Assembly: GCA_027619975.1 (NCBI GenBank)
Contig: JAQCGX010000001.1
Span: 62,001 to 126,000 of the forward strand
DNA length: 64,000 bases
Reading direction: 5' to 3'
From: Nitrospinota bacterium
Lineage (GTDB): Bacteria > Nitrospinota > Nitrospinia > Nitrospinales > VA-1
Shown: piece after piece, positions 1-64,000 of the stretch
How the letters are laid out: each line of letters begins with the position of its first letter
How positions within the stretch are numbered: position 1 is the first letter of the stretch
Made by a program: the position numbers and the translations under genes
The notes under the pieces: model-generated
Databases searched by the model: none
What the model saw: the letters and a program-made list of their open reading frames with translations, nothing else
Told to the model about the DNA's origin: nothing

Positions 1-2
1 AT

Positions 3-692
3 GTCCTCTGCACGGAAAATGACATTTACAAGATACTGCCCTTTGAACCCCTGGATTTTAATACAGCAGTGGAATGGGCGCTTAAAAAGGAAGAGCAATC
101 CCGCGTGTTTTCTCATTGGAGCGATGTTTCCCCCGAGCGAATGAAGGATCTGATGCCCCTTTGCGAGTACGAATCCGCTAATTTTATGATCGATGAACAT
201 TCGATAAACATCTCCGCGCCGCCGGATACGGTGTTCCCTCTCATCTGCCGTGTAGGCGGAAAGCATGGCTGGATCGCCGCCAATTTATTGTGGAAAATCC
301 GTGGGGCCGTAGACAGGATGTTGGGCGGTCCCGGTTTGAACCGGGGGCGAAGGGACGATAACCAATTACGCGAGGGGGATTCTGTAGATTTCTGGAGAGT
401 GGAAAAACTGGAAGTGAATAAGGAATTGCTTCTACGGGCAGAGATGTTATCCCCCGGCCTGTCCTGGTTGCAATTTTCGCTCATTCCGCAGGGGACCGAT
501 AAAACGAAACTGACCCTCAGGGCGCATTTCATTCCTCAACCGCTTTGGGGAAATCTCTACTGGTTTTTAATGGCGAAATTTCACGATTATATTTTTAAGG
601 GGATGCTGTCTTATTTTAGGAATGAGGCGGTCAATGCTCGCAGGGGATCACTGGTCCCCAAACCTTCCCATGATGCATCAACTCATCCCTGA
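3..692 (+). CDS. DUF2867 domain protein, C-terminal part (5' truncated by window edge)
   Basis: The reading frame is open from base 3 to the stop at 692, so the gene enters from outside the window; the ATG at 69 is only an internal Met. About 229 residues are visible. The stretch from around residue 50 (INISAPPDTVFPLI, then a Gly-rich WKIRGAVDRMLGGPG segment, GDSVDFWRVE and the FHDYIFKGML tail) matches the DUF2867 domain, which usually forms the C-terminal half of YbjT-like NAD(P)-binding SDR proteins. The Rossmann half would lie upstream and cannot be seen. Function is unknown. The domain call rests on recognised pattern only. Confidence 0.65.
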   Translation, partial: VLCTENDIYKILPFEPLDFNTAVEWALKKEEQSRVFSHWSDVSPERMKDLMPLCEYESANFMIDEHSINISAPPDTVFPLICRVGGKHGWIAANLLWKIRGAVDRMLGGPGLNRGRRDDNQLREGDSVDFWRVEKLEVNKELLLRAEMLSPGLSWLQFSLIPQGTDKTKLTLRAHFIPQPLWGNLYWFLMAKFHDYIFKGMLSYFRNEAVNARRGSLVPKPSHDASTHP

Positions 693-906
693 CCTTACAT
701 TTTATAAAACAGTGCACGACACCAGGAAAAGAGACGTTTGTTTGAACAAGCTCTGGATTGGCGCCGGAACGGTGGCGGGGAATAATTTTGTTGCCCTGCA
801 TACCGTTATGATATGCTTTGTGTTTGCTTGAAAAAGTTTTGTAAGAACTAATAAAAGTTTGTCTATTTTGATATTTTTGAGCCGCTATAAGCGACCAACC
901 ATCCGT

Positions 907-2076
907 ATGAAAAAACTTCTCCCTTATGGTTTATTGATTCTGGCTTTTCTACTTGCCGGGTGCCCCGAACCGAAAGTTCAGGAAAAAATGCCTCCCCTTT
1001 TTGTGCTTTCCTTTGCCACGGAAGCGGGAGCCGAGCCTTCGTTTTTGATCACCGACGATTTTAACCGCGACGGAATACTGGATCTGGTGGTGACCAACAG
1101 CGGCGATCATACCTTTTCATTTTTCAAGGGAAATGGAGACGGTACGTTTAAAGACCAGACCGTGTTTGCCACCGACAGGGACCCCATTTGCATCGTTGCC
1201 GCCGATTTTAATCTCGATGGCTACCTGGACCTGGCAGTGTTGAATTACGAAGATCAGAACATTCAGATTTTCATGAACACCCGCCTGGGAAGTTTTCAAG
1301 ATAGCGGTGTCAAAATGAATGTGGGGAAGATCCCGATCAATTTAACGGCGGGAGATTTCAATGAAGATGGGTTTCCCGACCTTGCCGTCACCTTGCGTTT
1401 TCACAAGGTGGTGACCCTGATGGGCAAGGGCGATGGAAAATTTGACGACCCGAAAAGCATGCCGGTGAGAGGTCAGCCCACGGCGCTGGTTCTGGGGGAT
1501 TACAATCACGACAAGCATGTGGATATCGCCGTTGCTCTTGCGGGGTCCGGGAATAGAGGGGTGCAGATTCTTTGGGGCAAAGGCGACGGGGCGTTCAAGC
1601 CTTCCAAACTTTTTAAAGGCGGCGGTCAACCCCTGACCATTGTCAATCTCGATGTTAATGGCGACGGCTATGGCGATCTGGTAACGTCCAGCAATGTCCT
1701 GCATGCGATGACGGCGGTCATCAATAATGGCGACGAGACGTTCCGAACGCTCCGGGATTTTGCATCGGGCAGTTTCCCCAAGTTTGTGGTGGCGGCGGAT
1801 TTCACCGGAGACGGGCTCATGGATATTGCGGTTTCCAACTCGACGGATGACACCATCTCCGTTTCCCTGGGCAAGGGAGATGGAACCTTCACCTACCCGC
1901 CCATTTACCATCGGGTCGATGAATACCCGCAGGGGATTGTCACCGGAGATTTTGACGGCGATGGCTTGATAGACATCGCGATCGCCTGCCGCGATAAAGG
2001 CAAGATCGATATTCTGCTCAAGAAGAACATGGTGAACCCCAATCCCAACCCGCCGGAAACGCCCAAAACGACTTGA
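907..2076 (+). CDS. FG-GAP/VCBS repeat lipoprotein
   Basis: A 389-residue protein. I chose the ATG at 907 because it gives a standard lipoprotein signal, MKKLLPYG followed by a hydrophobic run and the lipobox LLAGC; the frame is open upstream to an alternative start at 859. The rest is built from about seven repeats containing Asp-rich calcium-binding-type loops (DFNRDGILDL, DFNLDGYLDL, DFNEDGFPDL, DFTGDGLMDI, DFDGDGLIDI) separated by FKGNGDGTF-like turns. This is the FG-GAP/VCBS beta-propeller family. It is expected to be exported and lipid-anchored, with an adhesive or ligand-binding role. No partner gene is evident nearby. Confidence 0.85.
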   Translation: MKKLLPYGLLILAFLLAGCPEPKVQEKMPPLFVLSFATEAGAEPSFLITDDFNRDGILDLVVTNSGDHTFSFFKGNGDGTFKDQTVFATDRDPICIVAADFNLDGYLDLAVLNYEDQNIQIFMNTRLGSFQDSGVKMNVGKIPINLTAGDFNEDGFPDLAVTLRFHKVVTLMGKGDGKFDDPKSMPVRGQPTALVLGDYNHDKHVDIAVALAGSGNRGVQILWGKGDGAFKPSKLFKGGGQPLTIVNLDVNGDGYGDLVTSSNVLHAMTAVINNGDETFRTLRDFASGSFPKFVVAADFTGDGLMDIAVSNSTDDTISVSLGKGDGTFTYPPIYHRVDEYPQGIVTGDFDGDGLIDIAIACRDKGKIDILLKKNMVNPNPNPPETPKTT

Positions 2077-2240
2077 TGTTTTTATGCTTAACTCCTGCCC
2101 GACAATCAGCTATCGGACGATCGTACTTTTCGGAGGTGCAACAGAATATGCTGTAAAGGAGGTTTTATGGGGTGTGATATAATTCTCAAGCTATCAATAG
2201 TAACCAAAATAATAATTGTTAGACGATACTTGAGGTCTAA

Positions 2241-2657
2241 GTGAACCGACTACAATTTCAAGAACTAACCAAGCTTCGTCAAAGAGAAGCCTATGCTCTC
2301 TTGTCTAATCGTTTGTATTCTGGTGCCTATTACCTAATGGGGTACGCTATCGAATGCTCATTAAAGGCTTGTATCGCAAAACAAACGAAACGCCACGATT
2401 TTCCAGATAAAAATGAAACAATCCAATCCTACACACACAATTTACAACAACTCATAGGGCTCTCTAGTTTGTCTGTTGCTCTCAAAAAAGCTACGGAATC
2501 AAATCGTGAGCTCCAAAACAATTGGTTAGTAGTCAAGGATTGGAAAGAAGATTCACGATATAGACTAACGATTACTGCTTTAGAGGCTAAAGATCTTTAT
2601 AAAGCATGCACTAGTAGAAAAAATGGCATCTTGCCTTGGATAAAAAAACAATGGTAA
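2241..2657 (+). CDS. HEPN domain protein
   Basis: A 138-residue protein starting with GTG at 2241. The N-terminal half has the HEPN four-helix signature: YSGAYYLMGYAIECSLKACIAK, where the small-residue, aromatic and Cys/Glu pattern is typical. HEPN proteins are often RNases in toxin-antitoxin, abortive-infection or CRISPR-linked systems. The classical R-x4-6-H catalytic motif is not clearly visible (RLTITALEAKDLYK occupies the position), so an RNA-binding or non-nuclease HEPN is possible. It overlaps the next gene by a few bases, implying translational coupling. The pair is A+T-rich compared with its neighbours, which suggests horizontal acquisition. Confidence 0.7.
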   Translation: MNRLQFQELTKLRQREAYALLSNRLYSGAYYLMGYAIECSLKACIAKQTKRHDFPDKNETIQSYTHNLQQLIGLSSLSVALKKATESNRELQNNWLVVKDWKEDSRYRLTITALEAKDLYKACTSRKNGILPWIKKQW

Positions 2658-3040
2658 CAAAAGATATAAGTAAAGAATCTATAGACTCTGGAAAACAACT
2701 GCTTAGAGAACTAGATAAAGCAAATATTAAGGTAGATGCTGCATTCTGGTTTTTCTTTTCAGATGACTCTGACTGGAAACTTGTTTTCTCCTTACCACAG
2801 GAAATCAAAAATGGCCCAAAGAAGGCATACTTAGTAATTCAAAAAGTATATGCGAGAATAGGAGGAAATCTACCGGGTTTAGATATTAACGATGTATTGT
2901 TAATGATGGAAGATAATCCTCTTGTTAATATTCTGAAAATAATGATTCGCACTGGCCCAGAAATTAGTGAAATAAGACTTACACAAAACGTAATAAATGG
3001 CACCTTGATTGAAGATGCTGTTATATATCGGCTTCTATAA
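2651..3040 (+). CDS. Unknown protein coupled to the HEPN gene
   Basis: A 129-residue protein of a family I do not recognise. The ATG at 2651 overlaps the end of the HEPN gene by 7 bases; a TTG at 2636 in the same frame is an alternative start. The sequence is mixed alpha/beta with an aromatic patch (AAFWFFFSDDSDWKLVFSLP) near residues 35-55, and has no signal peptide or TM segment. Tight coupling to a HEPN protein suggests a partner or antidote, but no antitoxin fold (MNT nucleotidyltransferase, AbrB, RHH) is visible. Confidence 0.6.
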   Translation: MVTKDISKESIDSGKQLLRELDKANIKVDAAFWFFFSDDSDWKLVFSLPQEIKNGPKKAYLVIQKVYARIGGNLPGLDINDVLLMMEDNPLVNILKIMIRTGPEISEIRLTQNVINGTLIEDAVIYRLL

Positions 3041-3072
3041 CATCTTACATGTAGCTGAAAAAGTCCAAAATT

Positions 3073-4863
3073 TTACGGAGCTGTAATAAAAAGGCTTTTT
3101 TCTTTTTGGGAGGAGGAATTCAACTCTTGAAACGTTCCTTCGGGAAATACAGCAAGTAGTTTTTTTGGTTGGATCAAATGGGCCACCTCTAGCACGTTTT
3201 GATAGCCGTCCAGATGATTGTTGGCCATCGGCACCAGTATGAAGTCGTAATGGTTGGCGATGAGTTGATCGGCCAAAGGGGAGGGGAAGGTGTCGGCGGA
3301 AAAGAACCCTTGGCCGTAGGAGTATAACTGGTTCACGCGCGGGTTGCCCTGCAAGTCATCCATCACCACATCCTGACCGAGCAGGTCCACCGTGGAATTT
3401 TTCAGGGGATCGAGGGATTGCAGAATCAGGTGGATCATCCACGGGCGCACGCTTCTCAGGATGAGGACGCGGGAGTGATCGGGAATTATTTTTGATGATG
3501 TTTTTGCGGCGGTCAAAAACTGGGACGCGTTGGCGTCGCTTTTTCCACGGTCAAAGGCTTCCAGCGCCTTTTTGAACATTTTCTGGATTTCCTCCGCCGG
3601 ATAATGCGGGTAATCCACCACCACATGGCCGTTGCCATCGAAATCCTGCCACTCGATGCCGGTTTTCAGATACGAATTTTCCACACAGCTTTTATAAAAA
3701 TCCGTTCCCGGTTGCGGCGTGTTGATGGAAACCTGCACTTCGTCGAGAAGCCCCTGGCGGGTCAATTCGTAAATCAGGTCGACGGTTTTCTGGTCTTCTT
3801 CCCGGCTGGAGCCGAGCCCGCCAACACTGAAGGTTGCGTAAAACACAAAACCAATACTCTTACCAAATTTCAGGATCGACAGCAGTTTATCGGGATGGTG
3901 TTTTTTCCCGAGCGTCATTTTTTCTGCAACGACATCGCTGGCGGTTTCGATACCGAAACGAATTTTGTAGTATCCGGCTTTGCGCATTTCTTTAAGCGCT
4001 TCTTCATCGAGGGAAACGTATTCGCAAAGCGCTTCGTATTTCAGGTGATCGAGATTCGCCGCGCGAATGGCTTTGGCCAGGGCGATATTGAAGCTTCGCT
4101 TGATGTTGTGAACCTCTTCGTCAAAAAATACGCCTTCCATTTCCGGATATTTTTCTTTCAGCTGACGGATTTCCCCGACCACATCGGCGACGTTTCTTGG
4201 GCGCCAGTTCAATTCATCGTAATAGAGCGTCGCCGCCGCGCAAAAGTTGCACCGGCGCGGGCAGCCTCTGGAAGCGTACATCTGGATTTGCCGGTAGCGG
4301 CAGTTGGGTTCGTGATAGTCCAGACGGCTGATGTCATCATCTTCAGGGTAGGGTAACGAGTCGATGGCCAGAAGTTCTCGGTTGCCGTTCGGGTAAACTC
4401 CTGAAATATGCTGAGGGTCTTTTCCTTGAATCAAATCGAGAACGGCGTATTCGAATTCTCCCTGGCAAACGAAATCGGCGACCTTTAAAACGTCCTCTGG
4501 TTCCGCCATCGGGTGCTGTCCGGTAAAGATCAACCGCGTGCCAAACGCCTGCTTCGCCGCCTTAGCCAGGCGCAGGTCTTCGTCGATGGTGCGCGAAGAA
4601 CTTTCCATAATAAGCCAGTCCGGGCGCTCCTCCGTGAGTTTCGCGAAGTAGGTTTCAAAGTCCCAACCCTTGAGCACGCCGTCAAGAAACTTGACCGCAT
4701 GATCGGTTTCCCTCTTCAGCAAGGCAGACGTGTAGGCCAACTGCCAGGGGTAATAGCCGCAATTGGTGAAGTTTTTGACTCCTAATGACCAACGGGAAGG
4801 AACATGCACCATATGGTAGCCATTGGCATCGACTCCTACGGAATTGGCGACGACGATTTTCAT
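3073..4863 (-). CDS. B12-binding-type radical SAM protein with C-terminal GT9-like domain
   Basis: A 596-residue cytoplasmic protein. Residues about 1-150 form a cobalamin-binding-type Rossmann domain, but no DxHxxG cobalt-ligand motif is visible. The radical SAM core follows, with the 4Fe-4S motif CxxxCxxC in SRGCPRRCNFCAA near residue 205. Residues about 470-596 form a further Rossmann-like domain (RVLILRS, then PRVNQLYSYGQGFF) resembling the N-terminal half of GT9 heptosyltransferases. It is the last gene of a minus-strand run and starts 7 bases after the preceding gene. It is a paralogue of the protein at 5679-7463, with the same domain order. The substrate is unknown. Confidence 0.85.
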   Translation of the reverse strand: MKIVVANSVGVDANGYHMVHVPSRWSLGVKNFTNCGYYPWQLAYTSALLKRETDHAVKFLDGVLKGWDFETYFAKLTEERPDWLIMESSSRTIDEDLRLAKAAKQAFGTRLIFTGQHPMAEPEDVLKVADFVCQGEFEYAVLDLIQGKDPQHISGVYPNGNRELLAIDSLPYPEDDDISRLDYHEPNCRYRQIQMYASRGCPRRCNFCAAATLYYDELNWRPRNVADVVGEIRQLKEKYPEMEGVFFDEEVHNIKRSFNIALAKAIRAANLDHLKYEALCEYVSLDEEALKEMRKAGYYKIRFGIETASDVVAEKMTLGKKHHPDKLLSILKFGKSIGFVFYATFSVGGLGSSREEDQKTVDLIYELTRQGLLDEVQVSINTPQPGTDFYKSCVENSYLKTGIEWQDFDGNGHVVVDYPHYPAEEIQKMFKKALEAFDRGKSDANASQFLTAAKTSSKIIPDHSRVLILRSVRPWMIHLILQSLDPLKNSTVDLLGQDVVMDDLQGNPRVNQLYSYGQGFFSADTFPSPLADQLIANHYDFILVPMANNHLDGYQNVLEVAHLIQPKKLLAVFPEGTFQELNSSSQKEKSLFITAP

Positions 4864-4870
4864 GAGGCGT

Positions 4871-5494
4871 TCAGACCAGGGTCAATACTTTGGAGGTTTT
4901 CTCAGGAGCGGCAATGGGGGGCTCATGCCGCTTTCGGGGGCTGGCGTTTTTTTTACGGGTATTTTTTTTAGGGGAAGAAAGTTTACGGAAACACCATTCG
5001 CCGATCAGCCCCAGGCTGATGCAAAAAAATAATAGTGCGGTCGCGATATAATTGAGGCCCACCCAGAAGAGGGTGGTTTTTTCCAGGAACCATTTTTTCA
5101 GAATATTTCTGCCGCTCAAGTCCACATAGGTCCCGCGCGAGTTGTAGCCGCGAATGGTTTTTGCTTTGGATGCCCAGGCGAGAAGATCGATATTGGAGTA
5201 GCCCAGCCCGTGGTCCACATTGTAGAGAGCAACGGCGAGATCGAATTTTTGCTTCCGCAGTTTTTCAAGAGGAGCGCGGCCATAGTTGAGAACACCCATT
5301 CGGCGATGGTTGCCGATGGTCAGTACGACATCGACCAAGGGGTCCTGAGCGACGACGGCCTCCACGCCTTGAGGCGCGAGGACGGTGATTTTGGCATCGG
5401 GAAACTCCTGTTTGAGGCTATTCAGGGTTTGGTTCAGGATCCGGGTGGCGGACCGGATGACGAGAATTTTTTTTATGTTTTGAGACGGCTTCAT
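4871..5494 (-). CDS. Membrane-anchored GT9-like Rossmann protein
   Basis: About 207 residues from ATG 5494. The frame is open 36 codons further upstream to 5602, but that part reads through a palindromic repeat, so the shorter start is preferred. Residues 8-130 (KKILVIRSATRIL, FPDAKITVLAP, PLVDVVLTIG, KFDLAVALYN) resemble the N-terminal domain of ADP-heptose:LPS heptosyltransferases, without the C-terminal catalytic half. A hydrophobic segment follows (ALLFFCISLGLIG), then a very basic tail rich in Lys and Arg. The same domain forms the C-terminus of both neighbouring radical SAM proteins, which argues for a shared complex or ligand. Confidence 0.65.
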   Translation of the reverse strand: MKPSQNIKKILVIRSATRILNQTLNSLKQEFPDAKITVLAPQGVEAVVAQDPLVDVVLTIGNHRRMGVLNYGRAPLEKLRKQKFDLAVALYNVDHGLGYSNIDLLAWASKAKTIRGYNSRGTYVDLSGRNILKKWFLEKTTLFWVGLNYIATALLFFCISLGLIGEWCFRKLSSPKKNTRKKNASPRKRHEPPIAAPEKTSKVLTLV

Positions 5495-5520
5495 AAAACT
5501 TAAAAATAGGGAAAAGGTAT

Positions 5521-5621
5521 TAATCCCCTCATCCCAGCCTTCTCCCCAAAGAGGAGAAGGGGTTTCTTCCTCTCCTTCATTGGAGGAGTGCCCACAGGGC
5601 AACGGATTGAGGTGAGGAGGG
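5521..5621 (+). repeat. Palindromic intergenic repeat (CCCTCATCCCAGCC family), copy A
   Basis: The segment contains nested inverted repeats: CCTTCTCCCC pairs with GGAGAAGGGG, TCTCCT pairs with AGGAG, and TGCCC pairs with GGGCA. Its ends CCCTCATCCCAGCC and GGTGAGGAGGG are also partly complementary. Its reverse complement matches the repeat at 45081-45167 over most of its length. It lies in the 185-base gap between two genes of the radical SAM run, so its transcript would fold strongly and could process or attenuate the message. Similar repeats are widespread in environmental bacteria. Confidence 0.75.
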
Positions 5622-5678
5622 ATTTAATTTTTTCTTTAATGCCTAAAATATTTTTAACTCTTTATATGGACAGGTCTC

Positions 5679-7463
5679 CTAAATATGCGATCTTCCATGA
5701 TCGCCGGGATTGTCCAGATCGAAAACCTTGCCTTCAATATTCACCGCCACCAGTCGTTTGATTCCTATCCGGTTGGCGATGGCTTTAACGTCCGCATAAC
5801 CGTTGCCGGAGATATTGTTGTAGGGGATCACGCCCATGGCAAAAGCTCTTTTTTGTAAACGGTCCATCAAACTTGCAGGAAAGGAGTTGTTTTTGAAGTG
5901 GCCGTTTTCATAGAGCAACACTTCATTGATCTTGGGGTTTTGCCGCAACTCATTTTCCACACCCGGTTGTGCCAGGGTGGTGATTCTATTCCTGGAAAAC
6001 TGACTGGCAAGGGACCCGACCACATCGTTCATCTGTTTCATCCGGGAACTTCGGAAAACCAGGATGTCATCGGTGGAATCGATGGAAAGGGATTTAAAAT
6101 TATCCTTTGCCGTTTTCGAATAGCGCTTGTTGAATCCTTCTTCATACAGCGTTTCGGCTTCACGAAAGTTTTTCATGACCTGCTCTGCCGGGTATTCGGG
6201 ACGATCCACCACGCAATGGTTGCCGCCATCGAAGTGTTTCCAGTCGAGATCGCGCAGATAACCCTGGGCTTTCATGCGATTGAAAAAGGGAGTTCCCGGT
6301 TGCGGTGTGCTGATGGAAAGCTGGAACCGCCACAACAGCTCCCGGTCGATCATTTCGCGGATCAAGTCGAGGGTTTTTTTATCGCAATCGTCGGTCGAAC
6401 CTTCACCGCCGAAAGTAAATGTCCCATAAAATTTCAGCCCGATGCTGGTGCCGTGCTTCATCAATTGCTTGAGGCGTGGAACGTTGAATTTTTTCATCAA
6501 CTCCATGCCACGGGCGGCGTGTTCGCCGGCGGTTTCAATGCCCAAGCGCACCATATAATAGCCGGCGCTTTTCATGGCGTCCAGAACCTCTTCATCCATC
6601 GGCCACTGGCCGCACATGACATCGTATTTTAAATCGTCCAAACCGTTTTCACGGATGGCCTTGGTCAATTCGAGAATGTATTTTTTACTGCCGTTATGAA
6701 CTTTATCGTCGAAGAAGATGCCTTCCAGCTGCGGGTATTTGGCGCGCAGGGTTTGTAACTCCAGCACGACATTTTGCGGATTTCTCGGTCGCCAGTTGGG
6801 GTGGGCGTAGGAAATGTTACCGCAGACACAAAATGTGCAGGACAATGGGCATCCGCGCAAGGCGTAGGCTTGGATTTCAAGATATTCGCTGGAGGGTTCG
6901 CCGGGCATGCCGTAATCCAGTCGGGACACATCGTCATCTTCCGGAAACGGCAGATCATTGACATCCAGGGGAGGACGCAGGTTGGTGTTGGGGTATAACC
7001 CCAGAATATCGTTACGGTCTTTTCCCTGGAGGATATCCTTTACCGCCAGTTCGTATTCTCTTAGAATCACGTAGTCTGCGTATTCGCTCACTTCTTCAGG
7101 GAAGGTCGTGGGATGCGGTCCGCAGAAGATCAATTTGGTGCCGAACAGGCGTTTCACTTCCCTGGCGAAGCGGCTGTCCGCTTCTATGGTGCGCGTGGCG
7201 CAGTCCATGATGAGATAATCCGGTCCGAATTCGGAAACTTTATCCACGAAAGCCTGGTGGTCAAGTTTGTCCAGACAGCCGTCGAAAAACCGGACTTCAT
7301 GATCGGTGTCCCTTTTCAGCATGGAAGAACAATAGGCTAACTGCCAGGGATAATAGGTGAAAATATTCAAATCTTTCGTGCTGTTGGTCCATCGGCTGGG
7401 CGAGTGGATCATGGCATAGCCATCAGCATCGATGCCAACGGAATTACATACGGCAACTTTCAT
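5679..7463 (-). CDS. B12-binding-type radical SAM protein with C-terminal GT9-like domain (paralogue)
   Basis: A 594-residue protein from ATG 7463, chosen because MKVAVCNSVGIDADG aligns with the start of the downstream paralogue (MKIVVANSVGVDANG). It has an N-terminal cobalamin-binding-type domain (GPHPTTFPEEV), then the radical SAM motif CxxxCxxC in LRGCPLSCTFCVCG near residue 210, then a C-terminal Rossmann domain (DDILVFRSSR, PKINEVLLYENGHF). It is first in the three-gene minus-strand run. The close paralogy suggests tandem duplication followed by specialisation. Reaction and substrate are unknown. Confidence 0.85.
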   Translation of the reverse strand: MKVAVCNSVGIDADGYAMIHSPSRWTNSTKDLNIFTYYPWQLAYCSSMLKRDTDHEVRFFDGCLDKLDHQAFVDKVSEFGPDYLIMDCATRTIEADSRFAREVKRLFGTKLIFCGPHPTTFPEEVSEYADYVILREYELAVKDILQGKDRNDILGLYPNTNLRPPLDVNDLPFPEDDDVSRLDYGMPGEPSSEYLEIQAYALRGCPLSCTFCVCGNISYAHPNWRPRNPQNVVLELQTLRAKYPQLEGIFFDDKVHNGSKKYILELTKAIRENGLDDLKYDVMCGQWPMDEEVLDAMKSAGYYMVRLGIETAGEHAARGMELMKKFNVPRLKQLMKHGTSIGLKFYGTFTFGGEGSTDDCDKKTLDLIREMIDRELLWRFQLSISTPQPGTPFFNRMKAQGYLRDLDWKHFDGGNHCVVDRPEYPAEQVMKNFREAETLYEEGFNKRYSKTAKDNFKSLSIDSTDDILVFRSSRMKQMNDVVGSLASQFSRNRITTLAQPGVENELRQNPKINEVLLYENGHFKNNSFPASLMDRLQKRAFAMGVIPYNNISGNGYADVKAIANRIGIKRLVAVNIEGKVFDLDNPGDHGRSHI

Positions 7464-7823
7464 GGAAATCCTCGAAAGATGGGGGGGTGCGTAAGGCACA
7501 ACTCGACTATAAGACCACTGATTACCCTAGCGGATATTTTTTCTTAAAACTTTAACTGACTCCCCGAATCTTTAGCCTGAAGGGGAATGGTTAGAAAATT
7601 ATTGTGTAATTGCCATTATTCATTTGGTTTCCGGAATTTTTGTGAGAAGCATTGATTTTTTGGAAGATCGACTTCCACAATCCGTAGGGAGATGTTCGGG
7701 TTTCATCTTGACATCGTTCGTTCAACTTGTAAAGATGCTTGGTTCATTGGCAGTTATATTATAAGAGCTTTGGGTCTCGGAGTTGTTCGAGGAATGAGCT
7801 GTAGTTTTATTGGAGCGACGGGA
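7464..7823. other. Divergent intergenic region between the radical SAM run and ftsY
   Basis: This 360-base region must hold the promoters for both divergent transcripts. The ftsY frame is open back to 7692, so part of it could be coding if an upstream start were used. I see no convincing -35/-10 pair, RNA gene or repeat in it. Confidence 0.4.
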
Positions 7824-8783
7824 ATGAGTGATCAGGGAAAGACAGAGGAAGTGGTCGAGAAAAAGAAATCGGGGTTTTTTTCCCGTTTGAAATCCGGATT
7901 GACCAAAACCAGGGACGCTCTCGCCGGCGGCATTGAAAATATTGTTCTCGGAGAGGCGAGGGTAGGGCCGGAATTCATGCAGGAATTGGAGGAGGTGCTG
8001 ATCACCGCCGATGTTGGAGTTGATACCACCCACTACATCCTCAATGAATTGAAAAAGGACGTGGAGGATGGCCGTATCCGCAACCAGGATGGGGTGAAGG
8101 AAGCCTTGAAGCAGGTGCTGGTCCGGATTCTCGAAGAGCATCAGGGCGAGGGCCGTAAATTTGTCGAGCCCACGCATGTGGTGCTGGTCATCGGCGTGAA
8201 TGGCTCCGGGAAAACCACGACCATCGGCAAATTGACGCAAAAATGGAAAGATGACGGTAAAAAAGTGCTGTTGGGTGCTGGAGATACCTTTCGCGCCGCC
8301 GCTGTCGAGCAAATGTTGGTCTGGGCCGATAGGGTGGGGGTTCCCTGTATTCATCAGAAAGCTGGAGCGGACCCTTCAGGAGTTTCCTACGAAGCTGTGC
8401 AGGCGGCGGTGACACGCAAAATGGACGTGGCGATCATCGATACCGCAGGACGGTTGCAGACCAATACCAATTTGATGGAGGAGTTGAAAAAGGTCAAGCG
8501 CGTGATCGGTAAGGTGTTGCCCGGCGCACCCCACGAAACACTTCTGGTTCTGGACGCCACAATAGGCCAAAACAGCGTTTCCCAGGCCAAGCTGTTTCAC
8601 GAGGCGATGGCTATCGATGGTCTGGTGATGACCAAACTGGACGGCACCGGCAAGGGCGGTGTTTTATTCAATATCACCCGCGAATTAAAACTGCCGGTGC
8701 GCTTTATAGGCGTTGGAGAAAAAGTGGAAGATTTGCAGGAGTTCGATCCCAAGAGCTTCGTCGATGCCTTGTTTGCCTCCTGA
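7824..8783 (+). CDS. ftsY: Signal recognition particle receptor FtsY
   Basis: A 319-residue SRP GTPase that receives ribosome-nascent-chain/SRP complexes at the inner membrane. The ATG at 7824 (MSDQGKTEE) gives the short acidic/basic N-terminal region normal for compact FtsY; in-frame starts at 7692 and 7794 would add unrelated residues. The N domain (KKSGFFSRLKSGLTKTRDAL) is followed by the G domain: P-loop GVNGSGKTTTIGKL, the SRP-GTPase motif GDTFRAAAVEQ, DTAGR, and TKLDGTGKGG for guanine recognition. The C-terminus ends normally with a DLQEFDP and FVDALF stretch. It appears monocistronic, facing a convergent PilZ gene. Confidence 0.97.
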   Translation: MSDQGKTEEVVEKKKSGFFSRLKSGLTKTRDALAGGIENIVLGEARVGPEFMQELEEVLITADVGVDTTHYILNELKKDVEDGRIRNQDGVKEALKQVLVRILEEHQGEGRKFVEPTHVVLVIGVNGSGKTTTIGKLTQKWKDDGKKVLLGAGDTFRAAAVEQMLVWADRVGVPCIHQKAGADPSGVSYEAVQAAVTRKMDVAIIDTAGRLQTNTNLMEELKKVKRVIGKVLPGAPHETLLVLDATIGQNSVSQAKLFHEAMAIDGLVMTKLDGTGKGGVLFNITRELKLPVRFIGVGEKVEDLQEFDPKSFVDALFAS

Positions 8784-8804
8784 TCTCTTAGTTATAGACC
8801 CGCC

Positions 8805-9305
8805 TCACGACATTCCCCAGCCCTTCAGTTGCCTGATCATTTCAAGTTGTTTTGTGACGATGAACCCGTGAATCAGGTCCCTTTGCCTGGAATCCAAAGT
8901 TTTGGAAAATTCTATACGGAGAACCGTCGAGTCGGGGTTCTGTGTATTGACCAGGATCAGGTTGGCTTCCGTTTTAATAAGCGTTAGATCTTCCAGGGGC
9001 AGGACAAACACCAGAGTCAAGACCTGACCCTTATATAGAGGTTCAGGGGCTGAAACCGTCCCGGATAAGCCGCCGGCGCTCAGGTCTAAAATGTGGATGT
9101 CGATGATGGCTCCGCTTTGGGATACCAGCGTAGCGTCCAGAGGAGGAAGGTTTGTTGTGTCCAGCCGATAGCACTCCCTGTTATCCAGAGTGGTTGTTGC
9201 AGAAATTTCTCGATCTGTTTTCCAGGGAAATATTTTCTTGACCCAACGATCGACGGGGACGTCCTCTGACAATATTGGGAATGCCGCCTGCAGTCTGCTG
9301 AACAT
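8805..9305 (-). CDS. PilZ-like domain protein
   Basis: About 166 residues from ATG 9305, preceded by a GAGGAA ribosome-binding site; an ATG four codons upstream lacks one. The core resembles a PilZ c-di-GMP-binding beta-barrel: ECYRLDTTNLPPLDATL, then IHILDLSAGGLSGTV, which carries the D-x-S-x-x-G motif, and a hydrophobic strand near LVFVLPLEDL. The arginine motif expected upstream (RxxxR) is incomplete, so ligand binding is uncertain. It lies convergent to ftsY with no apparent functional link. Confidence 0.65.
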   Translation of the reverse strand: MFSRLQAAFPILSEDVPVDRWVKKIFPWKTDREISATTTLDNRECYRLDTTNLPPLDATLVSQSGAIIDIHILDLSAGGLSGTVSAPEPLYKGQVLTLVFVLPLEDLTLIKTEANLILVNTQNPDSTVLRIEFSKTLDSRQRDLIHGFIVTKQLEMIRQLKGWGMS

Positions 9306-9605
9306 AATGTTCCTCATGTAAGGTAGAAGTGTCCATCCTAACGGAACGGAGAAAAAAATACTTTAGCCCGATCCGATGTGGGAAATTTGACGATTGAATG
9401 GTTTATTGGAAGAGGAGCAAAAAGGATGCCAGCGGAACTGCAAGGCATAGAATTTTAAAAACCGCTGATAAAGGGGGGATAATTTCCTGTGATTTTTAAG
9501 GGACGCTGGCTTTTTCTGAAATGAGCGGAACGAATTTTCCGGTTGGGAAAATTTTTCCTAGAAGAGTAGTATTTATTTTTGCAAAGGGAGGGGGAAATCC
9601 AGGCT
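9306..9605. other. Intergenic region
   Basis: About 300 bases between the PilZ gene and the broken response regulator. It includes A/T-rich runs and a GGGAGGGGGAAAT purine run near its right end. I see no gene, clear promoter or terminator. Confidence 0.4.
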
Positions 9606-9974
9606 TCAGGCCATCGCCTGATCGACTTTGTCTAATAGTTCCGAAAAATCCGGCGGTTTGCTGAAATAATCATAGGCTCCGAGTTCCCGGGCCTCGTCCG
9701 CAACGGTGGAAAGTGCCTCAAAGGAGGAAAGCATGATGACCAGAGTTTGCGGATGGTTCTTTCGCACTCACCGCAAAAAATCCACGCCGCTGACCTCCGG
9801 CAAAGCGATATCGACCAGAGCCAGGTGAGGTTTGAGTTGCGCCGTCACCGCCATGGCCTCATGACCGGTTCCCGCCGTGCAGACATCATAGCCTCGGGTT
9901 TTTAACAACCGGGCGAGAATGCTTTGCGAGGCCGGGTCGTCTTCGACAACGAGAATGTTTTTGTTGGTTGGCAT
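9606..9974 (-). pseudogene. Stand-alone response regulator interrupted by an in-frame TGA
   Basis: From ATG 9974 the frame encodes a CheY-like receiver: ILVVEDDPASQSILARLL, with phospho-acceptor Asp in PHLALVDIALPEVSG. It stops at a TGA at 9768-9770 after VDFLR. Reading straight through in the same frame gives VRKNHPQTLVIMLSSFEAL, then ELGAYDYFSKPPDFSEL (the conserved Lys region) and a natural stop at 9606. So a single nonsense codon, not a frameshift, splits an otherwise complete 122-residue receiver. The TGA is one transition from CGA (Arg). It could be a recent mutation, a sequencing error or a readthrough site. Confidence 0.8.
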
Positions 9975-10217
9975 GCAAAATCCTTGTGGCGCATTACCGG
10001 AAAACAGGACGAAACTCCCAGTAATTCCAGCACATCGCTAAAAATTGAAAGTGCGTTTAAGCCTTTATTTTTAATAGTTTAGCGCATTATTCCGCGTCAA
10101 GCAATGGCATTAATTATATAGGCGGAATAATTGTTTGGACGTTGCTGATTAGGGACGAAAATTCAAGGAGTAAAAGGAGGATGTGTAAAAAGGGAGTGAT
10201 TTACTAGCAAAAATTGA

Positions 10218-10288
10218 AGGCACCGGGCGGATTCGAACCGCCGATAGAGATTTTGCAGACCTCTGCCTTACCACTTGGCGACGGTGCC
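10218..10288 (-). tRNA. tRNA-Cys (GCA)
   Basis: Read on the minus strand, this folds as a cloverleaf with a 7-base-pair acceptor stem (GGCACCG with CGGTGCC), anticodon loop CTGCAAA carrying anticodon GCA, and a T arm GGCGG-TTCGAAT-CCGCC. The discriminator is U, as is usual for tRNA-Cys, and CCA is not encoded. It lies 25 bases from tRNA-Gly in the same orientation, so the two are probably co-transcribed. Confidence 0.95.
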
Positions 10289-10313
10289 CCGCAAACTGCC
10301 GGTCAATGAAAAA

Positions 10314-10388
<75 letters not shown>

Positions 10389-10454
10389 CCACTGTTTCTC
10401 ACTGAGATGATTCTGTTGGAGACATTATATTTTCTGGGAAGGTTTTGTCAAACC

Positions 10455-11039
10455 CTATTTTTTCAAGAACCTGCTTTCGGTGCCATTTAAAACCCGTTCC
10501 AGGTTGCCAACGTGTTTGTGAACCACAATGAGAGCCACGATGACGGCAACGGCGATGAATTCCGGCAGGGATTGAAAGTAGATCCCGAAGAGAGGGATGC
10601 TCAACGCCGCCAGAATGGAACTGATCGAGACATAACCTGAGAGCCACAAGGTGACGCCAAACACCGCTATTGAGGATAGGGTGGCCAGAGGCATCAGGAA
10701 AATCATTATTCCAAGGCCGGTGGCCACGCCTTTGCCGCCTTTGAATTTCAAAAATACGGAATACACGTGGCCTGTGAAGGCCATCAGGCCGGCAATGGCG
10801 ATCTCATAAGGGTGCTCCAAAAACCGCGAGGCGATGGCGACCGCCGCCAACCCTTTGGAGACATCTCCTGCCAGGGTCAAAAGCCCGGCTTTCTTGCCCA
10901 GAACCCGCCCGACATTGGTGGCTCCAATGTTGCCGCTTCCATGATTGCGGATGTCAATATTGCTTTTTCGGGCAAACAAGAGGCCGAATGAGATGCACCC
11001 CAGTAAATAACAAAATATCCAGAGGAGAATGGTTTCCAC
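10455..11039 (-). CDS. plsY: Glycerol-3-phosphate acyltransferase PlsY
   Basis: A 194-residue integral membrane enzyme that transfers acyl groups from acyl-phosphate to glycerol-3-phosphate, the first step of phospholipid synthesis. The family motifs are present: SGNIGATNVGRVLGKKAG after TM1 (the glycerol-phosphate loop), then FKGGKGVATGLG, and several TM helices. The length is normal for the family. It lies just upstream, in transcription order, of the tRNA pair and downstream of the sigma factor gene, all on the minus strand. Confidence 0.95.
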   Translation of the reverse strand: METILLWIFCYLLGCISFGLLFARKSNIDIRNHGSGNIGATNVGRVLGKKAGLLTLAGDVSKGLAAVAIASRFLEHPYEIAIAGLMAFTGHVYSVFLKFKGGKGVATGLGIMIFLMPLATLSSIAVFGVTLWLSGYVSISSILAALSIPLFGIYFQSLPEFIAVAVIVALIVVHKHVGNLERVLNGTESRFLKK

Positions 11040-11077
11040 TTATTGTAACGCCTGTTTGTGAAGGGAAAGGTGCCCGG

Positions 11078-11971
11078 TCAGCCCAGATGGTCACCCAGGG
11101 AAATATTATTGGATTTAATTTTTAATTTCGCTTTGGCCCTTTTTTCAATCTGCCGCACCCGTTCCCTGGACAAGCCGATTTCTTTGCCGATTTCCTCGAG
11201 AGTTTTGGCTTCGCCGTGAAATCCAAACCGCATCCGCAAAACTTTCTCTTCTCGGGGACCGAGGTCTTTGAGCAGTAAATCCACCTTGTTTTTCAGGCTT
11301 TCCTGCATGATCATTTCATCGTAGGGAATGGTATTGGAGTTTTCCAGCAGGTCGATGTAGTGGGTGGATTCGTCGGCCCTGAGCGGCGCGTCGAGCGATA
11401 AATGAGTGCGATAGGCCTGCATGATACAATGAACGTCGTCTTCCTTAAAGCCCATGCCGTCCGCCAGTTCCCTTTCGCTCGGTTCCCGGCTCAACGTATG
11501 TGTCATTTCCTGGCGTTTTCTCCCCATTCGATACACCTTGCCGACCTGTTTGATGGGGAGCTTCACCGTACCCGATTGTTCGGCCAGGGAGTGCATGATC
11601 GCCTGCCGGATCCACCAGACGGCATAGGTGATGAATTTGATATGACGGGAGGCGTCGTATTTTTTTGCCGCCTGAATGAGCCCAATATTTCCTTCCTCGA
11701 TCAGGTCTTGCAGGGAAAGGCCACAGCCTTTGTATTTGTTGGCGACACTGACCACGAATTTCAGGTTTCGTCGCACCAGTTCTTGTAAAGCGGTGAGATC
11801 GCCTTCGGCAATTTTTCGCCCCAATTCCTCTTCTTCTTCGCGGGGCAGGGGGGTGATTTTACTTATCTCTTTTAGATATTGGCCCAGAGGCTCGGAGTGT
11901 TCGCGATTTTCCTGCGGCTTTCCGGGTTTGGTTGCGGGTTTTATTTTTTTTGCTGCCCCTTTGGTCGCCAT
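11078..11971 (-). CDS. RNA polymerase sigma-70 family factor (RpoD/RpoS-like, no region 1.1)
   Basis: A 297-residue sigma factor. Region 1.2 is seen as EPLGQYLKEISKITPL, region 2 as NLKFVVSVANKYKGCGLSL plus DLIEEGNIGLIQAAKKYD and TYAVWWIRQAI, and region 4 ends with GLSRERVRQIEKRAKAKL, the -35-binding helix-turn-helix. The long region 1.1 of primary RpoD is absent, replaced by a short Lys/Ala/Pro-rich N-terminus. This favours a group 2 (RpoS-like) factor over the main housekeeping sigma, but I cannot separate these by sequence alone. It lies 10 bases downstream of bamD, so co-transcription is likely. Confidence 0.9.
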   Translation of the reverse strand: MATKGAAKKIKPATKPGKPQENREHSEPLGQYLKEISKITPLPREEEEELGRKIAEGDLTALQELVRRNLKFVVSVANKYKGCGLSLQDLIEEGNIGLIQAAKKYDASRHIKFITYAVWWIRQAIMHSLAEQSGTVKLPIKQVGKVYRMGRKRQEMTHTLSREPSERELADGMGFKEDDVHCIMQAYRTHLSLDAPLRADESTHYIDLLENSNTIPYDEMIMQESLKNKVDLLLKDLGPREEKVLRMRFGFHGEAKTLEEIGKEIGLSRERVRQIEKRAKAKLKIKSNNISLGDHLG

Positions 11972-11981
11972 AACAGAAAAT

Positions 11982-12746
11982 TTACCGTAGCCTTTGCAAG
12001 CGGATTTTCGCGTCTGTGGAATATCGGCTTTTAGGATGTTTATTAATCAGCTCTTTATATGTTTCTACTGCTTTGCCAAAATTCTCTTCTTCATAATAAG
12101 ACTCGGCGATCAGGAAAGTAGCCTCATCGACAAACTTCTGATTGGGATAAGTTTCCCGCACATTTTCCAGTCTTGCGATAGCGGATTGATAGGCACCGGT
12201 CCGGTAATAAAATTTTCCGATCTCGAACACGCTTTGTGCCAGTACCTGAAGCGTCTCCTCCCTTTTTTGGACGGCCTTGGGGTAAAAAGGGCTTTTGGGA
12301 AATTTTTTTATAAAGTCATCAAATCCTTCGAGCGCCGCATGGGTATTGGTTTGATCCCGCGTGGCGATTTCCATGAGCCGGAAATCGCACATGGCTTTAT
12401 AAAAATGGGCCCGGTCCACATAGCTCTTGACAGGATACAGCTCGATAAATTTTTTATAGTGAAACTTGGCTTCTTCGTATTCCCGGTCAAGATACGTGGC
12501 ATTAGCCAGGAGCATGAGGGCCTGTACGCGCTCTTTACTGTCCGGGAAGTCCTCCAGAACCTGTTTGAACGATTCCTTTGCCTTAATATAATCCTGCTTT
12601 TTGGAAAACTGTTTCCCCAAGGCAATGAGCTGATCCGGGGGGATGTTTTCTTTCTTGTTAACGGTTGTGCACCCTGCGAGCAGAAAAATAGAAATTAGAA
12701 GAAGGATGGGGAACTTTAGACTGGATTGCAAACGGAGCCGATGCAT
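11982..12746 (-). CDS. bamD: Outer-membrane assembly lipoprotein BamD
   Basis: About 254 residues from ATG 12746, which opens a lipoprotein signal (hydrophobic run ending in the lipobox LLAGC). The frame extends upstream to 12884, but that would bury the signal peptide. The mature part is made of tetratricopeptide-like repeats: YIKAKESFKQVLEDFPDS, YEEAKFHYKKFIELYP, KSPFYPKA, YQSAIARLENVRETYPNQ and FGKAVETYKELINKHPKS. This matches the BamD/YfiO architecture. It works with BamA to fold outer-membrane beta-barrels, so the organism has an outer membrane. Confidence 0.9.
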   Translation of the reverse strand: MHRLRLQSSLKFPILLLISIFLLAGCTTVNKKENIPPDQLIALGKQFSKKQDYIKAKESFKQVLEDFPDSKERVQALMLLANATYLDREYEEAKFHYKKFIELYPVKSYVDRAHFYKAMCDFRLMEIATRDQTNTHAALEGFDDFIKKFPKSPFYPKAVQKREETLQVLAQSVFEIGKFYYRTGAYQSAIARLENVRETYPNQKFVDEATFLIAESYYEEENFGKAVETYKELINKHPKSRYSTDAKIRLQRLR

Positions 12747-13082
12747 GGTCTTATTAAAAAAAGGTGGATAGGTTTTTCCCGCTATACGGGGATACCTTCG
12801 TACGCAAAACAGGAAATACCAAGATTTGGTATACAAACATGCCAGGAGAAAATTGCATTTTGTCCCGCTGGTTTTTACGATCATTGTTAAAAGTGTAAAC
12901 CTTTGAGGTTACCTTAATATATAATAAAATATTTGATTTTAAAAGCGCTTAAAAACAGGCTCCGGCATTGCGGCTTGCCAGGATTGTTTTTTTCATGCTA
13001 TAAAAGTTAAGTCCTTTTTAAGAACTTTAATTGGCTGTAACGTTAATGGCCTCCTCAAATCTCAGAATTCCTTAATTAATAG
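12747..13082. other. Divergent intergenic region, bamD/exbB
   Basis: A 336-base A/T-rich region carrying the start of the minus-strand bamD transcript and a good candidate promoter for exbB at 12975-13004. No small gene or repeat was seen. Confidence 0.4.
12975..13004 (+). promoter_or_regulatory. Candidate sigma-70 promoter for exbB-exbD
   Basis: TTGCCA at 12975-12980 and TATAAA at 12999-13004 are separated by 18 bases, close to consensus, about 80 bases before the exbB start. Inferred from sequence alone. Confidence 0.4.
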
Positions 13083-13871
13083 ATGCCTTCTTTCATGAGA
13101 AAATTCTACCTTCTTGTCCCCGGAGTTATTTTTTTTACTTTTCCCGCTATAGCTCAGGCGGCGGAGCGCCCAGGTTCCAACCAATTGGAAATCCTATCCC
13201 TGATTGAAAAGGGCGGCATCATGATGTACCCCATTCTTTTTTGTTCCATCCTGATCGTTGGGATCGGCATTGAAAGGGCCTACAATCTTCGGAAAAAGAA
13301 CATCATTAATACCGATTTTTTGAAAAGCGTGAGAAATCACTGGAACTGGAAGGATGTCCACTTGGGGTTGCAATTGTGTAACTCTCACGATACCGCCCTG
13401 GCCCGAATTCTGAAAGCGGGGATATTGCGAGTCGGGGGGAAACTGGATGAAATTGAACGGGCGATTGAGGGTTCCGGGCAACATGAAGCCTCGTTGATGA
13501 ATTCCAACCTTCGAGTTCTTGGTGCCGTTGCCAATATCACCCCGATGATGGGATTGTTGGGGACAGTATTTGGGATGATCAAAGCATTCAACGTCATTTC
13601 GCAAAGCGGGACGGGAAACCCAGGGTTGGTGGCCAGTGGCATTTCCGAGGCTTTGGTAACCACTGCCGCCGGGATGGTGGTGGGGATTCCCGCTCTGGTT
13701 CTTTATCATTACTTCCGTGGAAAAATAGACCATTATGTTTTTGAAATGGAAGAAATCTCTTTTCAACTGGTAGAAGAGCTTTCCTATGAGGCGATGCTAG
13801 AGAATCAGGCCCTGGAAACGGGCGCCGAAGTTTCGAAAAAATCCGCAAAGGAAGTTCGAACCACCAGTTAG
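13083..13871 (+). CDS. exbB: MotA/TolQ/ExbB proton channel family protein
   Basis: A 262-residue inner-membrane protein. It begins with a cleavable-looking signal sequence (FYLLVPGVIFFTFPAIAQAA), as in the longer ExbB type. TM1 follows near residue 45 (MMYPILFCSILIVGIGIERAY). The conserved TM2-TM3 region reads LRVLGAVANITPMMGLLGTVFGMIKAF and GISEALVTTAAGMVVGIPALVLYHYF, diagnostic of the family. With the downstream ExbD/TolR protein it should use the proton-motive force to energise outer-membrane transport or envelope function. No TonB or TolA gene is in the window, so ExbB versus TolQ is not settled. Confidence 0.9.
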   Translation: MPSFMRKFYLLVPGVIFFTFPAIAQAAERPGSNQLEILSLIEKGGIMMYPILFCSILIVGIGIERAYNLRKKNIINTDFLKSVRNHWNWKDVHLGLQLCNSHDTALARILKAGILRVGGKLDEIERAIEGSGQHEASLMNSNLRVLGAVANITPMMGLLGTVFGMIKAFNVISQSGTGNPGLVASGISEALVTTAAGMVVGIPALVLYHYFRGKIDHYVFEMEEISFQLVEELSYEAMLENQALETGAEVSKKSAKEVRTTS

Positions 13872-13953
13872 TGAAATAAGTTTTCCGAACAGGATAATTT
13901 TTTCAATACGGGGCATTTCTTTGGCCCGTCGATACACAACCTTTTAAAACATT

Positions 13954-14361
13954 ATGCGCTTTAGAAAAGACGAGGAAGAAAATTTCAGCTTTGACATGAC
14001 GCCCATGATCGATGTGGTGTTTTTACTGCTGATTTTTTTCATGGTCTCCACCGTGTTCGTCGATTTTAATCGCCAAATGGATCTCACCCTGCCTTCCTCA
14101 AAGTCCGCCAATCTGGATGAGAATACCAAGACCCTTGAAATTGAAATGACTGCGGATAAACAAATTTTCTTCAATGGCAAAAAAGTGACTTTAGATAATC
14201 TTGAAAAAGCGCTTGGAGAAGCCAAGGGGAAACCTTCAGAAGATAAAAAAAAGACCGCCATCATTCGGGCCGATAAAAATCTGCCCTACGGGAACGTCAT
14301 CAAGGTGATGGGAATATTGCAGAGCGCCGGATTTCCCGACATCAGTGTCGCAGTCAAATAA
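13954..14361 (+). CDS. exbD: ExbD/TolR biopolymer transport protein
   Basis: A 135-residue protein with one N-terminal TM helix. The conserved start FDMTPMIDVVFLLLIFFMVS includes the functional Asp in the membrane segment. The periplasmic domain follows (LEIEMTADKQIFFNGKKV, then IIRADKNLPYGNVIKVM near the C-terminus), typical of ExbD/TolR. It lies 83 bases after exbB on the same strand and is almost certainly co-expressed as the channel partner. Confidence 0.92.
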   Translation: MRFRKDEEENFSFDMTPMIDVVFLLLIFFMVSTVFVDFNRQMDLTLPSSKSANLDENTKTLEIEMTADKQIFFNGKKVTLDNLEKALGEAKGKPSEDKKKTAIIRADKNLPYGNVIKVMGILQSAGFPDISVAVK

Positions 14362-14406
14362 GTAGCTTCAGGTCTTTAATGCGGCAAGGGAAGGTTTTCT
14401 TTTGCT

Positions 14407-14700
14407 CTATCTGAGGATGGAAGGCTTGTTGTGGCGGTTGATGATCCATTCATTCAGCATCCTGACTTCATCAGGAGTTAGAATCTCCAGCAGTGACTTT
14501 GGTTCCGGGTGATCCTCATCATTGACGACCACACAATAGTTTCTTTCCAGATAGGCCGCCACATGGGCCTTGAATTGGGGAAACCAGAAAAGCTCGGAAA
14601 AAATATCTGCATGGTATTCTTTGCTTGAGCTTTTGGAATTGAACTTCGAAAGTTTCGAGTTCAGTTTGGTTTTAAAGTCTGCCTTCAGTACGATTCCCAT
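14407..14700 (-). CDS. Unknown 97-residue protein
   Basis: A family I do not recognise. It is a small soluble protein with a basic N-terminus (LKADFKTKLNSKLSKFNSKSS), a central aromatic helix (FSELFWFPQFKAHVAAYLER) and an acidic C-terminal half (LLEILTPDEVRMLNEWII). There is no signal peptide, TM helix or Cys motif. It is convergent with exbD and apparently monocistronic. Coding status rests on reading-frame length, an ATG start and the absence of a better frame. Confidence 0.5.
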   Translation of the reverse strand: MGIVLKADFKTKLNSKLSKFNSKSSSKEYHADIFSELFWFPQFKAHVAAYLERNYCVVVNDEDHPEPKSLLEILTPDEVRMLNEWIINRHNKPSILR

Positions 14701-14894
14701 GGTCGTATTCCGGTTTAATTTAGCGACTCTAATATTTTAAACGATGATTCTTCTCTCCAGGAATAAAAATTTTGGTGAATTCAGCGGCATCGGATTCTCT
14801 AAGAGGATTGCAAAGTTAAATCTTTAAATATTAGGTAGTTCCCCGATTTCCAGTGGTATCTATCCAGCAAAATCTGCCGAGAGGAAGAACACCT

Positions 14895-15173
14895 CTAACT
14901 GGAATTGGCAACGTGCCGAATCGTTTCAATGACTCGGGATTGAATACGCGTCCAGCGGATTTTTTCGTCCTTGGTCACGTGAATGCTGTCTCCAAGAACC
15001 CAGAGGGACTCGACTCCGGGGATTTTAAAAAGGGCTTTTGCCAGGGGGTCCGATTCGGCGGATTCGGCATCCGGGTAAGTACGGCCTGTCCCAGGTGGGA
15101 TGATGTCGTGATCGAGGGAAAAGGTTACGTAATTGGGATTGCGGGTTGCGGTTATTTTAATTTCTTCGGTCAT
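14895..15173 (-). CDS. Nfu/NifU N-terminal domain protein, stand-alone
   Basis: About 92 residues from ATG 15173 (MTEEIKITATRNPN); the frame extends 8 codons further. The sequence follows the Nfu_N domain: ITATRNPNYVTFSLDHDI, then DPLAKALFKIPGVESLWVLG and SIHVTKDEKIRW. In mitochondrial-type Nfu proteins this domain precedes the CxxC [Fe-S]-carrying NifU C-terminal domain, which is missing here. It may therefore be a regulatory or interaction partner for Fe-S delivery; a CxxC-bearing Nfu domain is encoded at 54862-55608. Confidence 0.7.
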   Translation of the reverse strand: MTEEIKITATRNPNYVTFSLDHDIIPPGTGRTYPDAESAESDPLAKALFKIPGVESLWVLGDSIHVTKDEKIRWTRIQSRVIETIRHVANSS

Positions 15174-15357
15174 GATCTCTTCTCTAAAGATTAACAATGA
15201 AATTTTAATCCCACAAGTGGGTTTTATTCCCTGTGGCTAGCTGCGTCTTTTAAACAAAATCCTTGTCGGAGTTTCCGTCCGCTTGCGGCGGGGGCATTGA
15301 TTGGAGTCTGTAAACGTGGCTCCTGGCCTTAGTACAATTTTCGGGATGTTTTTATCG

Positions 15358-15933
15358 TTACCGGTTGTATCCAAATTTGACGATGGCTTCGTTCAGAACC
15401 TTTTGCGTGGCCTCGGCGGCTTCTGGCATGTCTTGAGCTTCAAACAGGCTCACGGCTTTCTCCAGGTTGATGATGACCAGGCGCTTGAAGGGCGGCCCTT
15501 TTTTGTAATTGTAATACGCCCACCCCAGGTTGCCATGGGCCTCGGCGTTGTTTCTTTCCCGGTGGACGACAATATTAAGCTGACCAATCGCGTCCTCCCA
15601 TCGACTCAGCCGATTATACACGTTTCCTAGGCTGATGCGGGCGTCCATGTGAGTGGGTTCCAGTTCCACGGTTTTTTTGAAGGCGATAACCGCCTTTTCA
15701 TATTGCTGTAATTTTTTGTAGGCGATGCCAAGGTTGTAATGGGCCACCGGAGATAAATCATTCAGTGCCGTGGATTTCTTGTAGGCCTCAATAGCCTCTT
15801 CAAGGCTTCCCTGTTGGCTCAACTCATTGCCTTTTGCAAACCACCCCTCGGCATCGAGAGCGTGGGCGGTTTGGGAGTGACTTGCAAGCGCCAGAAGGGT
15901 GAATATTAAAATGCTGCCAATATGGAGCCGCAT
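15358..15933 (-). CDS. Exported TPR repeat protein
   Basis: About 191 residues from ATG 15933, chosen because it starts a signal peptide (MRLHIGSILIFTLLALASHS, then AHA). The frame is open to 16176, but the extra residues are low-quality and upstream of the signal. Three to four tetratricopeptide repeats follow: GSLEEAIEAYKKSTALN, QYEKAVIAFKKTVELEPTHM, RWEDAIGQLNIVVHRERNN. It is a periplasmic scaffold; its partner is unknown. Confidence 0.8.
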   Translation of the reverse strand: MRLHIGSILIFTLLALASHSQTAHALDAEGWFAKGNELSQQGSLEEAIEAYKKSTALNDLSPVAHYNLGIAYKKLQQYEKAVIAFKKTVELEPTHMDARISLGNVYNRLSRWEDAIGQLNIVVHRERNNAEAHGNLGWAYYNYKKGPPFKRLVIINLEKAVSLFEAQDMPEAAEATQKVLNEAIVKFGYNR

Positions 15934-16117
15934 GGATCGGTTTCTCAAGTGTATAAATTTCAGACGAAGATCAAAAATAAACTGGGGCTCGAAAACTGAG
16001 CTTATGATGCTAAAGATGGGAATTTTACCCCATTTATCCGGAAAATGACAGGCAAAGAGAATGGAGAAGGGGCTTGATAAGGCGGTCGGTTCAGTAGCGA
16101 TTGGGCAACCGGTTGCA

Positions 16118-16924
16118 TTACGAAGGCTGGTCCGGTGCGGAGGGGCGGCTTCCGGTAATCCAATACCGGCCCTCATTTTTTTTCAGGGTGATCGGGCAGT
16201 CCAGGGCTCCAGACAAAACCGCATCGGTGAGCATGTCTTCCTTAGCGCCCTGGTTGTAAATGGTCCCGTTTTTCAAATAGAGCAGGTGGGTGATGAAGGG
16301 CATGATTTCGTCAATATGGTGGGTGACATAAACCAGCCGCGTTTGGGTTGCCGATAATTTCTCCAGCGTCCTGAGAAAAACCTCTTTGGTGGGAATGTCC
16401 AGCCCGGTGCAGGGCTCGTCCAGTATCAGGAGGGAAGGGTGGTTGACCAAAGCCCTTGCCAAAAGAGTTCGTCGCGCTTCTCCGTAGGACATTTTTTTAA
16501 ACCCGGTTTGCGCCAGGCGTTCCATTCCGAGAAAATCCATCCATTCCAGAGCGGTTTGTTTTTGCTTTGAGGAGATCTTTTCATAGATGCCGATCGAGGA
16601 AAATAACCCGGAGGCCACCACTTCCCAGCCCTGCAGGTTGTAGCGATAATTCTCCTGGTATTCTGCGGAAACGAAGCCGATTTTTTCCCGGATTTGATCC
16701 AGCGGTGTGAGTTCCGGATTGTCGAACCAGCGCACTTCGCCTCCGTGGACGGGAATGAGATCGCCGAAGACCAGTTTCATGAAAGTGGTTTTGCCGGCAC
16801 CGTTGTTCCCGACCACAGCCCAGTTTTCGTCAGCGAGCATGGTCCAGTTGATGGAAGACAGAACTTTATAGCCATTCACGTGAACGACGGCGTTTCTGAT
16901 TTTGATAAGAGGTTGTATCGCCAT
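16118..16924 (-). CDS. Orphan ABC ATPase (ModF/PhrA-like)
   Basis: A 268-residue ABC ATP-binding protein. Walker A is GNNGAGKTTF, the Q-loop region is SAEYQENYRY, Walker B is SLLILDEPCTGLD and the switch His is in VYVTHH. The ABC signature is MSYGEARR instead of LSGGQ, a pattern seen in the ModF/PhrA group and other non-transport ABC proteins. No permease or binding protein is adjacent. It lies 16 bases after the histidine phosphatase gene on the same strand, so the two may be co-expressed. Confidence 0.85.
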   Translation of the reverse strand: MAIQPLIKIRNAVVHVNGYKVLSSINWTMLADENWAVVGNNGAGKTTFMKLVFGDLIPVHGGEVRWFDNPELTPLDQIREKIGFVSAEYQENYRYNLQGWEVVASGLFSSIGIYEKISSKQKQTALEWMDFLGMERLAQTGFKKMSYGEARRTLLARALVNHPSLLILDEPCTGLDIPTKEVFLRTLEKLSATQTRLVYVTHHIDEIMPFITHLLYLKNGTIYNQGAKEDMLTDAVLSGALDCPITLKKNEGRYWITGSRPSAPDQPS

Positions 16925-16940
16925 GATGGTTCCCGGCCGG

Positions 16941-17600
16941 TTATTGGATGGCTATTTTTTTGTGCTTGCCGGGGTGGGAGGGAATGTGATGATGGGTACC
17001 GCCAACCAGCTCCACCACGGCATTGTCTGCATAAAACTGGATGACGTTGATGGCTCCGTATTCCTGCTGGAGGCGGAAAACATTGGCCATTGGAATTCCC
17101 AGGAGATGGCTCAGAATGATACGGTTGACGCCGCCATGCGCCAGGATCACGATGGTTTCGTCAGAGTGTCCGGCCACGATTTCTTCAAATTTCGGAATCA
17201 CCCGTTGCTGGAGCTGAAGAAAGGTTTCTCCTCCTTTAACAGAAAACGTTTCGATGTTTTTGAATTGGCTATCGAGTTGACCGGGATATTTCTGGTTGAC
17301 CTCCTGAACGCTCAATCCTTCCCACTCCCCGAATGAAAGCTCCCGGAGTTCCGGAAAGGTGATGGGTTTGAGGCCATGCGGCTCGGATACGATTTCGGCG
17401 CAGATGCGGGTGCGTTTCAGGTCACTGCTGTAGACCGAGTGTATGGAGAGATCTTTCAGGGATTCAGAAATTGAGCGAAACTGTTCCTTCCCCGTAGAGG
17501 AGACATCCACATCAAAATGGCCATTGAAACAGACCTGTCCCGCATTGGCGGTTTCACCGTGGCGAATGAGATAGACTCTGCAGGAAGGTTCACCATTCAT
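16941..17600 (-). CDS. Histidine phosphatase family protein (CobC/GpmB-like)
   Basis: About 219 residues from ATG 17600. The phosphohistidine motif is near residue 12 (VYLIRHGETANAG). Supporting motifs are SDLKRTRICAEI, ELSFGEWEGLSVQEV and the second catalytic His in VILAHGGVNRI. This is the alpha-ribazole phosphatase / phosphoglycerate-mutase-like branch. The FGEWEG motif favours CobC-like enzymes, and cobalamin-type radical SAM proteins are present elsewhere in the window, but substrate cannot be assigned from sequence. Confidence 0.85.
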   Translation of the reverse strand: MNGEPSCRVYLIRHGETANAGQVCFNGHFDVDVSSTGKEQFRSISESLKDLSIHSVYSSDLKRTRICAEIVSEPHGLKPITFPELRELSFGEWEGLSVQEVNQKYPGQLDSQFKNIETFSVKGGETFLQLQQRVIPKFEEIVAGHSDETIVILAHGGVNRIILSHLLGIPMANVFRLQQEYGAINVIQFYADNAVVELVGGTHHHIPSHPGKHKKIAIQ

Positions 17601-17665
17601 GATTTTTAAGGTCCGGGTTGAACAAGGGAAAGGTAGGGGGCGAAAGCGTTGCCTGTAAGATTTGT

Positions 17666-17700
17666 ACAAAAAAAATGACAGGCTGAAAGCAGCCTGTCAT
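17666..17700 (-). terminator. Rho-independent terminator
   Basis: A perfect 11-base-pair stem, ATGACAGGCTG with CAGCCTGTCAT, closes on a 4-base loop. On the minus strand it is followed directly by a run of eight T. It lies 28 bases after the stop of the 61-residue gene and should end that transcript before the phosphatase gene. Confidence 0.9.
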
Positions 17701-17727
17701 TAATTTGTACTATGTGTTTAAGACGCC

Positions 17728-17913
17728 TTAGTGTCCGGCACCACCACCACCGCCACCTGAACTCCAAAGGTAAAAGAAGTCCAGACCCTGAACTTTCATC
17801 AAACCAATGTTGATCAGCAAATAATAAAAGAACATCGCGACCAGTGCGATGATAAACCAGATTATCGACTTAGGGGTGATAAACTTTTTCTGCTCCTCTT
17901 GGATTTCGCTCAT
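17728..17913 (-). CDS. Small single-TM protein with Gly-rich tail
   Basis: A 61-residue protein with a charged N-terminus (MSEIQEEQKKFITPKS), one TM helix (IIWFIIALVAMFFYYLLIN), an aromatic stretch and a C-terminal run of six Gly ending AGH. A GAGGAG ribosome-binding site precedes the ATG. The gene ends in its own terminator. It is the outermost member of a group of tiny membrane proteins near a DUF420-like gene. Such peptides are often accessory subunits of respiratory oxidases; that role is inference. Confidence 0.7.
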   Translation of the reverse strand: MSEIQEEQKKFITPKSIIWFIIALVAMFFYYLLINIGLMKVQGLDFFYLWSSGGGGGGAGH

Positions 17914-17966
17914 TTTCCTATTTTTCTCCTCATAGGTTTAACTGGTTGTGTGTTGAGTGTTTAACA

Positions 17967-18071
17967 TTAACGCCAAACGGAGGCGAACCAGTAGAAGAAC
18001 CATAAGCTAAAAATAATTGTGGCCACATAAATAAGTGGTCCTGCTTTTTCTTTGATTTTATCAATGTCCAT
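17967..18071 (-). CDS. 34-residue single-TM protein
   Basis: A very short gene with a strong ribosome-binding site, GGAGGG, 7 bases before its ATG. The product begins MDIDKIKEKAG, then has one TM helix (PLIYVATIIFSLWFFYWFA) and ends SVWR. It is 53 bases upstream, in transcription order, of the 61-residue protein and probably in the same message. Its size and topology resemble CydX/CcoQ-type oxidase peptides, without detectable sequence identity. Confidence 0.6.
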   Translation of the reverse strand: MDIDKIKEKAGPLIYVATIIFSLWFFYWFASVWR

Positions 18072-18190
18072 CAATAACCCTCCGTATTATGGAAACTATT
18101 TACCAAGTTTATTCTTGACAGTTTTGAATTTCGGATGTTACATTTTCCAGATATTAATTTTCAACCGCTCTAAAATATTGAGGAATATGT

Positions 18191-18298
18191 ATGGCCAGCA
18201 AAAACGGAAAAATCTTTGACACCATCGTTTACATTGGCCTAGGGGTCAATGGATTGACCGCTACTTATTTACTACTGATGTACTTCGAAATTATATGA
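18191..18298 (+). CDS. 35-residue single-TM protein
   Basis: A short ATG-started gene preceded by a GAGGAAT ribosome-binding site. The product begins MASKNGKIFDT and has one TM helix (IVYIGLGVNGLTATYLLLMY) ending FEII. It is divergent from the 34-residue protein; about 120 bases separate the two starts and probably contain both promoters. Coding status is supported by the start signal, the clean hydrophobic helix and the context of similar peptides. Confidence 0.55.
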   Translation: MASKNGKIFDTIVYIGLGVNGLTATYLLLMYFEII

Positions 18299-18443
18299 TT
18301 CTTCGGGAAACTTAACACAGGCATTTCAAACGTGTCAAGAGGAAAAACTCCCCATGTTTCAATAAATTCTAATTTCCCCAAAATTTTAACTTTTATCCCC
18401 CTATGCCGAAAAGTAAAAATAATTTTAAGGGTTTATTTTGAGA

Positions 18444-19154
18444 CTATTTTACCGGGTAAATCACGTAAAGCATTAAGTAGGTGGCGGTGCTCGTGGACAG
18501 GATCAATCCGTAAATAATCATGGTGCCGCGTCCCAGAATCCGGTGGCGTCGGGCGCCGTCTGGAAGCATTTTTTCGATGAGCTTTTCGAGGCTGACCACC
18601 AGGGCCACGGTGCCAAATATCAAAGCCCAGGCAATACTGGCTCCCATCGATGCGTGACGAACCGCTGTCAGAAACAGCTGGTTAACTCCCCATAGGCCGA
18701 GAATCGAGAGCATGACGATTTTAAAGGTTTTGGCGTGGACGGTTAACTTTCCCGCCTTCAGCACGAAATCACCGTTGACTTTTTCGCTGGCCCGAAATCC
18801 TTCCACCAGCATGTAAAAAGACAGGATCAGGCCCAAGGTCACTAAAATCAGGTGGGTGGTCAGGACGGGAATAAAAACGTTGTCGTAAACTTCCCGCGGG
18901 CCGCCGAAGCCTTCTTCCCCTTCAAAAGACAACACCCCCAACTGGCGGGCATAATAGTAGGCGCAGAAATAAACCACCATCGAAACCATGGAAACCAGGA
19001 TCAGGTTATGGTGTCTGGTGCCCTGGGCTCTTTTGGCAAATCCCCATGCAATTAGAAAGAGCACGGTAAAAACCAAAGCCAGCAGATAGCTGACATCTGC
19101 TCCCAGGGTTCCTGAAGACGCCAGGAAGCCGGGTTTTTCGAGTAGTTCTTTCAT
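18444..19154 (-). CDS. DUF420-like multi-TM membrane protein
   Basis: A 236-residue integral membrane protein with six to seven predicted helices. Helix 1 begins near VSYLLALVFTVLFLIAW. Conserved-looking His and Arg positions lie between helices (RHHNLILVSM, TTHLILVTLGLILSFYMLVEG, VHAKTFKIVML). The pattern is like DUF420/CtaM proteins, which help assemble haem-copper cytochrome oxidases. Surrounding single-TM peptides are consistent with a respiratory or oxidase-assembly locus, but no oxidase core subunit is in the window. Confidence 0.6.
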   Translation of the reverse strand: MKELLEKPGFLASSGTLGADVSYLLALVFTVLFLIAWGFAKRAQGTRHHNLILVSMVSMVVYFCAYYYARQLGVLSFEGEEGFGGPREVYDNVFIPVLTTHLILVTLGLILSFYMLVEGFRASEKVNGDFVLKAGKLTVHAKTFKIVMLSILGLWGVNQLFLTAVRHASMGASIAWALIFGTVALVVSLEKLIEKMLPDGARRHRILGRGTMIIYGLILSTSTATYLMLYVIYPVK

Positions 19155-19232
19155 AATGATGATGGCTGTCTTTTTAAGGTTGTTCTTTCGGGAATGCGCA
19201 AGATCTTAATATGAGAAAATCCGGAAGAAATC

Positions 19233-19412
19233 TTACTTTTCAGCTTTGCTTAATAGAAACGTCCCCAGGTAAAATTCTACAATGCCCAAAATAGACATGT
19301 AAAGAAGCGGCTCCATGCCCTTGTCGGTGAAGAAAAGAAAAACCACGTATGTGATTGTGCACAAACCCAGGAGCTGGAGGGCTTTCCCTAAAAAGTAAAG
19401 AGTCTGTGCCAT
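19233..19412 (-). CDS. 59-residue two-TM membrane protein
   Basis: ATG at 19412. The product begins MAQTLYFLGKALQLLG, has TM1 (GLCTITYVVFLFF), a short TDKGMEP loop, TM2 (LLYMSILGIVEFYLGTFLL) and a charged end SKAEK. It lies between the unknown protein at 19419-20003 (6 bases upstream) and the DUF420-like gene on the same strand, so all three are likely one operon. No family recognised. Confidence 0.7.
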   Translation of the reverse strand: MAQTLYFLGKALQLLGLCTITYVVFLFFTDKGMEPLLYMSILGIVEFYLGTFLLSKAEK

Positions 19413-19418
19413 TGGAGA

Positions 19419-20003
19419 TTAATTACCGATACTTGCCCGAACACTGTCATTGGCTCCAATCAGCTGTTCTATGTGTTCTCGCCCCCGCGATTGGATGTTT
19501 TGGCGAACACTTTGTAACACCAACTTGCCCTGCGTGGTGAAGGCGCTGGGAGCCTTGGGGAGGTTTTCAAAGTTTTCGCCGGACGGTTTTCCCTCATAGG
19601 TTTTCATGACTTCCTGCGTGTCAAACAACTCGTCCAGAGGGTATTTGTATACCAGCTTCACATAGTCTCTTTCCTTTTCGGTTTCCTTTTTGGAGTCCCA
19701 CACGATGTTTTCCATTTCAACGGATTCCGGTTTGACTCCAGCCTTGGCAAGACTTTTTTTAATTTGATCAAAATAGACTTGCATCTTATTGGAATCCTTG
19801 ACTTCGTCTTCAGGTATTTTGGAGCTGATCTCGAACTCGATTTGGTTATCTTTTAAGGTAGGGCGGCTGATTTCATAAGTGATCTTATTGTGGTTAAACC
19901 GGCGGCCTTTCTTGGGCTGATATTTCGATTGCATTTCTTCAATCAAATCATTCAACCCATCGTTGGCAAATTGACTAAAAAGTAAACCTTTTAAACTTGA
20001 CAT
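19419..20003 (-). CDS. Unknown 194-residue protein
   Basis: A soluble, charged protein of no family I recognise. It has an amphipathic N-terminus (LKGLLFSQFANDGLNDLIEEM), a central beta-rich part (KITYEISRPTLKDNQIEFEI), and a C-terminal helical tail (TTQGKLVLQSVRQNI). There is no signal peptide or TM helix. It is first in the run that leads into the two-TM and DUF420-like genes. A MITE copy sits just upstream, between this gene and the HmuY-like gene. Confidence 0.7.
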   Translation of the reverse strand: MSSLKGLLFSQFANDGLNDLIEEMQSKYQPKKGRRFNHNKITYEISRPTLKDNQIEFEISSKIPEDEVKDSNKMQVYFDQIKKSLAKAGVKPESVEMENIVWDSKKETEKERDYVKLVYKYPLDELFDTQEVMKTYEGKPSGENFENLPKAPSAFTTQGKLVLQSVRQNIQSRGREHIEQLIGANDSVRASIGN

Positions 20004-20185
20004 GGTTCTCCTTCCAAAATTCTAAGGTTGTACTGATGAGATTTCATTTAACGGTTATTTTTCAAAGTACCCTAAATGACACGAAAACTTATAAAATAGC
20101 ACTCCCGGAAAATAATGCAATTTGAAAATCCGGTTTTCTTGAAAGGCCTTGGAGAGTTTTTCTATCGAGCCAATTTTTAACTCTT

Positions 20186-20362
20186 TGGCACTTCTAAAAA
20201 TTGACAACGGCACCGAATCGCCAATTCTAAAGAAGCGTCTTTTGTTTTAGTAGGACAGGCGACCTACCCTTAAATTTAAGGATAGGTCGCCCGTGCCACT
20301 GATTTAAGAAACTTTTGCACACGGATTCTATTTTCTGTGAAAACTAATTTTTAGAGATGCCC
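20186..20362. mobile_element. MITE copy 1, with 4-base target duplication TCTT
   Basis: A 177-base non-coding element. The left end TGGCACTTCTAAAAATTGA and right end CTAATTTTTAGAGATGCCC are imperfect inverted repeats (15 of 19 positions). It is flanked by TCTT on both sides (20182-20185 and 20363-20366). A second copy with the same ends and core lies at 40907-41082. The core, 20249-20300, is a long palindrome around CTTAAATTTAAG with arms CAGGCGACCTA and TAGGTCGCCCG. It lies 19 bases past the stop of the HmuY-like gene. Confidence 0.85.
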
Positions 20363-20381
20363 TCTTAAAGCTTTCCTTCAA

Positions 20382-21167
20382 TTACATACCTTGCGGCGCT
20401 GGATTTTGGGTCGCGGAAGAGGATGCAAGCCCGACGCTGTTATTCAGAAAACTATTGGAACCATTGTCCTGGTAGGAGTAACGCATTTTTATGCAACCGG
20501 TTTCCTTGTTTTCGCAGTAGAAGCTCATAAACTGGACTTTTGCAAATTTGCTGTCTGCAGTGCGTACCGCATAAACATTCTTTTTGGCGGTTAGCTTGTG
20601 GGTCAAATAATTATAAGAATACCATTTCATGAGTATCGGGTTTTCCGTCTCGGTTTTCGTGTTTATATCCTGGGTATAGTTTTCAAGAGGAGCGTTAGCC
20701 ACGATGTCAAAGTCACCTTCTTTTAAGTCGAACAACCCTGCCTTGCCGAATTTATTGGTGGCTCCACCGTTAGAAATCACTTTCCCCCTTCTAAACGCCA
20801 GGTCCCATTCCAGGGAAGACGGATCATGAATTTCGACAACGGACCCTCTGGAAAAGTCGAAATAGGCCCAGTCTTTCTCTGAAGAGGCGTTTACCGTGAT
20901 TATTTGCGAGGCAATCTGGTTTGCTATTGTCATCTGCGGAGCCGGGGCGGTGGATTTTGCCACTTTCCCTTCTTCCGGCAGATTGACGCTAGGAGAGTTT
21001 AGGAAATCGTCCATCTGCATTAATTTTGAAGGAAGCCAGAATATGCCGACCAGTATTACGCTGATGCATGCATTCAAAAGAAAAAGGTTTCTCCACAGTT
21101 TTTTCTTCTTTTCAATGGCGGCAAGGTCTTTTTCGGATAGGTTGGTTAAATTTTTATTATCGAACAT
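20382..21167 (-). CDS. Membrane-anchored HmuY-like domain protein
   Basis: A 261-residue protein with a cytoplasmic Lys-rich N-terminus (AAIEKKKKLWRN), one TM helix (LFLLNACISVILVGIFWLP) and a large exported domain. That domain has the HmuY-type pattern WAYFDFSRGSVVEI, SSLEWDLAFRRGKVISNGG, then a MKWYSYNYLTHKL segment and FYCENKETGCIKMRY with two Cys. HmuY proteins of Bacteroidota bind haem; here the domain is tethered by an N-terminal helix rather than a lipid. Haem binding is not shown. It lies 34 bases downstream of the CsgG-like gene on the same strand. Confidence 0.6.
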   Translation of the reverse strand: MFDNKNLTNLSEKDLAAIEKKKKLWRNLFLLNACISVILVGIFWLPSKLMQMDDFLNSPSVNLPEEGKVAKSTAPAPQMTIANQIASQIITVNASSEKDWAYFDFSRGSVVEIHDPSSLEWDLAFRRGKVISNGGATNKFGKAGLFDLKEGDFDIVANAPLENYTQDINTKTETENPILMKWYSYNYLTHKLTAKKNVYAVRTADSKFAKVQFMSFYCENKETGCIKMRYSYQDNGSNSFLNNSVGLASSSATQNPAPQGM

Positions 21168-21201
21168 GGTGTTTTTAAGAATGAATTAAAATTATCTACT
21201 G

Positions 21202-22125
21202 TTATTGGCTTTTTTTATCATGAAACGCTTTTAAAACCTTCTTCATAGCGGATCGGGAAAGTTCCTCCTTGCTAAGCCAATGGGTATTCCCTTCCAGGAA
21301 TCCTCTGATATTGGGAGTTTGCGTCCCCACAAATCGGGCGCCCCAGATCACATCGCCCGTTTTTACATTGACCAAATAGGCTCCGAACTCGACCCCGCTG
21401 GAAATACTTTTCTTGATTTCTCCCTGACGGTTGACGTGAGAGTCCATATACCGGGTCACGGCGCCGATCAATACGGCATCGACCTTTTTATTTGAGTAAG
21501 GGAGAACATCGCTGGAGTGATCCCTTTCCCCCTGCCCTGTGGCTTTATAATTTTCCTGGTTAGCCGGAGGCGGAGTTGCTGTGATTTGCAAACGCACATC
21601 CTCACTTTCCCTGGGTGGAGGGATGACCCGGTACTTATTGTATGATTGTAATTCCTGGGATATTTGGTTGGCAACAACGTAGCCGGCATTTTCGTCCTTA
21701 AAGGGTTTTACCGTTTTATTTTCAAAACCTGCCACCCCAATGACGCGCGTGTTTTGAAAGGCGCTTATATTGAAAACTATGCTTTGGACCTGGTCCACCG
21801 GGGCGGTTTTCAATAGTTCCAGATAATATTTCGGAAACTGTTTTCCGTGGTTAAACTTTTTAATATAATCAGGATAAGGATGCGGTTCATTGATAAAAGG
21901 AGTCAAATTAGGATGCAGAGAAAGATCGGTCGGTGGGGTGACCGGGTTCATCGGATGATATCCGAGCTCCTGCTGATCGGCCCCTTGATGGTCGAGTTTC
22001 AAAAAGGGTTCCCCTTTCGGGATGCCGTAACCTGGAGTAGAAAAGGTAAGCACCAGGATTGCCGGGGCAATCGTAAACAGTGCGGTAACGCATAAGTTGC
22101 GCCTGGATAAAGCCACGATGAACAT
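21202..22125 (-). CDS. CsgG-like secreted protein
   Basis: About 307 residues from ATG 22125 (MFIVALSRRN); earlier in-frame ATGs at 22134 and 22167 exist, the last lying at the edge of an IS remnant. A signal peptide (ALFTIAPAILVLTFSTPGYG) is followed by a Pro-rich linker. Then comes a domain with the CsgG/TolB-N pattern: VIGVAGFENKTVKPF, YVVANQISQELQ, VDAVLIGAVTRY, and FGAYLVNVKTGDVIWGARF. CsgG relatives form outer-membrane secretion pores or are periplasmic. There is no lipobox here, so a soluble periplasmic or surface role is more likely. It is paired with the HmuY-like gene. Confidence 0.6.
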   Translation of the reverse strand: MFIVALSRRNLCVTALFTIAPAILVLTFSTPGYGIPKGEPFLKLDHQGADQQELGYHPMNPVTPPTDLSLHPNLTPFINEPHPYPDYIKKFNHGKQFPKYYLELLKTAPVDQVQSIVFNISAFQNTRVIGVAGFENKTVKPFKDENAGYVVANQISQELQSYNKYRVIPPPRESEDVRLQITATPPPANQENYKATGQGERDHSSDVLPYSNKKVDAVLIGAVTRYMDSHVNRQGEIKKSISSGVEFGAYLVNVKTGDVIWGARFVGTQTPNIRGFLEGNTHWLSKEELSRSAMKKVLKAFHDKKSQ

Positions 22126-22632
22126 CCTTCCCATTGGGCGTAAAGTTAAGTATTTATTGTATATCACTACTGTCCGGTTAAATTCTTGAGATTGTTGCTA
22201 TAGCATTTTCTGAAAAATAAATACTCTATTTTTCAATAGGTTAGATTTTTTATCCCATGCTGTCCGGGAAAACCTGTATCTCAATCCCCGAAAAGCTTTT
22301 CTGCAATAGCAGGATAACCCGTTTTCGTTGTGGAAATGGGCGTATAAAGCCATTTAAGAGACTCTTTGGTGCTGTCCGGTTAAAAAAAGAGCCAAATTAA
22401 GCCTCAATTTTTCAATGAAAATTTTATTTTCCCCGGACACTACTGATTGTATATCCTTTGTTACTTATCAAATATAGCATACGGAGGTTGGAATTCAACT
22501 GCGATTCCCCTGCCATTGATGAAGAAGGATAGCAAACAGGGTTTTCTGGTACTATCAACTTTTTTAAAGAAGAATTTCCTTTAAACGGATGCATCGTGGG
22601 TTTTATTCCTTGAGTCGCTTTAGGACATTTTC
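22126..22632. other. Intergenic region between divergent genes, mostly IS-derived
   Basis: Of these 507 bases, 22166-22445 is an IS-derived remnant flanked by a 10-base direct repeat. The remaining 177 bases on the right must contain the promoter for the HdrD-like gene; I see no consensus-quality promoter there. Confidence 0.5.
22166..22445. mobile_element. Non-coding IS-derived remnant (280 bases) with 10-base target duplication
   Basis: The direct repeat ATTGTATATC occurs at 22156-22165 and at 22446-22455, exactly bracketing the element. The ends are inverted repeats: left CACTACTGTCCGG (sharing the C at 22165) and the reverse complement of the right end CAGTAGTGTCCGG, 11 of 13 matching. 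TGTCCGG recurs in direct orientation at 22171, 22261 and 22373, so the element may be a nested or internally rearranged derivative. No transposase is encoded. A 10-base duplication and such ends resemble IS4/ISAs1-type elements; the family is inferred. Confidence 0.75.
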
Positions 22633-24636
22633 ATGAATTCTGCTTCTTATCGGGCTTTGGACTGGGTGTCAGCTCAATATTTACCGGCGCTGTTGGGCCT
22701 TTTCAGCCTCATCGCCCTGGGATTTTTTTTCGCCGGCCTTTGGCCCAAGCTCCGGGTTTTACGGCAAGCGGGTTCCGAAAACCGGTTTGATCGCCCGGTC
22801 CAACGCATCTGGAACACGGTTCGCATCGCCATTCTGCAAACCAAGCTGCTTAAAAACCGGAATGCGGGGTGGATGCATGCGCTGATTTTCTGGGGATTTG
22901 GGGTGCTTCTTTTGCGTGCCGGACATTTTTTCGTGATCGGATTTTTCCAAGATCTGCCGATTCCCCTGCCCGGTTTTGAACTTGTCCATTATTTATACAG
23001 TTTGATCAAAGATGTTTTTGTGGCGCTGGTGACGCTGGCTGTCCTCTATGCCCTTTACCGCAGGGTAGTCGTCAAGCCGCCACGTCTCAATCTTTCAGGC
23101 GAGGGGATTCTTATCCTCATTCTGATTTTGGCGATCATGGTCAGCGATGTGGTTTTCGAGGGCGCATATTTTACAACCAACCCGTCTGCTGGAACTTTAT
23201 GGGAGCCTTTGGGGCTGGTGTTTTCCTATTCTTTGGCTTCTATGGAGCCTGCGGTAGTCACCTTCCTGCACAATCTGGCCTATTGGACGCACATATTGAG
23301 CATCCTGTTCTTTTTAACGCTGTTGCCCAGAAGCAAGCATTTCCACATCATCACCTCCATTCCCAATGTTTATTTTTCCAATGTCACAGGACGTGGCAAC
23401 CAACTCTCCCGTATCAACTTTGAAGATGAAAGCAAAGAATCTTTTGGCGTGACACGAATCGGAGACTTTTCCTGGAAAGCTTTGCTGGATCTTCACACCT
23501 GTACGGAATGCGGCCGGTGCGACATGTTCTGCCCGGCGCTCAAAAGCGGAAAACCCCTATCGCCAAAGGAACTCACGATTGACCTGAGAAATCACTTAAA
23601 CTCTTTGCAGGGTGAAATTCAGGCTCAATCGTCTGGTGTTCCCGCCCTGCTCGGCGGGGTCATTCAGGATGAAACCCTGTGGTCCTGCACTACCTGCGGG
23701 GCCTGCGAGGAGGAGTGCCCGGTCATGATCGAATATGTGAACAAGGTGATTGATTTGCGGCGGGGTCTGGTTTTGACCGAGGACCGCTACCCGCAGGAGT
23801 TGACGCGGGCCTTCAAATCTCTGGAAACCAACAGCAACCCCTGGGGGTTCGGACGCGATGCGAGAGCCGATTGGGCGGCGGATTTGGGGCTCAAGCTGTG
23901 GGACAAGGAGAATCCCACCGAGTACCTATATTTTGTCGGGTGCAACGGCAGTTTCGACAACCGGGGGAAGAAAATCGCATCCGCAGTGGTGGCTTCCCTG
24001 CAAGCGGCGGGGGTGGATTTCTCCATTCTTGGAAAAGAGGAAGGATGCACTGGCGACCCGGCCCGTCGAGCCGGAAATGAGTATCTGTTCGACATGCTGG
24101 CCACGCAGAATGCCGGGACGTTTGCGGAAAACGGGGTGCGGAAAATCATCACCCATTGCCCGCACTGCTTCAATTCGCTGAAAAATGAATACCCGGAATT
24201 TGGCGTGCACCTTGAGGTGATTCATCATTCGGAATTATTGAACCAGCTCATTAAAGATGGAAAAATCGCTCCCGGTGAAAAAACCGATGAAAAGGTGGTG
24301 GTCCACGATTCCTGCTATATGGGTCGGCACAACCAGGTGTATGAAGCGCCACGGGAAGTGCTGGCGGCAAAAGTGCAAGGGGAGAGCATTCTGGAGGTGG
24401 AAACCAGCCGCGAACGGGGAAGCTGCTGCGGGGCAGGGGGAGGGCGGTTTCTCCTGGAAGAAAAGGTGGGTAGCAAGATGAGCCACAACCGGATCGACGA
24501 ATTGATGCAGGCCCAGCCGGACACCATCGCCGTCTCCTGCCCGTATTGCGTCCTCATGCTGGAGGATGCCCTCAAAGCCAAGGGATTGCAGGGTAAAGTG
24601 AAGGTCAAGGACATCTCTGAGATGCTTGCTACATAA
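22633..24636 (+). CDS. HdrD-like membrane-bound Fe-S oxidoreductase
   Basis: A 667-residue protein. The N-terminal 230 residues carry about five to six TM helices of the nitrate-reductase-gamma/DsrM type (LPALLGLFSLIALGFFFAGL, GWMHALIFWGFGVLLLRAGH), with His residues suitable for haem b. Two 4Fe-4S motifs follow: HTCTECGRCDMFCP and WSCTTCGACEEECP. Two CCG-type domains end the protein (VGCNGSFDNRG with HCPHCFNS, and HDSCYMGRHNQ with GSCCGAGGGRF and SCPYC), as in HdrD/GlpC. It should pass electrons between the quinone pool and a thiol/disulfide or other cofactor at the inner membrane. A BFD-like ferredoxin is next. Confidence 0.88.
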   Translation: MNSASYRALDWVSAQYLPALLGLFSLIALGFFFAGLWPKLRVLRQAGSENRFDRPVQRIWNTVRIAILQTKLLKNRNAGWMHALIFWGFGVLLLRAGHFFVIGFFQDLPIPLPGFELVHYLYSLIKDVFVALVTLAVLYALYRRVVVKPPRLNLSGEGILILILILAIMVSDVVFEGAYFTTNPSAGTLWEPLGLVFSYSLASMEPAVVTFLHNLAYWTHILSILFFLTLLPRSKHFHIITSIPNVYFSNVTGRGNQLSRINFEDESKESFGVTRIGDFSWKALLDLHTCTECGRCDMFCPALKSGKPLSPKELTIDLRNHLNSLQGEIQAQSSGVPALLGGVIQDETLWSCTTCGACEEECPVMIEYVNKVIDLRRGLVLTEDRYPQELTRAFKSLETNSNPWGFGRDARADWAADLGLKLWDKENPTEYLYFVGCNGSFDNRGKKIASAVVASLQAAGVDFSILGKEEGCTGDPARRAGNEYLFDMLATQNAGTFAENGVRKIITHCPHCFNSLKNEYPEFGVHLEVIHHSELLNQLIKDGKIAPGEKTDEKVVVHDSCYMGRHNQVYEAPREVLAAKVQGESILEVETSRERGSCCGAGGGRFLLEEKVGSKMSHNRIDELMQAQPDTIAVSCPYCVLMLEDALKAKGLQGKVKVKDISEMLAT

Positions 24637-24731
24637 TAGCAATGGACAAAGTGGCGTGTTTTTATTACAATAATGAGACTAGTTATCAATATTAGTTGTT
24701 GTTTTTTTCAATGCCCTTATTTTACTGATCC

Positions 24732-25037
24732 ATGGAACCCACTGCCGTCGAAAATGATGAAATCATTTGCAAGTGTTATCAGGTCAGTGAATCGACGATT
24801 CGTTACTGCATTGAATCAGGAAATCTTACCACCATTGAGCAGGTGACTAAGGCCTGTGAAGCGGGCGGGGGATGTCATTCCTGTCATATTCTGATCGATC
24901 TGTTTATTGATGAGCATCAGGGGAAAACCACTCCAATGGAAACCCTGGTCGCCACCCATGCTAAAAAAGTAAAGAAGCGCGGAATTCTGGGTCGTTTCTT
25001 TAACAAGATAAAATCGGGCGCACCCGCACCCAAATAA
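24732..25037 (+). CDS. BFD-like [2Fe-2S] protein
   Basis: A 101-residue protein. Residues about 10-55 contain the BFD-type [2Fe-2S] ligands CKCYQVSESTIRYCIESGN, and later GGGCHSCHILI: the paired CxC and CxxC of bacterioferritin-associated ferredoxin and NasB/NifU middle domains. A basic C-terminal tail (KKVKKRGILGRFFNKIKSG) may contact membrane or partner. It follows the HdrD-like gene by 95 bases and may carry electrons to it. Confidence 0.85.
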   Translation: MEPTAVENDEIICKCYQVSESTIRYCIESGNLTTIEQVTKACEAGGGCHSCHILIDLFIDEHQGKTTPMETLVATHAKKVKKRGILGRFFNKIKSGAPAPK

Positions 25038-25165
25038 CCGCCCGCTATTCCTGCCGTATTCTCTTGCAACTCCCCAGGTTTTTAACTAAGTTGGATTGAA
25101 ATTATTTTTGCATTTATTAAAAACTTCTTAACCCTTTTATTAAGAAACCAAAGGAGCCATTTGCA

Positions 25166-25714
25166 ATGAAAAGCCAGGATTGCATTTTATTCAGTGGTGG
25201 CGTCAATGGGGCGGAAGCTGAGTTTGGAAGCCAGGCGGAAGCCGCTGGCATCGAAGAAGTGAATTTTACCTTCGATGGGCATAAGCTCAACAGAAAACGC
25301 GGCGTTCGGTTTTTGACATCCGAAGAACTGCTAAGTGGGGATGTCAGCCTTTCCTACGTATCCAAATTAATGAACCGGACGTACAGTTCGGGGCCTCTGT
25401 TCCGCAAGGTTCTGCAAAGCATCTGGCATCAGATCAACCATGCGGAAGAGGTGTTTGTGGTGGGGAAAATACTGGAAGACAACACCATCAAGGGGGGAAC
25501 AGGCTGGGGCGCGGAATTTGCAAAAATATGCAACAAACCCCTGCATGTGTTTGACCAGGAAACGAGCCAGTGGTTTACCTGGAAAACCGATCATTGGAAA
25601 GAAAAAAAATCCGTCAAAATCAGGCGCAAACATTTTGCCGGAACGGGCACTCGCTTTTTGAATGACAACGGCAAGAAAGCCATCCAGACGCTGTTTTCGG
25701 ACTCCTTCAAGTAA
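25166..25714 (+). CDS. Rossmann-type (SLOG-like) protein of unknown function
   Basis: A 182-residue protein. It begins with a nucleotide-binding-style turn, CILFSGGVNGAEAEFGSQAEAAG, and later has VFVVGKILEDNTIKGGTGWGAEFAKI and KPLHVFDQETSQWFTW, ending with a GTGTRFLNDNGKKAI stretch. This order of Gly-rich loops is reminiscent of SLOG/lysine-decarboxylase-like ligand-binding domains. I would not assign a ligand. It ends one base before larC, and translational coupling to that gene is likely. Confidence 0.6.
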   Translation: MKSQDCILFSGGVNGAEAEFGSQAEAAGIEEVNFTFDGHKLNRKRGVRFLTSEELLSGDVSLSYVSKLMNRTYSSGPLFRKVLQSIWHQINHAEEVFVVGKILEDNTIKGGTGWGAEFAKICNKPLHVFDQETSQWFTWKTDHWKEKKSVKIRRKHFAGTGTRFLNDNGKKAIQTLFSDSFK

Positions 25715-25715
25715 C

Positions 25716-26915
25716 ATGGCATCTACCGGAAAACCTAAGCGGGCCGCCTATTTCGATTGCTACTCCGGTATCAGCGGCGACATGATCCTGGGCGCTCTGG
25801 TGGATCTGGGCGTGGATTTGAAAATGATCCGCGAGGGCTTGAAGTCACTCGGTTTGTCTAAAGGATACGAAATCAAGTCCCGGATCGTCCAGCGGGGCCT
25901 CATCAGCGGCACCAAGGTTGATGTGGTGTTAAAACCCATCAAACGCCCGCACGGAAGACATTTTTCAACCATCAAAGAGCTCATTCAGAAATCGGAATTG
26001 CCCGCAAAGGTCAAATCCGACGCTATCGAAATATTCAGGCGCATCGCCAAGTCCGAAGCCAAGGTTCATCATACGAGCATGGAAAAGGTCCACTTTCATG
26101 AAGTGGGGGCGGAGGATTCCATCGTCGATATCGTCGGTGGCGTATTGGGCATGGAACTTTTGAACGTAGAGCGGGTATTTTCCTCGCCGTTGAATGTGGG
26201 TGAAGGCGTTGTCGAATGTGCACACGGAACCCTGCCGGTTCCGGCGCCTGCGACCCTCAACCTGCTGGAAGGCATCCCCTGTTTTTCTACCGGAATCCAA
26301 AAAGAACTGACCACGCCTACAGGCGCGGCAATGATCGGGTTCTTCGCGGAAAAATTTCAACCGCTCCCAAAAATGACAATCTTGAAAACCGGCTACGGCG
26401 CCGGGGATCACGTCATCGAAAACTCGCCCAATATGCTGAGGATCATTCTGGGTGAGATAGAGGAAGCAGGTGAGACCGAGTCCATGATGATGGTGGAAAC
26501 CAATATCGACGACATGAACCCGGAATTTTATGACCACGTCATGGACATGCTGTTCAAAGCCGGAGCGGTGGATGTTACCTTCACCCCTGTCAGCATGAAA
26601 AAGAATCGCCCGGCTACGAAACTCTCGGTCCTGGTTGCGCCGGAGAAAAGAGAACAAATATCTAAAATCATCCTGTCGGAAACGTCTACCTTTGGCGTGC
26701 GTTATTTTGAAGTGAACCGCACAACCCTGGACCGGGAAATTGAAATGGTGCAGACTCCTTATGGCCCGGTCAAGGTGAAAGTAGGTTCATTGGATGGTGT
26801 CCTCCTGAAAATTTCTCCTGAGTACGAAGATTGTAAAAAAATTGCCCGCAAGGAAAAACTCCCCATCAAAAAAGTTTATGAAGAGGTTCTAAGGTTGGCG
26901 CACAGTCGATTGTAA
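25716..26915 (+). CDS. larC: Nickel pincer cofactor biosynthesis protein LarC
   Basis: A 399-residue protein from ATG 25716; the frame is open to 25662 inside the upstream gene, so the later ATG is chosen. The N-terminus AYFDCYSGISGDMILGALVDLG is diagnostic of LarC (DUF111). MEKVHFHEVGAEDSIVDIVG and TPTGAAMI follow, and the C-terminal part carries VETNIDDMNPEFYDHVMD. LarC is a CTP-dependent nickel insertase that finishes the nickel-pincer nucleotide of lactate racemase and related enzymes. Here LarC1 and LarC2 form one continuous frame, whereas lactobacilli need programmed frameshifting. larE is at 52347-53198; larB is not in the window. Confidence 0.93.
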   Translation: MASTGKPKRAAYFDCYSGISGDMILGALVDLGVDLKMIREGLKSLGLSKGYEIKSRIVQRGLISGTKVDVVLKPIKRPHGRHFSTIKELIQKSELPAKVKSDAIEIFRRIAKSEAKVHHTSMEKVHFHEVGAEDSIVDIVGGVLGMELLNVERVFSSPLNVGEGVVECAHGTLPVPAPATLNLLEGIPCFSTGIQKELTTPTGAAMIGFFAEKFQPLPKMTILKTGYGAGDHVIENSPNMLRIILGEIEEAGETESMMMVETNIDDMNPEFYDHVMDMLFKAGAVDVTFTPVSMKKNRPATKLSVLVAPEKREQISKIILSETSTFGVRYFEVNRTTLDREIEMVQTPYGPVKVKVGSLDGVLLKISPEYEDCKKIARKEKLPIKKVYEEVLRLAHSRL

Positions 26916-27290
26916 TAAATATTCGACTGGCTTTGTCGAAATATATTTTAAGTCTTGTCATAAAAACACAATTCAAAGCGTCAAAATTTTCACGATCTCT
27001 TGGTAGTTTGACATGTCCGCCCTCCGCCTTTTAGCAATTCCTTAAAAAATTTAGCGATTTTATTCCGAATTCTTAAAATAAAACCATTCCTCCAAAAAGC
27101 AGCCATTGAGTGCCCCCCCCCAGTCTTAAGCGGTTATCGCCCTGCCTTAAATTGAACCTAATTTAAAAGTGGATAATTTTTGTGTGGAAAACCACACAAA
27201 TAAGAACGCATATTGCTAGTAGGTTACCTGTAGGCAAAGAACATCAAAAAATTCTACCTGTTGCTTGATCTATCTGCTCGCGAGGATTTG
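26916..27290. other. Intergenic region upstream of the exopolysaccharide locus
   Basis: A 375-base A/T-rich region. Near its left end ATTCGAC and GTCGAAAT form a weak hairpin followed by ATATATTTT (about 26930-26950), possibly ending the larC transcript. A run of nine C is at about 27113-27121. The promoter for the exopolysaccharide genes should lie near the right end, but no clear consensus is seen. Confidence 0.4.
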
Positions 27291-28928
27291 ATGTTTCAAA
27301 AAAAAGAAAATACCAGGTCTTCCCCAAGTTTTAAAGGGGAAGAGAGAAGCTTTCGCCGCAAGTCGGTGAAGGCCGGTTTATTGTTTTCTGATTTGAAACC
27401 CTTCTGCAAAGAGAAAAAACTTCGGGCCGATCTGATTGATATCGGTTACGGAGGCGCCCGAATATCTACGCCCACGCCACTGAAAAAAGGAACGTGGATC
27501 CACCCCCTCACCTATGACGATTCCGCCAAAGACAATCGTTCGGGCTCTCTTCTTAAATCAGCCTGGAATGACAAGGCTAAAGTGGTTTGGGAGAAGGTCC
27601 ATGCATCGAATAAGGAATCCACAAAGACAAATTATACCTACGGATTGGAATTTGCCAACGATAGGAAGGAAATTATAAAATACAGGTTTTTCAAGTTCCT
27701 TCCCAAACTGGTAACCCTTTTTCTTGTTTTAGGCACCCTCAATGTTTTGTATTTGAAATGGTTCAATGTTTTTTATTTTTGGTATCAACCGGTTTTAAAT
27801 GTTTACAGCATAATCATCTCCGTTTATATCCTTTCCCGATTTATATTTTCCGCATTCTACCGACCTCCTGAAGACAAAAACCACTTTCCGACGATCACTG
27901 TGGTGATTGCCTGTAAAAATGAAGAAGAATCCATTCGCCGCACCATTGACTGTGTGTATCGGTCGGATTACCCCAGTGACCGTCTTGAGGTGATCGCGGT
28001 GAATGATGGGTCTACCGACGATACCCTAAAGGAAATGAGTCAGTCGGCTCGGGAGCATCCTTCATTAAAAGTCGTCAACTTTAAAGCAAACCAGGGCAAG
28101 CGGCAGGGCATGGCCATCGGCGCCCGCATGGCGAAAGGCGAGATTCTGGTATACATCGATTCGGACAGTTTTGTCCGGCCGGATGGCCTGTATAAAATCG
28201 TGCAGGGATTTTATGACTCGGCAGTCGGAGCGGTTTGCGGGCACGCCAATGTGACCAACGCCAGAGTCAATGCGCTGACCAAGATGCAGGAAGTCCGTTA
28301 CTTTGTCGCCTTCCACGTGATCAAGGCGGCGGAATCGCTTTTTTCAACCGTGTCCTGTTGTTCGGGATGCTTCGCGGCCTACCGGCGCAAATACGTGATG
28401 GACATCCTCGATCCGTGGTTGAATCAGAAATTCCTCGGCATTCCAGCCACTTTTGGAGATGACCGCAGTCTGACCAATTTTATGCTCAGGAAATACCGGG
28501 TGATTTATCATGCCGAGGCGGTGTGCACCACTCTCGTTCCGGAAAAATATGGAGTATTTTTTCGTCAACAACTACGCTGGAAAAAATCCTGGATTCGGGA
28601 AAGTTTTCTGGCCTGCCTTTTCATGTGGAAGAGGCATCCGGTAGCGGCTTTTTTCTTTTACTGCGGTGTGATGTTCCCGATCATCGCCCCTTTCATTGTG
28701 TTGAATGCCATTGTTCTCCCTCTTCTGGGATTTTGGCCGTTCTCCTATCTTTATATCTATGGGGCTATGTTAATGGCAGGTCTTTACAGTCTCGTTTACC
28801 TGGCTTTTTACCGCAACAGTTTGTGGGTTTACGGGATATCGTTTTCTGTTTTCTACATGCTGGTTCTGGTCTGGCAAACCTATTATGCCCTTTTTACCGT
28901 TCGGCAAAACCATTGGGGGACGCGGTGA
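27291..28928 (+). CDS. PilZ-fused processive glycosyltransferase (GT2, PgaC/hyaluronan-synthase-like)
   Basis: About 545 residues from ATG 27291; a TTG 10 codons upstream is an alternative. Residues about 15-135 form a PilZ-like c-di-GMP domain (SFRRKSVKAG, LIDIGYGGARIS, YGLEFAN). TM helices lead into a GT2 domain near residue 200: VVIACKNEEESI, AVNDGSTDD, a DSDS metal site, GDDRSLTNFML and the processivity motif QQLRWKKSW. C-terminal TM helices complete the membrane pore. It should polymerise a UDP-sugar (GlcNAc by analogy with PgaC) and push the chain across the inner membrane under direct c-di-GMP control. It is 3 bases upstream of the next gene. Confidence 0.88.
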   Translation: MFQKKENTRSSPSFKGEERSFRRKSVKAGLLFSDLKPFCKEKKLRADLIDIGYGGARISTPTPLKKGTWIHPLTYDDSAKDNRSGSLLKSAWNDKAKVVWEKVHASNKESTKTNYTYGLEFANDRKEIIKYRFFKFLPKLVTLFLVLGTLNVLYLKWFNVFYFWYQPVLNVYSIIISVYILSRFIFSAFYRPPEDKNHFPTITVVIACKNEEESIRRTIDCVYRSDYPSDRLEVIAVNDGSTDDTLKEMSQSAREHPSLKVVNFKANQGKRQGMAIGARMAKGEILVYIDSDSFVRPDGLYKIVQGFYDSAVGAVCGHANVTNARVNALTKMQEVRYFVAFHVIKAAESLFSTVSCCSGCFAAYRRKYVMDILDPWLNQKFLGIPATFGDDRSLTNFMLRKYRVIYHAEAVCTTLVPEKYGVFFRQQLRWKKSWIRESFLACLFMWKRHPVAAFFFYCGVMFPIIAPFIVLNAIVLPLLGFWPFSYLYIYGAMLMAGLYSLVYLAFYRNSLWVYGISFSVFYMLVLVWQTYYALFTVRQNHWGTR

Positions 28929-28931
28929 ATC

Positions 28932-30920
28932 ATGAGTGATCACAAAGAGGCTTACGCGTCCCGAACTTTTAAAAGGGATAAATATGCATGGGCCTTTCTG
29001 ATTTTATTTGTTCTGGTTTTTTTTCTGACAACCGGGGGATGGAGAGAAACCGATCGAATTATCTTCCGCTCATGGGAAGAGCCGGTATCGAACCAGGCCA
29101 CTTTGACGGTTCTGGAATTTGACCGGGTGGTTTGGAAAGAAAACGAAGGGCATGTTCATCAGGACCAGTTGCGCAAACAGTTGAATGCTCTTGCTGAAGA
29201 TGGTTTCGAAGCGGTTTCGATAAGGGATGTTTTTAACTTTTATTACAAAGGTGACAAGTTACCGGAAAAATCAATTCTTCTGATTTTTGCAAATGGTTAT
29301 TTGGAAACCTATTCGGTGGTTGATCCAGTTTTGAAGCAAATGCATTGGCCTGCGGTGGTATCTCTGATCACGGACCCGATCGTTCGACGGGAAACATTTT
29401 TCCTGTACTGGGACCGATTGCGACAAATGGTGGATAGCGGTATTTGGGACATTATTGCAGGAGGACACTTCAGCCCCAAAGGGATGACGAATGCCAGTAA
29501 ATTAATGGACGGGTTTTACACTCGCAAGGTTGGGATTACAAAGGATGAACGGGAGGCAATCGATCGCGAAAATTCCGCAAGTATTCTTCAGGATTATAAA
29601 GTCAGCCATGACTTGATTGAAGAAAATATTTCTGGATATAAAACTCTGGCTCATTCTCATAGGTATTTAAAAAATGCTAATTTGGGCTATTTAAGCAGTG
29701 CGCCTTTGAAACAATTATTTAAATTGGGATTTGTGGATAGTTTTGTCGGAGTCAACAGGGAAAAATCCGATCCGTATCGACTGCGACGGCTCAGAGTCCA
29801 ACCCGGCTGGCAACCGGAAACCCTCCTTGCAGTGACGAATAAAGCCATTCACGCAACGGCTATATCAGAGCAGAGAGCAACTGAGGAAGATTCTGCCTGG
29901 TTTACCAGCGAGGGGGAGTTGGTGGAAACATCAGGCCACTCAAATATTTTATCTAGCAAAAAATTAAGTGTTGTCCGCAACCAGAGCGTAGATCCAGAAA
30001 CCTATCTTCACGGGTTTCCCGGAACGTCGATCTTTCTTCCAGGGGGAAATAGTGCGGACAATTGGATTTTAGACGTCAATTTCCGCCTGAATCGCGGTGA
30101 GTTCTGGATTCGACAAAACTCTATTGAGCAAGGAGAGGAATGGCGATTGGGTGGCAATGAAAATAACCTCAATTTGCAATATCGAGTGGCTCACGGCAAA
30201 TACGAAAATCTTGCCAGTTCCAGAGCAGGATTTCCTCTGGAAGTGTGGCAGCATGTGCGACTCATCAGACGAGGGCAAGGGGTTATTGTCAATTTGAATG
30301 GCGAGAGGTTGTGGAATTTGCCCGTTCATTTGCGGTCCGCTTTAAAGGGAGATATTGCGCTTCAGGTTTGGTCTGGGGACGGTGAAGGCGCCTTGAAATT
30401 GAAGAATGCCAAGGTCTCATTTTTCCCCCATGACATTCGCTGGTTGGAAGAGTACCCGCAAGAAATGGACGTTCAGCGCCTCATCCAAGACGCGGAGCGG
30501 GTTTCAGGAGTGACAACGGTCACGCATGTGATTCAAGGGGACCGATTGCAATCGGTTCCTTATGATAAAGACTTGTTCCAAATCATTGCTCACAGATATA
30601 GCTGGGATTTTATTCCGACTGTAAGCCTCCTGTCTGAGAAAAAAACATCGAAACATGAAGACGCGAGTTTCGGTTATTTGTGGATGTCTGAAATCCAGAC
30701 TTTGGTGAAACAAAACCAATGGACTCACGTGCACCTGGATTTGAGTAAACAGACCACTGAAATGAAACCGGAGGGGTCTGTCCGTTTTTCGGAGTTAAAG
30801 GCGGAACTGGAAAACATGGATTGTCAGTTGCTGGTAACTGCCAGAGGCAGGTCGGATATCGGGCAATCAATTGAAGATTCAACTGAAACGTTGTCGAGCG
30901 ATCGTCTGAGTACGTTGTGA
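28932..30920 (+). CDS. Membrane-anchored pseudo-deacetylase with LamG-like domain
   Basis: A 662-residue protein with one N-terminal TM helix (YAWAFLILFVLVFFLTTGGW). Residues about 50-200 follow the PgaB/NodB fold (LNALAEDGFEAVSIRDVF, KSILLIFANGYLETYSVVD, AVVSLITD). The catalytic TFDDG motif is replaced by IFANGY and no H-x3-H metal site is visible, so it is probably inactive. Residues about 350-510 resemble a LamG/concanavalin sugar-binding sandwich (FRLNRGEFWIRQN, WQHVRLIRRGQG). The C-terminal 150 residues may be a partial TIM-barrel. It probably binds or guides polymer in the periplasm. Its stop overlaps the next start by 4 bases. Confidence 0.65.
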   Translation: MSDHKEAYASRTFKRDKYAWAFLILFVLVFFLTTGGWRETDRIIFRSWEEPVSNQATLTVLEFDRVVWKENEGHVHQDQLRKQLNALAEDGFEAVSIRDVFNFYYKGDKLPEKSILLIFANGYLETYSVVDPVLKQMHWPAVVSLITDPIVRRETFFLYWDRLRQMVDSGIWDIIAGGHFSPKGMTNASKLMDGFYTRKVGITKDEREAIDRENSASILQDYKVSHDLIEENISGYKTLAHSHRYLKNANLGYLSSAPLKQLFKLGFVDSFVGVNREKSDPYRLRRLRVQPGWQPETLLAVTNKAIHATAISEQRATEEDSAWFTSEGELVETSGHSNILSSKKLSVVRNQSVDPETYLHGFPGTSIFLPGGNSADNWILDVNFRLNRGEFWIRQNSIEQGEEWRLGGNENNLNLQYRVAHGKYENLASSRAGFPLEVWQHVRLIRRGQGVIVNLNGERLWNLPVHLRSALKGDIALQVWSGDGEGALKLKNAKVSFFPHDIRWLEEYPQEMDVQRLIQDAERVSGVTTVTHVIQGDRLQSVPYDKDLFQIIAHRYSWDFIPTVSLLSEKKTSKHEDASFGYLWMSEIQTLVKQNQWTHVHLDLSKQTTEMKPEGSVRFSELKAELENMDCQLLVTARGRSDIGQSIEDSTETLSSDRLSTL

Positions 30921-33900
30921 TTCTATTTAAAGAAGGTTCTGTGAATGTAAGGATGTTGTGCTGTGTGGCAACACTTTGCGTTTTTAAATTAGCTTTTATC
31001 CCTCAGATTGTTTTTGCCGGGAGTGAAGGGCAGGATGCCCTGGATCAGGGAACACAACTTTACAAGAGGGGCGAATATCAGGAAGCCATAGCCTCCTTTA
31101 AAAAAGCAACCGCTATTGATCCGGGGATCATCAAGGCCTGGGAGAATTTAGGTTGGGCTTATTACAAGTCGGGTGAGACAAATAAGGCTCTGCAGACTTG
31201 GGAAACCATCCTTAAAGTGCAACCGGACAATCAGGACATTCGTAGGGCCGTTGGAATTTTGTTAATGGAAACCAATCAATGGCGGCGTGCCATCCCTCAT
31301 CTGACCGCAAGCCTGAAATCAGACCCGAATCAAAACCTCGTTCGCTTGCGTTTGGGAAAAGCCCATCAAGAAATTGGCCAAACGCGCCGCGCTGTGGGTC
31401 TTTTCAAACAGGCATTAAAAATACAGCCAGATAGTTTGGAGGCTCTTGCCCATCTAACTGATAGCTATGAAAAATCAGGTCAACGGGACTTGACGGTTTC
31501 ATTATTTAAATTTTTTTTAGCGTCGTACTCCGGTTCCCTCAACGATGAAACAAGAGAATGGGTTGCCGTTAAATTGTCCAGCCTGTTTGCCCGTCAGGGA
31601 GACGAACTGTATAGAAGAAGCCGGTTCAAACAAGCTGAAGCGGCCTACAAACAAGCTTTGAACTGGAAACCGGGAAGTAAAACCATCCTGCAGAATCTGG
31701 GGTGGGCCATGGAAGAACAAGAAAAATACGATGAAGCGGTGAAAGCATGGCTCAAAATGGTGGACCTCGGTTATACAGGGTTTCAATTATTCCACCAGAT
31801 TGCGAATGCCTATTACCATTCCGGAAAGATGGAGCAGGCGGAAATTTGGTATCAGAACACGGCGGGGATAGACCCCTCCAACCAGAATGTGCAGTTGCGG
31901 TTGTTTGAACTGGCATTGGGAAAAAATGAAATCCCGCCTGCGCTAACGGCATTGCATCAGGCGGTTGCTTTTCATCCGATGGATCAAAACTGGCTCCTTT
32001 CGGTCACCAATCATTTCATTCGAAATAGTAGCATTGACCAGGGCCTTGAGTTTTTTCATCATCAGCTTTCCATTTCCTCAAATTCTAAAACCACGAACCG
32101 GGTTTTAGGGCGAATGTATGCCAAAAAGGGCGCCCTCGAGCGAGAACTTGGAAATGGTGAAAGGGCAATGTGGAATTATGAACAAGCAATTTTGCTCGAT
32201 GAGAAGAATGCCTCTGCCTATAGGGATTTAGGATGGCTCTATCAGAGTGCAGACCAAAGGGGTGAAAGCGAAAGGGTATGGCAACAGTATCATGAAAAAA
32301 ATCCAGATAAAGCGGAACCCTATAATTTATTGGCGCGATTGTATTTGAATCAGGGAGAGTATGACAAGTCTCTGGTAGAGCTCCAAAAGAGTTTGCAGAT
32401 TCACCCGGATCAGCGAGACCCGCAATTATTGCAGGCCAAGGCATTGTATTGGAGTAAGAAATATCCAGAAGCGATGGAAGTCGTGAATCGCATTGTTCAG
32501 GAATACCACAATCACCTCCCCATTCAGTATTTTTATGGAGAGGTATTGATGCGGCAAAAGGACTTCAAGAAGGGACAGGTTCAATGGAGGAAAGTGTTGG
32601 ACATGGGATCAATCGCTCCCAGAGCTCATTTTTATTGGATAAAATCATTGTACGAAGTTGGGGAGTATGAGACAGCTGTCAAGGAAGCGCAAAAATTCCT
32701 CAATCACCACCAACCTTACAGGCCGGTGATTAAACTTTTAGTGGACGATGCCTTGTTCCGTCAGGACAAAGAGCAGGCGGTTTTCTGGTACGAAACATTA
32801 TTGAAAAACTTTGGAAACCATCCGGGCGAATGGCTGGAACTGGCAAAACTGCTTATAGATCTGGATCGTTTCTCTCAGGCAAATGAAACTTTGAAGAAAG
32901 CTGAAAGAATATTTCCCGGTGATGTGGATATTCAACTTGGCATAGGGGATTTGCAGTCCAGGGAAGATGAGCACGAAGACGCACTGAAAATTTTTAGAAT
33001 CATCAGCAAAAAATACCCTGATAACCGGAGAGCCTATCTCGGAACCTTTCGCGCTTTAAAAGCGCTTGGACACTTGGAGGAAGCGATTCAACATCTGCAA
33101 TCCAACCAACATATTTTTCTAAAAGATTATGAAGTGAATCTGGAAACGGGAAACATGAGGGTTGCGAAGAAAGATTCAGACGGGGCAACAAACTATTATT
33201 CCCGTGTGGCAGACCCAATAAAACCTGGGAAATATATTCCAATTCTGCTTTATCACGGGTTGAGCGACCATCCCCGGAGCCGCAACTTATGGGTACAACG
33301 TTTCGACCAACAATTAAAAGCCTTGGCCGATGCAGGCTACACACCTCTCACGGTGGCTGAATTGGGAGAGATGGTGAATCAGAAACGTTCTTTTCCTGAA
33401 AAGCCGATTTTGATTACCTTTGATGACGCTCGACGGGATGCTTTTCAACTGGGGGACCCAGTTCTAAAAAAATATGGCATGAAAGCAACCATGTTTATCC
33501 CCACAGCCAAAATTAATGCTGAGGACCCTTTCTTTTCCGATTGGAACAAGAATCGTGAATACGCGGGGTCGGGTCGGTGGGATTTTCAGGCACACGGGCA
33601 TCAGGCTCATGATCCTATTATGATCGATTTCACTGGAGCGAAGGGGAATTTTCTGACCCATTTACGTTGGTTGGATAAAAACAACAGGCAGGAAACTTCA
33701 GCTGAATTTTATGCCCGATTGGAGGGGGATTATCAGCAAAATGGTAAAATTCTAAACACTCAAATTCCTGGATTGAACGTGGTTGGTTACGCGTATCCTT
33801 TTTCAGAAGCGGGACAATCTCAGAACGGAAATGCAAAATCAGCCAGGGCGATCAATCAGGTTATTTTGGAAAAATATTTTCAATTCGGATTTATTCAGGA

Positions 33901-35110
33901 CCAGACGGGGTACAACTGGATTGAGACGGGAAATGTCAAAACTTCTTTATTACGCCGTTTCTCGGTTCCGCGGGACTGGGATGGAAAGCGGTTGATCCAG
34001 CACCTTGTTGAAACCCACCCGTCGCATAGGGCCAAGGTCGCGCTGGCAAAATCCCAGTATTGGAATGGGCAATACTCCGATGCCGGAAAAACTTTCTCTA
34101 ACCTCATTTCGCAGGAACCGGGGTTGAAAGATAAATTTCGATTCACCCTTGCCAATATTTCGTATCAAGGCGGAAACTATCAGGATTCAAAAGAGCTTCT
34201 GGAAGGCATTTCCGATCAGGAGTCTGTTCTTAATCCAAAAATAGACGCATTGGAAGAAGCCGTGGACTGGAAAACCCGGCCTCGCGTTTCAGGGGCCTTT
34301 GAATTTTTCCACGATTCCAATGACCGGGTCAATCATTCCGAGTCGGCAAAAATCTATTTTCCTCTACAGATTCCCCTGGAACTGACGCTGGAAGGCGGCA
34401 TTCTTAATTTTAAGGAAAAGGATCGGACGGATATTGATGGTGGTCAGGTGAGCGCGGGGTTTCATTGGCGAGGCTGGAAATCATTGCACCTGGAAGGATC
34501 GGTTCGTCACCGTTCCCTGTCTCAAAGGCAGGACACGCAAAACTATTGGGGTTCTGCGCAATACCGGAAAAATAACCACACGATCCGCTTCAATGGGTCG
34601 AGAAGAGACATCGATACTGTCCGGGCCCTAGAGCAGGAAATTCAGGTGAAAACATACAGCCTGGGATATCAGACACGGTTTTCTTCGGCTCTTCTGGGTC
34701 GGCTGGGAGTTTCCTACCAGGATTATGACGACGGTAATACGGGGTTTGATATCAGAGCGGGTTTGAGCTATCAATTGCCCGTTTTAATAAATTGGAAAAT
34801 TGGAGCCGATCTTTCCTTCAGGGATTCCGAGTTTGAAGCCAGGGAATATTATACTCCCGACCAGTTGTTGATCGGGGTCGTGAGGTTTCTTTATAAACGG
34901 CGGTTGAGCAAAGATGCCGAGGTCCGGGCTGAATTTGGGGTTGGCGGGGCGGATGATAAGGTGAACGGCGTTCGTTGGGTGAGTAACGGTGGATTCAATT
35001 TTGATTATTTTCTGACCCGAAAATTAAAGGCGGGTCTGGCGACACAGTTTTCCGTGGTTCCCGGTTATGACAGCGTCAATGTGCAAGCCGTCATGGGTTA
35101 CCGTTTTTAA
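30917..35110 (+). CDS. PgaA-PgaB-like fusion: TPR, NodB deacetylase and outer-membrane beta-barrel
   Basis: A 1397-residue exported protein. GTG 30917 overlaps the upstream stop; ATG 30953 directly precedes the signal peptide (LCCVATLCVFKLAFIPQIVFAG) and may be the true start. Residues about 38-760 are some 18 TPR repeats. Residues about 770-1000 are a NodB polysaccharide deacetylase with YIPILLYHG, ITFDDARRD, AHGHQAHD and YAYPFSEAG, so the active site appears intact. More TPR follows. Residues about 1115-1397 have alternating beta strands and end in Tyr-Arg-Phe, the C-terminal aromatic signal of outer-membrane barrels. It joins the deacetylation (PgaB) and export (PgaA) functions in one chain. 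The 3' end overlaps the convergent GH18 gene by 20 bases. Confidence 0.85.
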   Translation: MILFKEGSVNVRMLCCVATLCVFKLAFIPQIVFAGSEGQDALDQGTQLYKRGEYQEAIASFKKATAIDPGIIKAWENLGWAYYKSGETNKALQTWETILKVQPDNQDIRRAVGILLMETNQWRRAIPHLTASLKSDPNQNLVRLRLGKAHQEIGQTRRAVGLFKQALKIQPDSLEALAHLTDSYEKSGQRDLTVSLFKFFLASYSGSLNDETREWVAVKLSSLFARQGDELYRRSRFKQAEAAYKQALNWKPGSKTILQNLGWAMEEQEKYDEAVKAWLKMVDLGYTGFQLFHQIANAYYHSGKMEQAEIWYQNTAGIDPSNQNVQLRLFELALGKNEIPPALTALHQAVAFHPMDQNWLLSVTNHFIRNSSIDQGLEFFHHQLSISSNSKTTNRVLGRMYAKKGALERELGNGERAMWNYEQAILLDEKNASAYRDLGWLYQSADQRGESERVWQQYHEKNPDKAEPYNLLARLYLNQGEYDKSLVELQKSLQIHPDQRDPQLLQAKALYWSKKYPEAMEVVNRIVQEYHNHLPIQYFYGEVLMRQKDFKKGQVQWRKVLDMGSIAPRAHFYWIKSLYEVGEYETAVKEAQKFLNHHQPYRPVIKLLVDDALFRQDKEQAVFWYETLLKNFGNHPGEWLELAKLLIDLDRFSQANETLKKAERIFPGDVDIQLGIGDLQSREDEHEDALKIFRIISKKYPDNRRAYLGTFRALKALGHLEEAIQHLQSNQHIFLKDYEVNLETGNMRVAKKDSDGATNYYSRVADPIKPGKYIPILLYHGLSDHPRSRNLWVQRFDQQLKALADAGYTPLTVAELGEMVNQKRSFPEKPILITFDDARRDAFQLGDPVLKKYGMKATMFIPTAKINAEDPFFSDWNKNREYAGSGRWDFQAHGHQAHDPIMIDFTGAKGNFLTHLRWLDKNNRQETSAEFYARLEGDYQQNGKILNTQIPGLNVVGYAYPFSEAGQSQNGNAKSARAINQVILEKYFQFGFIQDQTGYNWIETGNVKTSLLRRFSVPRDWDGKRLIQHLVETHPSHRAKVALAKSQYWNGQYSDAGKTFSNLISQEPGLKDKFRFTLANISYQGGNYQDSKELLEGISDQESVLNPKIDALEEAVDWKTRPRVSGAFEFFHDSNDRVNHSESAKIYFPLQIPLELTLEGGILNFKEKDRTDIDGGQVSAGFHWRGWKSLHLEGSVRHRSLSQRQDTQNYWGSAQYRKNNHTIRFNGSRRDIDTVRALEQEIQVKTYSLGYQTRFSSALLGRLGVSYQDYDDGNTGFDIRAGLSYQLPVLINWKIGADLSFRDSEFEAREYYTPDQLLIGVVRFLYKRRLSKDAEVRAEFGVGGADDKVNGVRWVSNGGFNFDYFLTRKLKAGLATQFSVVPGYDSVNVQAVMGYRF

Positions 35111-36170
35111 ACTGGGCTTTTAATTCCCTGGTCAACTCCGGGTCCTGCCTGCCGAAACTCCAAAACATCACCTTGTTGAATCCCAACTCCCGAATCTGCT
35201 CGACTTTAATTTTCAGACTGTGAGCGTCTTCATAATAGACGATCCCGTTGTCATCTTTTGTTTTGTAAGAAAAAAATGGAACCTGACTGGTCGATTCCCG
35301 TTCGATTTGAGCGTCGTGTTTGGTTTTTAATTGCATGGCTTGGTCGTATTGAATCGCTTCATTTTTATTGGCGCCCCAGTGCATTCCGCTGACTTTGAGG
35401 ACGGGCACGATGGTTTTTACTGCGCATTGACTTTTAGCATGATTAAGAACTTTGGAAATCCATTCAAGCGTTGCCACCGGACCCGGTTGGGTTTTTGGAT
35501 TGTGTAAATTGTACAGCATGATCTGCAATCGGTCCGCGTGCTGGCAGATTTCAGACCAATCCATTGTCCCCTGGCCCAAGGTGGACCGATTCCAGGTTTT
35601 GGGTTGGACGGTGACGGATAAGGATAGATTGCGTTTTTTTAAATCGGCGGACAGCTCGGAAATGAAACGGGTGAATAGAAGCCGGTCGTCAGGCAATAAG
35701 TTCTCGTAATCGATATCGACTCCTGAGACACCATAGCTTTCAGCCAAGTCAACAATTTCCAGGCGGTGCTTGAGACGCGAAACGTCATCCGATAAAATTT
35801 TATGAACGAGGTTGGCGTCCTTGAGAATCGATTTCTTGCCATCGATTGCTTGAACATCATTGACAATCGTCATCCAGGGTTTGAAACCGGAAGCTTTTAA
35901 GTGCTTTACCGCATCCTGATAATCGATGACTGCTGAATTAACCACGATGGGGGTTCCCTCAGAATTCAGCTGGGTGGAAAACAGAAAAATATCCTGATAG
36001 ACTCCACTTTCTTGATCGACAGTTTGCATTCCGCGTTTGAAATCCCAGTAAGTCACCCACCCGCCAAATTGGATGGAGGAACCAGCCTCCACTGCTCTGA
36101 TGGACCAGGCAATGAGAAAAATGCTGAGAATAAAAACCGCTGTCCGCCGCCTGTAGAGATGTTTTCGCAT
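35091..36170 (-). CDS. Secreted GH18-family glycoside hydrolase
   Basis: A 359-residue protein with a signal peptide (TAVFILSIFLIAWSIRAVEA). The (beta/alpha)8 GH18 core is recognised from FGGWVTYWDF at strand 1, the catalytic DxxDxDxE-type motif in SGVDIDYEN near residue 155, and YYEDAHSLKIKVEQI plus GFNKVMFWSFGRQDPEL at the last strands, as in spore-cortex YaaH-like and chitinase-like enzymes. It should cleave a GlcNAc-containing polymer. The position, convergent and overlapping the exporter gene, suggests that it trims or releases the polysaccharide made by the plus-strand genes. Confidence 0.82.
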   Translation of the reverse strand: MRKHLYRRRTAVFILSIFLIAWSIRAVEAGSSIQFGGWVTYWDFKRGMQTVDQESGVYQDIFLFSTQLNSEGTPIVVNSAVIDYQDAVKHLKASGFKPWMTIVNDVQAIDGKKSILKDANLVHKILSDDVSRLKHRLEIVDLAESYGVSGVDIDYENLLPDDRLLFTRFISELSADLKKRNLSLSVTVQPKTWNRSTLGQGTMDWSEICQHADRLQIMLYNLHNPKTQPGPVATLEWISKVLNHAKSQCAVKTIVPVLKVSGMHWGANKNEAIQYDQAMQLKTKHDAQIERESTSQVPFFSYKTKDDNGIVYYEDAHSLKIKVEQIRELGFNKVMFWSFGRQDPELTRELKAQFKNGNP

Positions 36171-36305
36171 TGCTATAATTAAAAAAATATTTATGCCATA
36201 ATACCGCTTTCATTTAATTTGTCCTGGTAAAAATAACCTGATAAACCACATCTTTTGGCCTCTGTTTGGTATGCAGGCTTAAAAAATTTCTAGAAGGAGC
36301 GGGAC

Positions 36306-37073
36306 ATAAAAATCTATAGCTGGAATGTGAATGGCGTGCGTGCGGTTTTGAAGAAAGGGTTTTGGGATTGGTTTGAGACTGAGTCCCCTGATATTTTATG
36401 TCTTCAGGAAACCAAGGCGCAACCTGATGATCTGCACGATGGAATTCTTGAGCCGCCAGGCTATCATGCGGTGTGGAATTCGGCGGAGCGCAAGGGGTAT
36501 AGCGGCGTGGTGACTTTCAGCAAGGAAAAACCGAAGTCGGTTGCGCTGGGTATTGGCGTCCCGAAGTTCGATATGGAGGGAAGGGTCATTCGCACGGAGC
36601 ATGATGGATTTGACCTGCTGAATGTATATTTCCCGAATGGCACCAGCGGTCCTGAAAGATTGCAATACAAGATGGACTTTTACGATGCCTTTCTGGAGCA
36701 TTGCGAATCTTTACGGTCTGAGGGGAAAAAACTGGTCATCGCCGGGGATGTCAACACGGCTCACAAGCCCATTGACTTGAAAAACGCCAAGGCCAATGAA
36801 AAAAATTCAGGGTTTCTTCCTGAAGAAAGAGCCTGGATCGATAAATTCGTCGCCCACGGATATGTGGACACTCTGCGTATCAATCATCCGGAGCCTGATC
36901 AGTACACCTGGTGGACCTACCGCGCCAATGCGCGGCAGAGAAATATCGGCTGGCGGATCGACTATTTTTTTGTCACCGAGGATTTAGTGACGAAAGTGGA
37001 GGATGCCTTCATTCAGCCGGAGGTGATGGGTTCGGATCACTGTCCCGTAGGGCTGGAAATTAGAGCCGGGTGA
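36306..37073 (+). CDS. xthA: Exodeoxyribonuclease III, apparent AUA start
   Basis: A 255-residue AP endonuclease / 3'-5' exonuclease. Motifs are SWNVNGVRA (Mg-binding Asn), LCLQETKA (catalytic Glu), VYFPNGT, AGDVNTAH (Asp/Asn) and GSDHCPVGLEI (catalytic Asp-His). The frame begins after a TAG at 36291 and has no ATG. The first canonical start, GTG 36327, would delete the essential Asn. ATA at 36306 lies 6 bases after a perfect AAGGAG and gives the normal N-terminus (M)KIYSWN. So either AUA initiates or an ATG has mutated or been misread. Confidence 0.88.
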   Translation: MKIYSWNVNGVRAVLKKGFWDWFETESPDILCLQETKAQPDDLHDGILEPPGYHAVWNSAERKGYSGVVTFSKEKPKSVALGIGVPKFDMEGRVIRTEHDGFDLLNVYFPNGTSGPERLQYKMDFYDAFLEHCESLRSEGKKLVIAGDVNTAHKPIDLKNAKANEKNSGFLPEERAWIDKFVAHGYVDTLRINHPEPDQYTWWTYRANARQRNIGWRIDYFFVTEDLVTKVEDAFIQPEVMGSDHCPVGLEIRAG

Positions 37074-37173
37074 CCTCTGCCAACTATTTAGCCTTTAAAA
37101 CCCGATTTTCCCGGACCGGAACTGCATTTCCTGCATCATATCCCATATAATTATCTATTACCCAGAATTTTAG

Positions 37174-37205
37174 ACCCGGCGGGTTGACATTTCTGCCGGG
37201 TTATT
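37174..37205 (+). terminator. Hairpin after xthA, possible weak terminator
   Basis: ACCCGGC (37174-37180) pairs perfectly with GCCGGGT (37195-37201) and is followed by TATTT. It is about 100 bases after the xthA stop and 27 bases before the peptidase start, so it may end one transcript or shape the next leader. Confidence 0.4.
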
Positions 37206-37231
37206 TAAAGGAATATATCTAAAGGATACTC

Positions 37232-40159
37232 ATGAGCTTTGAAACGGATCAGACCTACTTTGGCTTTAAACTCCTCAAAAAAGAATATCTAAAGGAATTA
37301 AAAACTCCGGCGTTGTTTTTCAAGCATGAAGGCAATGGCGCGGAGGTGTTGGCCATGGAGAACGATGACGACAACAAAGTCTTCAGTATTTCCTTTCGCA
37401 CTCCTCCCGAAAACGACCGGGGCGTGGCGCATATTCTGGAGCACAGTGTCCTTTGTGGGTCTAAAAAGTATCCCTTGAAAGAACCGTTCATTGAACTCAT
37501 CAAGGGAAGCCTGCAAACTTTTTTGAACGCCATGACCTTTCCCGACAAAACCATGTACCCGCTGGCCAGCCGCAACCACAAGGATTTTAGAAACTTGATG
37601 AACGTGTATCTGGATGCGGTGTTTTACCCGCATATCACGGAAGAAACCTTCATGCAGGAGGGCTGGCACTATGAGCTGGAATCGTCAGAGCAAGAGATGA
37701 TTTATAAGGGTGTTGTGCTCAATGAGATGAAGGGGGTTTTTTCCAGCCCGGAAAGTATCATCGACCGATACCTGTCCCATTCCCTTTTTCCCAAGACCAC
37801 CTATGGGTATGAATCCGGTGGAGACCCTCTGGCGATTCCTGATTTGACCTACGAGGAGTTTAAGGAATTTCACAGGAAATATTATCATCCATCCAACAGC
37901 CGGATTTTCCTTTATGGCGATGGCAACACGCTGGAGCACCTGGAGTTTATTCAGGAAAATTATCTGAAAAAATTTGACCGTATGGAAGTGGATTCCTCGA
38001 TAAAACTGCAGCGGAGATTCAGCAAGCCCAAGCGCAAAGTCATTCACTATCCGGTTTCCAAGGACGAGTCTCTGGATCAAAAAACTTTCGTTATTACCGG
38101 GCTCAAGCTGGGAAAAGCTACGGACCACGAACATTGCATGGCGTTCAATATATTGAGCCATCTATTGCTGGGGACCTCGGCTTCCCCGTTGCGCAAGGCT
38201 TTGATGGATTCTGAGCTGGGCAGTGAAGTGATTGGCGGCGGGTTTGACGATCAACGGGCCGAGACTTTATTTGCCGTGGGCCTGAAGGGAACGGAAGTGG
38301 ACCGGGAAGAAAAAATATTGGATCTGGTCTTTTCCACTTTACGCGGACTGGTGGAGAATGGAATTGAAGAAGACATGATCGATTCGGCTGTGAATAGTGC
38401 CGAGTTCCGTCTGCGTGAGGCAAATTTCGGTGGCTTTGCAAAAGGCATTGTCTATAACATTCAGGCGCTCAGTTCCTGGTTGTATGATGCGGACCCCACC
38501 ATGCACTTGAAATATGACGCCCTCATGAGAAAGATCAAAAGAAAATCCAAAGAAGGTTATTTCGAAAAATTGATCGCGCGGCATTTATTGAATAACAACC
38601 ACCAAAGCACCCTGGTGGCGATTCCAAAACCCGGTCTGGCTAAACAGCAGGACGCCAAGGTTCGCAAAAAACTCAAAGCGATCAAGTCATCGCTTAAGCC
38701 TGAAGAAATCGATCAAGTTGTGGAACGAACTAAAAAGCTTCAGCAATTGCAAATGACTCCCGATAGCCCTGAAGCTCTTGCGACCTTGCCCAGCCTGGAA
38801 TTGGAAGACATTCCCAGCCAGGGGGAGGAATACCCCATCGAAATAAAAAACGAATCGTCTCCCAAGATTCTTTTGCATGATTTGTTCACCAACAAAATTG
38901 CCTATATTCAGATTGGGTTCAACGCGCATACGGTACCGATGGAATTGATTCAATACCTGCCTTTATTTGGCCGGATAATTCTGGGCATGGGAACCAAAAA
39001 GCGCAGTTATACGGAAATGTCGAAACTGCTCGGCATCCATACCGGCGGGGTGCGGCCCTGGCATTTTTCATCCACCCCGATTGCGGACCGGCACCAGGTG
39101 ATGTCTTATGTGTTTTTCAACGGCAAAGCCGTTATGGAAAAGCTCGACACGCTGTTCGATATTTTTGCCGAGTTTTTAGGGGAGTTTAGTTTTGACAATC
39201 ACAAACGTCTGGTGGAAATTATCCGCAGCGCCAAGGCGGATATGGAAGACACCATTGTCCCGCATGGCAACCAGTACGTCCTGTCCCGCTTGCAGTCCTA
39301 CCAATCCCGGTTGGGTCAGTTTGATGAACTCACCGATGGGATCGCCTATTTTAAATTTCTTGAGCAGTTGCTGGAGCGCGCAGAGAAAAATCCCGCTGAA
39401 GTGGCGGACAAATACCGTCAATTGGCGGACTTTATGTTCACCCGGGAAAACGCCTTGTTCAATATCACTCTGGAAGGCAAGGATTATCCAAAAATTCAGA
39501 AAAAAATAGATGGGTTGATGGAAGTGATCCCTGATAAATCCAGGGAATTGGCAGAGTGGAAACTTGATCCTGTTCCCAATGATGAGGGCTTTCTCACTGC
39601 AAGTACGGTTCAGTATGTGGGCAAGGGCGCCAATTTGTATGACCTGGGATTTGAGCACAGCGGTTCATTTAGCGCCCTGAAATCTCTTCTGAGCACAGGT
39701 TTCCTGTGGGAGAAAGTTCGCATGCAGGGCGGGGCTTACGGAAGCTCCAGCTCCTTCGATTTCTATACGGGAGATTTCGGCCTGGTTTCTTACCGGGACC
39801 CCAACTTGACGGAAACGCTGGATATATACGATCAGATTGCGGGCTATATTGCCAATCTGGACTTGCCGGATGAGGAGATGAAAAAACTAATCATCGGTTG
39901 TATTGGCAGGCTCGATCCGCCCCTCACGCCTGATAGAAAAGGGTCCTCATCTATGGTCGATCATTTGACGGGACGGACGCATGCCATGCGACAAAAATTC
40001 CGCGAGGAATTATTGGCCACCCGTCTGGAGGATTTAAAAGCCCACGCCGATCTGTTTCAGAAAATCAAGGAATCTGGAAGGGTGTGTGTGTTGGGCAACG
40101 AGGAAAAAATAAAAAAAGCCAAGCCGCTCTTTAAGGAGCTGGTGAATATATTTAATTGA
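37232..40159 (+). CDS. M16C metallopeptidase (presequence protease PreP-like)
   Basis: A 975-residue zinc peptidase. The inverted zinc motif HxxEH is in AHILEHSVLCGSKKYP near residue 66, with the distal Glu in VVLNEMKGVFSSPE. The four-domain M16C architecture is supported by length and by later segments such as LRKALMDSELGSEVIGGGFDD and QGGAYGSSSSFDFYTG. These enzymes degrade short unfolded peptides, for example cleaved targeting or signal peptides, inside a closed chamber. There is no signal peptide, so it is probably cytoplasmic. It appears to be transcribed alone. Confidence 0.92.
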   Translation: MSFETDQTYFGFKLLKKEYLKELKTPALFFKHEGNGAEVLAMENDDDNKVFSISFRTPPENDRGVAHILEHSVLCGSKKYPLKEPFIELIKGSLQTFLNAMTFPDKTMYPLASRNHKDFRNLMNVYLDAVFYPHITEETFMQEGWHYELESSEQEMIYKGVVLNEMKGVFSSPESIIDRYLSHSLFPKTTYGYESGGDPLAIPDLTYEEFKEFHRKYYHPSNSRIFLYGDGNTLEHLEFIQENYLKKFDRMEVDSSIKLQRRFSKPKRKVIHYPVSKDESLDQKTFVITGLKLGKATDHEHCMAFNILSHLLLGTSASPLRKALMDSELGSEVIGGGFDDQRAETLFAVGLKGTEVDREEKILDLVFSTLRGLVENGIEEDMIDSAVNSAEFRLREANFGGFAKGIVYNIQALSSWLYDADPTMHLKYDALMRKIKRKSKEGYFEKLIARHLLNNNHQSTLVAIPKPGLAKQQDAKVRKKLKAIKSSLKPEEIDQVVERTKKLQQLQMTPDSPEALATLPSLELEDIPSQGEEYPIEIKNESSPKILLHDLFTNKIAYIQIGFNAHTVPMELIQYLPLFGRIILGMGTKKRSYTEMSKLLGIHTGGVRPWHFSSTPIADRHQVMSYVFFNGKAVMEKLDTLFDIFAEFLGEFSFDNHKRLVEIIRSAKADMEDTIVPHGNQYVLSRLQSYQSRLGQFDELTDGIAYFKFLEQLLERAEKNPAEVADKYRQLADFMFTRENALFNITLEGKDYPKIQKKIDGLMEVIPDKSRELAEWKLDPVPNDEGFLTASTVQYVGKGANLYDLGFEHSGSFSALKSLLSTGFLWEKVRMQGGAYGSSSSFDFYTGDFGLVSYRDPNLTETLDIYDQIAGYIANLDLPDEEMKKLIIGCIGRLDPPLTPDRKGSSSMVDHLTGRTHAMRQKFREELLATRLEDLKAHADLFQKIKESGRVCVLGNEEKIKKAKPLFKELVNIFN

Positions 40160-40166
40160 CTCCGTC

Positions 40167-40203
40167 TCTCCATTCCCTTCCTTGCCAAAGAGGGGAATGG
40201 AGA
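40167..40203. terminator. Hairpin after the M16C gene
   Basis: TCTCCATTCCC (40167-40177) pairs perfectly with GGGAATGGAGA (40193-40203). It lies 7 bases after the peptidase stop. No strong T run follows on the plus strand. The loop CTTGCCAAAGAG resembles the core of the palindromic repeat at 5521-5621, so it may be a short relative of that family acting as a transcript end. Confidence 0.45.
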
Positions 40204-40302
40204 TGTTCTGAAAAAATTTAAAAACAACCAAACTTTTCTATAAAGTTGATTTCGCAGTTGGTCGATAAAGAACTCTGAATCAGCGGATCGAATGATTGTT
40301 GA

Positions 40303-40881
40303 TCATTCAGGCTGAAGGGATCTTGCGAAATCAAATGCTTTAGCCATATCCGGTAGCTGGGCCAGATCAGGGACGATCTCCAGATAGCGGATGGTTCCTT
40401 CCCGATCAAGCACCAGAATCGCGCGGGCCAGCAGACGGCTTTCTTCAATGAGGAGACCGGAAGCATGGCCGAAACCGGCGTCACGGTAATCCGAGAGAAA
40501 CAGGATATTTTCGATTTTAGCTTTCTTTGCGAAACGTCTTTGCGCAAAGGGAAGATCCCGGCTTAAGGTTATCAGGCGGGCGGTTTGATCGAGGCCGTCG
40601 TTTTTTTCACTCAGTATGTGGGTTTGTTCCTCGCAGGTGGGAGTATCCAGGGACGGAACAACGCTCAGGATGGTAATTTTTTCTTTCAGGGATTTCAGGT
40701 CGACCATTTTTAAAGACCTGTCAGGAAGGCTTATTTCCGGGAGTGTTTGTCCCACCTGTAAAGGTTCACCCATTAAAGTCAGCGGTGCACCTCTCAATGT
40801 GATTTTATTATTGCCCGAATGTGCATTGAGTGGAATTGTCAGAAAAAATATTATCAGAAGAAAAAATCTCGCCTTGTTCAT
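40303..40881 (-). CDS. Exported thiol peroxidase (Tpx-like), resolving Cys absent
   Basis: A 192-residue protein with a signal peptide (FFLLIIFFLTIPLNAHSG). The peroxiredoxin fold is clear: peroxidatic Cys in SVVPSLDTPTCEEQT near residue 83, then ITLSRDLPFAQRRFAKK and YRDAGFGHASGLLI, both typical of Tpx. In Tpx the Phe after the DLPFAQ-x-R motif is followed by the resolving Cys; here that position is Ala. The only Cys in the mature chain is peroxidatic, so it must be a 1-Cys enzyme or use an external thiol. It is predicted to be periplasmic, unlike most cytoplasmic Tpx. Confidence 0.85.
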   Translation of the reverse strand: MNKARFFLLIIFFLTIPLNAHSGNNKITLRGAPLTLMGEPLQVGQTLPEISLPDRSLKMVDLKSLKEKITILSVVPSLDTPTCEEQTHILSEKNDGLDQTARLITLSRDLPFAQRRFAKKAKIENILFLSDYRDAGFGHASGLLIEESRLLARAILVLDREGTIRYLEIVPDLAQLPDMAKAFDFARSLQPE

Positions 40882-40906
40882 TGCGGTTCCTCTTTTTTTA
40901 CATTAT

Positions 40907-41082
40907 GGGTATCTCTAAAAATTGACTAAATGCTCCTAATCGTCAACTTAAGGAGATGGCTTTGTTTTAGTGGAACAGGCGACCTGCCCTTAAATTTAAG
41001 GATAGGTCGCCCGTGCCACCAATATAAGAAATCCTTGTACAGTGTTCGATTTCCTGTAATAAACTAATTTTTAGAGATGCCC
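40907..41082. mobile_element. MITE copy 2, with 4-base target duplication TTAT
   Basis: A 176-base non-coding element with left end GGGTATCTCTAAAAATTGA and right end CTAATTTTTAGAGATGCCC, flanked by TTAT on both sides (40903-40906 and 41083-41086). The core palindrome, about 40969-41019, matches copy 1 closely: arms CAGGCGACCTG and TAGGTCGCCCG around CTTAAATTTAAG. The region between core and ends differs more, as expected if copies diverged after insertion. It lies 6 bases past the mutS2 stop codon. Confidence 0.87.
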
Positions 41083-41088
41083 TTATTT

Positions 41089-43482
41089 TTAAAGCTCAAC
41101 GACGGTGATGCCGTCTCCCCCGTCTCCTCTCGAACCGGGTTGGAAACTCTTACACATTCCCGTGGTTTCGAGAAACTCTCGCGTCAGTTTTTTAATGGTT
41201 CCCATGCCATGACCGTGGATCAATTTTACCTGATGTACGTTATTCACGATCGCCTGGCTGAGAAACTGTTCCATCGCCTCCAGAGCTTCTTCCGAATTCA
41301 TACCTCTTAAATCGCAGGATGATTTGGCCTGCTGAGTATTCTCGGAATGCACTTTGATGTTTATAGTATCGACTGAATTTTTAGCGGGTCGGCGGTTGCC
41401 TGGGTTGCCCTTCAGGTGCACGGTTTCTACTTGAGTGGTCAGGTTGCCAAGCTTGACGCGCACTTTTTTCTTGCCGTTGGGATTTTCAAGGAGAACGCCC
41501 ACCGCGCCATAGGCTTCGACCAGCACTTGATCGCCTTCAACCAGTTTCTCGGGAGGTGTGACCCATCCTGAAAAATCCTTGCCGTTGGCGGATAGCGGCG
41601 TATGCCCCAGGGTCCGAATCTGTTTTTCCACCCGGCGGATTTTCGGTGCGTCCTGGCTTCCCTTGATCTCCTGAAGCAATTTACGAATTTCAAATTTTGC
41701 TTCCCGCACATAAGTCTGGAGCCGTTGCTTTTTATCTCTTTGGAACTCGTTTTCATCGGTCCGTAATTTCTGCGTGAGGAAGTTTTGCTCTTCCTTCAGG
41801 AGGGTGATTTCCTCAGTTTTTGCCTGGATGATCTTGGTGTTCTTTTCCAATTGCAGTTTTTGTTGCGTGAGGTCTTGCAGAAGGTTTTCGGCGCGGTTAT
41901 CCTTGGCTTCATACATCTCCCGCGCCCTGGCGATGATGCCGGTGGCAAGGCCCAGTCTTTGGGCTGTATCCAGAGCGGCGCTGTGACCGGGAACGCCAAA
42001 AATCAACCGGTAGGTGGGGGTCATGGACTCAGGGTTGAACTCGGTACAGGCATTGAGAAAACCTTCATGAGTCTGCGCCAGCATTTTAAGGGACAGATAA
42101 TGCGTGGAAACCAGCGTCACCACGTCACGGCGTTTTAACTCCAGAAGGATGGCCTCCGCCAGCGCCGCGCCTTCAAATGGGTCGGTCGCGATTCCCAGTT
42201 CGTCCAGAAGGATCAAGGCTCCCGGACTGGTATGGTGCAGGATGAGAATGATTTTTTGCAGATGCCCTGAAAAGGTGGATAAACTCAACTGGATGCTTTG
42301 GTCGTCGCCAATATCTGCGTACACTTCCGGGAAGAATCCTATTTCTGACCCTTCCCGTACAGGAAGAAACATGCCGGCCCGGACCATCATCGACATGAGC
42401 CCGATGGTTTTAAGGGTCACGGTCTTGCCTCCCGTGTTGGGACCGGAAATGATGATGGCACGGGTCGATGCTTCCCACGAAATGTCGTTGGGAACGACCG
42501 TATGCTTGTTTAATATTAATTCCGGGTTACGCGCCTCTATCAGATTCATGTTTCCATCACGATTCATGGGGCACTTTTTAGCTTGCATAGACTGCGCCAG
42601 CCGGGCTTTAGCATGAACCAGGTCCAATTCGGCAAGAGCCTCGAGATTGGCGCACAACGGTTCCTGATGCAATACCATTTGCGAAGCCAGCGCTTGCAGG
42701 ATTTTGAATTTCTCCTGATCGACCCTGAGTTTGCAAATCTTCAATTGGTTATTCAAGGGAATGACTTGCGTCGGCTCGATAAAAAGTGTCTGTCCACTTC
42801 CCGAACTGTCGTGCACGATGCCATCCACCCGCGATCGGTATTCGGCGCGGATGGGAACCACCAGACGCTCTTCCCGCTCGGTAAAATAGCTGTCCTGCAT
42901 AGCTTCCTTGAAAGCCGCTGTGGAGAATAGTTTGGCCATTCGATCTTCGAGTTTTTGCTTGGCTGTCGTCACCTCCCGGAGGGCTTGTTTCAGTTCCGGG
43001 GTGGCGTTTTCCTTTATTTCGCCATCATCGGAAATGCAGGTTTCAATTTCTTTTAAAAGTAGAGGCAGAGGATCGAGCTTTAAACTCAGAGATTGCAGGA
43101 GAGGTGTGTCGATTTTCTTTTCGAGGGTTCTTCTGAGAGCGCGACACAGACGTAAAAGTTTTAATATTTTCAGGAATTGATCCGAGGGTAAAAAACTAGT
43201 TTCCCTGGCTTCTTGAAGCAGAGGGCGGATGTCGTCAAAAGAGTTTAAGGGAAACGCCTCCCCGGATTGCAAAAAGAAAACCATTTCCGATGTTTCCTGT
43301 AGCGCCAGTTCAGCCGATGCAAAATCGGATTCCGGCAGCAGGTTATGGCATCGGTCTGCCGTCACCGGAGACAACGCGCGGGAAGCCAGGGCGTCCTGGA
43401 TGAGCTTCCAGCCTATTTGTGTGAACGATTTGTGCAGAAGTTGAGTTTTACCGGACTCTGTCAGGTCCATGGAGGGAGTCAT
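41089..43482 (-). CDS. mutS2: Endonuclease MutS2
   Basis: A 797-residue protein. The MutS-type ATPase has Walker A SGPNTGGKTVTLKTIG and Walker B LILLDELGIATDPFEGAALAEAIL. A long coiled-coil region rich in Gln, Leu and Lys follows (about residues 510-620). The C-terminal Smr nuclease domain is marked by SCDLRGMNSEEALEAME and IHGHGMGTIKKLTREFL. The mismatch-binding domain of MutS is absent, as expected. MutS2 limits recombination or rescues collided ribosomes. Its ATG overlaps the stop of the esterase gene (TAATG), so the two are translationally coupled. Confidence 0.95.
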   Translation of the reverse strand: MTPSMDLTESGKTQLLHKSFTQIGWKLIQDALASRALSPVTADRCHNLLPESDFASAELALQETSEMVFFLQSGEAFPLNSFDDIRPLLQEARETSFLPSDQFLKILKLLRLCRALRRTLEKKIDTPLLQSLSLKLDPLPLLLKEIETCISDDGEIKENATPELKQALREVTTAKQKLEDRMAKLFSTAAFKEAMQDSYFTEREERLVVPIRAEYRSRVDGIVHDSSGSGQTLFIEPTQVIPLNNQLKICKLRVDQEKFKILQALASQMVLHQEPLCANLEALAELDLVHAKARLAQSMQAKKCPMNRDGNMNLIEARNPELILNKHTVVPNDISWEASTRAIIISGPNTGGKTVTLKTIGLMSMMVRAGMFLPVREGSEIGFFPEVYADIGDDQSIQLSLSTFSGHLQKIILILHHTSPGALILLDELGIATDPFEGAALAEAILLELKRRDVVTLVSTHYLSLKMLAQTHEGFLNACTEFNPESMTPTYRLIFGVPGHSAALDTAQRLGLATGIIARAREMYEAKDNRAENLLQDLTQQKLQLEKNTKIIQAKTEEITLLKEEQNFLTQKLRTDENEFQRDKKQRLQTYVREAKFEIRKLLQEIKGSQDAPKIRRVEKQIRTLGHTPLSANGKDFSGWVTPPEKLVEGDQVLVEAYGAVGVLLENPNGKKKVRVKLGNLTTQVETVHLKGNPGNRRPAKNSVDTINIKVHSENTQQAKSSCDLRGMNSEEALEAMEQFLSQAIVNNVHQVKLIHGHGMGTIKKLTREFLETTGMCKSFQPGSRGDGGDGITVVEL

Positions 43483-44828
43483 TATTGCGTGCGGCGGGCA
43501 AACGTCTTTTCGAGAGAAATGGTGATTTTCGCGTCGAAGAGCATGGCGGGATCACGGTTTTGCTTGAAATCGCGCAAAAGCACTTCAAGATCTTTCACCA
43601 GTTTGTTGTTAAAGCCTTCTTGTTTTTGATCGGTGACTATCTTCCCTGCCTCATCCCTCAGCTTTTGCGTGAAGACGCGGACCGGGGCGTCGAAAGCGAC
43701 CATGTCTGTATTGAAGAACAACTCAAACTCAACCAGGTTTTTCCCCATCACCTCGAATTCGTTGTTGCCTTTCTGGCTGGCAAAAAGAGTGGCGATTTTT
43801 CCATCCTGAACGTTGACGGGTTCCTTTTCCGGTCCCGGCAGTTGCAGTGCGGCCATTTGCACGCCTTTACTCAAACGAGCCCAGTTGACGCGCCCCAGGT
43901 GATTGGCCTCGCGCGTCATCCGTAGCACTTTAGGCAGAGGATCGCGGTTTTGGTTCTTCATCCATTGGGCAAGCGGCGGGATTTCGGACTCGGGCAAAAA
44001 GTGGCCGCCATGAGCCGAGCCTTTTTCATCGTGTTCCCGGTAGACGACGGGATATTTCATGTCCTGCAAAATTTGATGAACCCGGCGCGTGAGCTGGATC
44101 GGAAACACCGGATCGTGCACTCCCTGGATGATATAGATGGGAGTGTTTTTTAAATTCACCAGGAAATGCATATAGCGCGGGGTGATGCCACTGGCGATGG
44201 GAACGATGCCCGCGAACCGATCGGGATAAAACATTCCGATCATGTAGGCGCCAATGGCTCCATTGGATAATCCCGCTAAAAAGATGCGGTTGGTATCCAC
44301 GGGATATTCGGTTTGCACGTCTTGAATCAATTGCAGGACGAGGTCTTCCGCCGGTTGCGCCCACCAGGCCCCCGTAGGATAAGACGGGCAGAGAATGATA
44401 AAATCCTCCGCCAGCCGGTTGACCCAGGCCGGAATCGTGCTGGCTCCGCTTCCCCCCATGCCGTGTAAAATGACGATCAAGGGATAGGCCACTCCCGCCT
44501 TGGCCGCTTCGGGGACATACAGAGCGTAAGGGTAGTTCCTGCCGTTGAGATTTTTTCCCCGATCCACCTGCAATCCGGTTAGGGTGACAGCGGGCAAAGG
44601 GGTTTCTTTCAGGATCGATTTGATCAATTCATTGGAAACCTGCGATCCCTTCAACCGGGTGATAACCGCGCTTTCCACGGCAGGATCGGTTGTGGACAGG
44701 AAAAGGTCCACCTCCTCTTTGACCACAATTTTTTGCGAAGGCGGAAGTTCCAAAGGGGCCATCCCCCCTGACATGGGCATGCAGGATGAAATCCCAAGAA
44801 TTAGAATCAGTAGAATTAGAGGTCTCAT
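43482..44828 (-). CDS. Esterase/PHB-depolymerase-like lipoprotein
   Basis: A 448-residue protein with a lipoprotein signal (LILLILILGISSC). The alpha/beta-hydrolase core spans about residues 95-300: YALYVPEAAKAG, LIVILHGMGGSG (oxyanion-hole region), the nucleophile elbow FLAGLSNGAIGAYM, GVHDPVFPI (likely catalytic Asp) and SAHGGHFLPE (likely His). This is the esterase/LpqC-like group. The C-terminal 150 residues form an extra domain seen in related periplasmic esterases, ending with FDAKITISLEKTFARR. Substrate unknown. It is upstream of and coupled to mutS2. Confidence 0.82.
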   Translation of the reverse strand: MRPLILLILILGISSCMPMSGGMAPLELPPSQKIVVKEEVDLFLSTTDPAVESAVITRLKGSQVSNELIKSILKETPLPAVTLTGLQVDRGKNLNGRNYPYALYVPEAAKAGVAYPLIVILHGMGGSGASTIPAWVNRLAEDFIILCPSYPTGAWWAQPAEDLVLQLIQDVQTEYPVDTNRIFLAGLSNGAIGAYMIGMFYPDRFAGIVPIASGITPRYMHFLVNLKNTPIYIIQGVHDPVFPIQLTRRVHQILQDMKYPVVYREHDEKGSAHGGHFLPESEIPPLAQWMKNQNRDPLPKVLRMTREANHLGRVNWARLSKGVQMAALQLPGPEKEPVNVQDGKIATLFASQKGNNEFEVMGKNLVEFELFFNTDMVAFDAPVRVFTQKLRDEAGKIVTDQKQEGFNNKLVKDLEVLLRDFKQNRDPAMLFDAKITISLEKTFARRTQ

Positions 44829-44930
44829 ACATAAACCTTAAAGGAATTTGATTTTAAAGTAAAGTGAACCGGATCACATCAGGTTTCCATTGAAAGACTC
44901 AGAAAAATCTTTTAGAGGGCGATATGGACA

Positions 44931-45926
44931 ATGAGAAACAGGTTCGGTAGTATCTTAATGATTTATTGGAATAGAATCACTCATTTGGCGCAAAGGATTG
45001 TAATGGATAAATTAGCTCAGGAACCACCGGCTACCCCGGTTCAAAAAAGAGCTTTGCAAAACCTGGATAAGAATCAAAATACCCCCTCACCTCAATCCTC
45101 TCCCCCTAAGGGGGAGAGGAAGAAACTCCTTCTCCCCAGCGGGGAGAAGGCTGGGATGAGGGGTGGTTCTTTTGCAAAGGTCTCTATTCAACAGGGGATA
45201 TTATCTTTTGGCCAGGGCTTGGAAAAGTTAAGCCCGACGCGAATTCTCACCTTGATGTTTAAGTGCCGGAAAAAGAATTTTGATTATATGGGGCAGGTGA
45301 GGCTGGAGAAAGACAAGCCTGGACTTCAGGTGGAAATTTTTAATGACAATTATTTCTCTCATTTCGATGCGAAAAAAGGGGATGTTCTGAATTCTCTGGA
45401 AACCACCATTCTCCAACGCCTGGCAGGTCATGAAAATTTATCTTCGGATTATAAATCGTTGATCCAGTCGTTTCTTGAGGCAAGGGTCCGTCCTTCTTTT
45501 CCCGCAGTCCCGGAAGAGATGTTGGAAATAAATGCCAACGGTTGCGATCTGCAAGCAATTTTTGACCGGTTAAATGCGGAGTATTTTAAGGATGCCATCC
45601 AGGCCGGGATAGGTTGGGGACGGGACTCGCAAACACCCAACCGAAGCGCCATACGGTTTGGGTCTTATGATATTTTAAAAAAAGTGATCCGCATCCATCC
45701 CCGGCTCAATCAGGATTTTGTTCCGCATCCTGTGGTGGAGCTGACGGTTCACCATGAGATGTGTCATCAATGGGCGCCGCCCCGCAGGAAAAATGGCCAA
45801 TGGCTCGCGCATCATGCGGATTTCAAGAAAAAGGAAAAAGAGTATCGTCTTTATGGGGAAGCGCGCTGTTGGGAAAAACAGAACTGGAAAAAGTTATTGA
45901 AGCCGGTTGGGAGGAGAATTTCCTGA
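44931..45926 (+). CDS. SprT-like zinc metallopeptidase-family protein
   Basis: Up to 331 residues from ATG 44931; in-frame ATG 45003 (MDKLAQEPPATPV) is equally plausible. The C-terminal 140 residues follow the SprT pattern: FDRLNAEYFKDAIQAGIGWG, SYDILKKVIRIHPRLNQ and the zinc motif HHEMCHQWAPP (HExxH-type). Residues about 50-80 are encoded by a palindromic repeat (45081-45167) that inserts low-complexity Pro/Ser/Lys/Gly sequence in frame. Whether this part is translated depends on the start. The 3' end overlaps the convergent PAS-GAF gene by 76 bases. Confidence 0.72.
   Translation: MRNRFGSILMIYWNRITHLAQRIVMDKLAQEPPATPVQKRALQNLDKNQNTPSPQSSPPKGERKKLLLPSGEKAGMRGGSFAKVSIQQGILSFGQGLEKLSPTRILTLMFKCRKKNFDYMGQVRLEKDKPGLQVEIFNDNYFSHFDAKKGDVLNSLETTILQRLAGHENLSSDYKSLIQSFLEARVRPSFPAVPEEMLEINANGCDLQAIFDRLNAEYFKDAIQAGIGWGRDSQTPNRSAIRFGSYDILKKVIRIHPRLNQDFVPHPVVELTVHHEMCHQWAPPRRKNGQWLAHHADFKKKEKEYRLYGEARCWEKQNWKKLLKPVGRRIS
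45081..45167 (+). repeat. Palindromic repeat (CCCTCATCCCAGCC family), copy B, inside a coding frame
   Basis: The segment begins CCCCCTCACCTCAATCC, contains the hairpins CTCTCCCCCTAAGGGGGAGAG and CTTCTCCCCAGCGGGGAGAAG, and ends GGCTGGGATGAGGGG. It is the reverse-complement counterpart of copy A (5521-5621). Its outer ends are near-complementary. It is in frame with the SprT-like gene. Confidence 0.8.
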
Positions 45927-46759
45927 CTTCGCTCGTACCAGGGAGGATCTTCATCGGTATATAGAAATAAGATGCCGATCAGTTTTTCCCGGCTCTTTAA
46001 AGGGACGATGTAATGACCGTGGGCTGTCATGTCGGCAAATAACCGGGTGTGCCGGTCGTCGGAAAAACAGCTGTTGCTGACCAGCATTTCCCCGGACTCC
46101 GCCGCGCGTCCGCACAGGCAGTCTCCAAAAGGCACCACCTTGTCCTTTTCCATAAACTCATCTGAAAATTCCCCAATGGTGGTGAAAAGATTCAGCACCT
46201 TTTTGTCATTATCTGCCAGGAAGATGCCGGCCTTGTATTCCACCTTGAGTTCGTTAAACCGGGTGATCGCCTCCATGGCATGATTTAACATGCCCTTCAG
46301 GGAATCGATTTTGTGAAGCGCCTTGGCGACGGCGTGCAAAACCTTGTATTCCTCGGTTGCCAGCCGGGCTTGCTCCTCAAGTTCCAGTTCCCTGGTGATT
46401 TCGTGCTGAACCGCGACATAACTCAGAATCCTGCCGGTATCGTTCCATATGGGGGAGATGGTCAACTCGGCGTGGTAGAACGACCCGTCCTTGCGCTTGT
46501 TGATCACCGGACCCCGCCAGATTTTTCCTTGCAGGAGAATGTCCCATATTTCTTTATATCTCTCGGGAGGGTTTTGACCGCTTTTTAAAATACGCGGGTT
46601 TTTTCCCAAGGCTTCCTCTGGAGAATATCCGGTGATTTTTTCAAAGGCCGGGTTCACGTAGGTGATGGTTCCTCCGGGATCGGTAATGATCACGGCTTCC
46701 GCGAGGGCCTCCACCGCTCTGGAAAGTTTTTCGCTTTTAAACAGGTCAAATTCTTCCAT
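45851..46759 (-). CDS. PAS-GAF sensory protein without output domain
   Basis: A 302-residue protein. Residues about 10-130 form a PAS/PAC pair (VIITDPGGTITYVNPAFEKITGYS, FYHAELTISPIWND). Residues about 145-290 form a GAF domain (FGDCLCGRAAESGEMLVSN, HYIVPLKSREKLIGILFLYTDED). There is no kinase, cyclase or DNA-binding domain. The last 20 residues (after ERSQEILL) do not look like a normal GAF end and are read from bases shared with the convergent SprT-like gene. It lies 28 bases downstream of the large sensor kinase, so it may feed that pathway. Confidence 0.78.
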   Translation of the reverse strand: MEEFDLFKSEKLSRAVEALAEAVIITDPGGTITYVNPAFEKITGYSPEEALGKNPRILKSGQNPPERYKEIWDILLQGKIWRGPVINKRKDGSFYHAELTISPIWNDTGRILSYVAVQHEITRELELEEQARLATEEYKVLHAVAKALHKIDSLKGMLNHAMEAITRFNELKVEYKAGIFLADNDKKVLNLFTTIGEFSDEFMEKDKVVPFGDCLCGRAAESGEMLVSNSCFSDDRHTRLFADMTAHGHYIVPLKSREKLIGILFLYTDEDPPWYERSQEILLPTGFNNFFQFCFSQQRASP

Positions 46760-46787
46760 GGTTGGTCTTTTTTAAAGTGAAAAAAAG

Positions 46788-49205
46788 TTAATTTACCGGA
46801 AAAGAGATCGTGAATTTGGTTCCCTTTCCAACCGTTGATTCTACGGAAATGCTCCCCCCGTATTTATCCACCAGCCGGTGCACGATATTCAATCCCAGTC
46901 CCGTCCCTTTTCCCTGATCCTTGGTGGTAAAGAAAGGATCGAATATCTTGGAAAGATATTCCTGAGGAATCCCAGGGCCGTTGTCCTTTATGGTTGTAAC
47001 GATTTTGCCATTGTCCTGGAAGGAGGTTATGATTAGGTTCCCCTTGCCATCCATGGCCTGGACGGCATTGGTAATGATGTTTAAATATATTTGTTGGATT
47101 TCCTCAGGCTTGGCTTTTATAAGTGGTAGTTGGGATAATTTTTTTTCGATTTTGATATCGTTTGAGTAAGAAGCCATCATCGCCATTTCAATTGAGGCAT
47201 CCAGCCGCTCGTTGATATTAACATCGCGCATTTGATCTGTTGCTCCAGATCGAGAATAACCTGACATATTCAGGATAACTGATGCCATGTGTCTGGATTT
47301 TTCCAACACCTTTTGGGCGTATGTTTTTATTTTCTCAGGATTTTTCTCTTCCAGAATGGCCTCGGTAAACCCCATGATGGAGAACAGGGGGTTATTCATT
47401 TCATGGGCAATCCCAGCCGTAAGTGTTCCCAGGCCAGACAATTTTTCAGCCATGGTCAATTGATCCTGCAATGATTTCTGTTCGGTGATTTCCTTCATAA
47501 GGAGTCCTATCTGTCGTTTCTTTTGCACGGTAATGGAGACATCGAAAAATTGATAGGCAAACACCCGGTTTCCTAAAGTCACTACATTTTTGGTTTCCCA
47601 TGCCGGGCCGACTGATTTTGGCGCCAACGGGTCTCTTGGTCCCTGGTTTCCAAGAGAGACCTTGGTGGTCTTGGCGGATTTTTCATCACTGCCTTTGGCG
47701 TAGGCTTGCAATTCATCCATCACGGATTGCCATTGACCGCTGAATTCCAATCCCAAGGTGGTGAGAGTTTTGGCATGCGCTTTAGCGGTGGATATCCCGG
47801 TCAATGTTTCGAAGGCTTCATTGACGTATTCGGCTTTTAATTCATCGTTAAAAATGAGCAGAACATCGGGAACGCTCATCAAAATGCTTTCGGTATATTC
47901 CTGCAGGGAGCGTACCTCCTTTGTTTTTTCCTCTACTTTTTCCTCTAATCCGGAAAAAGCTTTTTTCAACAAAGAGTTCATTAAGTTGATTTCATTGGCA
48001 AGGGATTCGATTTCATCACCCGTGGAAATCTTTAAGGGTTCGACGGCTTCGCCGCGTCCAATACGGGCGGTTGCATTCTGTAATATGCGAATGGGGTTGA
48101 CGATCCTGTTGGATGCCAAAGATCCCATGAGGGCGATCAATAGAATAGACGCAAAACCCGCCGCTGAAATCCATAGAAGCAATTTTCGGGTAGGAGCAAA
48201 AACTTCATGAGACGATTGCCAGGCAAATGTGAACCACTTCCTACCGGAAGATGCCACGGTCGCCTTGTTGGTTTGCAACAAGGGGGCATAGCCGATGATC
48301 GATAAGCCTTCGTTGGTGTGGCCATCGCTTTGAGTGATAGCCCATCCCGCCTGCGGCTTGGTGACATCGGCCACGAGTTGAAGGTCCTGAATTTTAAAAC
48401 CGGTTGGGAGAACGGGACAATCGATCACCATCCCCTCGGAATCAATCAGCATCACATGACCGGTTTCCCCAAATATTATCTGCTCAATGGAAGCCGAAAA
48501 GAATTGTTTTGCCAGATACACCCGGTGCAGAACGCCAATGACTTTTCCGTTTTGATCGAGAATGGGGACTTCACAGTGAAAACCAAATTGATCCGTTCCG
48601 GACAGGGAGCGGATGGGGCCGATGTAAACAAATCCTTCTCCCCCTTTGACGGTTTTGGAAACGAAGGCATAATCCCCACTGAAAAATTCCGGATAGTCAT
48701 TGATGCTTGAAACCAGCACGCCTTTTGAATCCGTCACGAAAAGAGCGTGCGTGGAGGTTTGCGAAGCCGGATATCTTTTTATAAAACTTTTCAGAATCCG
48801 GCTTCCGGAATTATTCAGTAGGTTTTCGGAACCAGGGCCTTTAGCTTTCCACTCCTTAGCCTGATTGCTGAATTGCTGGGCCAGTTCGGCATCGTCCATT
48901 TGTGAGGTTACGCGGAAACGTTCTCTTACGGTCAAAACCAGAGTGGGATGGCTGGCCAGACGGATATTTTTTTTAATTTCCTCCAGCATAATAAAATCGA
49001 TCTTGGCCGCTGTTTCGGTGGCCAGCGCCTGGAAACTGGCCCCAATCACATTCTGCAGAGATTTTGTTCCCTGGATGTAAGAGATGACCATAGCCAGCAG
49101 GAGAGGGAGGGTTCCCACGCCCAGCATGATCAGGATTAGCTTGGACTTTAAATCCTTGAGAGGGGTTTTGACGACATCAGGAGTGGAGACCGGCGATTGG
49201 AGCAT
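46788..49205 (-). CDS. Sensor histidine kinase (dCache-HAMP-PAS-HisKA-HATPase)
   Basis: An 805-residue membrane sensor. TM1 (LILIMLGVGTLPLLLAMVIS) is followed by a large extracytoplasmic dCache-type domain (ALFVTDSKGVLVSS, GVLHRVYLAKQF), TM2 (LLLWISAAGFASILLIALM) and HAMP (IVNPIRILQNATARIGRG). Then come PAS (about 440-580, with an insert), HisKA with phospho-acceptor His in GIAHEMNNPLFSIMGFTE, and HATPase motifs NIITNAVQAM, DNGPGIP and GTGLGL. The orthodox design means it needs a separate response regulator; the one divergently encoded at 49551 is the obvious candidate. Confidence 0.92.
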   Translation of the reverse strand: MLQSPVSTPDVVKTPLKDLKSKLILIMLGVGTLPLLLAMVISYIQGTKSLQNVIGASFQALATETAAKIDFIMLEEIKKNIRLASHPTLVLTVRERFRVTSQMDDAELAQQFSNQAKEWKAKGPGSENLLNNSGSRILKSFIKRYPASQTSTHALFVTDSKGVLVSSINDYPEFFSGDYAFVSKTVKGGEGFVYIGPIRSLSGTDQFGFHCEVPILDQNGKVIGVLHRVYLAKQFFSASIEQIIFGETGHVMLIDSEGMVIDCPVLPTGFKIQDLQLVADVTKPQAGWAITQSDGHTNEGLSIIGYAPLLQTNKATVASSGRKWFTFAWQSSHEVFAPTRKLLLWISAAGFASILLIALMGSLASNRIVNPIRILQNATARIGRGEAVEPLKISTGDEIESLANEINLMNSLLKKAFSGLEEKVEEKTKEVRSLQEYTESILMSVPDVLLIFNDELKAEYVNEAFETLTGISTAKAHAKTLTTLGLEFSGQWQSVMDELQAYAKGSDEKSAKTTKVSLGNQGPRDPLAPKSVGPAWETKNVVTLGNRVFAYQFFDVSITVQKKRQIGLLMKEITEQKSLQDQLTMAEKLSGLGTLTAGIAHEMNNPLFSIMGFTEAILEEKNPEKIKTYAQKVLEKSRHMASVILNMSGYSRSGATDQMRDVNINERLDASIEMAMMASYSNDIKIEKKLSQLPLIKAKPEEIQQIYLNIITNAVQAMDGKGNLIITSFQDNGKIVTTIKDNGPGIPQEYLSKIFDPFFTTKDQGKGTGLGLNIVHRLVDKYGGSISVESTVGKGTKFTISFPVN

Positions 49206-49550
49206 TTATTTTAAGTTCCAGTAATTTAAGTAAAAATAAAAACTGAAATTTTCAACAATAATACCATTCAAAATAATTTTTTGGTTTTGCTATTGACGGC
49301 TATGGTGCACGGCACTACCTTCCAAAAGAAGAGTGAATCATGTGTAACATATGTCACCGCTGGCAAACTCGCAAGGCTTTAGCGTAACAGAAGTGACTGG
49401 AGGTACATACATTTTACAACGGCTTTGCCTGATTTTCAGATTAAGTTGTCTGTCTATGACGATATAGGGATTTGGTTCTTTTTGGGGTTGGCAGTTTTAT
49501 TCGACTTTTTAGGGAAGTACAGTTAAAAATTATTATGGGAGGGAAATACA
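49206..49550. other. Divergent intergenic region between sensor kinase and response regulator
   Basis: A 345-base region that must contain the promoters for both signalling genes. A 15-codon frame (ATG 49339, MCNICHRWQ start) is too short to call. A GGAGGG ribosome-binding site lies before the response regulator ATG. No palindrome clear enough to be an operator was seen. Confidence 0.4.
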
Positions 49551-49946
49551 ATGCCAAAAGGTAAAATTTTAGTCATTGATGATGAGGAAGATGTTCGCGA
49601 AGTATTGAGACTCCATTTGGAAGGCGCTGGGTTTCATGTCATAGAAGCTGAAAATGGAGAAGAGGGTATTGCACTTCTTCGGTCGGAAGACAATATGATC
49701 AATGTGGGTCTGATTTTATGCGACATCCGAATGCCCAAAGTCAATGGTGTGGAGTGTGTCGATTTTCTCAAACGAGAGGCTCCAGGAATTCCCGTCGTTG
49801 TTGTTACGGGTTATCCGGATACGGAAATGGCCACGTCCTTTATGAAAAAAGGCGTGAAAGATTATCTGGTGAAGCCGGTTGAAAAGGAAAAACTTCTTAA
49901 AGTTGTGGATGATATAGTGGCCGCCGGAAAAGACATTGGTTTGTAA
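49551..49946 (+). CDS. Single-domain response regulator (CheY-like)
   Basis: A 131-residue receiver domain and nothing else. Acidic pocket residues are in VIDDEEDVREVLRLHLEGAG, the phospho-acceptor Asp in LILCDIRMPKVNGVE, the switch Thr in VVVTGYPD and the conserved Lys in DYLVKPVEKEKL. A strong GGAGGG site precedes the ATG. It is divergent from the sensor kinase and is probably its target, acting through protein contacts. A strong terminator follows. Confidence 0.93.
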   Translation: MPKGKILVIDDEEDVREVLRLHLEGAGFHVIEAENGEEGIALLRSEDNMINVGLILCDIRMPKVNGVECVDFLKREAPGIPVVVVTGYPDTEMATSFMKKGVKDYLVKPVEKEKLLKVVDDIVAAGKDIGL

Positions 49947-50008
49947 TATTCATGACAGGTAAATTGAACTCGATCCGAGTTTTTCGGCGCAGTCGGTTTT
50001 GTTTTTTT

Positions 50009-50048
50009 AAGGCTTTGCAATCTCAAAAGGTTGCAAAGCCTTTTATTT
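50009..50048 (+). terminator. Rho-independent terminator
   Basis: AAGGCTTTGCAA (50009-50020) pairs perfectly with TTGCAAAGCCTT (50031-50042) over 12 base pairs and is followed by TTATTTT. It lies about 60 bases after the response regulator stop. A T run also precedes the stem, so it acts mainly on the plus strand. Confidence 0.92.
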
Positions 50049-50072
50049 TGGTCTAGATTGGTTATCAATATT

Positions 50073-50411
50073 ATGAAAATGATCAAATGCTATATACGAC
50101 ACGAGAAACTGGACGCAGTTCGATTAAAACTGTTTGAATTGGGTGTGCCTGGTCTTTCGGTTATCGAGGTTAAAGGAATCGGCAAACCTTTAAGCCAGTT
50201 AAAGTCAGCCCCCGGTAGGGAGATGCCCCAATTCCATCCCAGGGTAGAAATATCCATCGTTTTGGAAAATGAGGCGGTGGATGAAGTGGTGGATGTGCTG
50301 GTGGCCACTGCCCAGACGGGTAGTTTTGGTGATGGAAAGATTTTTATCCTCCCTGTAGATGACGCCATCCGTATCAGAACGGATGAAAGAGGCGTGGACG
50401 CGCTTTATTAA
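50073..50411 (+). CDS. PII-family (GlnB-like) signalling protein with atypical T-loop
   Basis: A 112-residue protein from ATG 50073, or 110 from ATG 50079. It has the PII core: MIKCYIRHEKLDAVRLKLFELG, LSVIEVKGIG (B-loop side), and the C-terminal ATP-binding signature TGSFGDGKIFILPVDDAIRIRT. The T-loop (about residues 37-58: KPLSQLKSAPGREMPQFHP) has no Tyr, so uridylylation at the Tyr51 position is impossible, and the canonical T-loop sequence is absent. It is likely a PII paralogue with a different partner. No amtB or glnA is nearby; the terminator upstream separates it from the response regulator. Confidence 0.85.
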   Translation: MKMIKCYIRHEKLDAVRLKLFELGVPGLSVIEVKGIGKPLSQLKSAPGREMPQFHPRVEISIVLENEAVDEVVDVLVATAQTGSFGDGKIFILPVDDAIRIRTDERGVDALY

Positions 50412-50492
50412 TGTCGCCTTTGGAAATTTTCGTCCGCCCCCCTTATTCTTCTGTTTTTGAAGTTCTTGAAATTGACGTCGGAATAACGTTTC

Positions 50493-51191
50493 TTGATATC
50501 AGATAACCTGGCAGGGGTGAAGACCCAAATAGCTCTGGCGGCACAAAAAGTCGGGCGAGATCCAGGAAGTATTCGTCTGATCGCCGTCAGTAAAACCGTT
50601 CCTGAAGAAAAAATAATTGCGGCGCAAAAAGCCGGCGCGGAACTATTTGGTGAAAACCGCGTCCAGGAAGCCCTGGAAAAAATCGACCATCTGGGGACGG
50701 AGGGTTTTGGCTGGCATTTCATCGGCCATCTGCAGAAGAACAAGGTCAAAGATGTCATTGGACGGTTTGATTTGATTCACTCCGTAGACAGCGTTGCACT
50801 GGCTCAGGTGATCGATGCAAAAAGTCAGTCCGAGGGGCAATTAACCCGTATTCTGATTCAGGTAAACGTCTCCGGCGAAGCCTCAAAATTTGGAGTTTCC
50901 CTTGACCTGTTGGAAACCACTTTACGGGCCATTGGCAAAATGAAAGCCATTCGCGTCGAGGGGTTGATGACGATTCCCCCTCATGATCCCGACCTCGAAA
51001 AGTCTCGACTTATTTTTTCACGATTGCGTGAACTCCGCGATCGTATGGCTGGGCTGGCGATAGAAGGCGTTTCATTACAAGAATTGTCCATGGGCATGTC
51101 CCACGATTTCACTGTGGCGATTGCAGAAGGAGCGACTCTGGTGCGGGTGGGGACGGCGATTTTTGGAGACCGGCCACCGGTAGAAGTATGA
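50493..51191 (+). CDS. PLP homeostasis protein, YggS/PROSC family
   Basis: A 232-residue single-domain alanine-racemase-fold protein starting with TTG 50493. The PLP Lys is in IRLIAVSKTVPEEKI. Other motifs are FGENRVQEALEK, WHFIGHLQKNKVKDV, VNVSGEASKFG, GLMTIPPHDPD and SMGMSHDFTVAIAEGATLVRVGTAIFG, all characteristic. It buffers free pyridoxal 5'-phosphate and affects amino-acid metabolism. It is followed after 46 bases by proC, a common and conserved neighbour. Confidence 0.95.
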   Translation: MISDNLAGVKTQIALAAQKVGRDPGSIRLIAVSKTVPEEKIIAAQKAGAELFGENRVQEALEKIDHLGTEGFGWHFIGHLQKNKVKDVIGRFDLIHSVDSVALAQVIDAKSQSEGQLTRILIQVNVSGEASKFGVSLDLLETTLRAIGKMKAIRVEGLMTIPPHDPDLEKSRLIFSRLRELRDRMAGLAIEGVSLQELSMGMSHDFTVAIAEGATLVRVGTAIFGDRPPVEV

Positions 51192-51237
51192 ATGCTGAGC
51201 GCAAGAGGGTTATGACTATTTCAGGGAGACTGATATC

Positions 51238-52101
51238 GTGTTGAGAAGCAAAAAGCTGGGGTTCATTGGCGGGGGAAACATGGCCGAGGCGATGATCAAG
51301 GGTTTGATTTCAGCCGGATTTGTTGATGCCAAAAGTATATTTGTGTCCGATGTCGTTCCCAACCGCCTCGAATTCCTGCATTCGGAATACAAGGTAAAAA
51401 CAACCTCCGATAACCGGGAACTGGTAGAAAAAAGTGACATCCTGATTCTGGCGGTGAAACCGCAAGTGGTACAAAAGGTCCTTGAAAATGTTCGCGACCT
51501 CATAGACGCAAAAAAGTTACTGGTGTCCATCGCCGCAGGCGTACCGATCACGACGATTCTCGCCGTATTAAAATCCGGGCTGGATAGAAAGTACAATGTT
51601 GTCCGAACCATGCCGAACACGCCGGCGCTGGTTCAGGAGGGGGTCACCGCGATCGCCGCCGGAGAAGATGTTTCCAAGGTGGATATTCAGATTGCCCACC
51701 GTCTGTTTGAAGCGGTTGGAAAAACCGTGGATGTCGATGAGGTCCATCTGGATGCGGTTACAGGATTGAGTGGCAGTGGTCCCGCCTATATTTTTATGAT
51801 CATTGAGGCGCTGTCTGATGCGGGCGTCAAAATGGGCCTGTCCCGTGACGTTGCCAATATCCTGACCATTCAAACTGTTTTAGGGTCGGCTAAACTGGCG
51901 TGGGAAAGTAAAAAACATCCTGGCGAGTTGAAAGACATGGTCACGTCTCCCGGCGGCACCACCATCTCCGGGCTTCACACGCTGGAAGCGGGGGGCTTGC
52001 GAACCACACTGATGAATGCGGTGCAAGCGGCGACGAAACGGTCGATCGAACTGGGACGCAATGCCCAGAAACAGGGTAGGGCAGGGGAGAAAGATGATTA
52101 A
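51238..52101 (+). CDS. proC: Pyrroline-5-carboxylate reductase
   Basis: A 287-residue enzyme making proline from pyrroline-5-carboxylate with NAD(P)H. It starts with GTG 51238. The dinucleotide loop is LGFIGGGNMAEAMIKG; other conserved segments are LAVKPQVVQKVL, VRTMPNTPALVQEGVTAI, VTGLSGSGPAYIFMIIEAL and the C-terminal MVTSPGGTTISGLHTLE. Length is normal. It is probably co-transcribed with the YggS-family gene. Confidence 0.97.
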   Translation: MLRSKKLGFIGGGNMAEAMIKGLISAGFVDAKSIFVSDVVPNRLEFLHSEYKVKTTSDNRELVEKSDILILAVKPQVVQKVLENVRDLIDAKKLLVSIAAGVPITTILAVLKSGLDRKYNVVRTMPNTPALVQEGVTAIAAGEDVSKVDIQIAHRLFEAVGKTVDVDEVHLDAVTGLSGSGPAYIFMIIEALSDAGVKMGLSRDVANILTIQTVLGSAKLAWESKKHPGELKDMVTSPGGTTISGLHTLEAGGLRTTLMNAVQAATKRSIELGRNAQKQGRAGEKDD

Positions 52102-52131
52102 GCAGAATAAAATTTACTGAAGAGGCTAAAA

Positions 52132-52365
52132 TTATTTCCCTTTGTATTTGAGCCATTCTCCCCAGCCGGCAACAGCCAATCCTATCAACATCAGCCACGT
52201 GGGGTTCAACACGTCTTCCGGCTTGGTAAAATACAGCATCAGCATGATCGCCACGCCGCTCATGGCGAGCACCAACCCCGTGTATACCCAGCTCATACCT
52301 TTGACGAATTTATCCGGGTCCTTCAACTGTTTTCTGACTTCCGGTTTTAATTCGACTTGAAACAT
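52132..52365 (-). CDS. Unknown 77-residue two-TM protein downstream of larE
   Basis: A small membrane protein of no family I recognise. A soluble N-terminus (MFQVELKPEVRKQLKDPDKF) precedes TM1 (VYTGLVLAMSGVAIMLMLYF) and TM2 (WLMLIGLAVAGWGEWL). Its start overlaps the end of larE by 19 bases, so it is translated from the same message. A link to nickel-pincer chemistry is not implied by sequence. Confidence 0.7.
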   Translation of the reverse strand: MFQVELKPEVRKQLKDPDKFVKGMSWVYTGLVLAMSGVAIMLMLYFTKPEDVLNPTWLMLIGLAVAGWGEWLKYKGK

Positions 52366-53198
52366 GGCTCCGCCCTTTCCTGATCGATTTCTTTGAGACC
52401 GTCGTTCAGCCTTCCCGACCTAAAACCTTCCAAATCCAAGGTCACATACTTGAACCCGATTTGTTTGAATCGCTGTTGAACGGTTTCGGCAATGGCATCC
52501 GCAAGAAATTCAGGCATCTCTTCTTTCAATAACTCAATGCGGGCGATTTCCCCATGATGGCGGACCCGCAATTGAGTGAAGCCGAGAGAGAGCAACAGAT
52601 CCTCCGCCTGTTCGATCATGGCAAGTTTTTCAGGTGAAATGGGTTCTCCGTAAGGAACTCGGGAAGAAAGGCAAGGCATGGCCGGTTTTTCCGATGTGGT
52701 CAGACCCAACTGCCGGGAGAGTTCCCGGACATCATTTTTATTGAATCCTGCCTGGGAAAGGGGGCTCAACACTCCGAACTCCCTGGCCGCTATGATTCCC
52801 GGACGGTGATCTCCCAGATCGTCCTGATTGATACCGTTGACCATATGAGTGATGTTTCTTTTTTCTGCGATGGCTTGGAGCCTGGAATACAACTCGGATT
52901 TGCAGTGATAGCAACGGTTGATGGGGTTTGCCCGATATTCGGGGGAGTCCATCTCATGGGTCCTGAGGATCAAATGCTCGACTCCAAGTTCCGCGGCCAC
53001 TTTTTGCGCCCCCAGCAATTCTCTTTCCGCAAGGCTTTCCGACTCAGCGGTTACGGCAAGAACATTTTCGTTGCCCAGCACTTTCTGAGACATAGCCAAC
53101 ACCAGAGCACTGTCCGCTCCTCCGGAAAAAGCCACGACAACACGCCCTAAATCCTTTAAGTGGCTCTCCAGGTTTTTTTGTTTTTGTGTGAGTGTCAT
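52347..53198 (-). CDS. larE: ATP-dependent sacrificial sulfur transferase LarE
   Basis: A 283-residue PP-loop enzyme. The P-loop motif is VVAFSGGADSALVLA. The LarE-specific segment NRCYHCKSELYSRL and MVNGINQDDLGDHRPG follow. The sacrificial Cys is present in KPAMPCLSSRVPYGE, so this is a Cys-type (single-turnover) LarE. It adds sulfur to the pyridinium dinucleotide made by LarB; LarC (25716-26915) then inserts nickel. larB and a recognisable LarA are not in the window. Confidence 0.93.
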   Translation of the reverse strand: MTLTQKQKNLESHLKDLGRVVVAFSGGADSALVLAMSQKVLGNENVLAVTAESESLAERELLGAQKVAAELGVEHLILRTHEMDSPEYRANPINRCYHCKSELYSRLQAIAEKRNITHMVNGINQDDLGDHRPGIIAAREFGVLSPLSQAGFNKNDVRELSRQLGLTTSEKPAMPCLSSRVPYGEPISPEKLAMIEQAEDLLLSLGFTQLRVRHHGEIARIELLKEEMPEFLADAIAETVQQRFKQIGFKYVTLDLEGFRSGRLNDGLKEIDQERAEPCFKSN

Positions 53199-53322
53199 AA
53201 ATTATGATGAGCAGGATAGAAATATAGAACAGGATATCAAAGGCTGAGGGCCAAATCGCTAAGGAGGATTCGGTTTGCCATTAACTCATCGCACGTTAGC
53301 ATTGGGTCCAGCGGTACGCTGG

Positions 53323-54336
53323 TCAGCCGCCAATGGCATGCATGGCCCGTTGCGGACGCTCGAAATCATCCAGATTGATTTTGTGCCCCGGCTCTTTGAT
53401 CAGCACCGCTTGCTGAATGGTCTCAATAATCGTTGCATCTGAGGCTCCCGCCCGAATCAGATCTTTGAGGTTGGTTTCGTGGGTGGAGAACAGGCAAGTG
53501 CGCAATGTGCCGTCGGCGGTCATGCGGATGCGGTTGCAATGGTCGCAGAACGGATTGCTGACGGCGGTGATGATGCCTATTTTGCCTTTGCCGTCGGCAA
53601 ATTTATATTCGCTTGCCGGTCCGATCTCCAAAGAGTTGTCAATAGGAACCAAGTCGTATTTTTTGCGGATGAGGTCTACTATTTCGTGGCCAAACAGGAC
53701 TTTGTCCCGTTCCCAGGCCTGATCTGAATCGAGAGGCATGAACTCGATAAAACGCACCTCAAATCCGTCCGACCGGCCCATTTCAACGAGATGGAGAATT
53801 TCGGTCTCGGAAAAGTTTTTCATGGCGACGGCGTTGATTTTGATCGAATCGAAACCGACTCGAGCCGCTTCCTGAAGGCCGTCCAAAACTTGCTGGAGAC
53901 AATCGCGGCGGTTGACGTGCTTGAATTTTTCCGGGTCCAGGGCATCGAGGCTGACGTTCAAGCGTTTGAGACCGGCCTCTTTCAGGCTTCTGGCATGTTC
54001 TTTTAGGAAAAAGGCATTGGTGGTCATGGCGATGTCATCAATGCCTTCCACTTTGGAAAGCATCTTTACCAACTGAGGGAGATCCTTGCGCATCAAAGGT
54101 TCGCCGCCCGTCAATCGCAGACGGTTGATCCCCATTTTAGAGACGATCGTTGCGACTCGGGTGAGTTCTTCAAAGGTTAGAAGGTTGACCCGGTCCATGA
54201 ACTCCACATTGTCCGCGGGCATACAATAGGTACAACGAAAATTACAACGATCGGTGACGGAAATGCGCAGATTGACAATCGTTCGGCCCATTCCATCTAC
54301 CAACTGTGGTCTTTTGGTTCCCGTTTCAGTTGTCAT
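53323..54336 (-). CDS. moaA: GTP 3',8-cyclase MoaA
   Basis: About 337 residues from ATG 54336, the residue preceding TTETGTKRPQ; the frame extends to 54381. The radical SAM cluster motif CxxxCxxC is in TDRCNFRCTYCMP. GGEPLMRKDL and the C-terminal second cluster CxxC...C (NPFCDHCNRIRMTADGTLRTCLF) are present, and the chain ends with the essential Gly-Gly. It makes the molybdopterin precursor 3',8-cyclo-GTP. Other moa genes are not in the window. Confidence 0.97.
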   Translation of the reverse strand: MTTETGTKRPQLVDGMGRTIVNLRISVTDRCNFRCTYCMPADNVEFMDRVNLLTFEELTRVATIVSKMGINRLRLTGGEPLMRKDLPQLVKMLSKVEGIDDIAMTTNAFFLKEHARSLKEAGLKRLNVSLDALDPEKFKHVNRRDCLQQVLDGLQEAARVGFDSIKINAVAMKNFSETEILHLVEMGRSDGFEVRFIEFMPLDSDQAWERDKVLFGHEIVDLIRKKYDLVPIDNSLEIGPASEYKFADGKGKIGIITAVSNPFCDHCNRIRMTADGTLRTCLFSTHETNLKDLIRAGASDATIIETIQQAVLIKEPGHKINLDDFERPQRAMHAIGG

Positions 54337-54733
54337 TTCAGGGTATCCTATATCTATATAGTGTCGGTCCCATCTCCCCATTACTCCTTTGTTTTAAAGG
54401 GTGGTGAGATGAAGAAAACAGTCCCTCGCCGGTTATCTTAATATGTGAAAACAATTATAGTCTTTTTGACCGGATTGTACATACGAATAAATGATCTCTG
54501 TATTCATTCAAAGTTTGAAAATTACCTGTTTTTTTACGTAAAATGGAGCCCGTTGGACCTATATTATAAGCGGCTCGTGTTTGTTTGAAATTTAGTCATT
54601 ATTTATCAATAGGTTATGTGTTTTTTCTCGGCCAGTAGAAAGTGGTTGGGTGGAAAAAATATTAATTTTATTGGCAGTCTTAAAAAATCAAAATAGGGAA
54701 GACCTTTCTCCATTCAAGTGCATCTAATGATTG

Positions 54734-54762
54734 TTGAGTTCAAAGGATATTCTCTTTATACT
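54734..54762 (+). promoter_or_regulatory. Candidate sigma-70 promoter of the suf cluster
   Basis: TTGAGT (54734-54739) and TATACT (54757-54762) are separated by exactly 17 bases. Transcription would start near 54769, giving a leader of about 90 bases before the first suf gene. Confidence 0.55.
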
Positions 54763-54798
54763 GAGTCCTGAAAACCCGGTGTATTATACTTTGCAAAG

Positions 54799-54830
54799 GA
54801 AACCTGGAAGAACCAGGCGGGTTTCTTTTT
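54799..54830 (+). promoter_or_regulatory. Terminator-like hairpin in the suf leader (possible attenuator)
   Basis: CCTGG and CCAGG form the inner stem around AAGAA; GAAA and TTTC, with a CGGG bulge, form the outer stem, and TTTTT follows directly. It lies between the predicted promoter and the first start codon, so an intrinsic terminator here would regulate, not end, the operon. No antiterminator partner is obvious. Confidence 0.45.
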
Positions 54831-54861
54831 AAATAGATTCCTATCAACCCAAGGGACGCTT

Positions 54862-55608
54862 ATGTCGGTTTTGGAAGATAAATATTCAAAGAAGTTTGAA
54901 GAAGTTGCCGCTCAGCCGAAGAACCGCGGGGCCTATTATCAGGAAGATGCCAATGAAAAGGGCATGGCCCTTGTAGAAGCCAAGTTTAAGGATATGAAAC
55001 TTTACTGGCTGGTGGATACCGAAGAGGACCGGGTCTACAGCGCCAAGTTTTTTGCCTACGGGGGCAAGGTTTCGCTGGCGATCGGAGAGATGTTATGCTC
55101 TCTGGTCAAAGGGTTGACCATCACAGAGGCTTGTTCCCTTCTTGGAAGCGATGTGGAGAATCACCTCCGGGATGAACCGGAAGTGCCTTCGGTGCCGGAA
55201 TCCAAGCTGTTTGCGTTTGGAGCGGTGGAAGAGTTGCTAAAAATCATCAAGGATGATTACACCGGCGCTAAGGGATTGGCGATAGCCAGCGCGGCGGCTA
55301 AAAAAGAGGGAAAACCCAAGCGGTCGATGGCCGAATTGTCGATGGCCGAACAGGCGTGGCTGGGGTTGAGCCTGGACGATCAAAAAGCCCAGATCAACCT
55401 GGTTCTGGACGACAAAATCCGCCCGGCTTTAATGGCCGATGGCGGCAACGTGGAAGTTCTGGACGTGGTGGACGGTGAAAAAATAATGATTCAATACCAG
55501 GGCGCTTGTGGAAGTTGCGGTTCCTCTTTAGGTGCCACACTTTCTTTCATGGAGCAGGCCCTGCGCAGTGAAATATATAACGAATTGATAGTTGTACCCA
55601 ATATGTAG
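54862..55608 (+). CDS. NifU-like Fe-S protein: degenerate IscU domain plus Nfu domain
   Basis: A 248-residue protein, first gene of the suf cluster. Residues about 35-125 align with IscU (YWLVDTEEDRVYSAKFFAYGG, KGLTITEACSLLG), but the scaffold Cys of IscU (FGCGSAIAS motif) are missing. A Met/Ala/Lys-rich linker leads to an Nfu domain (residues about 175-248): IRPALMADGGNVEVLDV with the cluster-binding CxxC in YQGACGSCGSSLGATL. It probably carries Fe-S clusters to targets through the Nfu part, with the N-terminal domain as a docking module. SufU at 60517 would be the true scaffold or sulfur acceptor. Confidence 0.82.
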   Translation: MSVLEDKYSKKFEEVAAQPKNRGAYYQEDANEKGMALVEAKFKDMKLYWLVDTEEDRVYSAKFFAYGGKVSLAIGEMLCSLVKGLTITEACSLLGSDVENHLRDEPEVPSVPESKLFAFGAVEELLKIIKDDYTGAKGLAIASAAAKKEGKPKRSMAELSMAEQAWLGLSLDDQKAQINLVLDDKIRPALMADGGNVEVLDVVDGEKIMIQYQGACGSCGSSLGATLSFMEQALRSEIYNELIVVPNM

Positions 55609-55634
55609 AATTTCCCTAAGGGAGTGTTTATATA

Positions 55635-57086
55635 ATGAAGACCACTGATAATACTGTATCCGACGTTGTGGAGGACAAAAAATATAAGTACGGGTTCCAG
55701 ACCCTGATCGAGTCGGAAACCTTTGCCAAAGGCTTGGACGAGGATGTTGTCCGGGCTATATCTCACAAGAAGAACGAGCCGCAGTTCATGTTGGATTTCC
55801 GGCTGAAGGCTTATGAGAAATGGTTGACGATGAAAGAACCGACCTGGCCTAACGTGCATTACCCGCCGATCGACTATCAGAACCTTTCCTACTATTCCGC
55901 ACCCAAGCAGAAGAAACTGCTGGATAATATTGATGAAGTGGACCCTGAACTTTTGCGGACCTTTGAGAAGCTTGGCATTCCGCTGGATGAACAGAAAAAA
56001 CTGGCCAATGTCGCGGTGGATGCGGTTTTCGACAGTGTCAGCGTGGCGACGACCCACAAGAAAAAACTGATGGAAGTCGGCATCATCTTCTGCCCGATTT
56101 CAGAAGCCATTCGGGAGTATCCGGAACTGATCGAAGAATACATGGGGTCTGTCGTTCCGGTGGGCGATAATTTTTACGCCGCCTTGAACAGCGCCGTTTT
56201 TACGGATGGCTCATTTGTCTACATTCCGCCGGACACGATCAGCCCGATGGAACTCTCGACTTATTTCCGCATCAATACCGAAGAGACCGGCCAGTTTGAG
56301 CGGACCCTGATCATTTGCGCGGAAAACAGTTACGTGTCCTATCTGGAAGGCTGTACCGCGCCGCAGTTTGACACGAATCAACTACACGCCGCCGTGGTCG
56401 AGTTGGTCACGATGGACAATGCCGAGATCAAATACAGCACCGTGCAAAACTGGTATGCGGGGGACATGGAAACGGGCAAGGGTGGCATCTATAATTTTGT
56501 GACCAAGCGCGGAAAATGCCAGGGAAAAAAATCAAAGATTTCCTGGACTCAGGTGGAGACCGGATCGGCCATCACCTGGAAATACCCGAGCTGTATATTG
56601 CAGGGAGACGGTTCAGTGGGCGAGTTTTACTCCGTCGCTTTGACCAATGGGCATATGCAGGCTGATACCGGCACGAAGATGATTCATATCGGGAAAAATA
56701 CCCGTTCCAGCATTATTTCCAAGGGCATCTCTGCCGATCATTCCAGCAACAGTTACCGTGGGCAGGTAAAGGTCAATAAGAACGCCGCCAATGCGAGGAA
56801 CTATAGTCAGTGCGATAGCATGCTGGTCGGGGACAAATGCAGTGCGCATACCTTCCCCTATATTGAATCGGCAAATAGCTCCGTGCAGATTGAGCATGAG
56901 GCTTCCACGTCTAAAATCAGTGAAGAACAGCTTTTCTATTTTGAGCAGCGGGGGATTTCCCGCGAAAACGCGATCACGGCTGTGATCAACGGTTTTTGCA
57001 AGGATGTCTTCAAACAGTTGCCGATGGAATTTGCCGTGGAAGCGCAAAAACTGCTGACCCTGAAGCTGGAAAACAGCGTCGGTTAA
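55635..57086 (+). CDS. sufB: Fe-S cluster assembly protein SufB
   Basis: A 483-residue SufB. Characteristic segments are [79 protein letters not shown], and the C-terminal [20 protein letters not shown] with [17 protein letters not shown]. Length is normal. It forms the SufBC2D scaffold complex that builds Fe-S clusters. It lies 26 bases after the NifU-like gene and is followed by sufC. Confidence 0.98.
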
Positions 57087-57166
57087 TACAAAAAAAAATC
57101 TGTAAATACCCTGTTGCTTGCGGTGGGGGTTGTTTACTTTAAAAACATGAATAGAGGTAAGACTGA

Positions 57167-57913
57167 ATGCTTGAGGTCAAAGATTTACGGGCTGGGTTCG
57201 ATGGCTCTGAAATACTAAAAGGAATTTCCCTGTCGATTAAAAAGGGCGAGGTTCATGCCATCATGGGGCCCAACGGATCGGGCAAAAGTACGCTGGCCAA
57301 AATATTGGCGGGGCATCCGTCTTATCAAGTGATGAGCGGAGAAGTGACTTTAGATGGGAAAAATCTGCTCGATATGGAGCCTGAGAAGCGGGCTTTGGAA
57401 GGCGTGTTCATGGGTTTTCAATACCCTGTGGAGATTCCCGGAGTGAACAACGCCGAGTTTTTGCGCATGGCTTATAACGCCAAACAGGTGCACGAAGGCA
57501 AGGAAGAACTCGACCCTCTGGATTTCGATGAAACTCTCAGTGAAAAAATGAAAACGTTGGGAATGGAACAGAAATACAAAGACCGCAACCTGAACGACGG
57601 ATTTTCCGGGGGTGAGAAAAAGAAAAATGAAATTCTACAGATGGCCATTCTGGAACCAAAGCTTGCCATCCTCGATGAAACTGATTCCGGGCTCGATATC
57701 GATGCCCTGCGCGTGGTCGCCGATGGAGTGAACAAACTCCGCAATGAAAATAACGCCCTTATTCTGATCACGCATTACCAGCGATTGCTGGATTATATCA
57801 AGCCGGATTATGTGCATGTGTTGAGCCAGGGGAAGATTATCAAGTCGGGTGAGAAAGATCTGGCTCTGGAGCTGGAAGCCCAGGGTTACGATTGGCTCAC
57901 CACCACGAATTGA
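57167..57913 (+). CDS. sufC: Fe-S cluster assembly ATPase SufC
   Basis: A 248-residue ABC ATPase. Walker A is MGPNGSGKSTLAKILAGHP, the Q-loop is GVFMGFQYPVEIPG, the SufC signature is FSGGEKKKNEILQMA, Walker B is LAILDETDSGLD and the switch His is ILITHYQR. It powers the SufBCD scaffold. The 80-base gap after sufB is the largest within the first part of the cluster but shows no terminator. Confidence 0.98.
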   Translation: MLEVKDLRAGFDGSEILKGISLSIKKGEVHAIMGPNGSGKSTLAKILAGHPSYQVMSGEVTLDGKNLLDMEPEKRALEGVFMGFQYPVEIPGVNNAEFLRMAYNAKQVHEGKEELDPLDFDETLSEKMKTLGMEQKYKDRNLNDGFSGGEKKKNEILQMAILEPKLAILDETDSGLDIDALRVVADGVNKLRNENNALILITHYQRLLDYIKPDYVHVLSQGKIIKSGEKDLALELEAQGYDWLTTTN

Positions 57914-57923
57914 GGAGCCGGCT

Positions 57924-59240
57924 ATGACCACGACCCTTGCCGAATCCAAAGATCAGGCTGAATCGGCTCTTCTGGACCAGCACAAAAAATTCTTAAGCGA
58001 AACCAAACCCCTGCAAGCTTTTTTGCCCATCAATGAATCCGCTATAAAGCGCTTTGAGCTCCTCAAGTTTCCGCACCGAAAACACGAAATGTACACTTTC
58101 GTGAATACGAAAGAGCTGGTTTCTACTTCGTGTTCCTTGGTATCGGTCGGTTCCGTTTCTGCGGATATTATCAAGCGACATATTTATCCGGGATGTGAAA
58201 ACAGCCATCTCGTCATCGTTGACGGCGCTTACAAGGAAAATCTTTCCGATTGCTCGGCGATCAGTTCTTCAATAAATATCATTCCGCTTGCTGAAGCGTT
58301 GTCCGAGCCAGAATTGAAAAACTATTTGGCGGATACGGTTGAAGAAGAGAATGACGTCTTCGCCTGTATCAACAGCGCTTTTTTGTCTCAGGGACTGTTG
58401 ATCGACCTTCCTAAAAAAGCGCAAGTTCCAGCCCCCCTGCAAATTTTATATGTTTCTTCCGGTTCCCCTGCACAGCCCGTCACGTCTCATCCGCGTGTCA
58501 TTGTCCGACTGGGGGCGATGGCGGAATTGAAGTTGATCGTTAAATACGTTGGCGTACAGGGAAATTATTTCGTCAACAGCGTTCAGGATTTTTTGATAGG
58601 CGAAGACGCGGGCATGACTTTTACCCAAGTCCAGGAAGATGCGACCGATGCCTGGCACTGTTCAAAGACCCGGGTGGCTCTCGAGCGCAACAGCCGCTTT
58701 TTTGCCAGCAACGCTTCCTACGGGAGCAAACTGACTCGTCATCATTATGATGTTCGTCTCAAGAACGAGGGAGCGGAATTGCGGTTGAACGGTGTGAGTG
58801 TTTTAACCGGTGAAGAGCAGGTTCACAATTTTATCCGCATCCACCATGAAGCGCCGCATTGCACCAGCAGTCAGAAATTTAAAAACATCATCAATGACAA
58901 AGGCCGGTCCAGTTTCGATGGAACCGTCATTGTCAATCAAGGGGCGCAGTTGACGAATGCGGATCAGCTCATCAATAATCTGATGCTTTCCGACAACGCC
59001 CATGCGGACAATAAACCCAATCTTATGATATTTGCCGATGACGTCAAATGCGCGCATGGAGCGACGATTGGGCAGATCGATGAAGATCAGATGTTTTATT
59101 TAAAAACCCGAGGGCTTTCGCAAAAGGTGGCCAAGGAACTTTTGACTCGAAGTTTTGCCCAGAGCATCATTCAGACCATCGAGTTTCCCGCTGTTGTGAA
59201 AGATCTTGAAAATAATTTTTTGAAAAAACTGGAGGCCTGA
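57924..59240 (+). CDS. sufD: Fe-S cluster assembly protein SufD
   Basis: A 438-residue SufD from ATG 57924, which has GAGGAG 7 bases upstream; the frame is open into sufC to 57849. Conserved parts include the N-terminal helical region (ESAIKRFELLKFPHRKHEMYTF), the beta-helix core (HPRVIVRLGAMAELKLIVKY, LRLNGVSVLTGEEQVHNF, GRSSFDGTVIVNQGAQL) and the C-terminal SDNAHADNKPNLMIFADDVKCAHGATIGQ with TRGLSQKVAKELL. It pairs with SufB in the scaffold. Ten bases separate it from sufC. Confidence 0.97.
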   Translation: MTTTLAESKDQAESALLDQHKKFLSETKPLQAFLPINESAIKRFELLKFPHRKHEMYTFVNTKELVSTSCSLVSVGSVSADIIKRHIYPGCENSHLVIVDGAYKENLSDCSAISSSINIIPLAEALSEPELKNYLADTVEEENDVFACINSAFLSQGLLIDLPKKAQVPAPLQILYVSSGSPAQPVTSHPRVIVRLGAMAELKLIVKYVGVQGNYFVNSVQDFLIGEDAGMTFTQVQEDATDAWHCSKTRVALERNSRFFASNASYGSKLTRHHYDVRLKNEGAELRLNGVSVLTGEEQVHNFIRIHHEAPHCTSSQKFKNIINDKGRSSFDGTVIVNQGAQLTNADQLINNLMLSDNAHADNKPNLMIFADDVKCAHGATIGQIDEDQMFYLKTRGLSQKVAKELLTRSFAQSIIQTIEFPAVVKDLENNFLKKLEA

Positions 59241-59241
59241 A

Positions 59242-60489
59242 ATGCGGGATTCTGTTTTGGCAGACAAACCCTCCATTGATGTTGAAAAGATACGGAAAGA
59301 GTTTCCGATTTTATCTCAAAAGATCAATGGCAAACCGCTTATCTATCTCGACAACGGCGCCACCACGCACAAACCTCAATGTGTGATCGAGCGGGTGCGA
59401 AAATTCGATTCTGAAGAATATGGAACCGTGCGCCGGGGCTCCTATAAATTGAGTGAAAACGCGACCCGGCTTTATGAAGAGGCCCGGCAAAAAGTAGCCG
59501 ATTTTTTTGGCACACCCGATCGCAAGGAGATCGTTTTCACCAGCGGAACCACTCAGGCGATCAATCTGGTGGCTTATAGTTTTGGCAGAAAATTTGTCCA
59601 GGCCGGCGACGAGATCATCATATCCAATATCGAACACCACGCCAACATTGTTCCCTGGCAGGTGTTGTGCGAGGAAAAAGGGGCGACGCTCAGGGTCATT
59701 CCCGTCAGCGACAACGGCGAACTGGTAATGAGCGAGTATGAGAAACTATTGAACAAGAAAACCAGACTGGTGGCGGTGAACCACGTTTCCAACGCCCTGG
59801 GAACGATCAACCCGGTCAAGGAAATCATCGAAAAAGCGCATGCGGTGGGAGCCAAAGTCCTCATTGACGGGGCGCAAAGTTCTCCGCATATGACGATCGA
59901 TGTGAAAGATCTGGACTGCGATTTCTACACCTTCTCCGGGCACAAGATGTATGCTCCGAGCGGCGTCGGCGGGTTGTACGGAAAAATGGAACTGTGGGAA
60001 TCGATGGGGCCCTATGTGACCGGCGGCGATATGATCCTGCAAGTCACTTTGGAGAAGACCACGTATGCCAGGCCGCCCGCCAGGTTTGAAGCCGGGACGC
60101 CGCCCATCACTCAGGTTGTTGGTCTCGGAACCGCCATTGATTTCATTACCGGAATCGGCATGGAAAATATTTTTGAATACGAAAAAAGCCTGCTGGATTA
60201 CGGGACCCGTTTGCTACAGGAAATCGACGGATTGACGATCATCGGCAACGCCCGCGAGAAGGCGAGTATCATTTCCTTTGTTCTGGATGCCGCTCATCCG
60301 CACGATGTGGGAACCATGCTCGATCAGGATGGCATTGCGGTCCGGGGCGGGCACCATTGCGCCCAGCCGACCATGATCCGCTTTGGCGTGCCGGCGACGA
60401 CGCGGGCTTCCATGTCGTTTTACAACAAATTCGAAGAACTGGACGCATTGGCGGAAAGTATTCAAAAAGTCATCAAATTGTTTTCGTGA
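59242..60489 (+). CDS. sufS: Cysteine desulfurase SufS
   Basis: A 415-residue group II PLP desulfurase supplying sulfur to the SUF scaffold. Motifs: YLDNGATTHKPQCVIE, SENATRLYEEARQKVADFF, VFTSGTTQAINLVA, SNIEHHANIVPWQ, the PLP Lys in YTFSGHKMYAPSGVGGLYG, and the persulfide Cys in VRGGHHCAQPTM. It begins one base after the sufD stop, so coupling is tight. Confidence 0.98.
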   Translation: MRDSVLADKPSIDVEKIRKEFPILSQKINGKPLIYLDNGATTHKPQCVIERVRKFDSEEYGTVRRGSYKLSENATRLYEEARQKVADFFGTPDRKEIVFTSGTTQAINLVAYSFGRKFVQAGDEIIISNIEHHANIVPWQVLCEEKGATLRVIPVSDNGELVMSEYEKLLNKKTRLVAVNHVSNALGTINPVKEIIEKAHAVGAKVLIDGAQSSPHMTIDVKDLDCDFYTFSGHKMYAPSGVGGLYGKMELWESMGPYVTGGDMILQVTLEKTTYARPPARFEAGTPPITQVVGLGTAIDFITGIGMENIFEYEKSLLDYGTRLLQEIDGLTIIGNAREKASIISFVLDAAHPHDVGTMLDQDGIAVRGGHHCAQPTMIRFGVPATTRASMSFYNKFEELDALAESIQKVIKLFS

Positions 60490-60516
60490 CCGTTCCTTGA
60501 AAGGAAAAGTTTTTTA

Positions 60517-60975
60517 ATGTCGTACGACAACGAGTTATACCAGCAGGTCATTCTGGACCACAATCGCAAACCCAGAAATTTTCATGAACTTGAAAATGCG
60601 ACGCATAGCTGCCACGGGGTGAACCCCTTATGCGGCGATGATATGACCGTTTACCTGGATGTGGATGAAGAACATGGCGTGTTGCGGGATATCAGCTTCA
60701 TGGGAACCGGATGTGCCATCTCCAAAGCCAGTTCATCATTAATGACTGCTTATCTGAAGGGGAAATCCCTGGAGGAGGTTCGGGTCATTTTCCAGGAGTT
60801 TCATAAAATGGTGTTAGGGGAAATGGACCCGGAAAAGCAAGAACATCATCTTGGTAAATTAAAGCTGTTCCGGGGAATCCGCGAATACCCTTCCAGAACC
60901 AAATGCGCGAGCCTGGCATGGCACACGATGATCGGCGCCCTGGATAAAAAGTCCGAAGGCATCAGCACGGAATAA
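60517..60975 (+). CDS. sufU: SUF sulfur acceptor / scaffold protein SufU
   Basis: A 152-residue IscU-fold protein. It begins ELYQQVILDHNRKPRNFHEL, has the first Cys in HGVNPLCGDDMTVYL, the second in FMGTGCAISKASSSLM and the third in YPSRTKCASLAWHTM, plus the 18-20-residue insertion typical of SufU rather than IscU. Together with SufS this is the SufS-SufU relay. It closes the suf run, 27 bases after sufS. Confidence 0.96.
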   Translation: MSYDNELYQQVILDHNRKPRNFHELENATHSCHGVNPLCGDDMTVYLDVDEEHGVLRDISFMGTGCAISKASSSLMTAYLKGKSLEEVRVIFQEFHKMVLGEMDPEKQEHHLGKLKLFRGIREYPSRTKCASLAWHTMIGALDKKSEGISTE

Positions 60976-61027
60976 ATCTTGGCCAAAGAGGGTCTTCCTT
61001 AAAGAACCTTCAAAACAGGACCGGATC

Positions 61028-62077
61028 ATGGCCACCAAAACCGTTCAAAACGAACTTGACAGATCGACTCGTCCGGGGGAGCTGGTACAAAAACTTCCCG
61101 GTGGTGTTTTGATCTGCACTGCCTGCGGCCACTTGTGTAAATTACGTCCCGGTCAGAGAGGCATCTGCAAAGTTCGGTTCAATGAAGCAGGTGTCCTCCG
61201 CGTTCCCTTTAATTACGCGGCGGGGGTGCATAACGACCCCATCGAGAAAAAACCGTTTTTCCACGTTCTTCCCGGCAGTTCGGCCATGAGTTTCGGAATG
61301 CTGGGATGCGATTTTCACTGTTCTTATTGTCAGAACTGGTTCACTTCGCAAGCTCTGAGGGACGATGCCTCGACTCTGAATTTTTCCTCAATCACTGCCG
61401 CCGAAATCTGTGATCTGGCGGAACAGCGGGGTTCCAAAAGCGTCATTTCCACCTACAACGAACCGTTGATCACCAGCGAATGGGCGGTCGAGGTGTTCCG
61501 CGCGGCCAAAGAGCGCGGTTTGCGAACAGGCTACGTTTCCAACGGGCATGGAACGCCGGAAGTTCTGGAGTATCTGCAACCCTGGCTTGATCTGTTCAAA
61601 ATCGACCTGAAATCCTTTTCCGCTAAAAACTACCGGCGCTTGGGCGGCAATCTGGATGCAGCTCTGGAAACCATCCGCCAGGTTCATGCGATGGGTTTCT
61701 GGACGGAAATCGTGACTCTGGTTGTTCCCGACTATAACGATTCGGATGAAGAGTTGACCCAAATGGCCGAATTCATTGCAGGGGTATCGGTGGATATTCC
61801 CTGGCATGTGACGGGGTTTTATCCGACTTATAAGATGACCGACCGGGAATCGACTCCGGCGGCAACCCTGCTCAGGGCGAGACAACGTGGCATAGAAGCC
61901 GGCCTGAAGTTTGTTTATTCCGGCAACCGCACCGGTCAGGTGGAAAACACAGAGAGTACCTTTTGCCCGAAATGTAGCGAAGTGGTCATCGAGCGGTGGG
62001 GGTTTCAGGTTGTTGCCAATCGGCTGGTATCTGGAGATTGCCCAAAATGTCTTGAACCAATTCCTGGGAAATGGTAG
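61028..62077 (+). CDS. amrS: AmmeMemoRadiSam system radical SAM enzyme
   Basis: A 349-residue radical SAM protein of the AmrS/PflA-like family. An N-terminal zinc-ribbon-like part (LLICTACGHLCKLRPGQRG) is followed by the cluster motif CxxxCxxC in LGCDFHCSYCQNW. STYNEPLITSEWAVEVF, GYVSNGHGTPEVLEYL and the C-terminal GDCPKCLEPIPGKW match the family. The reaction is unknown; partners AmmeMemo and AMMECR1 are not in the window. It lies 52 bases after sufU, so it could be expressed with its Fe-S suppliers. Confidence 0.9.
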   Translation: MATKTVQNELDRSTRPGELVQKLPGGVLICTACGHLCKLRPGQRGICKVRFNEAGVLRVPFNYAAGVHNDPIEKKPFFHVLPGSSAMSFGMLGCDFHCSYCQNWFTSQALRDDASTLNFSSITAAEICDLAEQRGSKSVISTYNEPLITSEWAVEVFRAAKERGLRTGYVSNGHGTPEVLEYLQPWLDLFKIDLKSFSAKNYRRLGGNLDAALETIRQVHAMGFWTEIVTLVVPDYNDSDEELTQMAEFIAGVSVDIPWHVTGFYPTYKMTDRESTPAATLLRARQRGIEAGLKFVYSGNRTGQVENTESTFCPKCSEVVIERWGFQVVANRLVSGDCPKCLEPIPGKW

Positions 62078-62118
62078 TTAAACCGCGGGTTCTTGGCGAT
62101 ATTTAAGGAGAATCCCTA

Positions 62119-62542
62119 TTGTTTAAAGGGAGCTGTTTTTGTGGCGATGTGAAGTATGAGGTCAAGGGCGAACCCATTATCGTTGCTCACTGTCATTGTG
62201 GGGATTGCCAAAAGAGAAGTGGGGCAGGACATTCCACGGGTGTGATGTTTTTGGAGAAAAGTTTTTCAGTAAAAGGCAGACTATTCTAAATTTACCCATG
62301 TAGCTGAAAGTGGTAAAAAGACCACTCATTTCTTTTGCACTAAATGTGGGAGCCCACTATTTGGGAAGAATTCAGAAATGGTGGGAGTTATGACCCTATC
62401 TGCCGGAACACTGGAAGACCCGAATTCGATCAAGCCCCAGGTTGTGGTGTTTGCTAAAAATAGAAACCATTGGGATGTGATGGACAGTACGCTAGAAACT
62501 TTTGATGATATGCCTGATTGGAAGCCAGAAATCGGTGAATGA
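62119..62542 (+). pseudogene. Frameshifted GFA (CENP-V-like) zinc protein
   Basis: From TTG 62119, with AAGGAG just upstream, the frame encodes SCFCGDVKYEVKGEPIIVAH, then HCGDCQKRSGAGHSTGVMF, the zinc-binding start of a glutathione-dependent formaldehyde-activating-like (GFA) protein. It stops at TAA 62287-62289. One base out of frame the family continues: FTHVAESGKKTTHFFCTKCG, then SPLFGKNSEM and the C-terminal MDSTLETFDDMPDWKP up to the stop at 62540. So one base was gained (or two lost) near 62281-62287. This is a recent lesion or a sequencing error, since both parts are otherwise well preserved. Confidence 0.85.
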
Positions 62543-62670
62543 ACAAATGAATTACCAAGTCTATCTGTCGGGTGCATGCGACATTTATATGAGTGCCTGA
62601 ACTTCCTTTGATAATCCCTTAAAGACTACATCATTATTTTTCGAAAACCTTCAGGTTAAATGGAGCCGAG

Positions 62671-63342
62671 GTGAAGAAATTTCAATTTAATGGGCGAGTT
62701 GTTTTATTTTTTCTCTTGGCCTTATTATTTTCTGAGGGTCCGTTGGCAGTCCAGGCGAATCCGGGAAAAAATAAAACTCTAAAAGGCTCTTTAGAAAATG
62801 AAACCAGAGTGGATGGATTACGGTCCGCCCAATTTGGCATGAATGAAAAAAATGTCTATAAAGCAATTTATCAAGATTTTCGTATTTCCAAAAAAAATGT
62901 GGAACGTCAGGTGCATCCTCTTGAAAAAACCGTTAACCTGGGTATCACCGTACAGGACCTTCTTTCACAAAGTGGACCAAGCAAGGTTTATTATGTGTTG
63001 GGTTATAAATCCAATCGGCTGATTCAAATCAATGTTGTCTGGGGCAAGCCCGTGGTGGCACAGCCCAACGCCGATCAAGTGGTGAATCTGGCGAATCAGC
63101 TGAGGAAATATTTTTCCGAGCAGGGCTTCGTAGCAGAGGGGTTGGTGATGAACGCTCCATTGGGGAAAGACGCCATCATGGTTTTTCGCGGATCGGATAA
63201 ATTGGGGAGGATGGTGCTTCTACTTCTGGATAACCCGAAGAAACCCGAGGGGCCATCCAATCAGGACATTGTTCTGAAGCTATCTTATATACAAAACCCC
63301 GGAAAACCGGACGTGTTTCAGATCAACAAGGGCGATTTTTAG
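62671..63342 (+). CDS. Secreted protein of unknown function
   Basis: A 223-residue protein with a GTG start at 62671 and a signal peptide (VVLFFLLALLFSEGPLAVQA). The mature part has SAQFGMNEKNVYKAIYQDF, resembling helical segments that pack near enzyme or pilus subunits, then HPLEKTVNLGITVQDLLSQSG, a beta strand YYVLGYKSNRLIQINVVWG, and a later domain with GKDAIMVFRGSDKLGRMVLLLL. No family is recognised. It is followed by a flavin reductase-like gene. Confidence 0.7.
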   Translation: MKKFQFNGRVVLFFLLALLFSEGPLAVQANPGKNKTLKGSLENETRVDGLRSAQFGMNEKNVYKAIYQDFRISKKNVERQVHPLEKTVNLGITVQDLLSQSGPSKVYYVLGYKSNRLIQINVVWGKPVVAQPNADQVVNLANQLRKYFSEQGFVAEGLVMNAPLGKDAIMVFRGSDKLGRMVLLLLDNPKKPEGPSNQDIVLKLSYIQNPGKPDVFQINKGDF

Positions 63343-63444
63343 ATCATTTTTTCAAGACCCCGCCAGTTTATATTGATTCTTTTTTTTTGGAAAAGGGTAT
63401 TTTATAATTCTTTTTTAAATATTATTGCTGTTAAGGAGAATAAA

Positions 63445-63915
63445 TTGAAAAACAAAAGTCAGGTGGGAAAAGCCCTGGGGCGCGTTGCCAGCGGTCTGTA
63501 TGTGATTACGGCGAAATGCGGGGATAAGGAAGACGCTGTCATTGCGAGTTGGGTCAACCAATGCTCCTTTGAACCTCCCGCGGTGATCATTGCGCTGGGC
63601 GTCGTTCGCTCCGCCCGCCTGTTGGTGGAGGGATCGAATGCTTTTATAGTCAATGTTCTGGGTAAGGAATCCAATGGCCTTTTAAAACATTTCAGCAAAC
63701 CCCCCAAGGAAGATATGTTCAAGGGAGTCAAAACCACCGAAGGTTTGCAGGGAATCCGGATTTTGAACGACGCCGTTTCGTACCTGGAATGCGAAGTGGT
63801 CAATTCTGTTTTCTCAGGCGACCATGTTCTCTATATAGGGGAAATCGTCGGGGGCAAGATTTTGCAGGATGGGGAACCTTATTTTCATGTCAGGACAAAC
63901 GGATTCAATTATTAG
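63445..63915 (+). CDS. Flavin reductase-like (FMN-binding) protein
   Basis: A 156-residue protein of the flavin reductase domain family. The start is taken as TTG 63445, which has AAGGAG 6 bases before it; the open frame back to 63373 has no ribosome-binding site. Conserved parts are LGRVASGLYVITAKCGDKEDAVIASWVNQ, PPAVIIALGVVRSARLLVEGSNAFIVNVLG, KHFSKPP, and AVSYLECEVVNSVFSGDHVLYIGEIVGG. It binds FMN and reduces it or serves as a small reductase. Its usual partner (a monooxygenase or FMN-dependent enzyme) is not visible. Confidence 0.9.
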   Translation: MKNKSQVGKALGRVASGLYVITAKCGDKEDAVIASWVNQCSFEPPAVIIALGVVRSARLLVEGSNAFIVNVLGKESNGLLKHFSKPPKEDMFKGVKTTEGLQGIRILNDAVSYLECEVVNSVFSGDHVLYIGEIVGGKILQDGEPYFHVRTNGFNY

Positions 63916-63922
63916 CGGTCAT

Positions 63923-64000
63923 TTATTCCAGACCGATCATATTCAGGAAATCCGTGCGGGTGATGAGCCAGTAGGCGGCGATGCACAAAAAGGCAACAAC
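63923..64000 (-). CDS. 3' end of a membrane protein (window-truncated)
   Basis: The minus strand from 64000 reads in frame for 25 codons as VVAFLCIAAYWLITR, then TDFLNMIGLE, and stops at 63923-63925. The aliphatic, aromatic stretch looks like the end of a TM helix with a short C-terminal tail. Too little is visible to name a family. It is convergent with the flavin reductase-like gene. Confidence 0.45.
   Translation of the reverse strand, partial: VVAFLCIAAYWLITRTDFLNMIGLE

Follow-up and report, generated by a model that had tools for sequence, protein, structure and literature searches.

Four adjacent genes in a Nitrospinota bacterium were first read as carrying together the functions of a Pga-type poly-GlcNAc system in an unusual packaging. 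Is this locus a rearranged Pga system, or a polysaccharide machine of another kind? It lies in a window of 64,000 nucleotides (the whole stretch of DNA analysed) from a genome of 2.9 Mb in 72 contigs, whose host is a relative of the marine nitrite-oxidisers. The reading favoured here, with a probability of roughly 0.55, is a synthase-dependent exopolysaccharide system in which a c-di-GMP-gated enzyme of the HAS/NodC type would make a GlcNAc polymer; the exporter would deacetylate it, and a GH18 enzyme would trim it.

Layout and conservation of the locus

The first three genes, with all features described in them below, lie on the forward strand. They encode a PilZ-GT2 polysaccharide synthase of 545 residues, in which membrane segments flank the GT2 core on both sides (27291..28928), a pseudo-deacetylase of 662 residues anchored by one N-terminal membrane segment (28932..30920), and a 1397-residue fusion of TPRs, an active NodB deacetylase and an outer-membrane barrel, which begins with a hydrophobic, signal-like segment (30917..35110). 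The fourth gene runs convergently on the reverse strand (35091..36170) and encodes a secreted GH18 glycosidase of 359 residues. The genes are spaced by 3, -4 and -20 bp, the last value being the overlap of two convergent 3' ends; the first two reproduce the spacing from which an earlier note on this DNA had argued for one functional unit.

Both the synthase and the pseudo-deacetylase were searched in 77 Nitrospinota genomes. Full-length relatives were found in four of the five genomes of the genus (the window's own, G024, G025 and G026), and none was found among the 77 outside the genus. Elsewhere in Nitrospinota, matches to the pseudo-deacetylase are short and limited to domains of the NodB type; a single distant GT2 was found, in G012. 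A scan of genome contigs with two lineage-specific peptides gave true relatives in the same genus only, GT2 matches on viral contigs were partial only, and no related synthase at E <= 1e-60 was found in 398 Pseudomonadota genomes (best three candidates per genome scored, with no positive control there). This patchy distribution suggests horizontal acquisition of the locus.

The same four-gene order and orientation, the convergent GH18 gene included, are kept in all four genomes bearing the locus. The larC and xthA sides are common to the window and G024, only the xthA side is retained in G025, and both flanks differ in G026 (a hydrolase; gatA). Since the flanks differ between genomes and the four genes stay together, the GH18 gene travels with the other three. 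Each of the four is under purifying selection (dN/dS 0.09-0.30, with dS partly saturated). The four genes are one functional unit, and the co-occurrence and gene order by which the earlier note had proposed to check this claim are thus seen in four of the five genomes of the genus.

Outside the Nitrospinota, a plasmid of Paenibacillus cellulositrophicus (NZ_CP045296, 264669-269475) carries genes for a PilZ-GT2, a pseudo-deacetylase and a GH18 enzyme, adjacent and in that order. Compared with the window proteins, identity is 43% for the synthase, 25% over 317 residues for the GH18 enzyme (single-comparison E 3e-28) and 22% over 315 residues for the pseudo-deacetylase (E 5e-16). The full order is tandem NodB protein, TviB-like nucleotide-sugar dehydrogenase, PilZ-GT2, pseudo-deacetylase and GH18. 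In the tandem NodB protein (L056, 5541-7055) the first domain looks degenerate (TFNG) and the second keeps TFDD and HTYSH. The dehydrogenase, a complete open reading frame closest to TviB (L056, 7070-8314), adjoins the PilZ-GT2 gene but is not listed in the gene table of PLSDB. The annotation near the Paenibacillus locus shows no TPR-barrel protein, as expected for an organism without an outer membrane. Because the three genes stand side by side in this one locus outside the Nitrospinota, PilZ-GT2, dead deacetylase and GH18 would form the core module, and the TPR-deacetylase-barrel protein looks like an adaptation added for the outer membrane. Their recurrence therefore argues that the locus is a variant form of a familiar type of machinery for biofilm polymers and not a PNAG locus in rearranged form.

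Class and control of the synthase

The GT2 core of the synthase (residues 200-431, 27888..28583; PF13641, 2.5e-25) contains GDDR, as in hyaluronan synthases (residues 389-392, 28455..28466), and a QxxRW motif, QQLRW (residues 426-430, 28566..28580), followed by KSWIRE, which resembles HasA-like enzymes. The protein ends in WGTR (28914..28925), the hyaluronan-synthase gating-loop motif. The PgaC counterparts are TEDI and QRLRW-AQGG, without a WGTR-type end. Hyaluronan synthases conserve GDDR, QxxRW and the WGTR-type gating loop, all of tested function; in the WGTRG of CvHAS the W and G are required, and an R-to-K change lowers activity by about 60% (PMC11750622).

Among curated families NodC scores best (TIGR04242, 177 bits, cut-off 550), and the PgaC/IcaA equivalog gives 150.3 bits (TIGR03937, cut-off 422.3); neither cut-off is reached. 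The NodC/PgaC scores of 177/150 bits are similar in pattern to those of the Paenibacillus synthase (193/125) and a HasA-like enzyme (318/145), to be set against 765/81 for NodC itself, 73/648 for E. coli PgaC and 96/368 for a lactobacillar IcaA-like protein. In a maximum-likelihood tree, a branch with support of 100/99 joins the window clade, HasA-like enzymes and NodC and separates them from PgaC/IcaA, BcsA and others, and the window clade groups with Paenibacillus (87/92). The closest solved relatives by sequence in the PDB are hyaluronan synthases. Judged by sequence, the synthase is not a PgaC but a GT2 of the HAS/NodC type, and the rearranged Pga system that the earlier note had seen here is not supported by this assignment. 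Nor was a small membrane-protein gene found between the genes of the locus, whose spacing of 3 and -4 bp leaves no room for PgaD; the c-di-GMP signal of the known Pga systems works through PgaC together with PgaD (PMC8461298).

The top rank of NodC could also mean that the product is a short chitin oligosaccharide, coupled to some other molecule, with no polymer exported. This is very improbable, given that the NodC cut-off is missed (177 vs 550 bits), that the locus lacks acyl- or sugar-transferase partners and that it encodes a putative TPR-barrel exporter. A less remote alternative, suggested by the hyaluronan-synthase motifs, is a hyaluronan-like or uronic-acid heteropolymer of GlcNAc with GlcA or GlcNAcA. 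A nucleotide-sugar dehydrogenase gene adjoins that of a HasA-like relative as well as the Paenibacillus homologue, and the TviB-like enzyme of the latter locus means that polymers of the family may include uronic acid. Two UDP-sugar dehydrogenases are encoded elsewhere in the window genome, but none of the four Nitrospinota loci contains one, and for these a heteropolymer appears unlikely.

The synthase opens with a PilZ-like domain (residues 19-123, 27345..27659) bearing R19-x3-R23 and D50-x-G-x-x-G55. PF07238 is the sole Pfam family matched by this domain in the window protein, at 18.9 bits (E 0.0019) against a cut-off of 22.5 bits. It is the top match of the domain in all five homologues, with 15-19.6 bits in the Nitrospinota proteins and 30.1 in the Paenibacillus one, which alone exceeds the cut-off. 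R19, R23, D50 and G55 are invariant across the five, one of them Gram-positive, and the PilZ-like domain proposed earlier is supported, at a sub-cut-off score. An AlphaFold model of the synthase, built on four closely related sequences, reached a pLDDT of 40.6 overall and below 50 in the PilZ region, and profile-profile comparison of the domain with E. coli PilZ domains gave nothing significant, the alignments being too shallow.

Binding of c-di-GMP is not assured, because the Nitrospinota scores are sub-cut-off and the second motif reads DxGxxG, the canonical DxSxxG with S changed to G; the RxxxR motif is present. Both points would fit a degenerate domain that no longer binds c-di-GMP and leaves the synthase under some other control, which is compatible with any reading of the polymer. 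The invariance of the arginines and of the D and G of both motifs, and the above-cut-off domain of the Gram-positive homologue, argue against such decay, as do seven GGDEF domains in the window genome, and we find it doubtful. Those GGDEF domains make c-di-GMP control plausible, and the synthase would on this reading be gated by c-di-GMP.

Deacetylases, exporter and glycosidase

The pseudo-deacetylase contains a dead PgaB-like NodB domain (29097..29861; profile E 1.6e-17 against PgaB in the PDB), with FANGY where FDDG is expected. In an alignment to E. coli PgaB, from which the active-site residues were read, H55, D114, D115, H184 and H189 are replaced by D, A, N, G and P. All five catalytic positions are lost in each of the four genomes, and four of the five in Paenibacillus. 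The earlier note was thus right to see an extra, inactive deacetylase-like protein with one membrane segment; of the LamG-like domain that it also placed there, what stands is a weak concanavalin-A/LamG-like region, possibly polymer-binding, with sub-threshold matches only (30054..30422). Residues 500-662 form a conserved C-terminal region that matches no family. Because the protein is kept in two phyla without its catalytic residues, it may act as a non-catalytic subunit for periplasmic handling or as a co-polymerase.

The third protein consists of a TPR array (residues about 40-770, 31034..33226), a PgaB-type deacetylase domain (residues about 771-1035, 33227..34021) and a predicted PgaA-like outer-membrane beta-barrel (residues 1117-1397, 34265..35107) whose last residue is F. 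In a PDB profile search the deacetylase domain is closest to PgaB. It keeps all five catalytic or metal residues (H55, D114, D115, H184, H189) in the window and in three of the four genomes overall. In G025 (L029, 2351-6334) the active site is lost in frame, with FDGG for FDDG and the His motif and third motif deleted, and the TPRs and barrel are intact; deacetylation may be dispensable there, or the copy may be decayed or affected by assembly.

The last 281 residues were modelled by AlphaFold as an up-down beta meander with a pLDDT of 49, the first 37 residues being unfolded. The best PDB match of this low-confidence model (E 4e-7, TM 0.46) is 4y25, a bacterial polysaccharide outer-membrane secretin that we regard as the barrel of PgaA, and the PelBC exporter is also among its matches. 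Pfam OMP_b-brl is matched by three of the four exporter homologues (best 3e-5), the window's sequence being the exception. Against the PgaA equivalog the exporter, with its TPRs present and its barrel known from the low-confidence model, scores 68.9 bits and does not reach the cut-off of 366.65, and profile-profile comparison of the barrel with PgaA gave nothing significant with alignments this shallow. The fusion of a deacetylase into a TPR/outer-membrane exporter, as first noted, is supported by the five PgaB residues and the match to 4y25; the structural check of the barrel came out in part, with a meander and a PgaA-like best match at low model confidence. In E. coli, the TPRs of PgaA nearest the outer membrane bind the deacetylase domain of PgaB and stimulate it 2.3-fold (PMC9384988), and the fused deacetylase of the window protein occupies that same place. 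No such fusion was seen in 398 Pseudomonadota genomes, where no deacetylase match at E <= 1e-12 lay in a frame longer than 702 aa. The export end of the locus looks Pga-like, and the Pga label would hold there only.

The glycosidase matches Pfam GH18 at 81.8 bits (9e-23), and its catalytic motif IDYE (residues 153-156, 35703..35714 on the reverse strand) is conserved in five homologues. Its nearest PDB relatives are enzymes of the YdhD, SleL and YaaH type and a probable chitinase. In characterised enzymes of the GH18 type the N-acetyl group of GlcNAc takes part in catalysis, and the bonds cleaved are beta-1,4. The GH153 domain of PgaB is absent, PgaB-model matches spanning the deacetylase part only. 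The convergent secreted GH18 enzyme of the earlier note is confirmed by its family match, its motif and the gene order of four genomes; that it replaces the PgaB hydrolase domain may hold, as an analogy only, GH153 being absent and a GH18 gene present. The probable target of the enzyme is the polymer of the locus.

A beta-1,4-GlcNAc polymer is thus hinted at twice and separately, by the class of the synthase and by the family of the glycosidase, and on sequence grounds a chitin- or chitosan-like product is more likely than a beta-1,6-linked one. Against this counts the closeness of both deacetylase domains to PgaB, whose substrate in the systems known is beta-1,6-GlcNAc. The product could accordingly be genuine PNAG, made by a repackaged Pga machinery in which a HAS-like enzyme forming beta-1,6 chains has taken the place of the original synthase. 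The likeness of both NodB domains to PgaB/IcaB, the PgaA-like barrel of the low-confidence model and the 150 bits still scored by the PgaC HMM would fit. The tree, the motifs and the HMM pattern nevertheless set the synthase outside PgaC/IcaA, PgaD and GH153 are missing and a GH18 gene adjoins, so that PNAG, the product assumed in the earlier note, is quite unlikely.

Proposed mechanism and known systems

In the favoured mechanism, the HAS/NodC-type GT2 would polymerise UDP-GlcNAc, with or without a second sugar, and thread the growing chain through its own membrane channel; from the synthase family and the neighbouring GH18, the likeliest product would be a beta-1,4-linked, chitin-like GlcNAc polymer. 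The inactive deacetylase, anchored in the membrane and bearing a ConA-like region, would handle the chain in the periplasm or serve as a non-catalytic co-polymerase subunit. In the diderm host the superhelix of TPRs in the 1397-residue protein may then guide the chain. The PgaB-like domain, held at the end of the TPRs next to the outer membrane, would partly deacetylate it before it exits through the PgaA-like barrel. The secreted GH18 enzyme would trim or clear the polymer.

More tentatively, the locus may belong to a separate class of c-di-GMP-gated exopolysaccharide machines of monoderms and diderms, with a HAS-type polymerase fused to PilZ, a GH18 enzyme and a dead deacetylase that is indispensable; in diderms, parts of Pga-type export would have been taken over in the form of one TPR-deacetylase-porin chain, and the matrix polymer would be chitin/chitosan-like or uronate-containing. 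The c-di-GMP-gated matrix polymers of bacteria include cellulose, alginate, Pel, PNAG and the listerial Pss. If the proposal is true, the product of a PilZ-bearing synthase of the HAS type joins them, which suggests that a chitosan- or hyaluronan-like polymer could be a regulated matrix component. The exporter unites naturally, in one chain, what in E. coli are two proteins, and offers a single polypeptide to study; because the separate counterparts are known to bind each other, it bears on the coupling of deacetylation to export. That a dead deacetylase is maintained in two phyla suggests that the NodB-like fold serves a structural purpose.

No description of this architecture was found in the literature searched. 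PgaABCD of E. coli and Acinetobacter resembles the locus in an exporter of TPRs and a barrel, predicted here at low model confidence, and shares a deacetylase of the PgaB type that carries the same five active-site residues, a processive GT2 and the c-di-GMP control expected here. The present locus differs in its HAS/NodC-type synthase with fused PilZ and without PgaD, in the deacetylase fused into the exporter, in the extra dead deacetylase and in having GH18 rather than GH153. Hyaluronan synthases (HasA, CvHAS, XlHAS1) share GDDR, QxxRW, WGTR and the tree branch, and are the best PDB relatives. Bacterial has operons usually carry a GlcA supply gene linked to the synthase, whereas no UDP-sugar dehydrogenase is linked in Nitrospinota; the N-terminal PilZ, the exporter and the deacetylases are further differences. 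NodC with NodB shares the GT2 branch, the expected use of GlcNAc and a NodB-fold deacetylase partner, but here the NodC cut-off is missed, a PilZ-like domain and a putative exporter are present and the deacetylases are PgaB-like.

The Paenibacillus locus shares the adjacent PilZ-GT2, pseudo-deacetylase with a weak LamG-like region, and GH18; there, in contrast, the GH18 gene is co-directional, the TPR-barrel protein is missing, and a separate tandem NodB protein and the TviB-like dehydrogenase lie upstream. A different putative exopolysaccharide set occurs in the related Nitrospinota genome G012 (contig C70; L158, 5219-11670), with a TackOD1-domain protein, a GT2, an HlyD-like protein and a TolC-like (OEP) protein whose long C-terminal extension looks glycosidase-like by eye. 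On a haloarchaeal Natrinema plasmid (L058, 2422-5287), overlapping genes for a DUF2334 protein and a GT2 resemble a synthase-deacetylase pair. Listeria Pss was rejected as the same system, its c-di-GMP receptor being a separate GGDEF protein (PMC4125290).

A GT2 and its own PilZ domain in a single chain, as predicted here, are also found in the cellulose synthase BcsA and clostridial CcsA (PMC7710045). The PilZ domain is C-terminal in BcsA and the PilZ-like one N-terminal here, the synthases belong to different branches and BcsB is absent here. Finally, Bundalovic-Torma et al. (2020) described divergent GT-deacetylase fusions with no PgaA detected (PMC7112194). They share with the present locus Pga-like deacetylases that are unusually fused in Gram-negatives, without PgaD, but the deacetylase is joined to the glycosyltransferase there and to the exporter here (PMC7112194).
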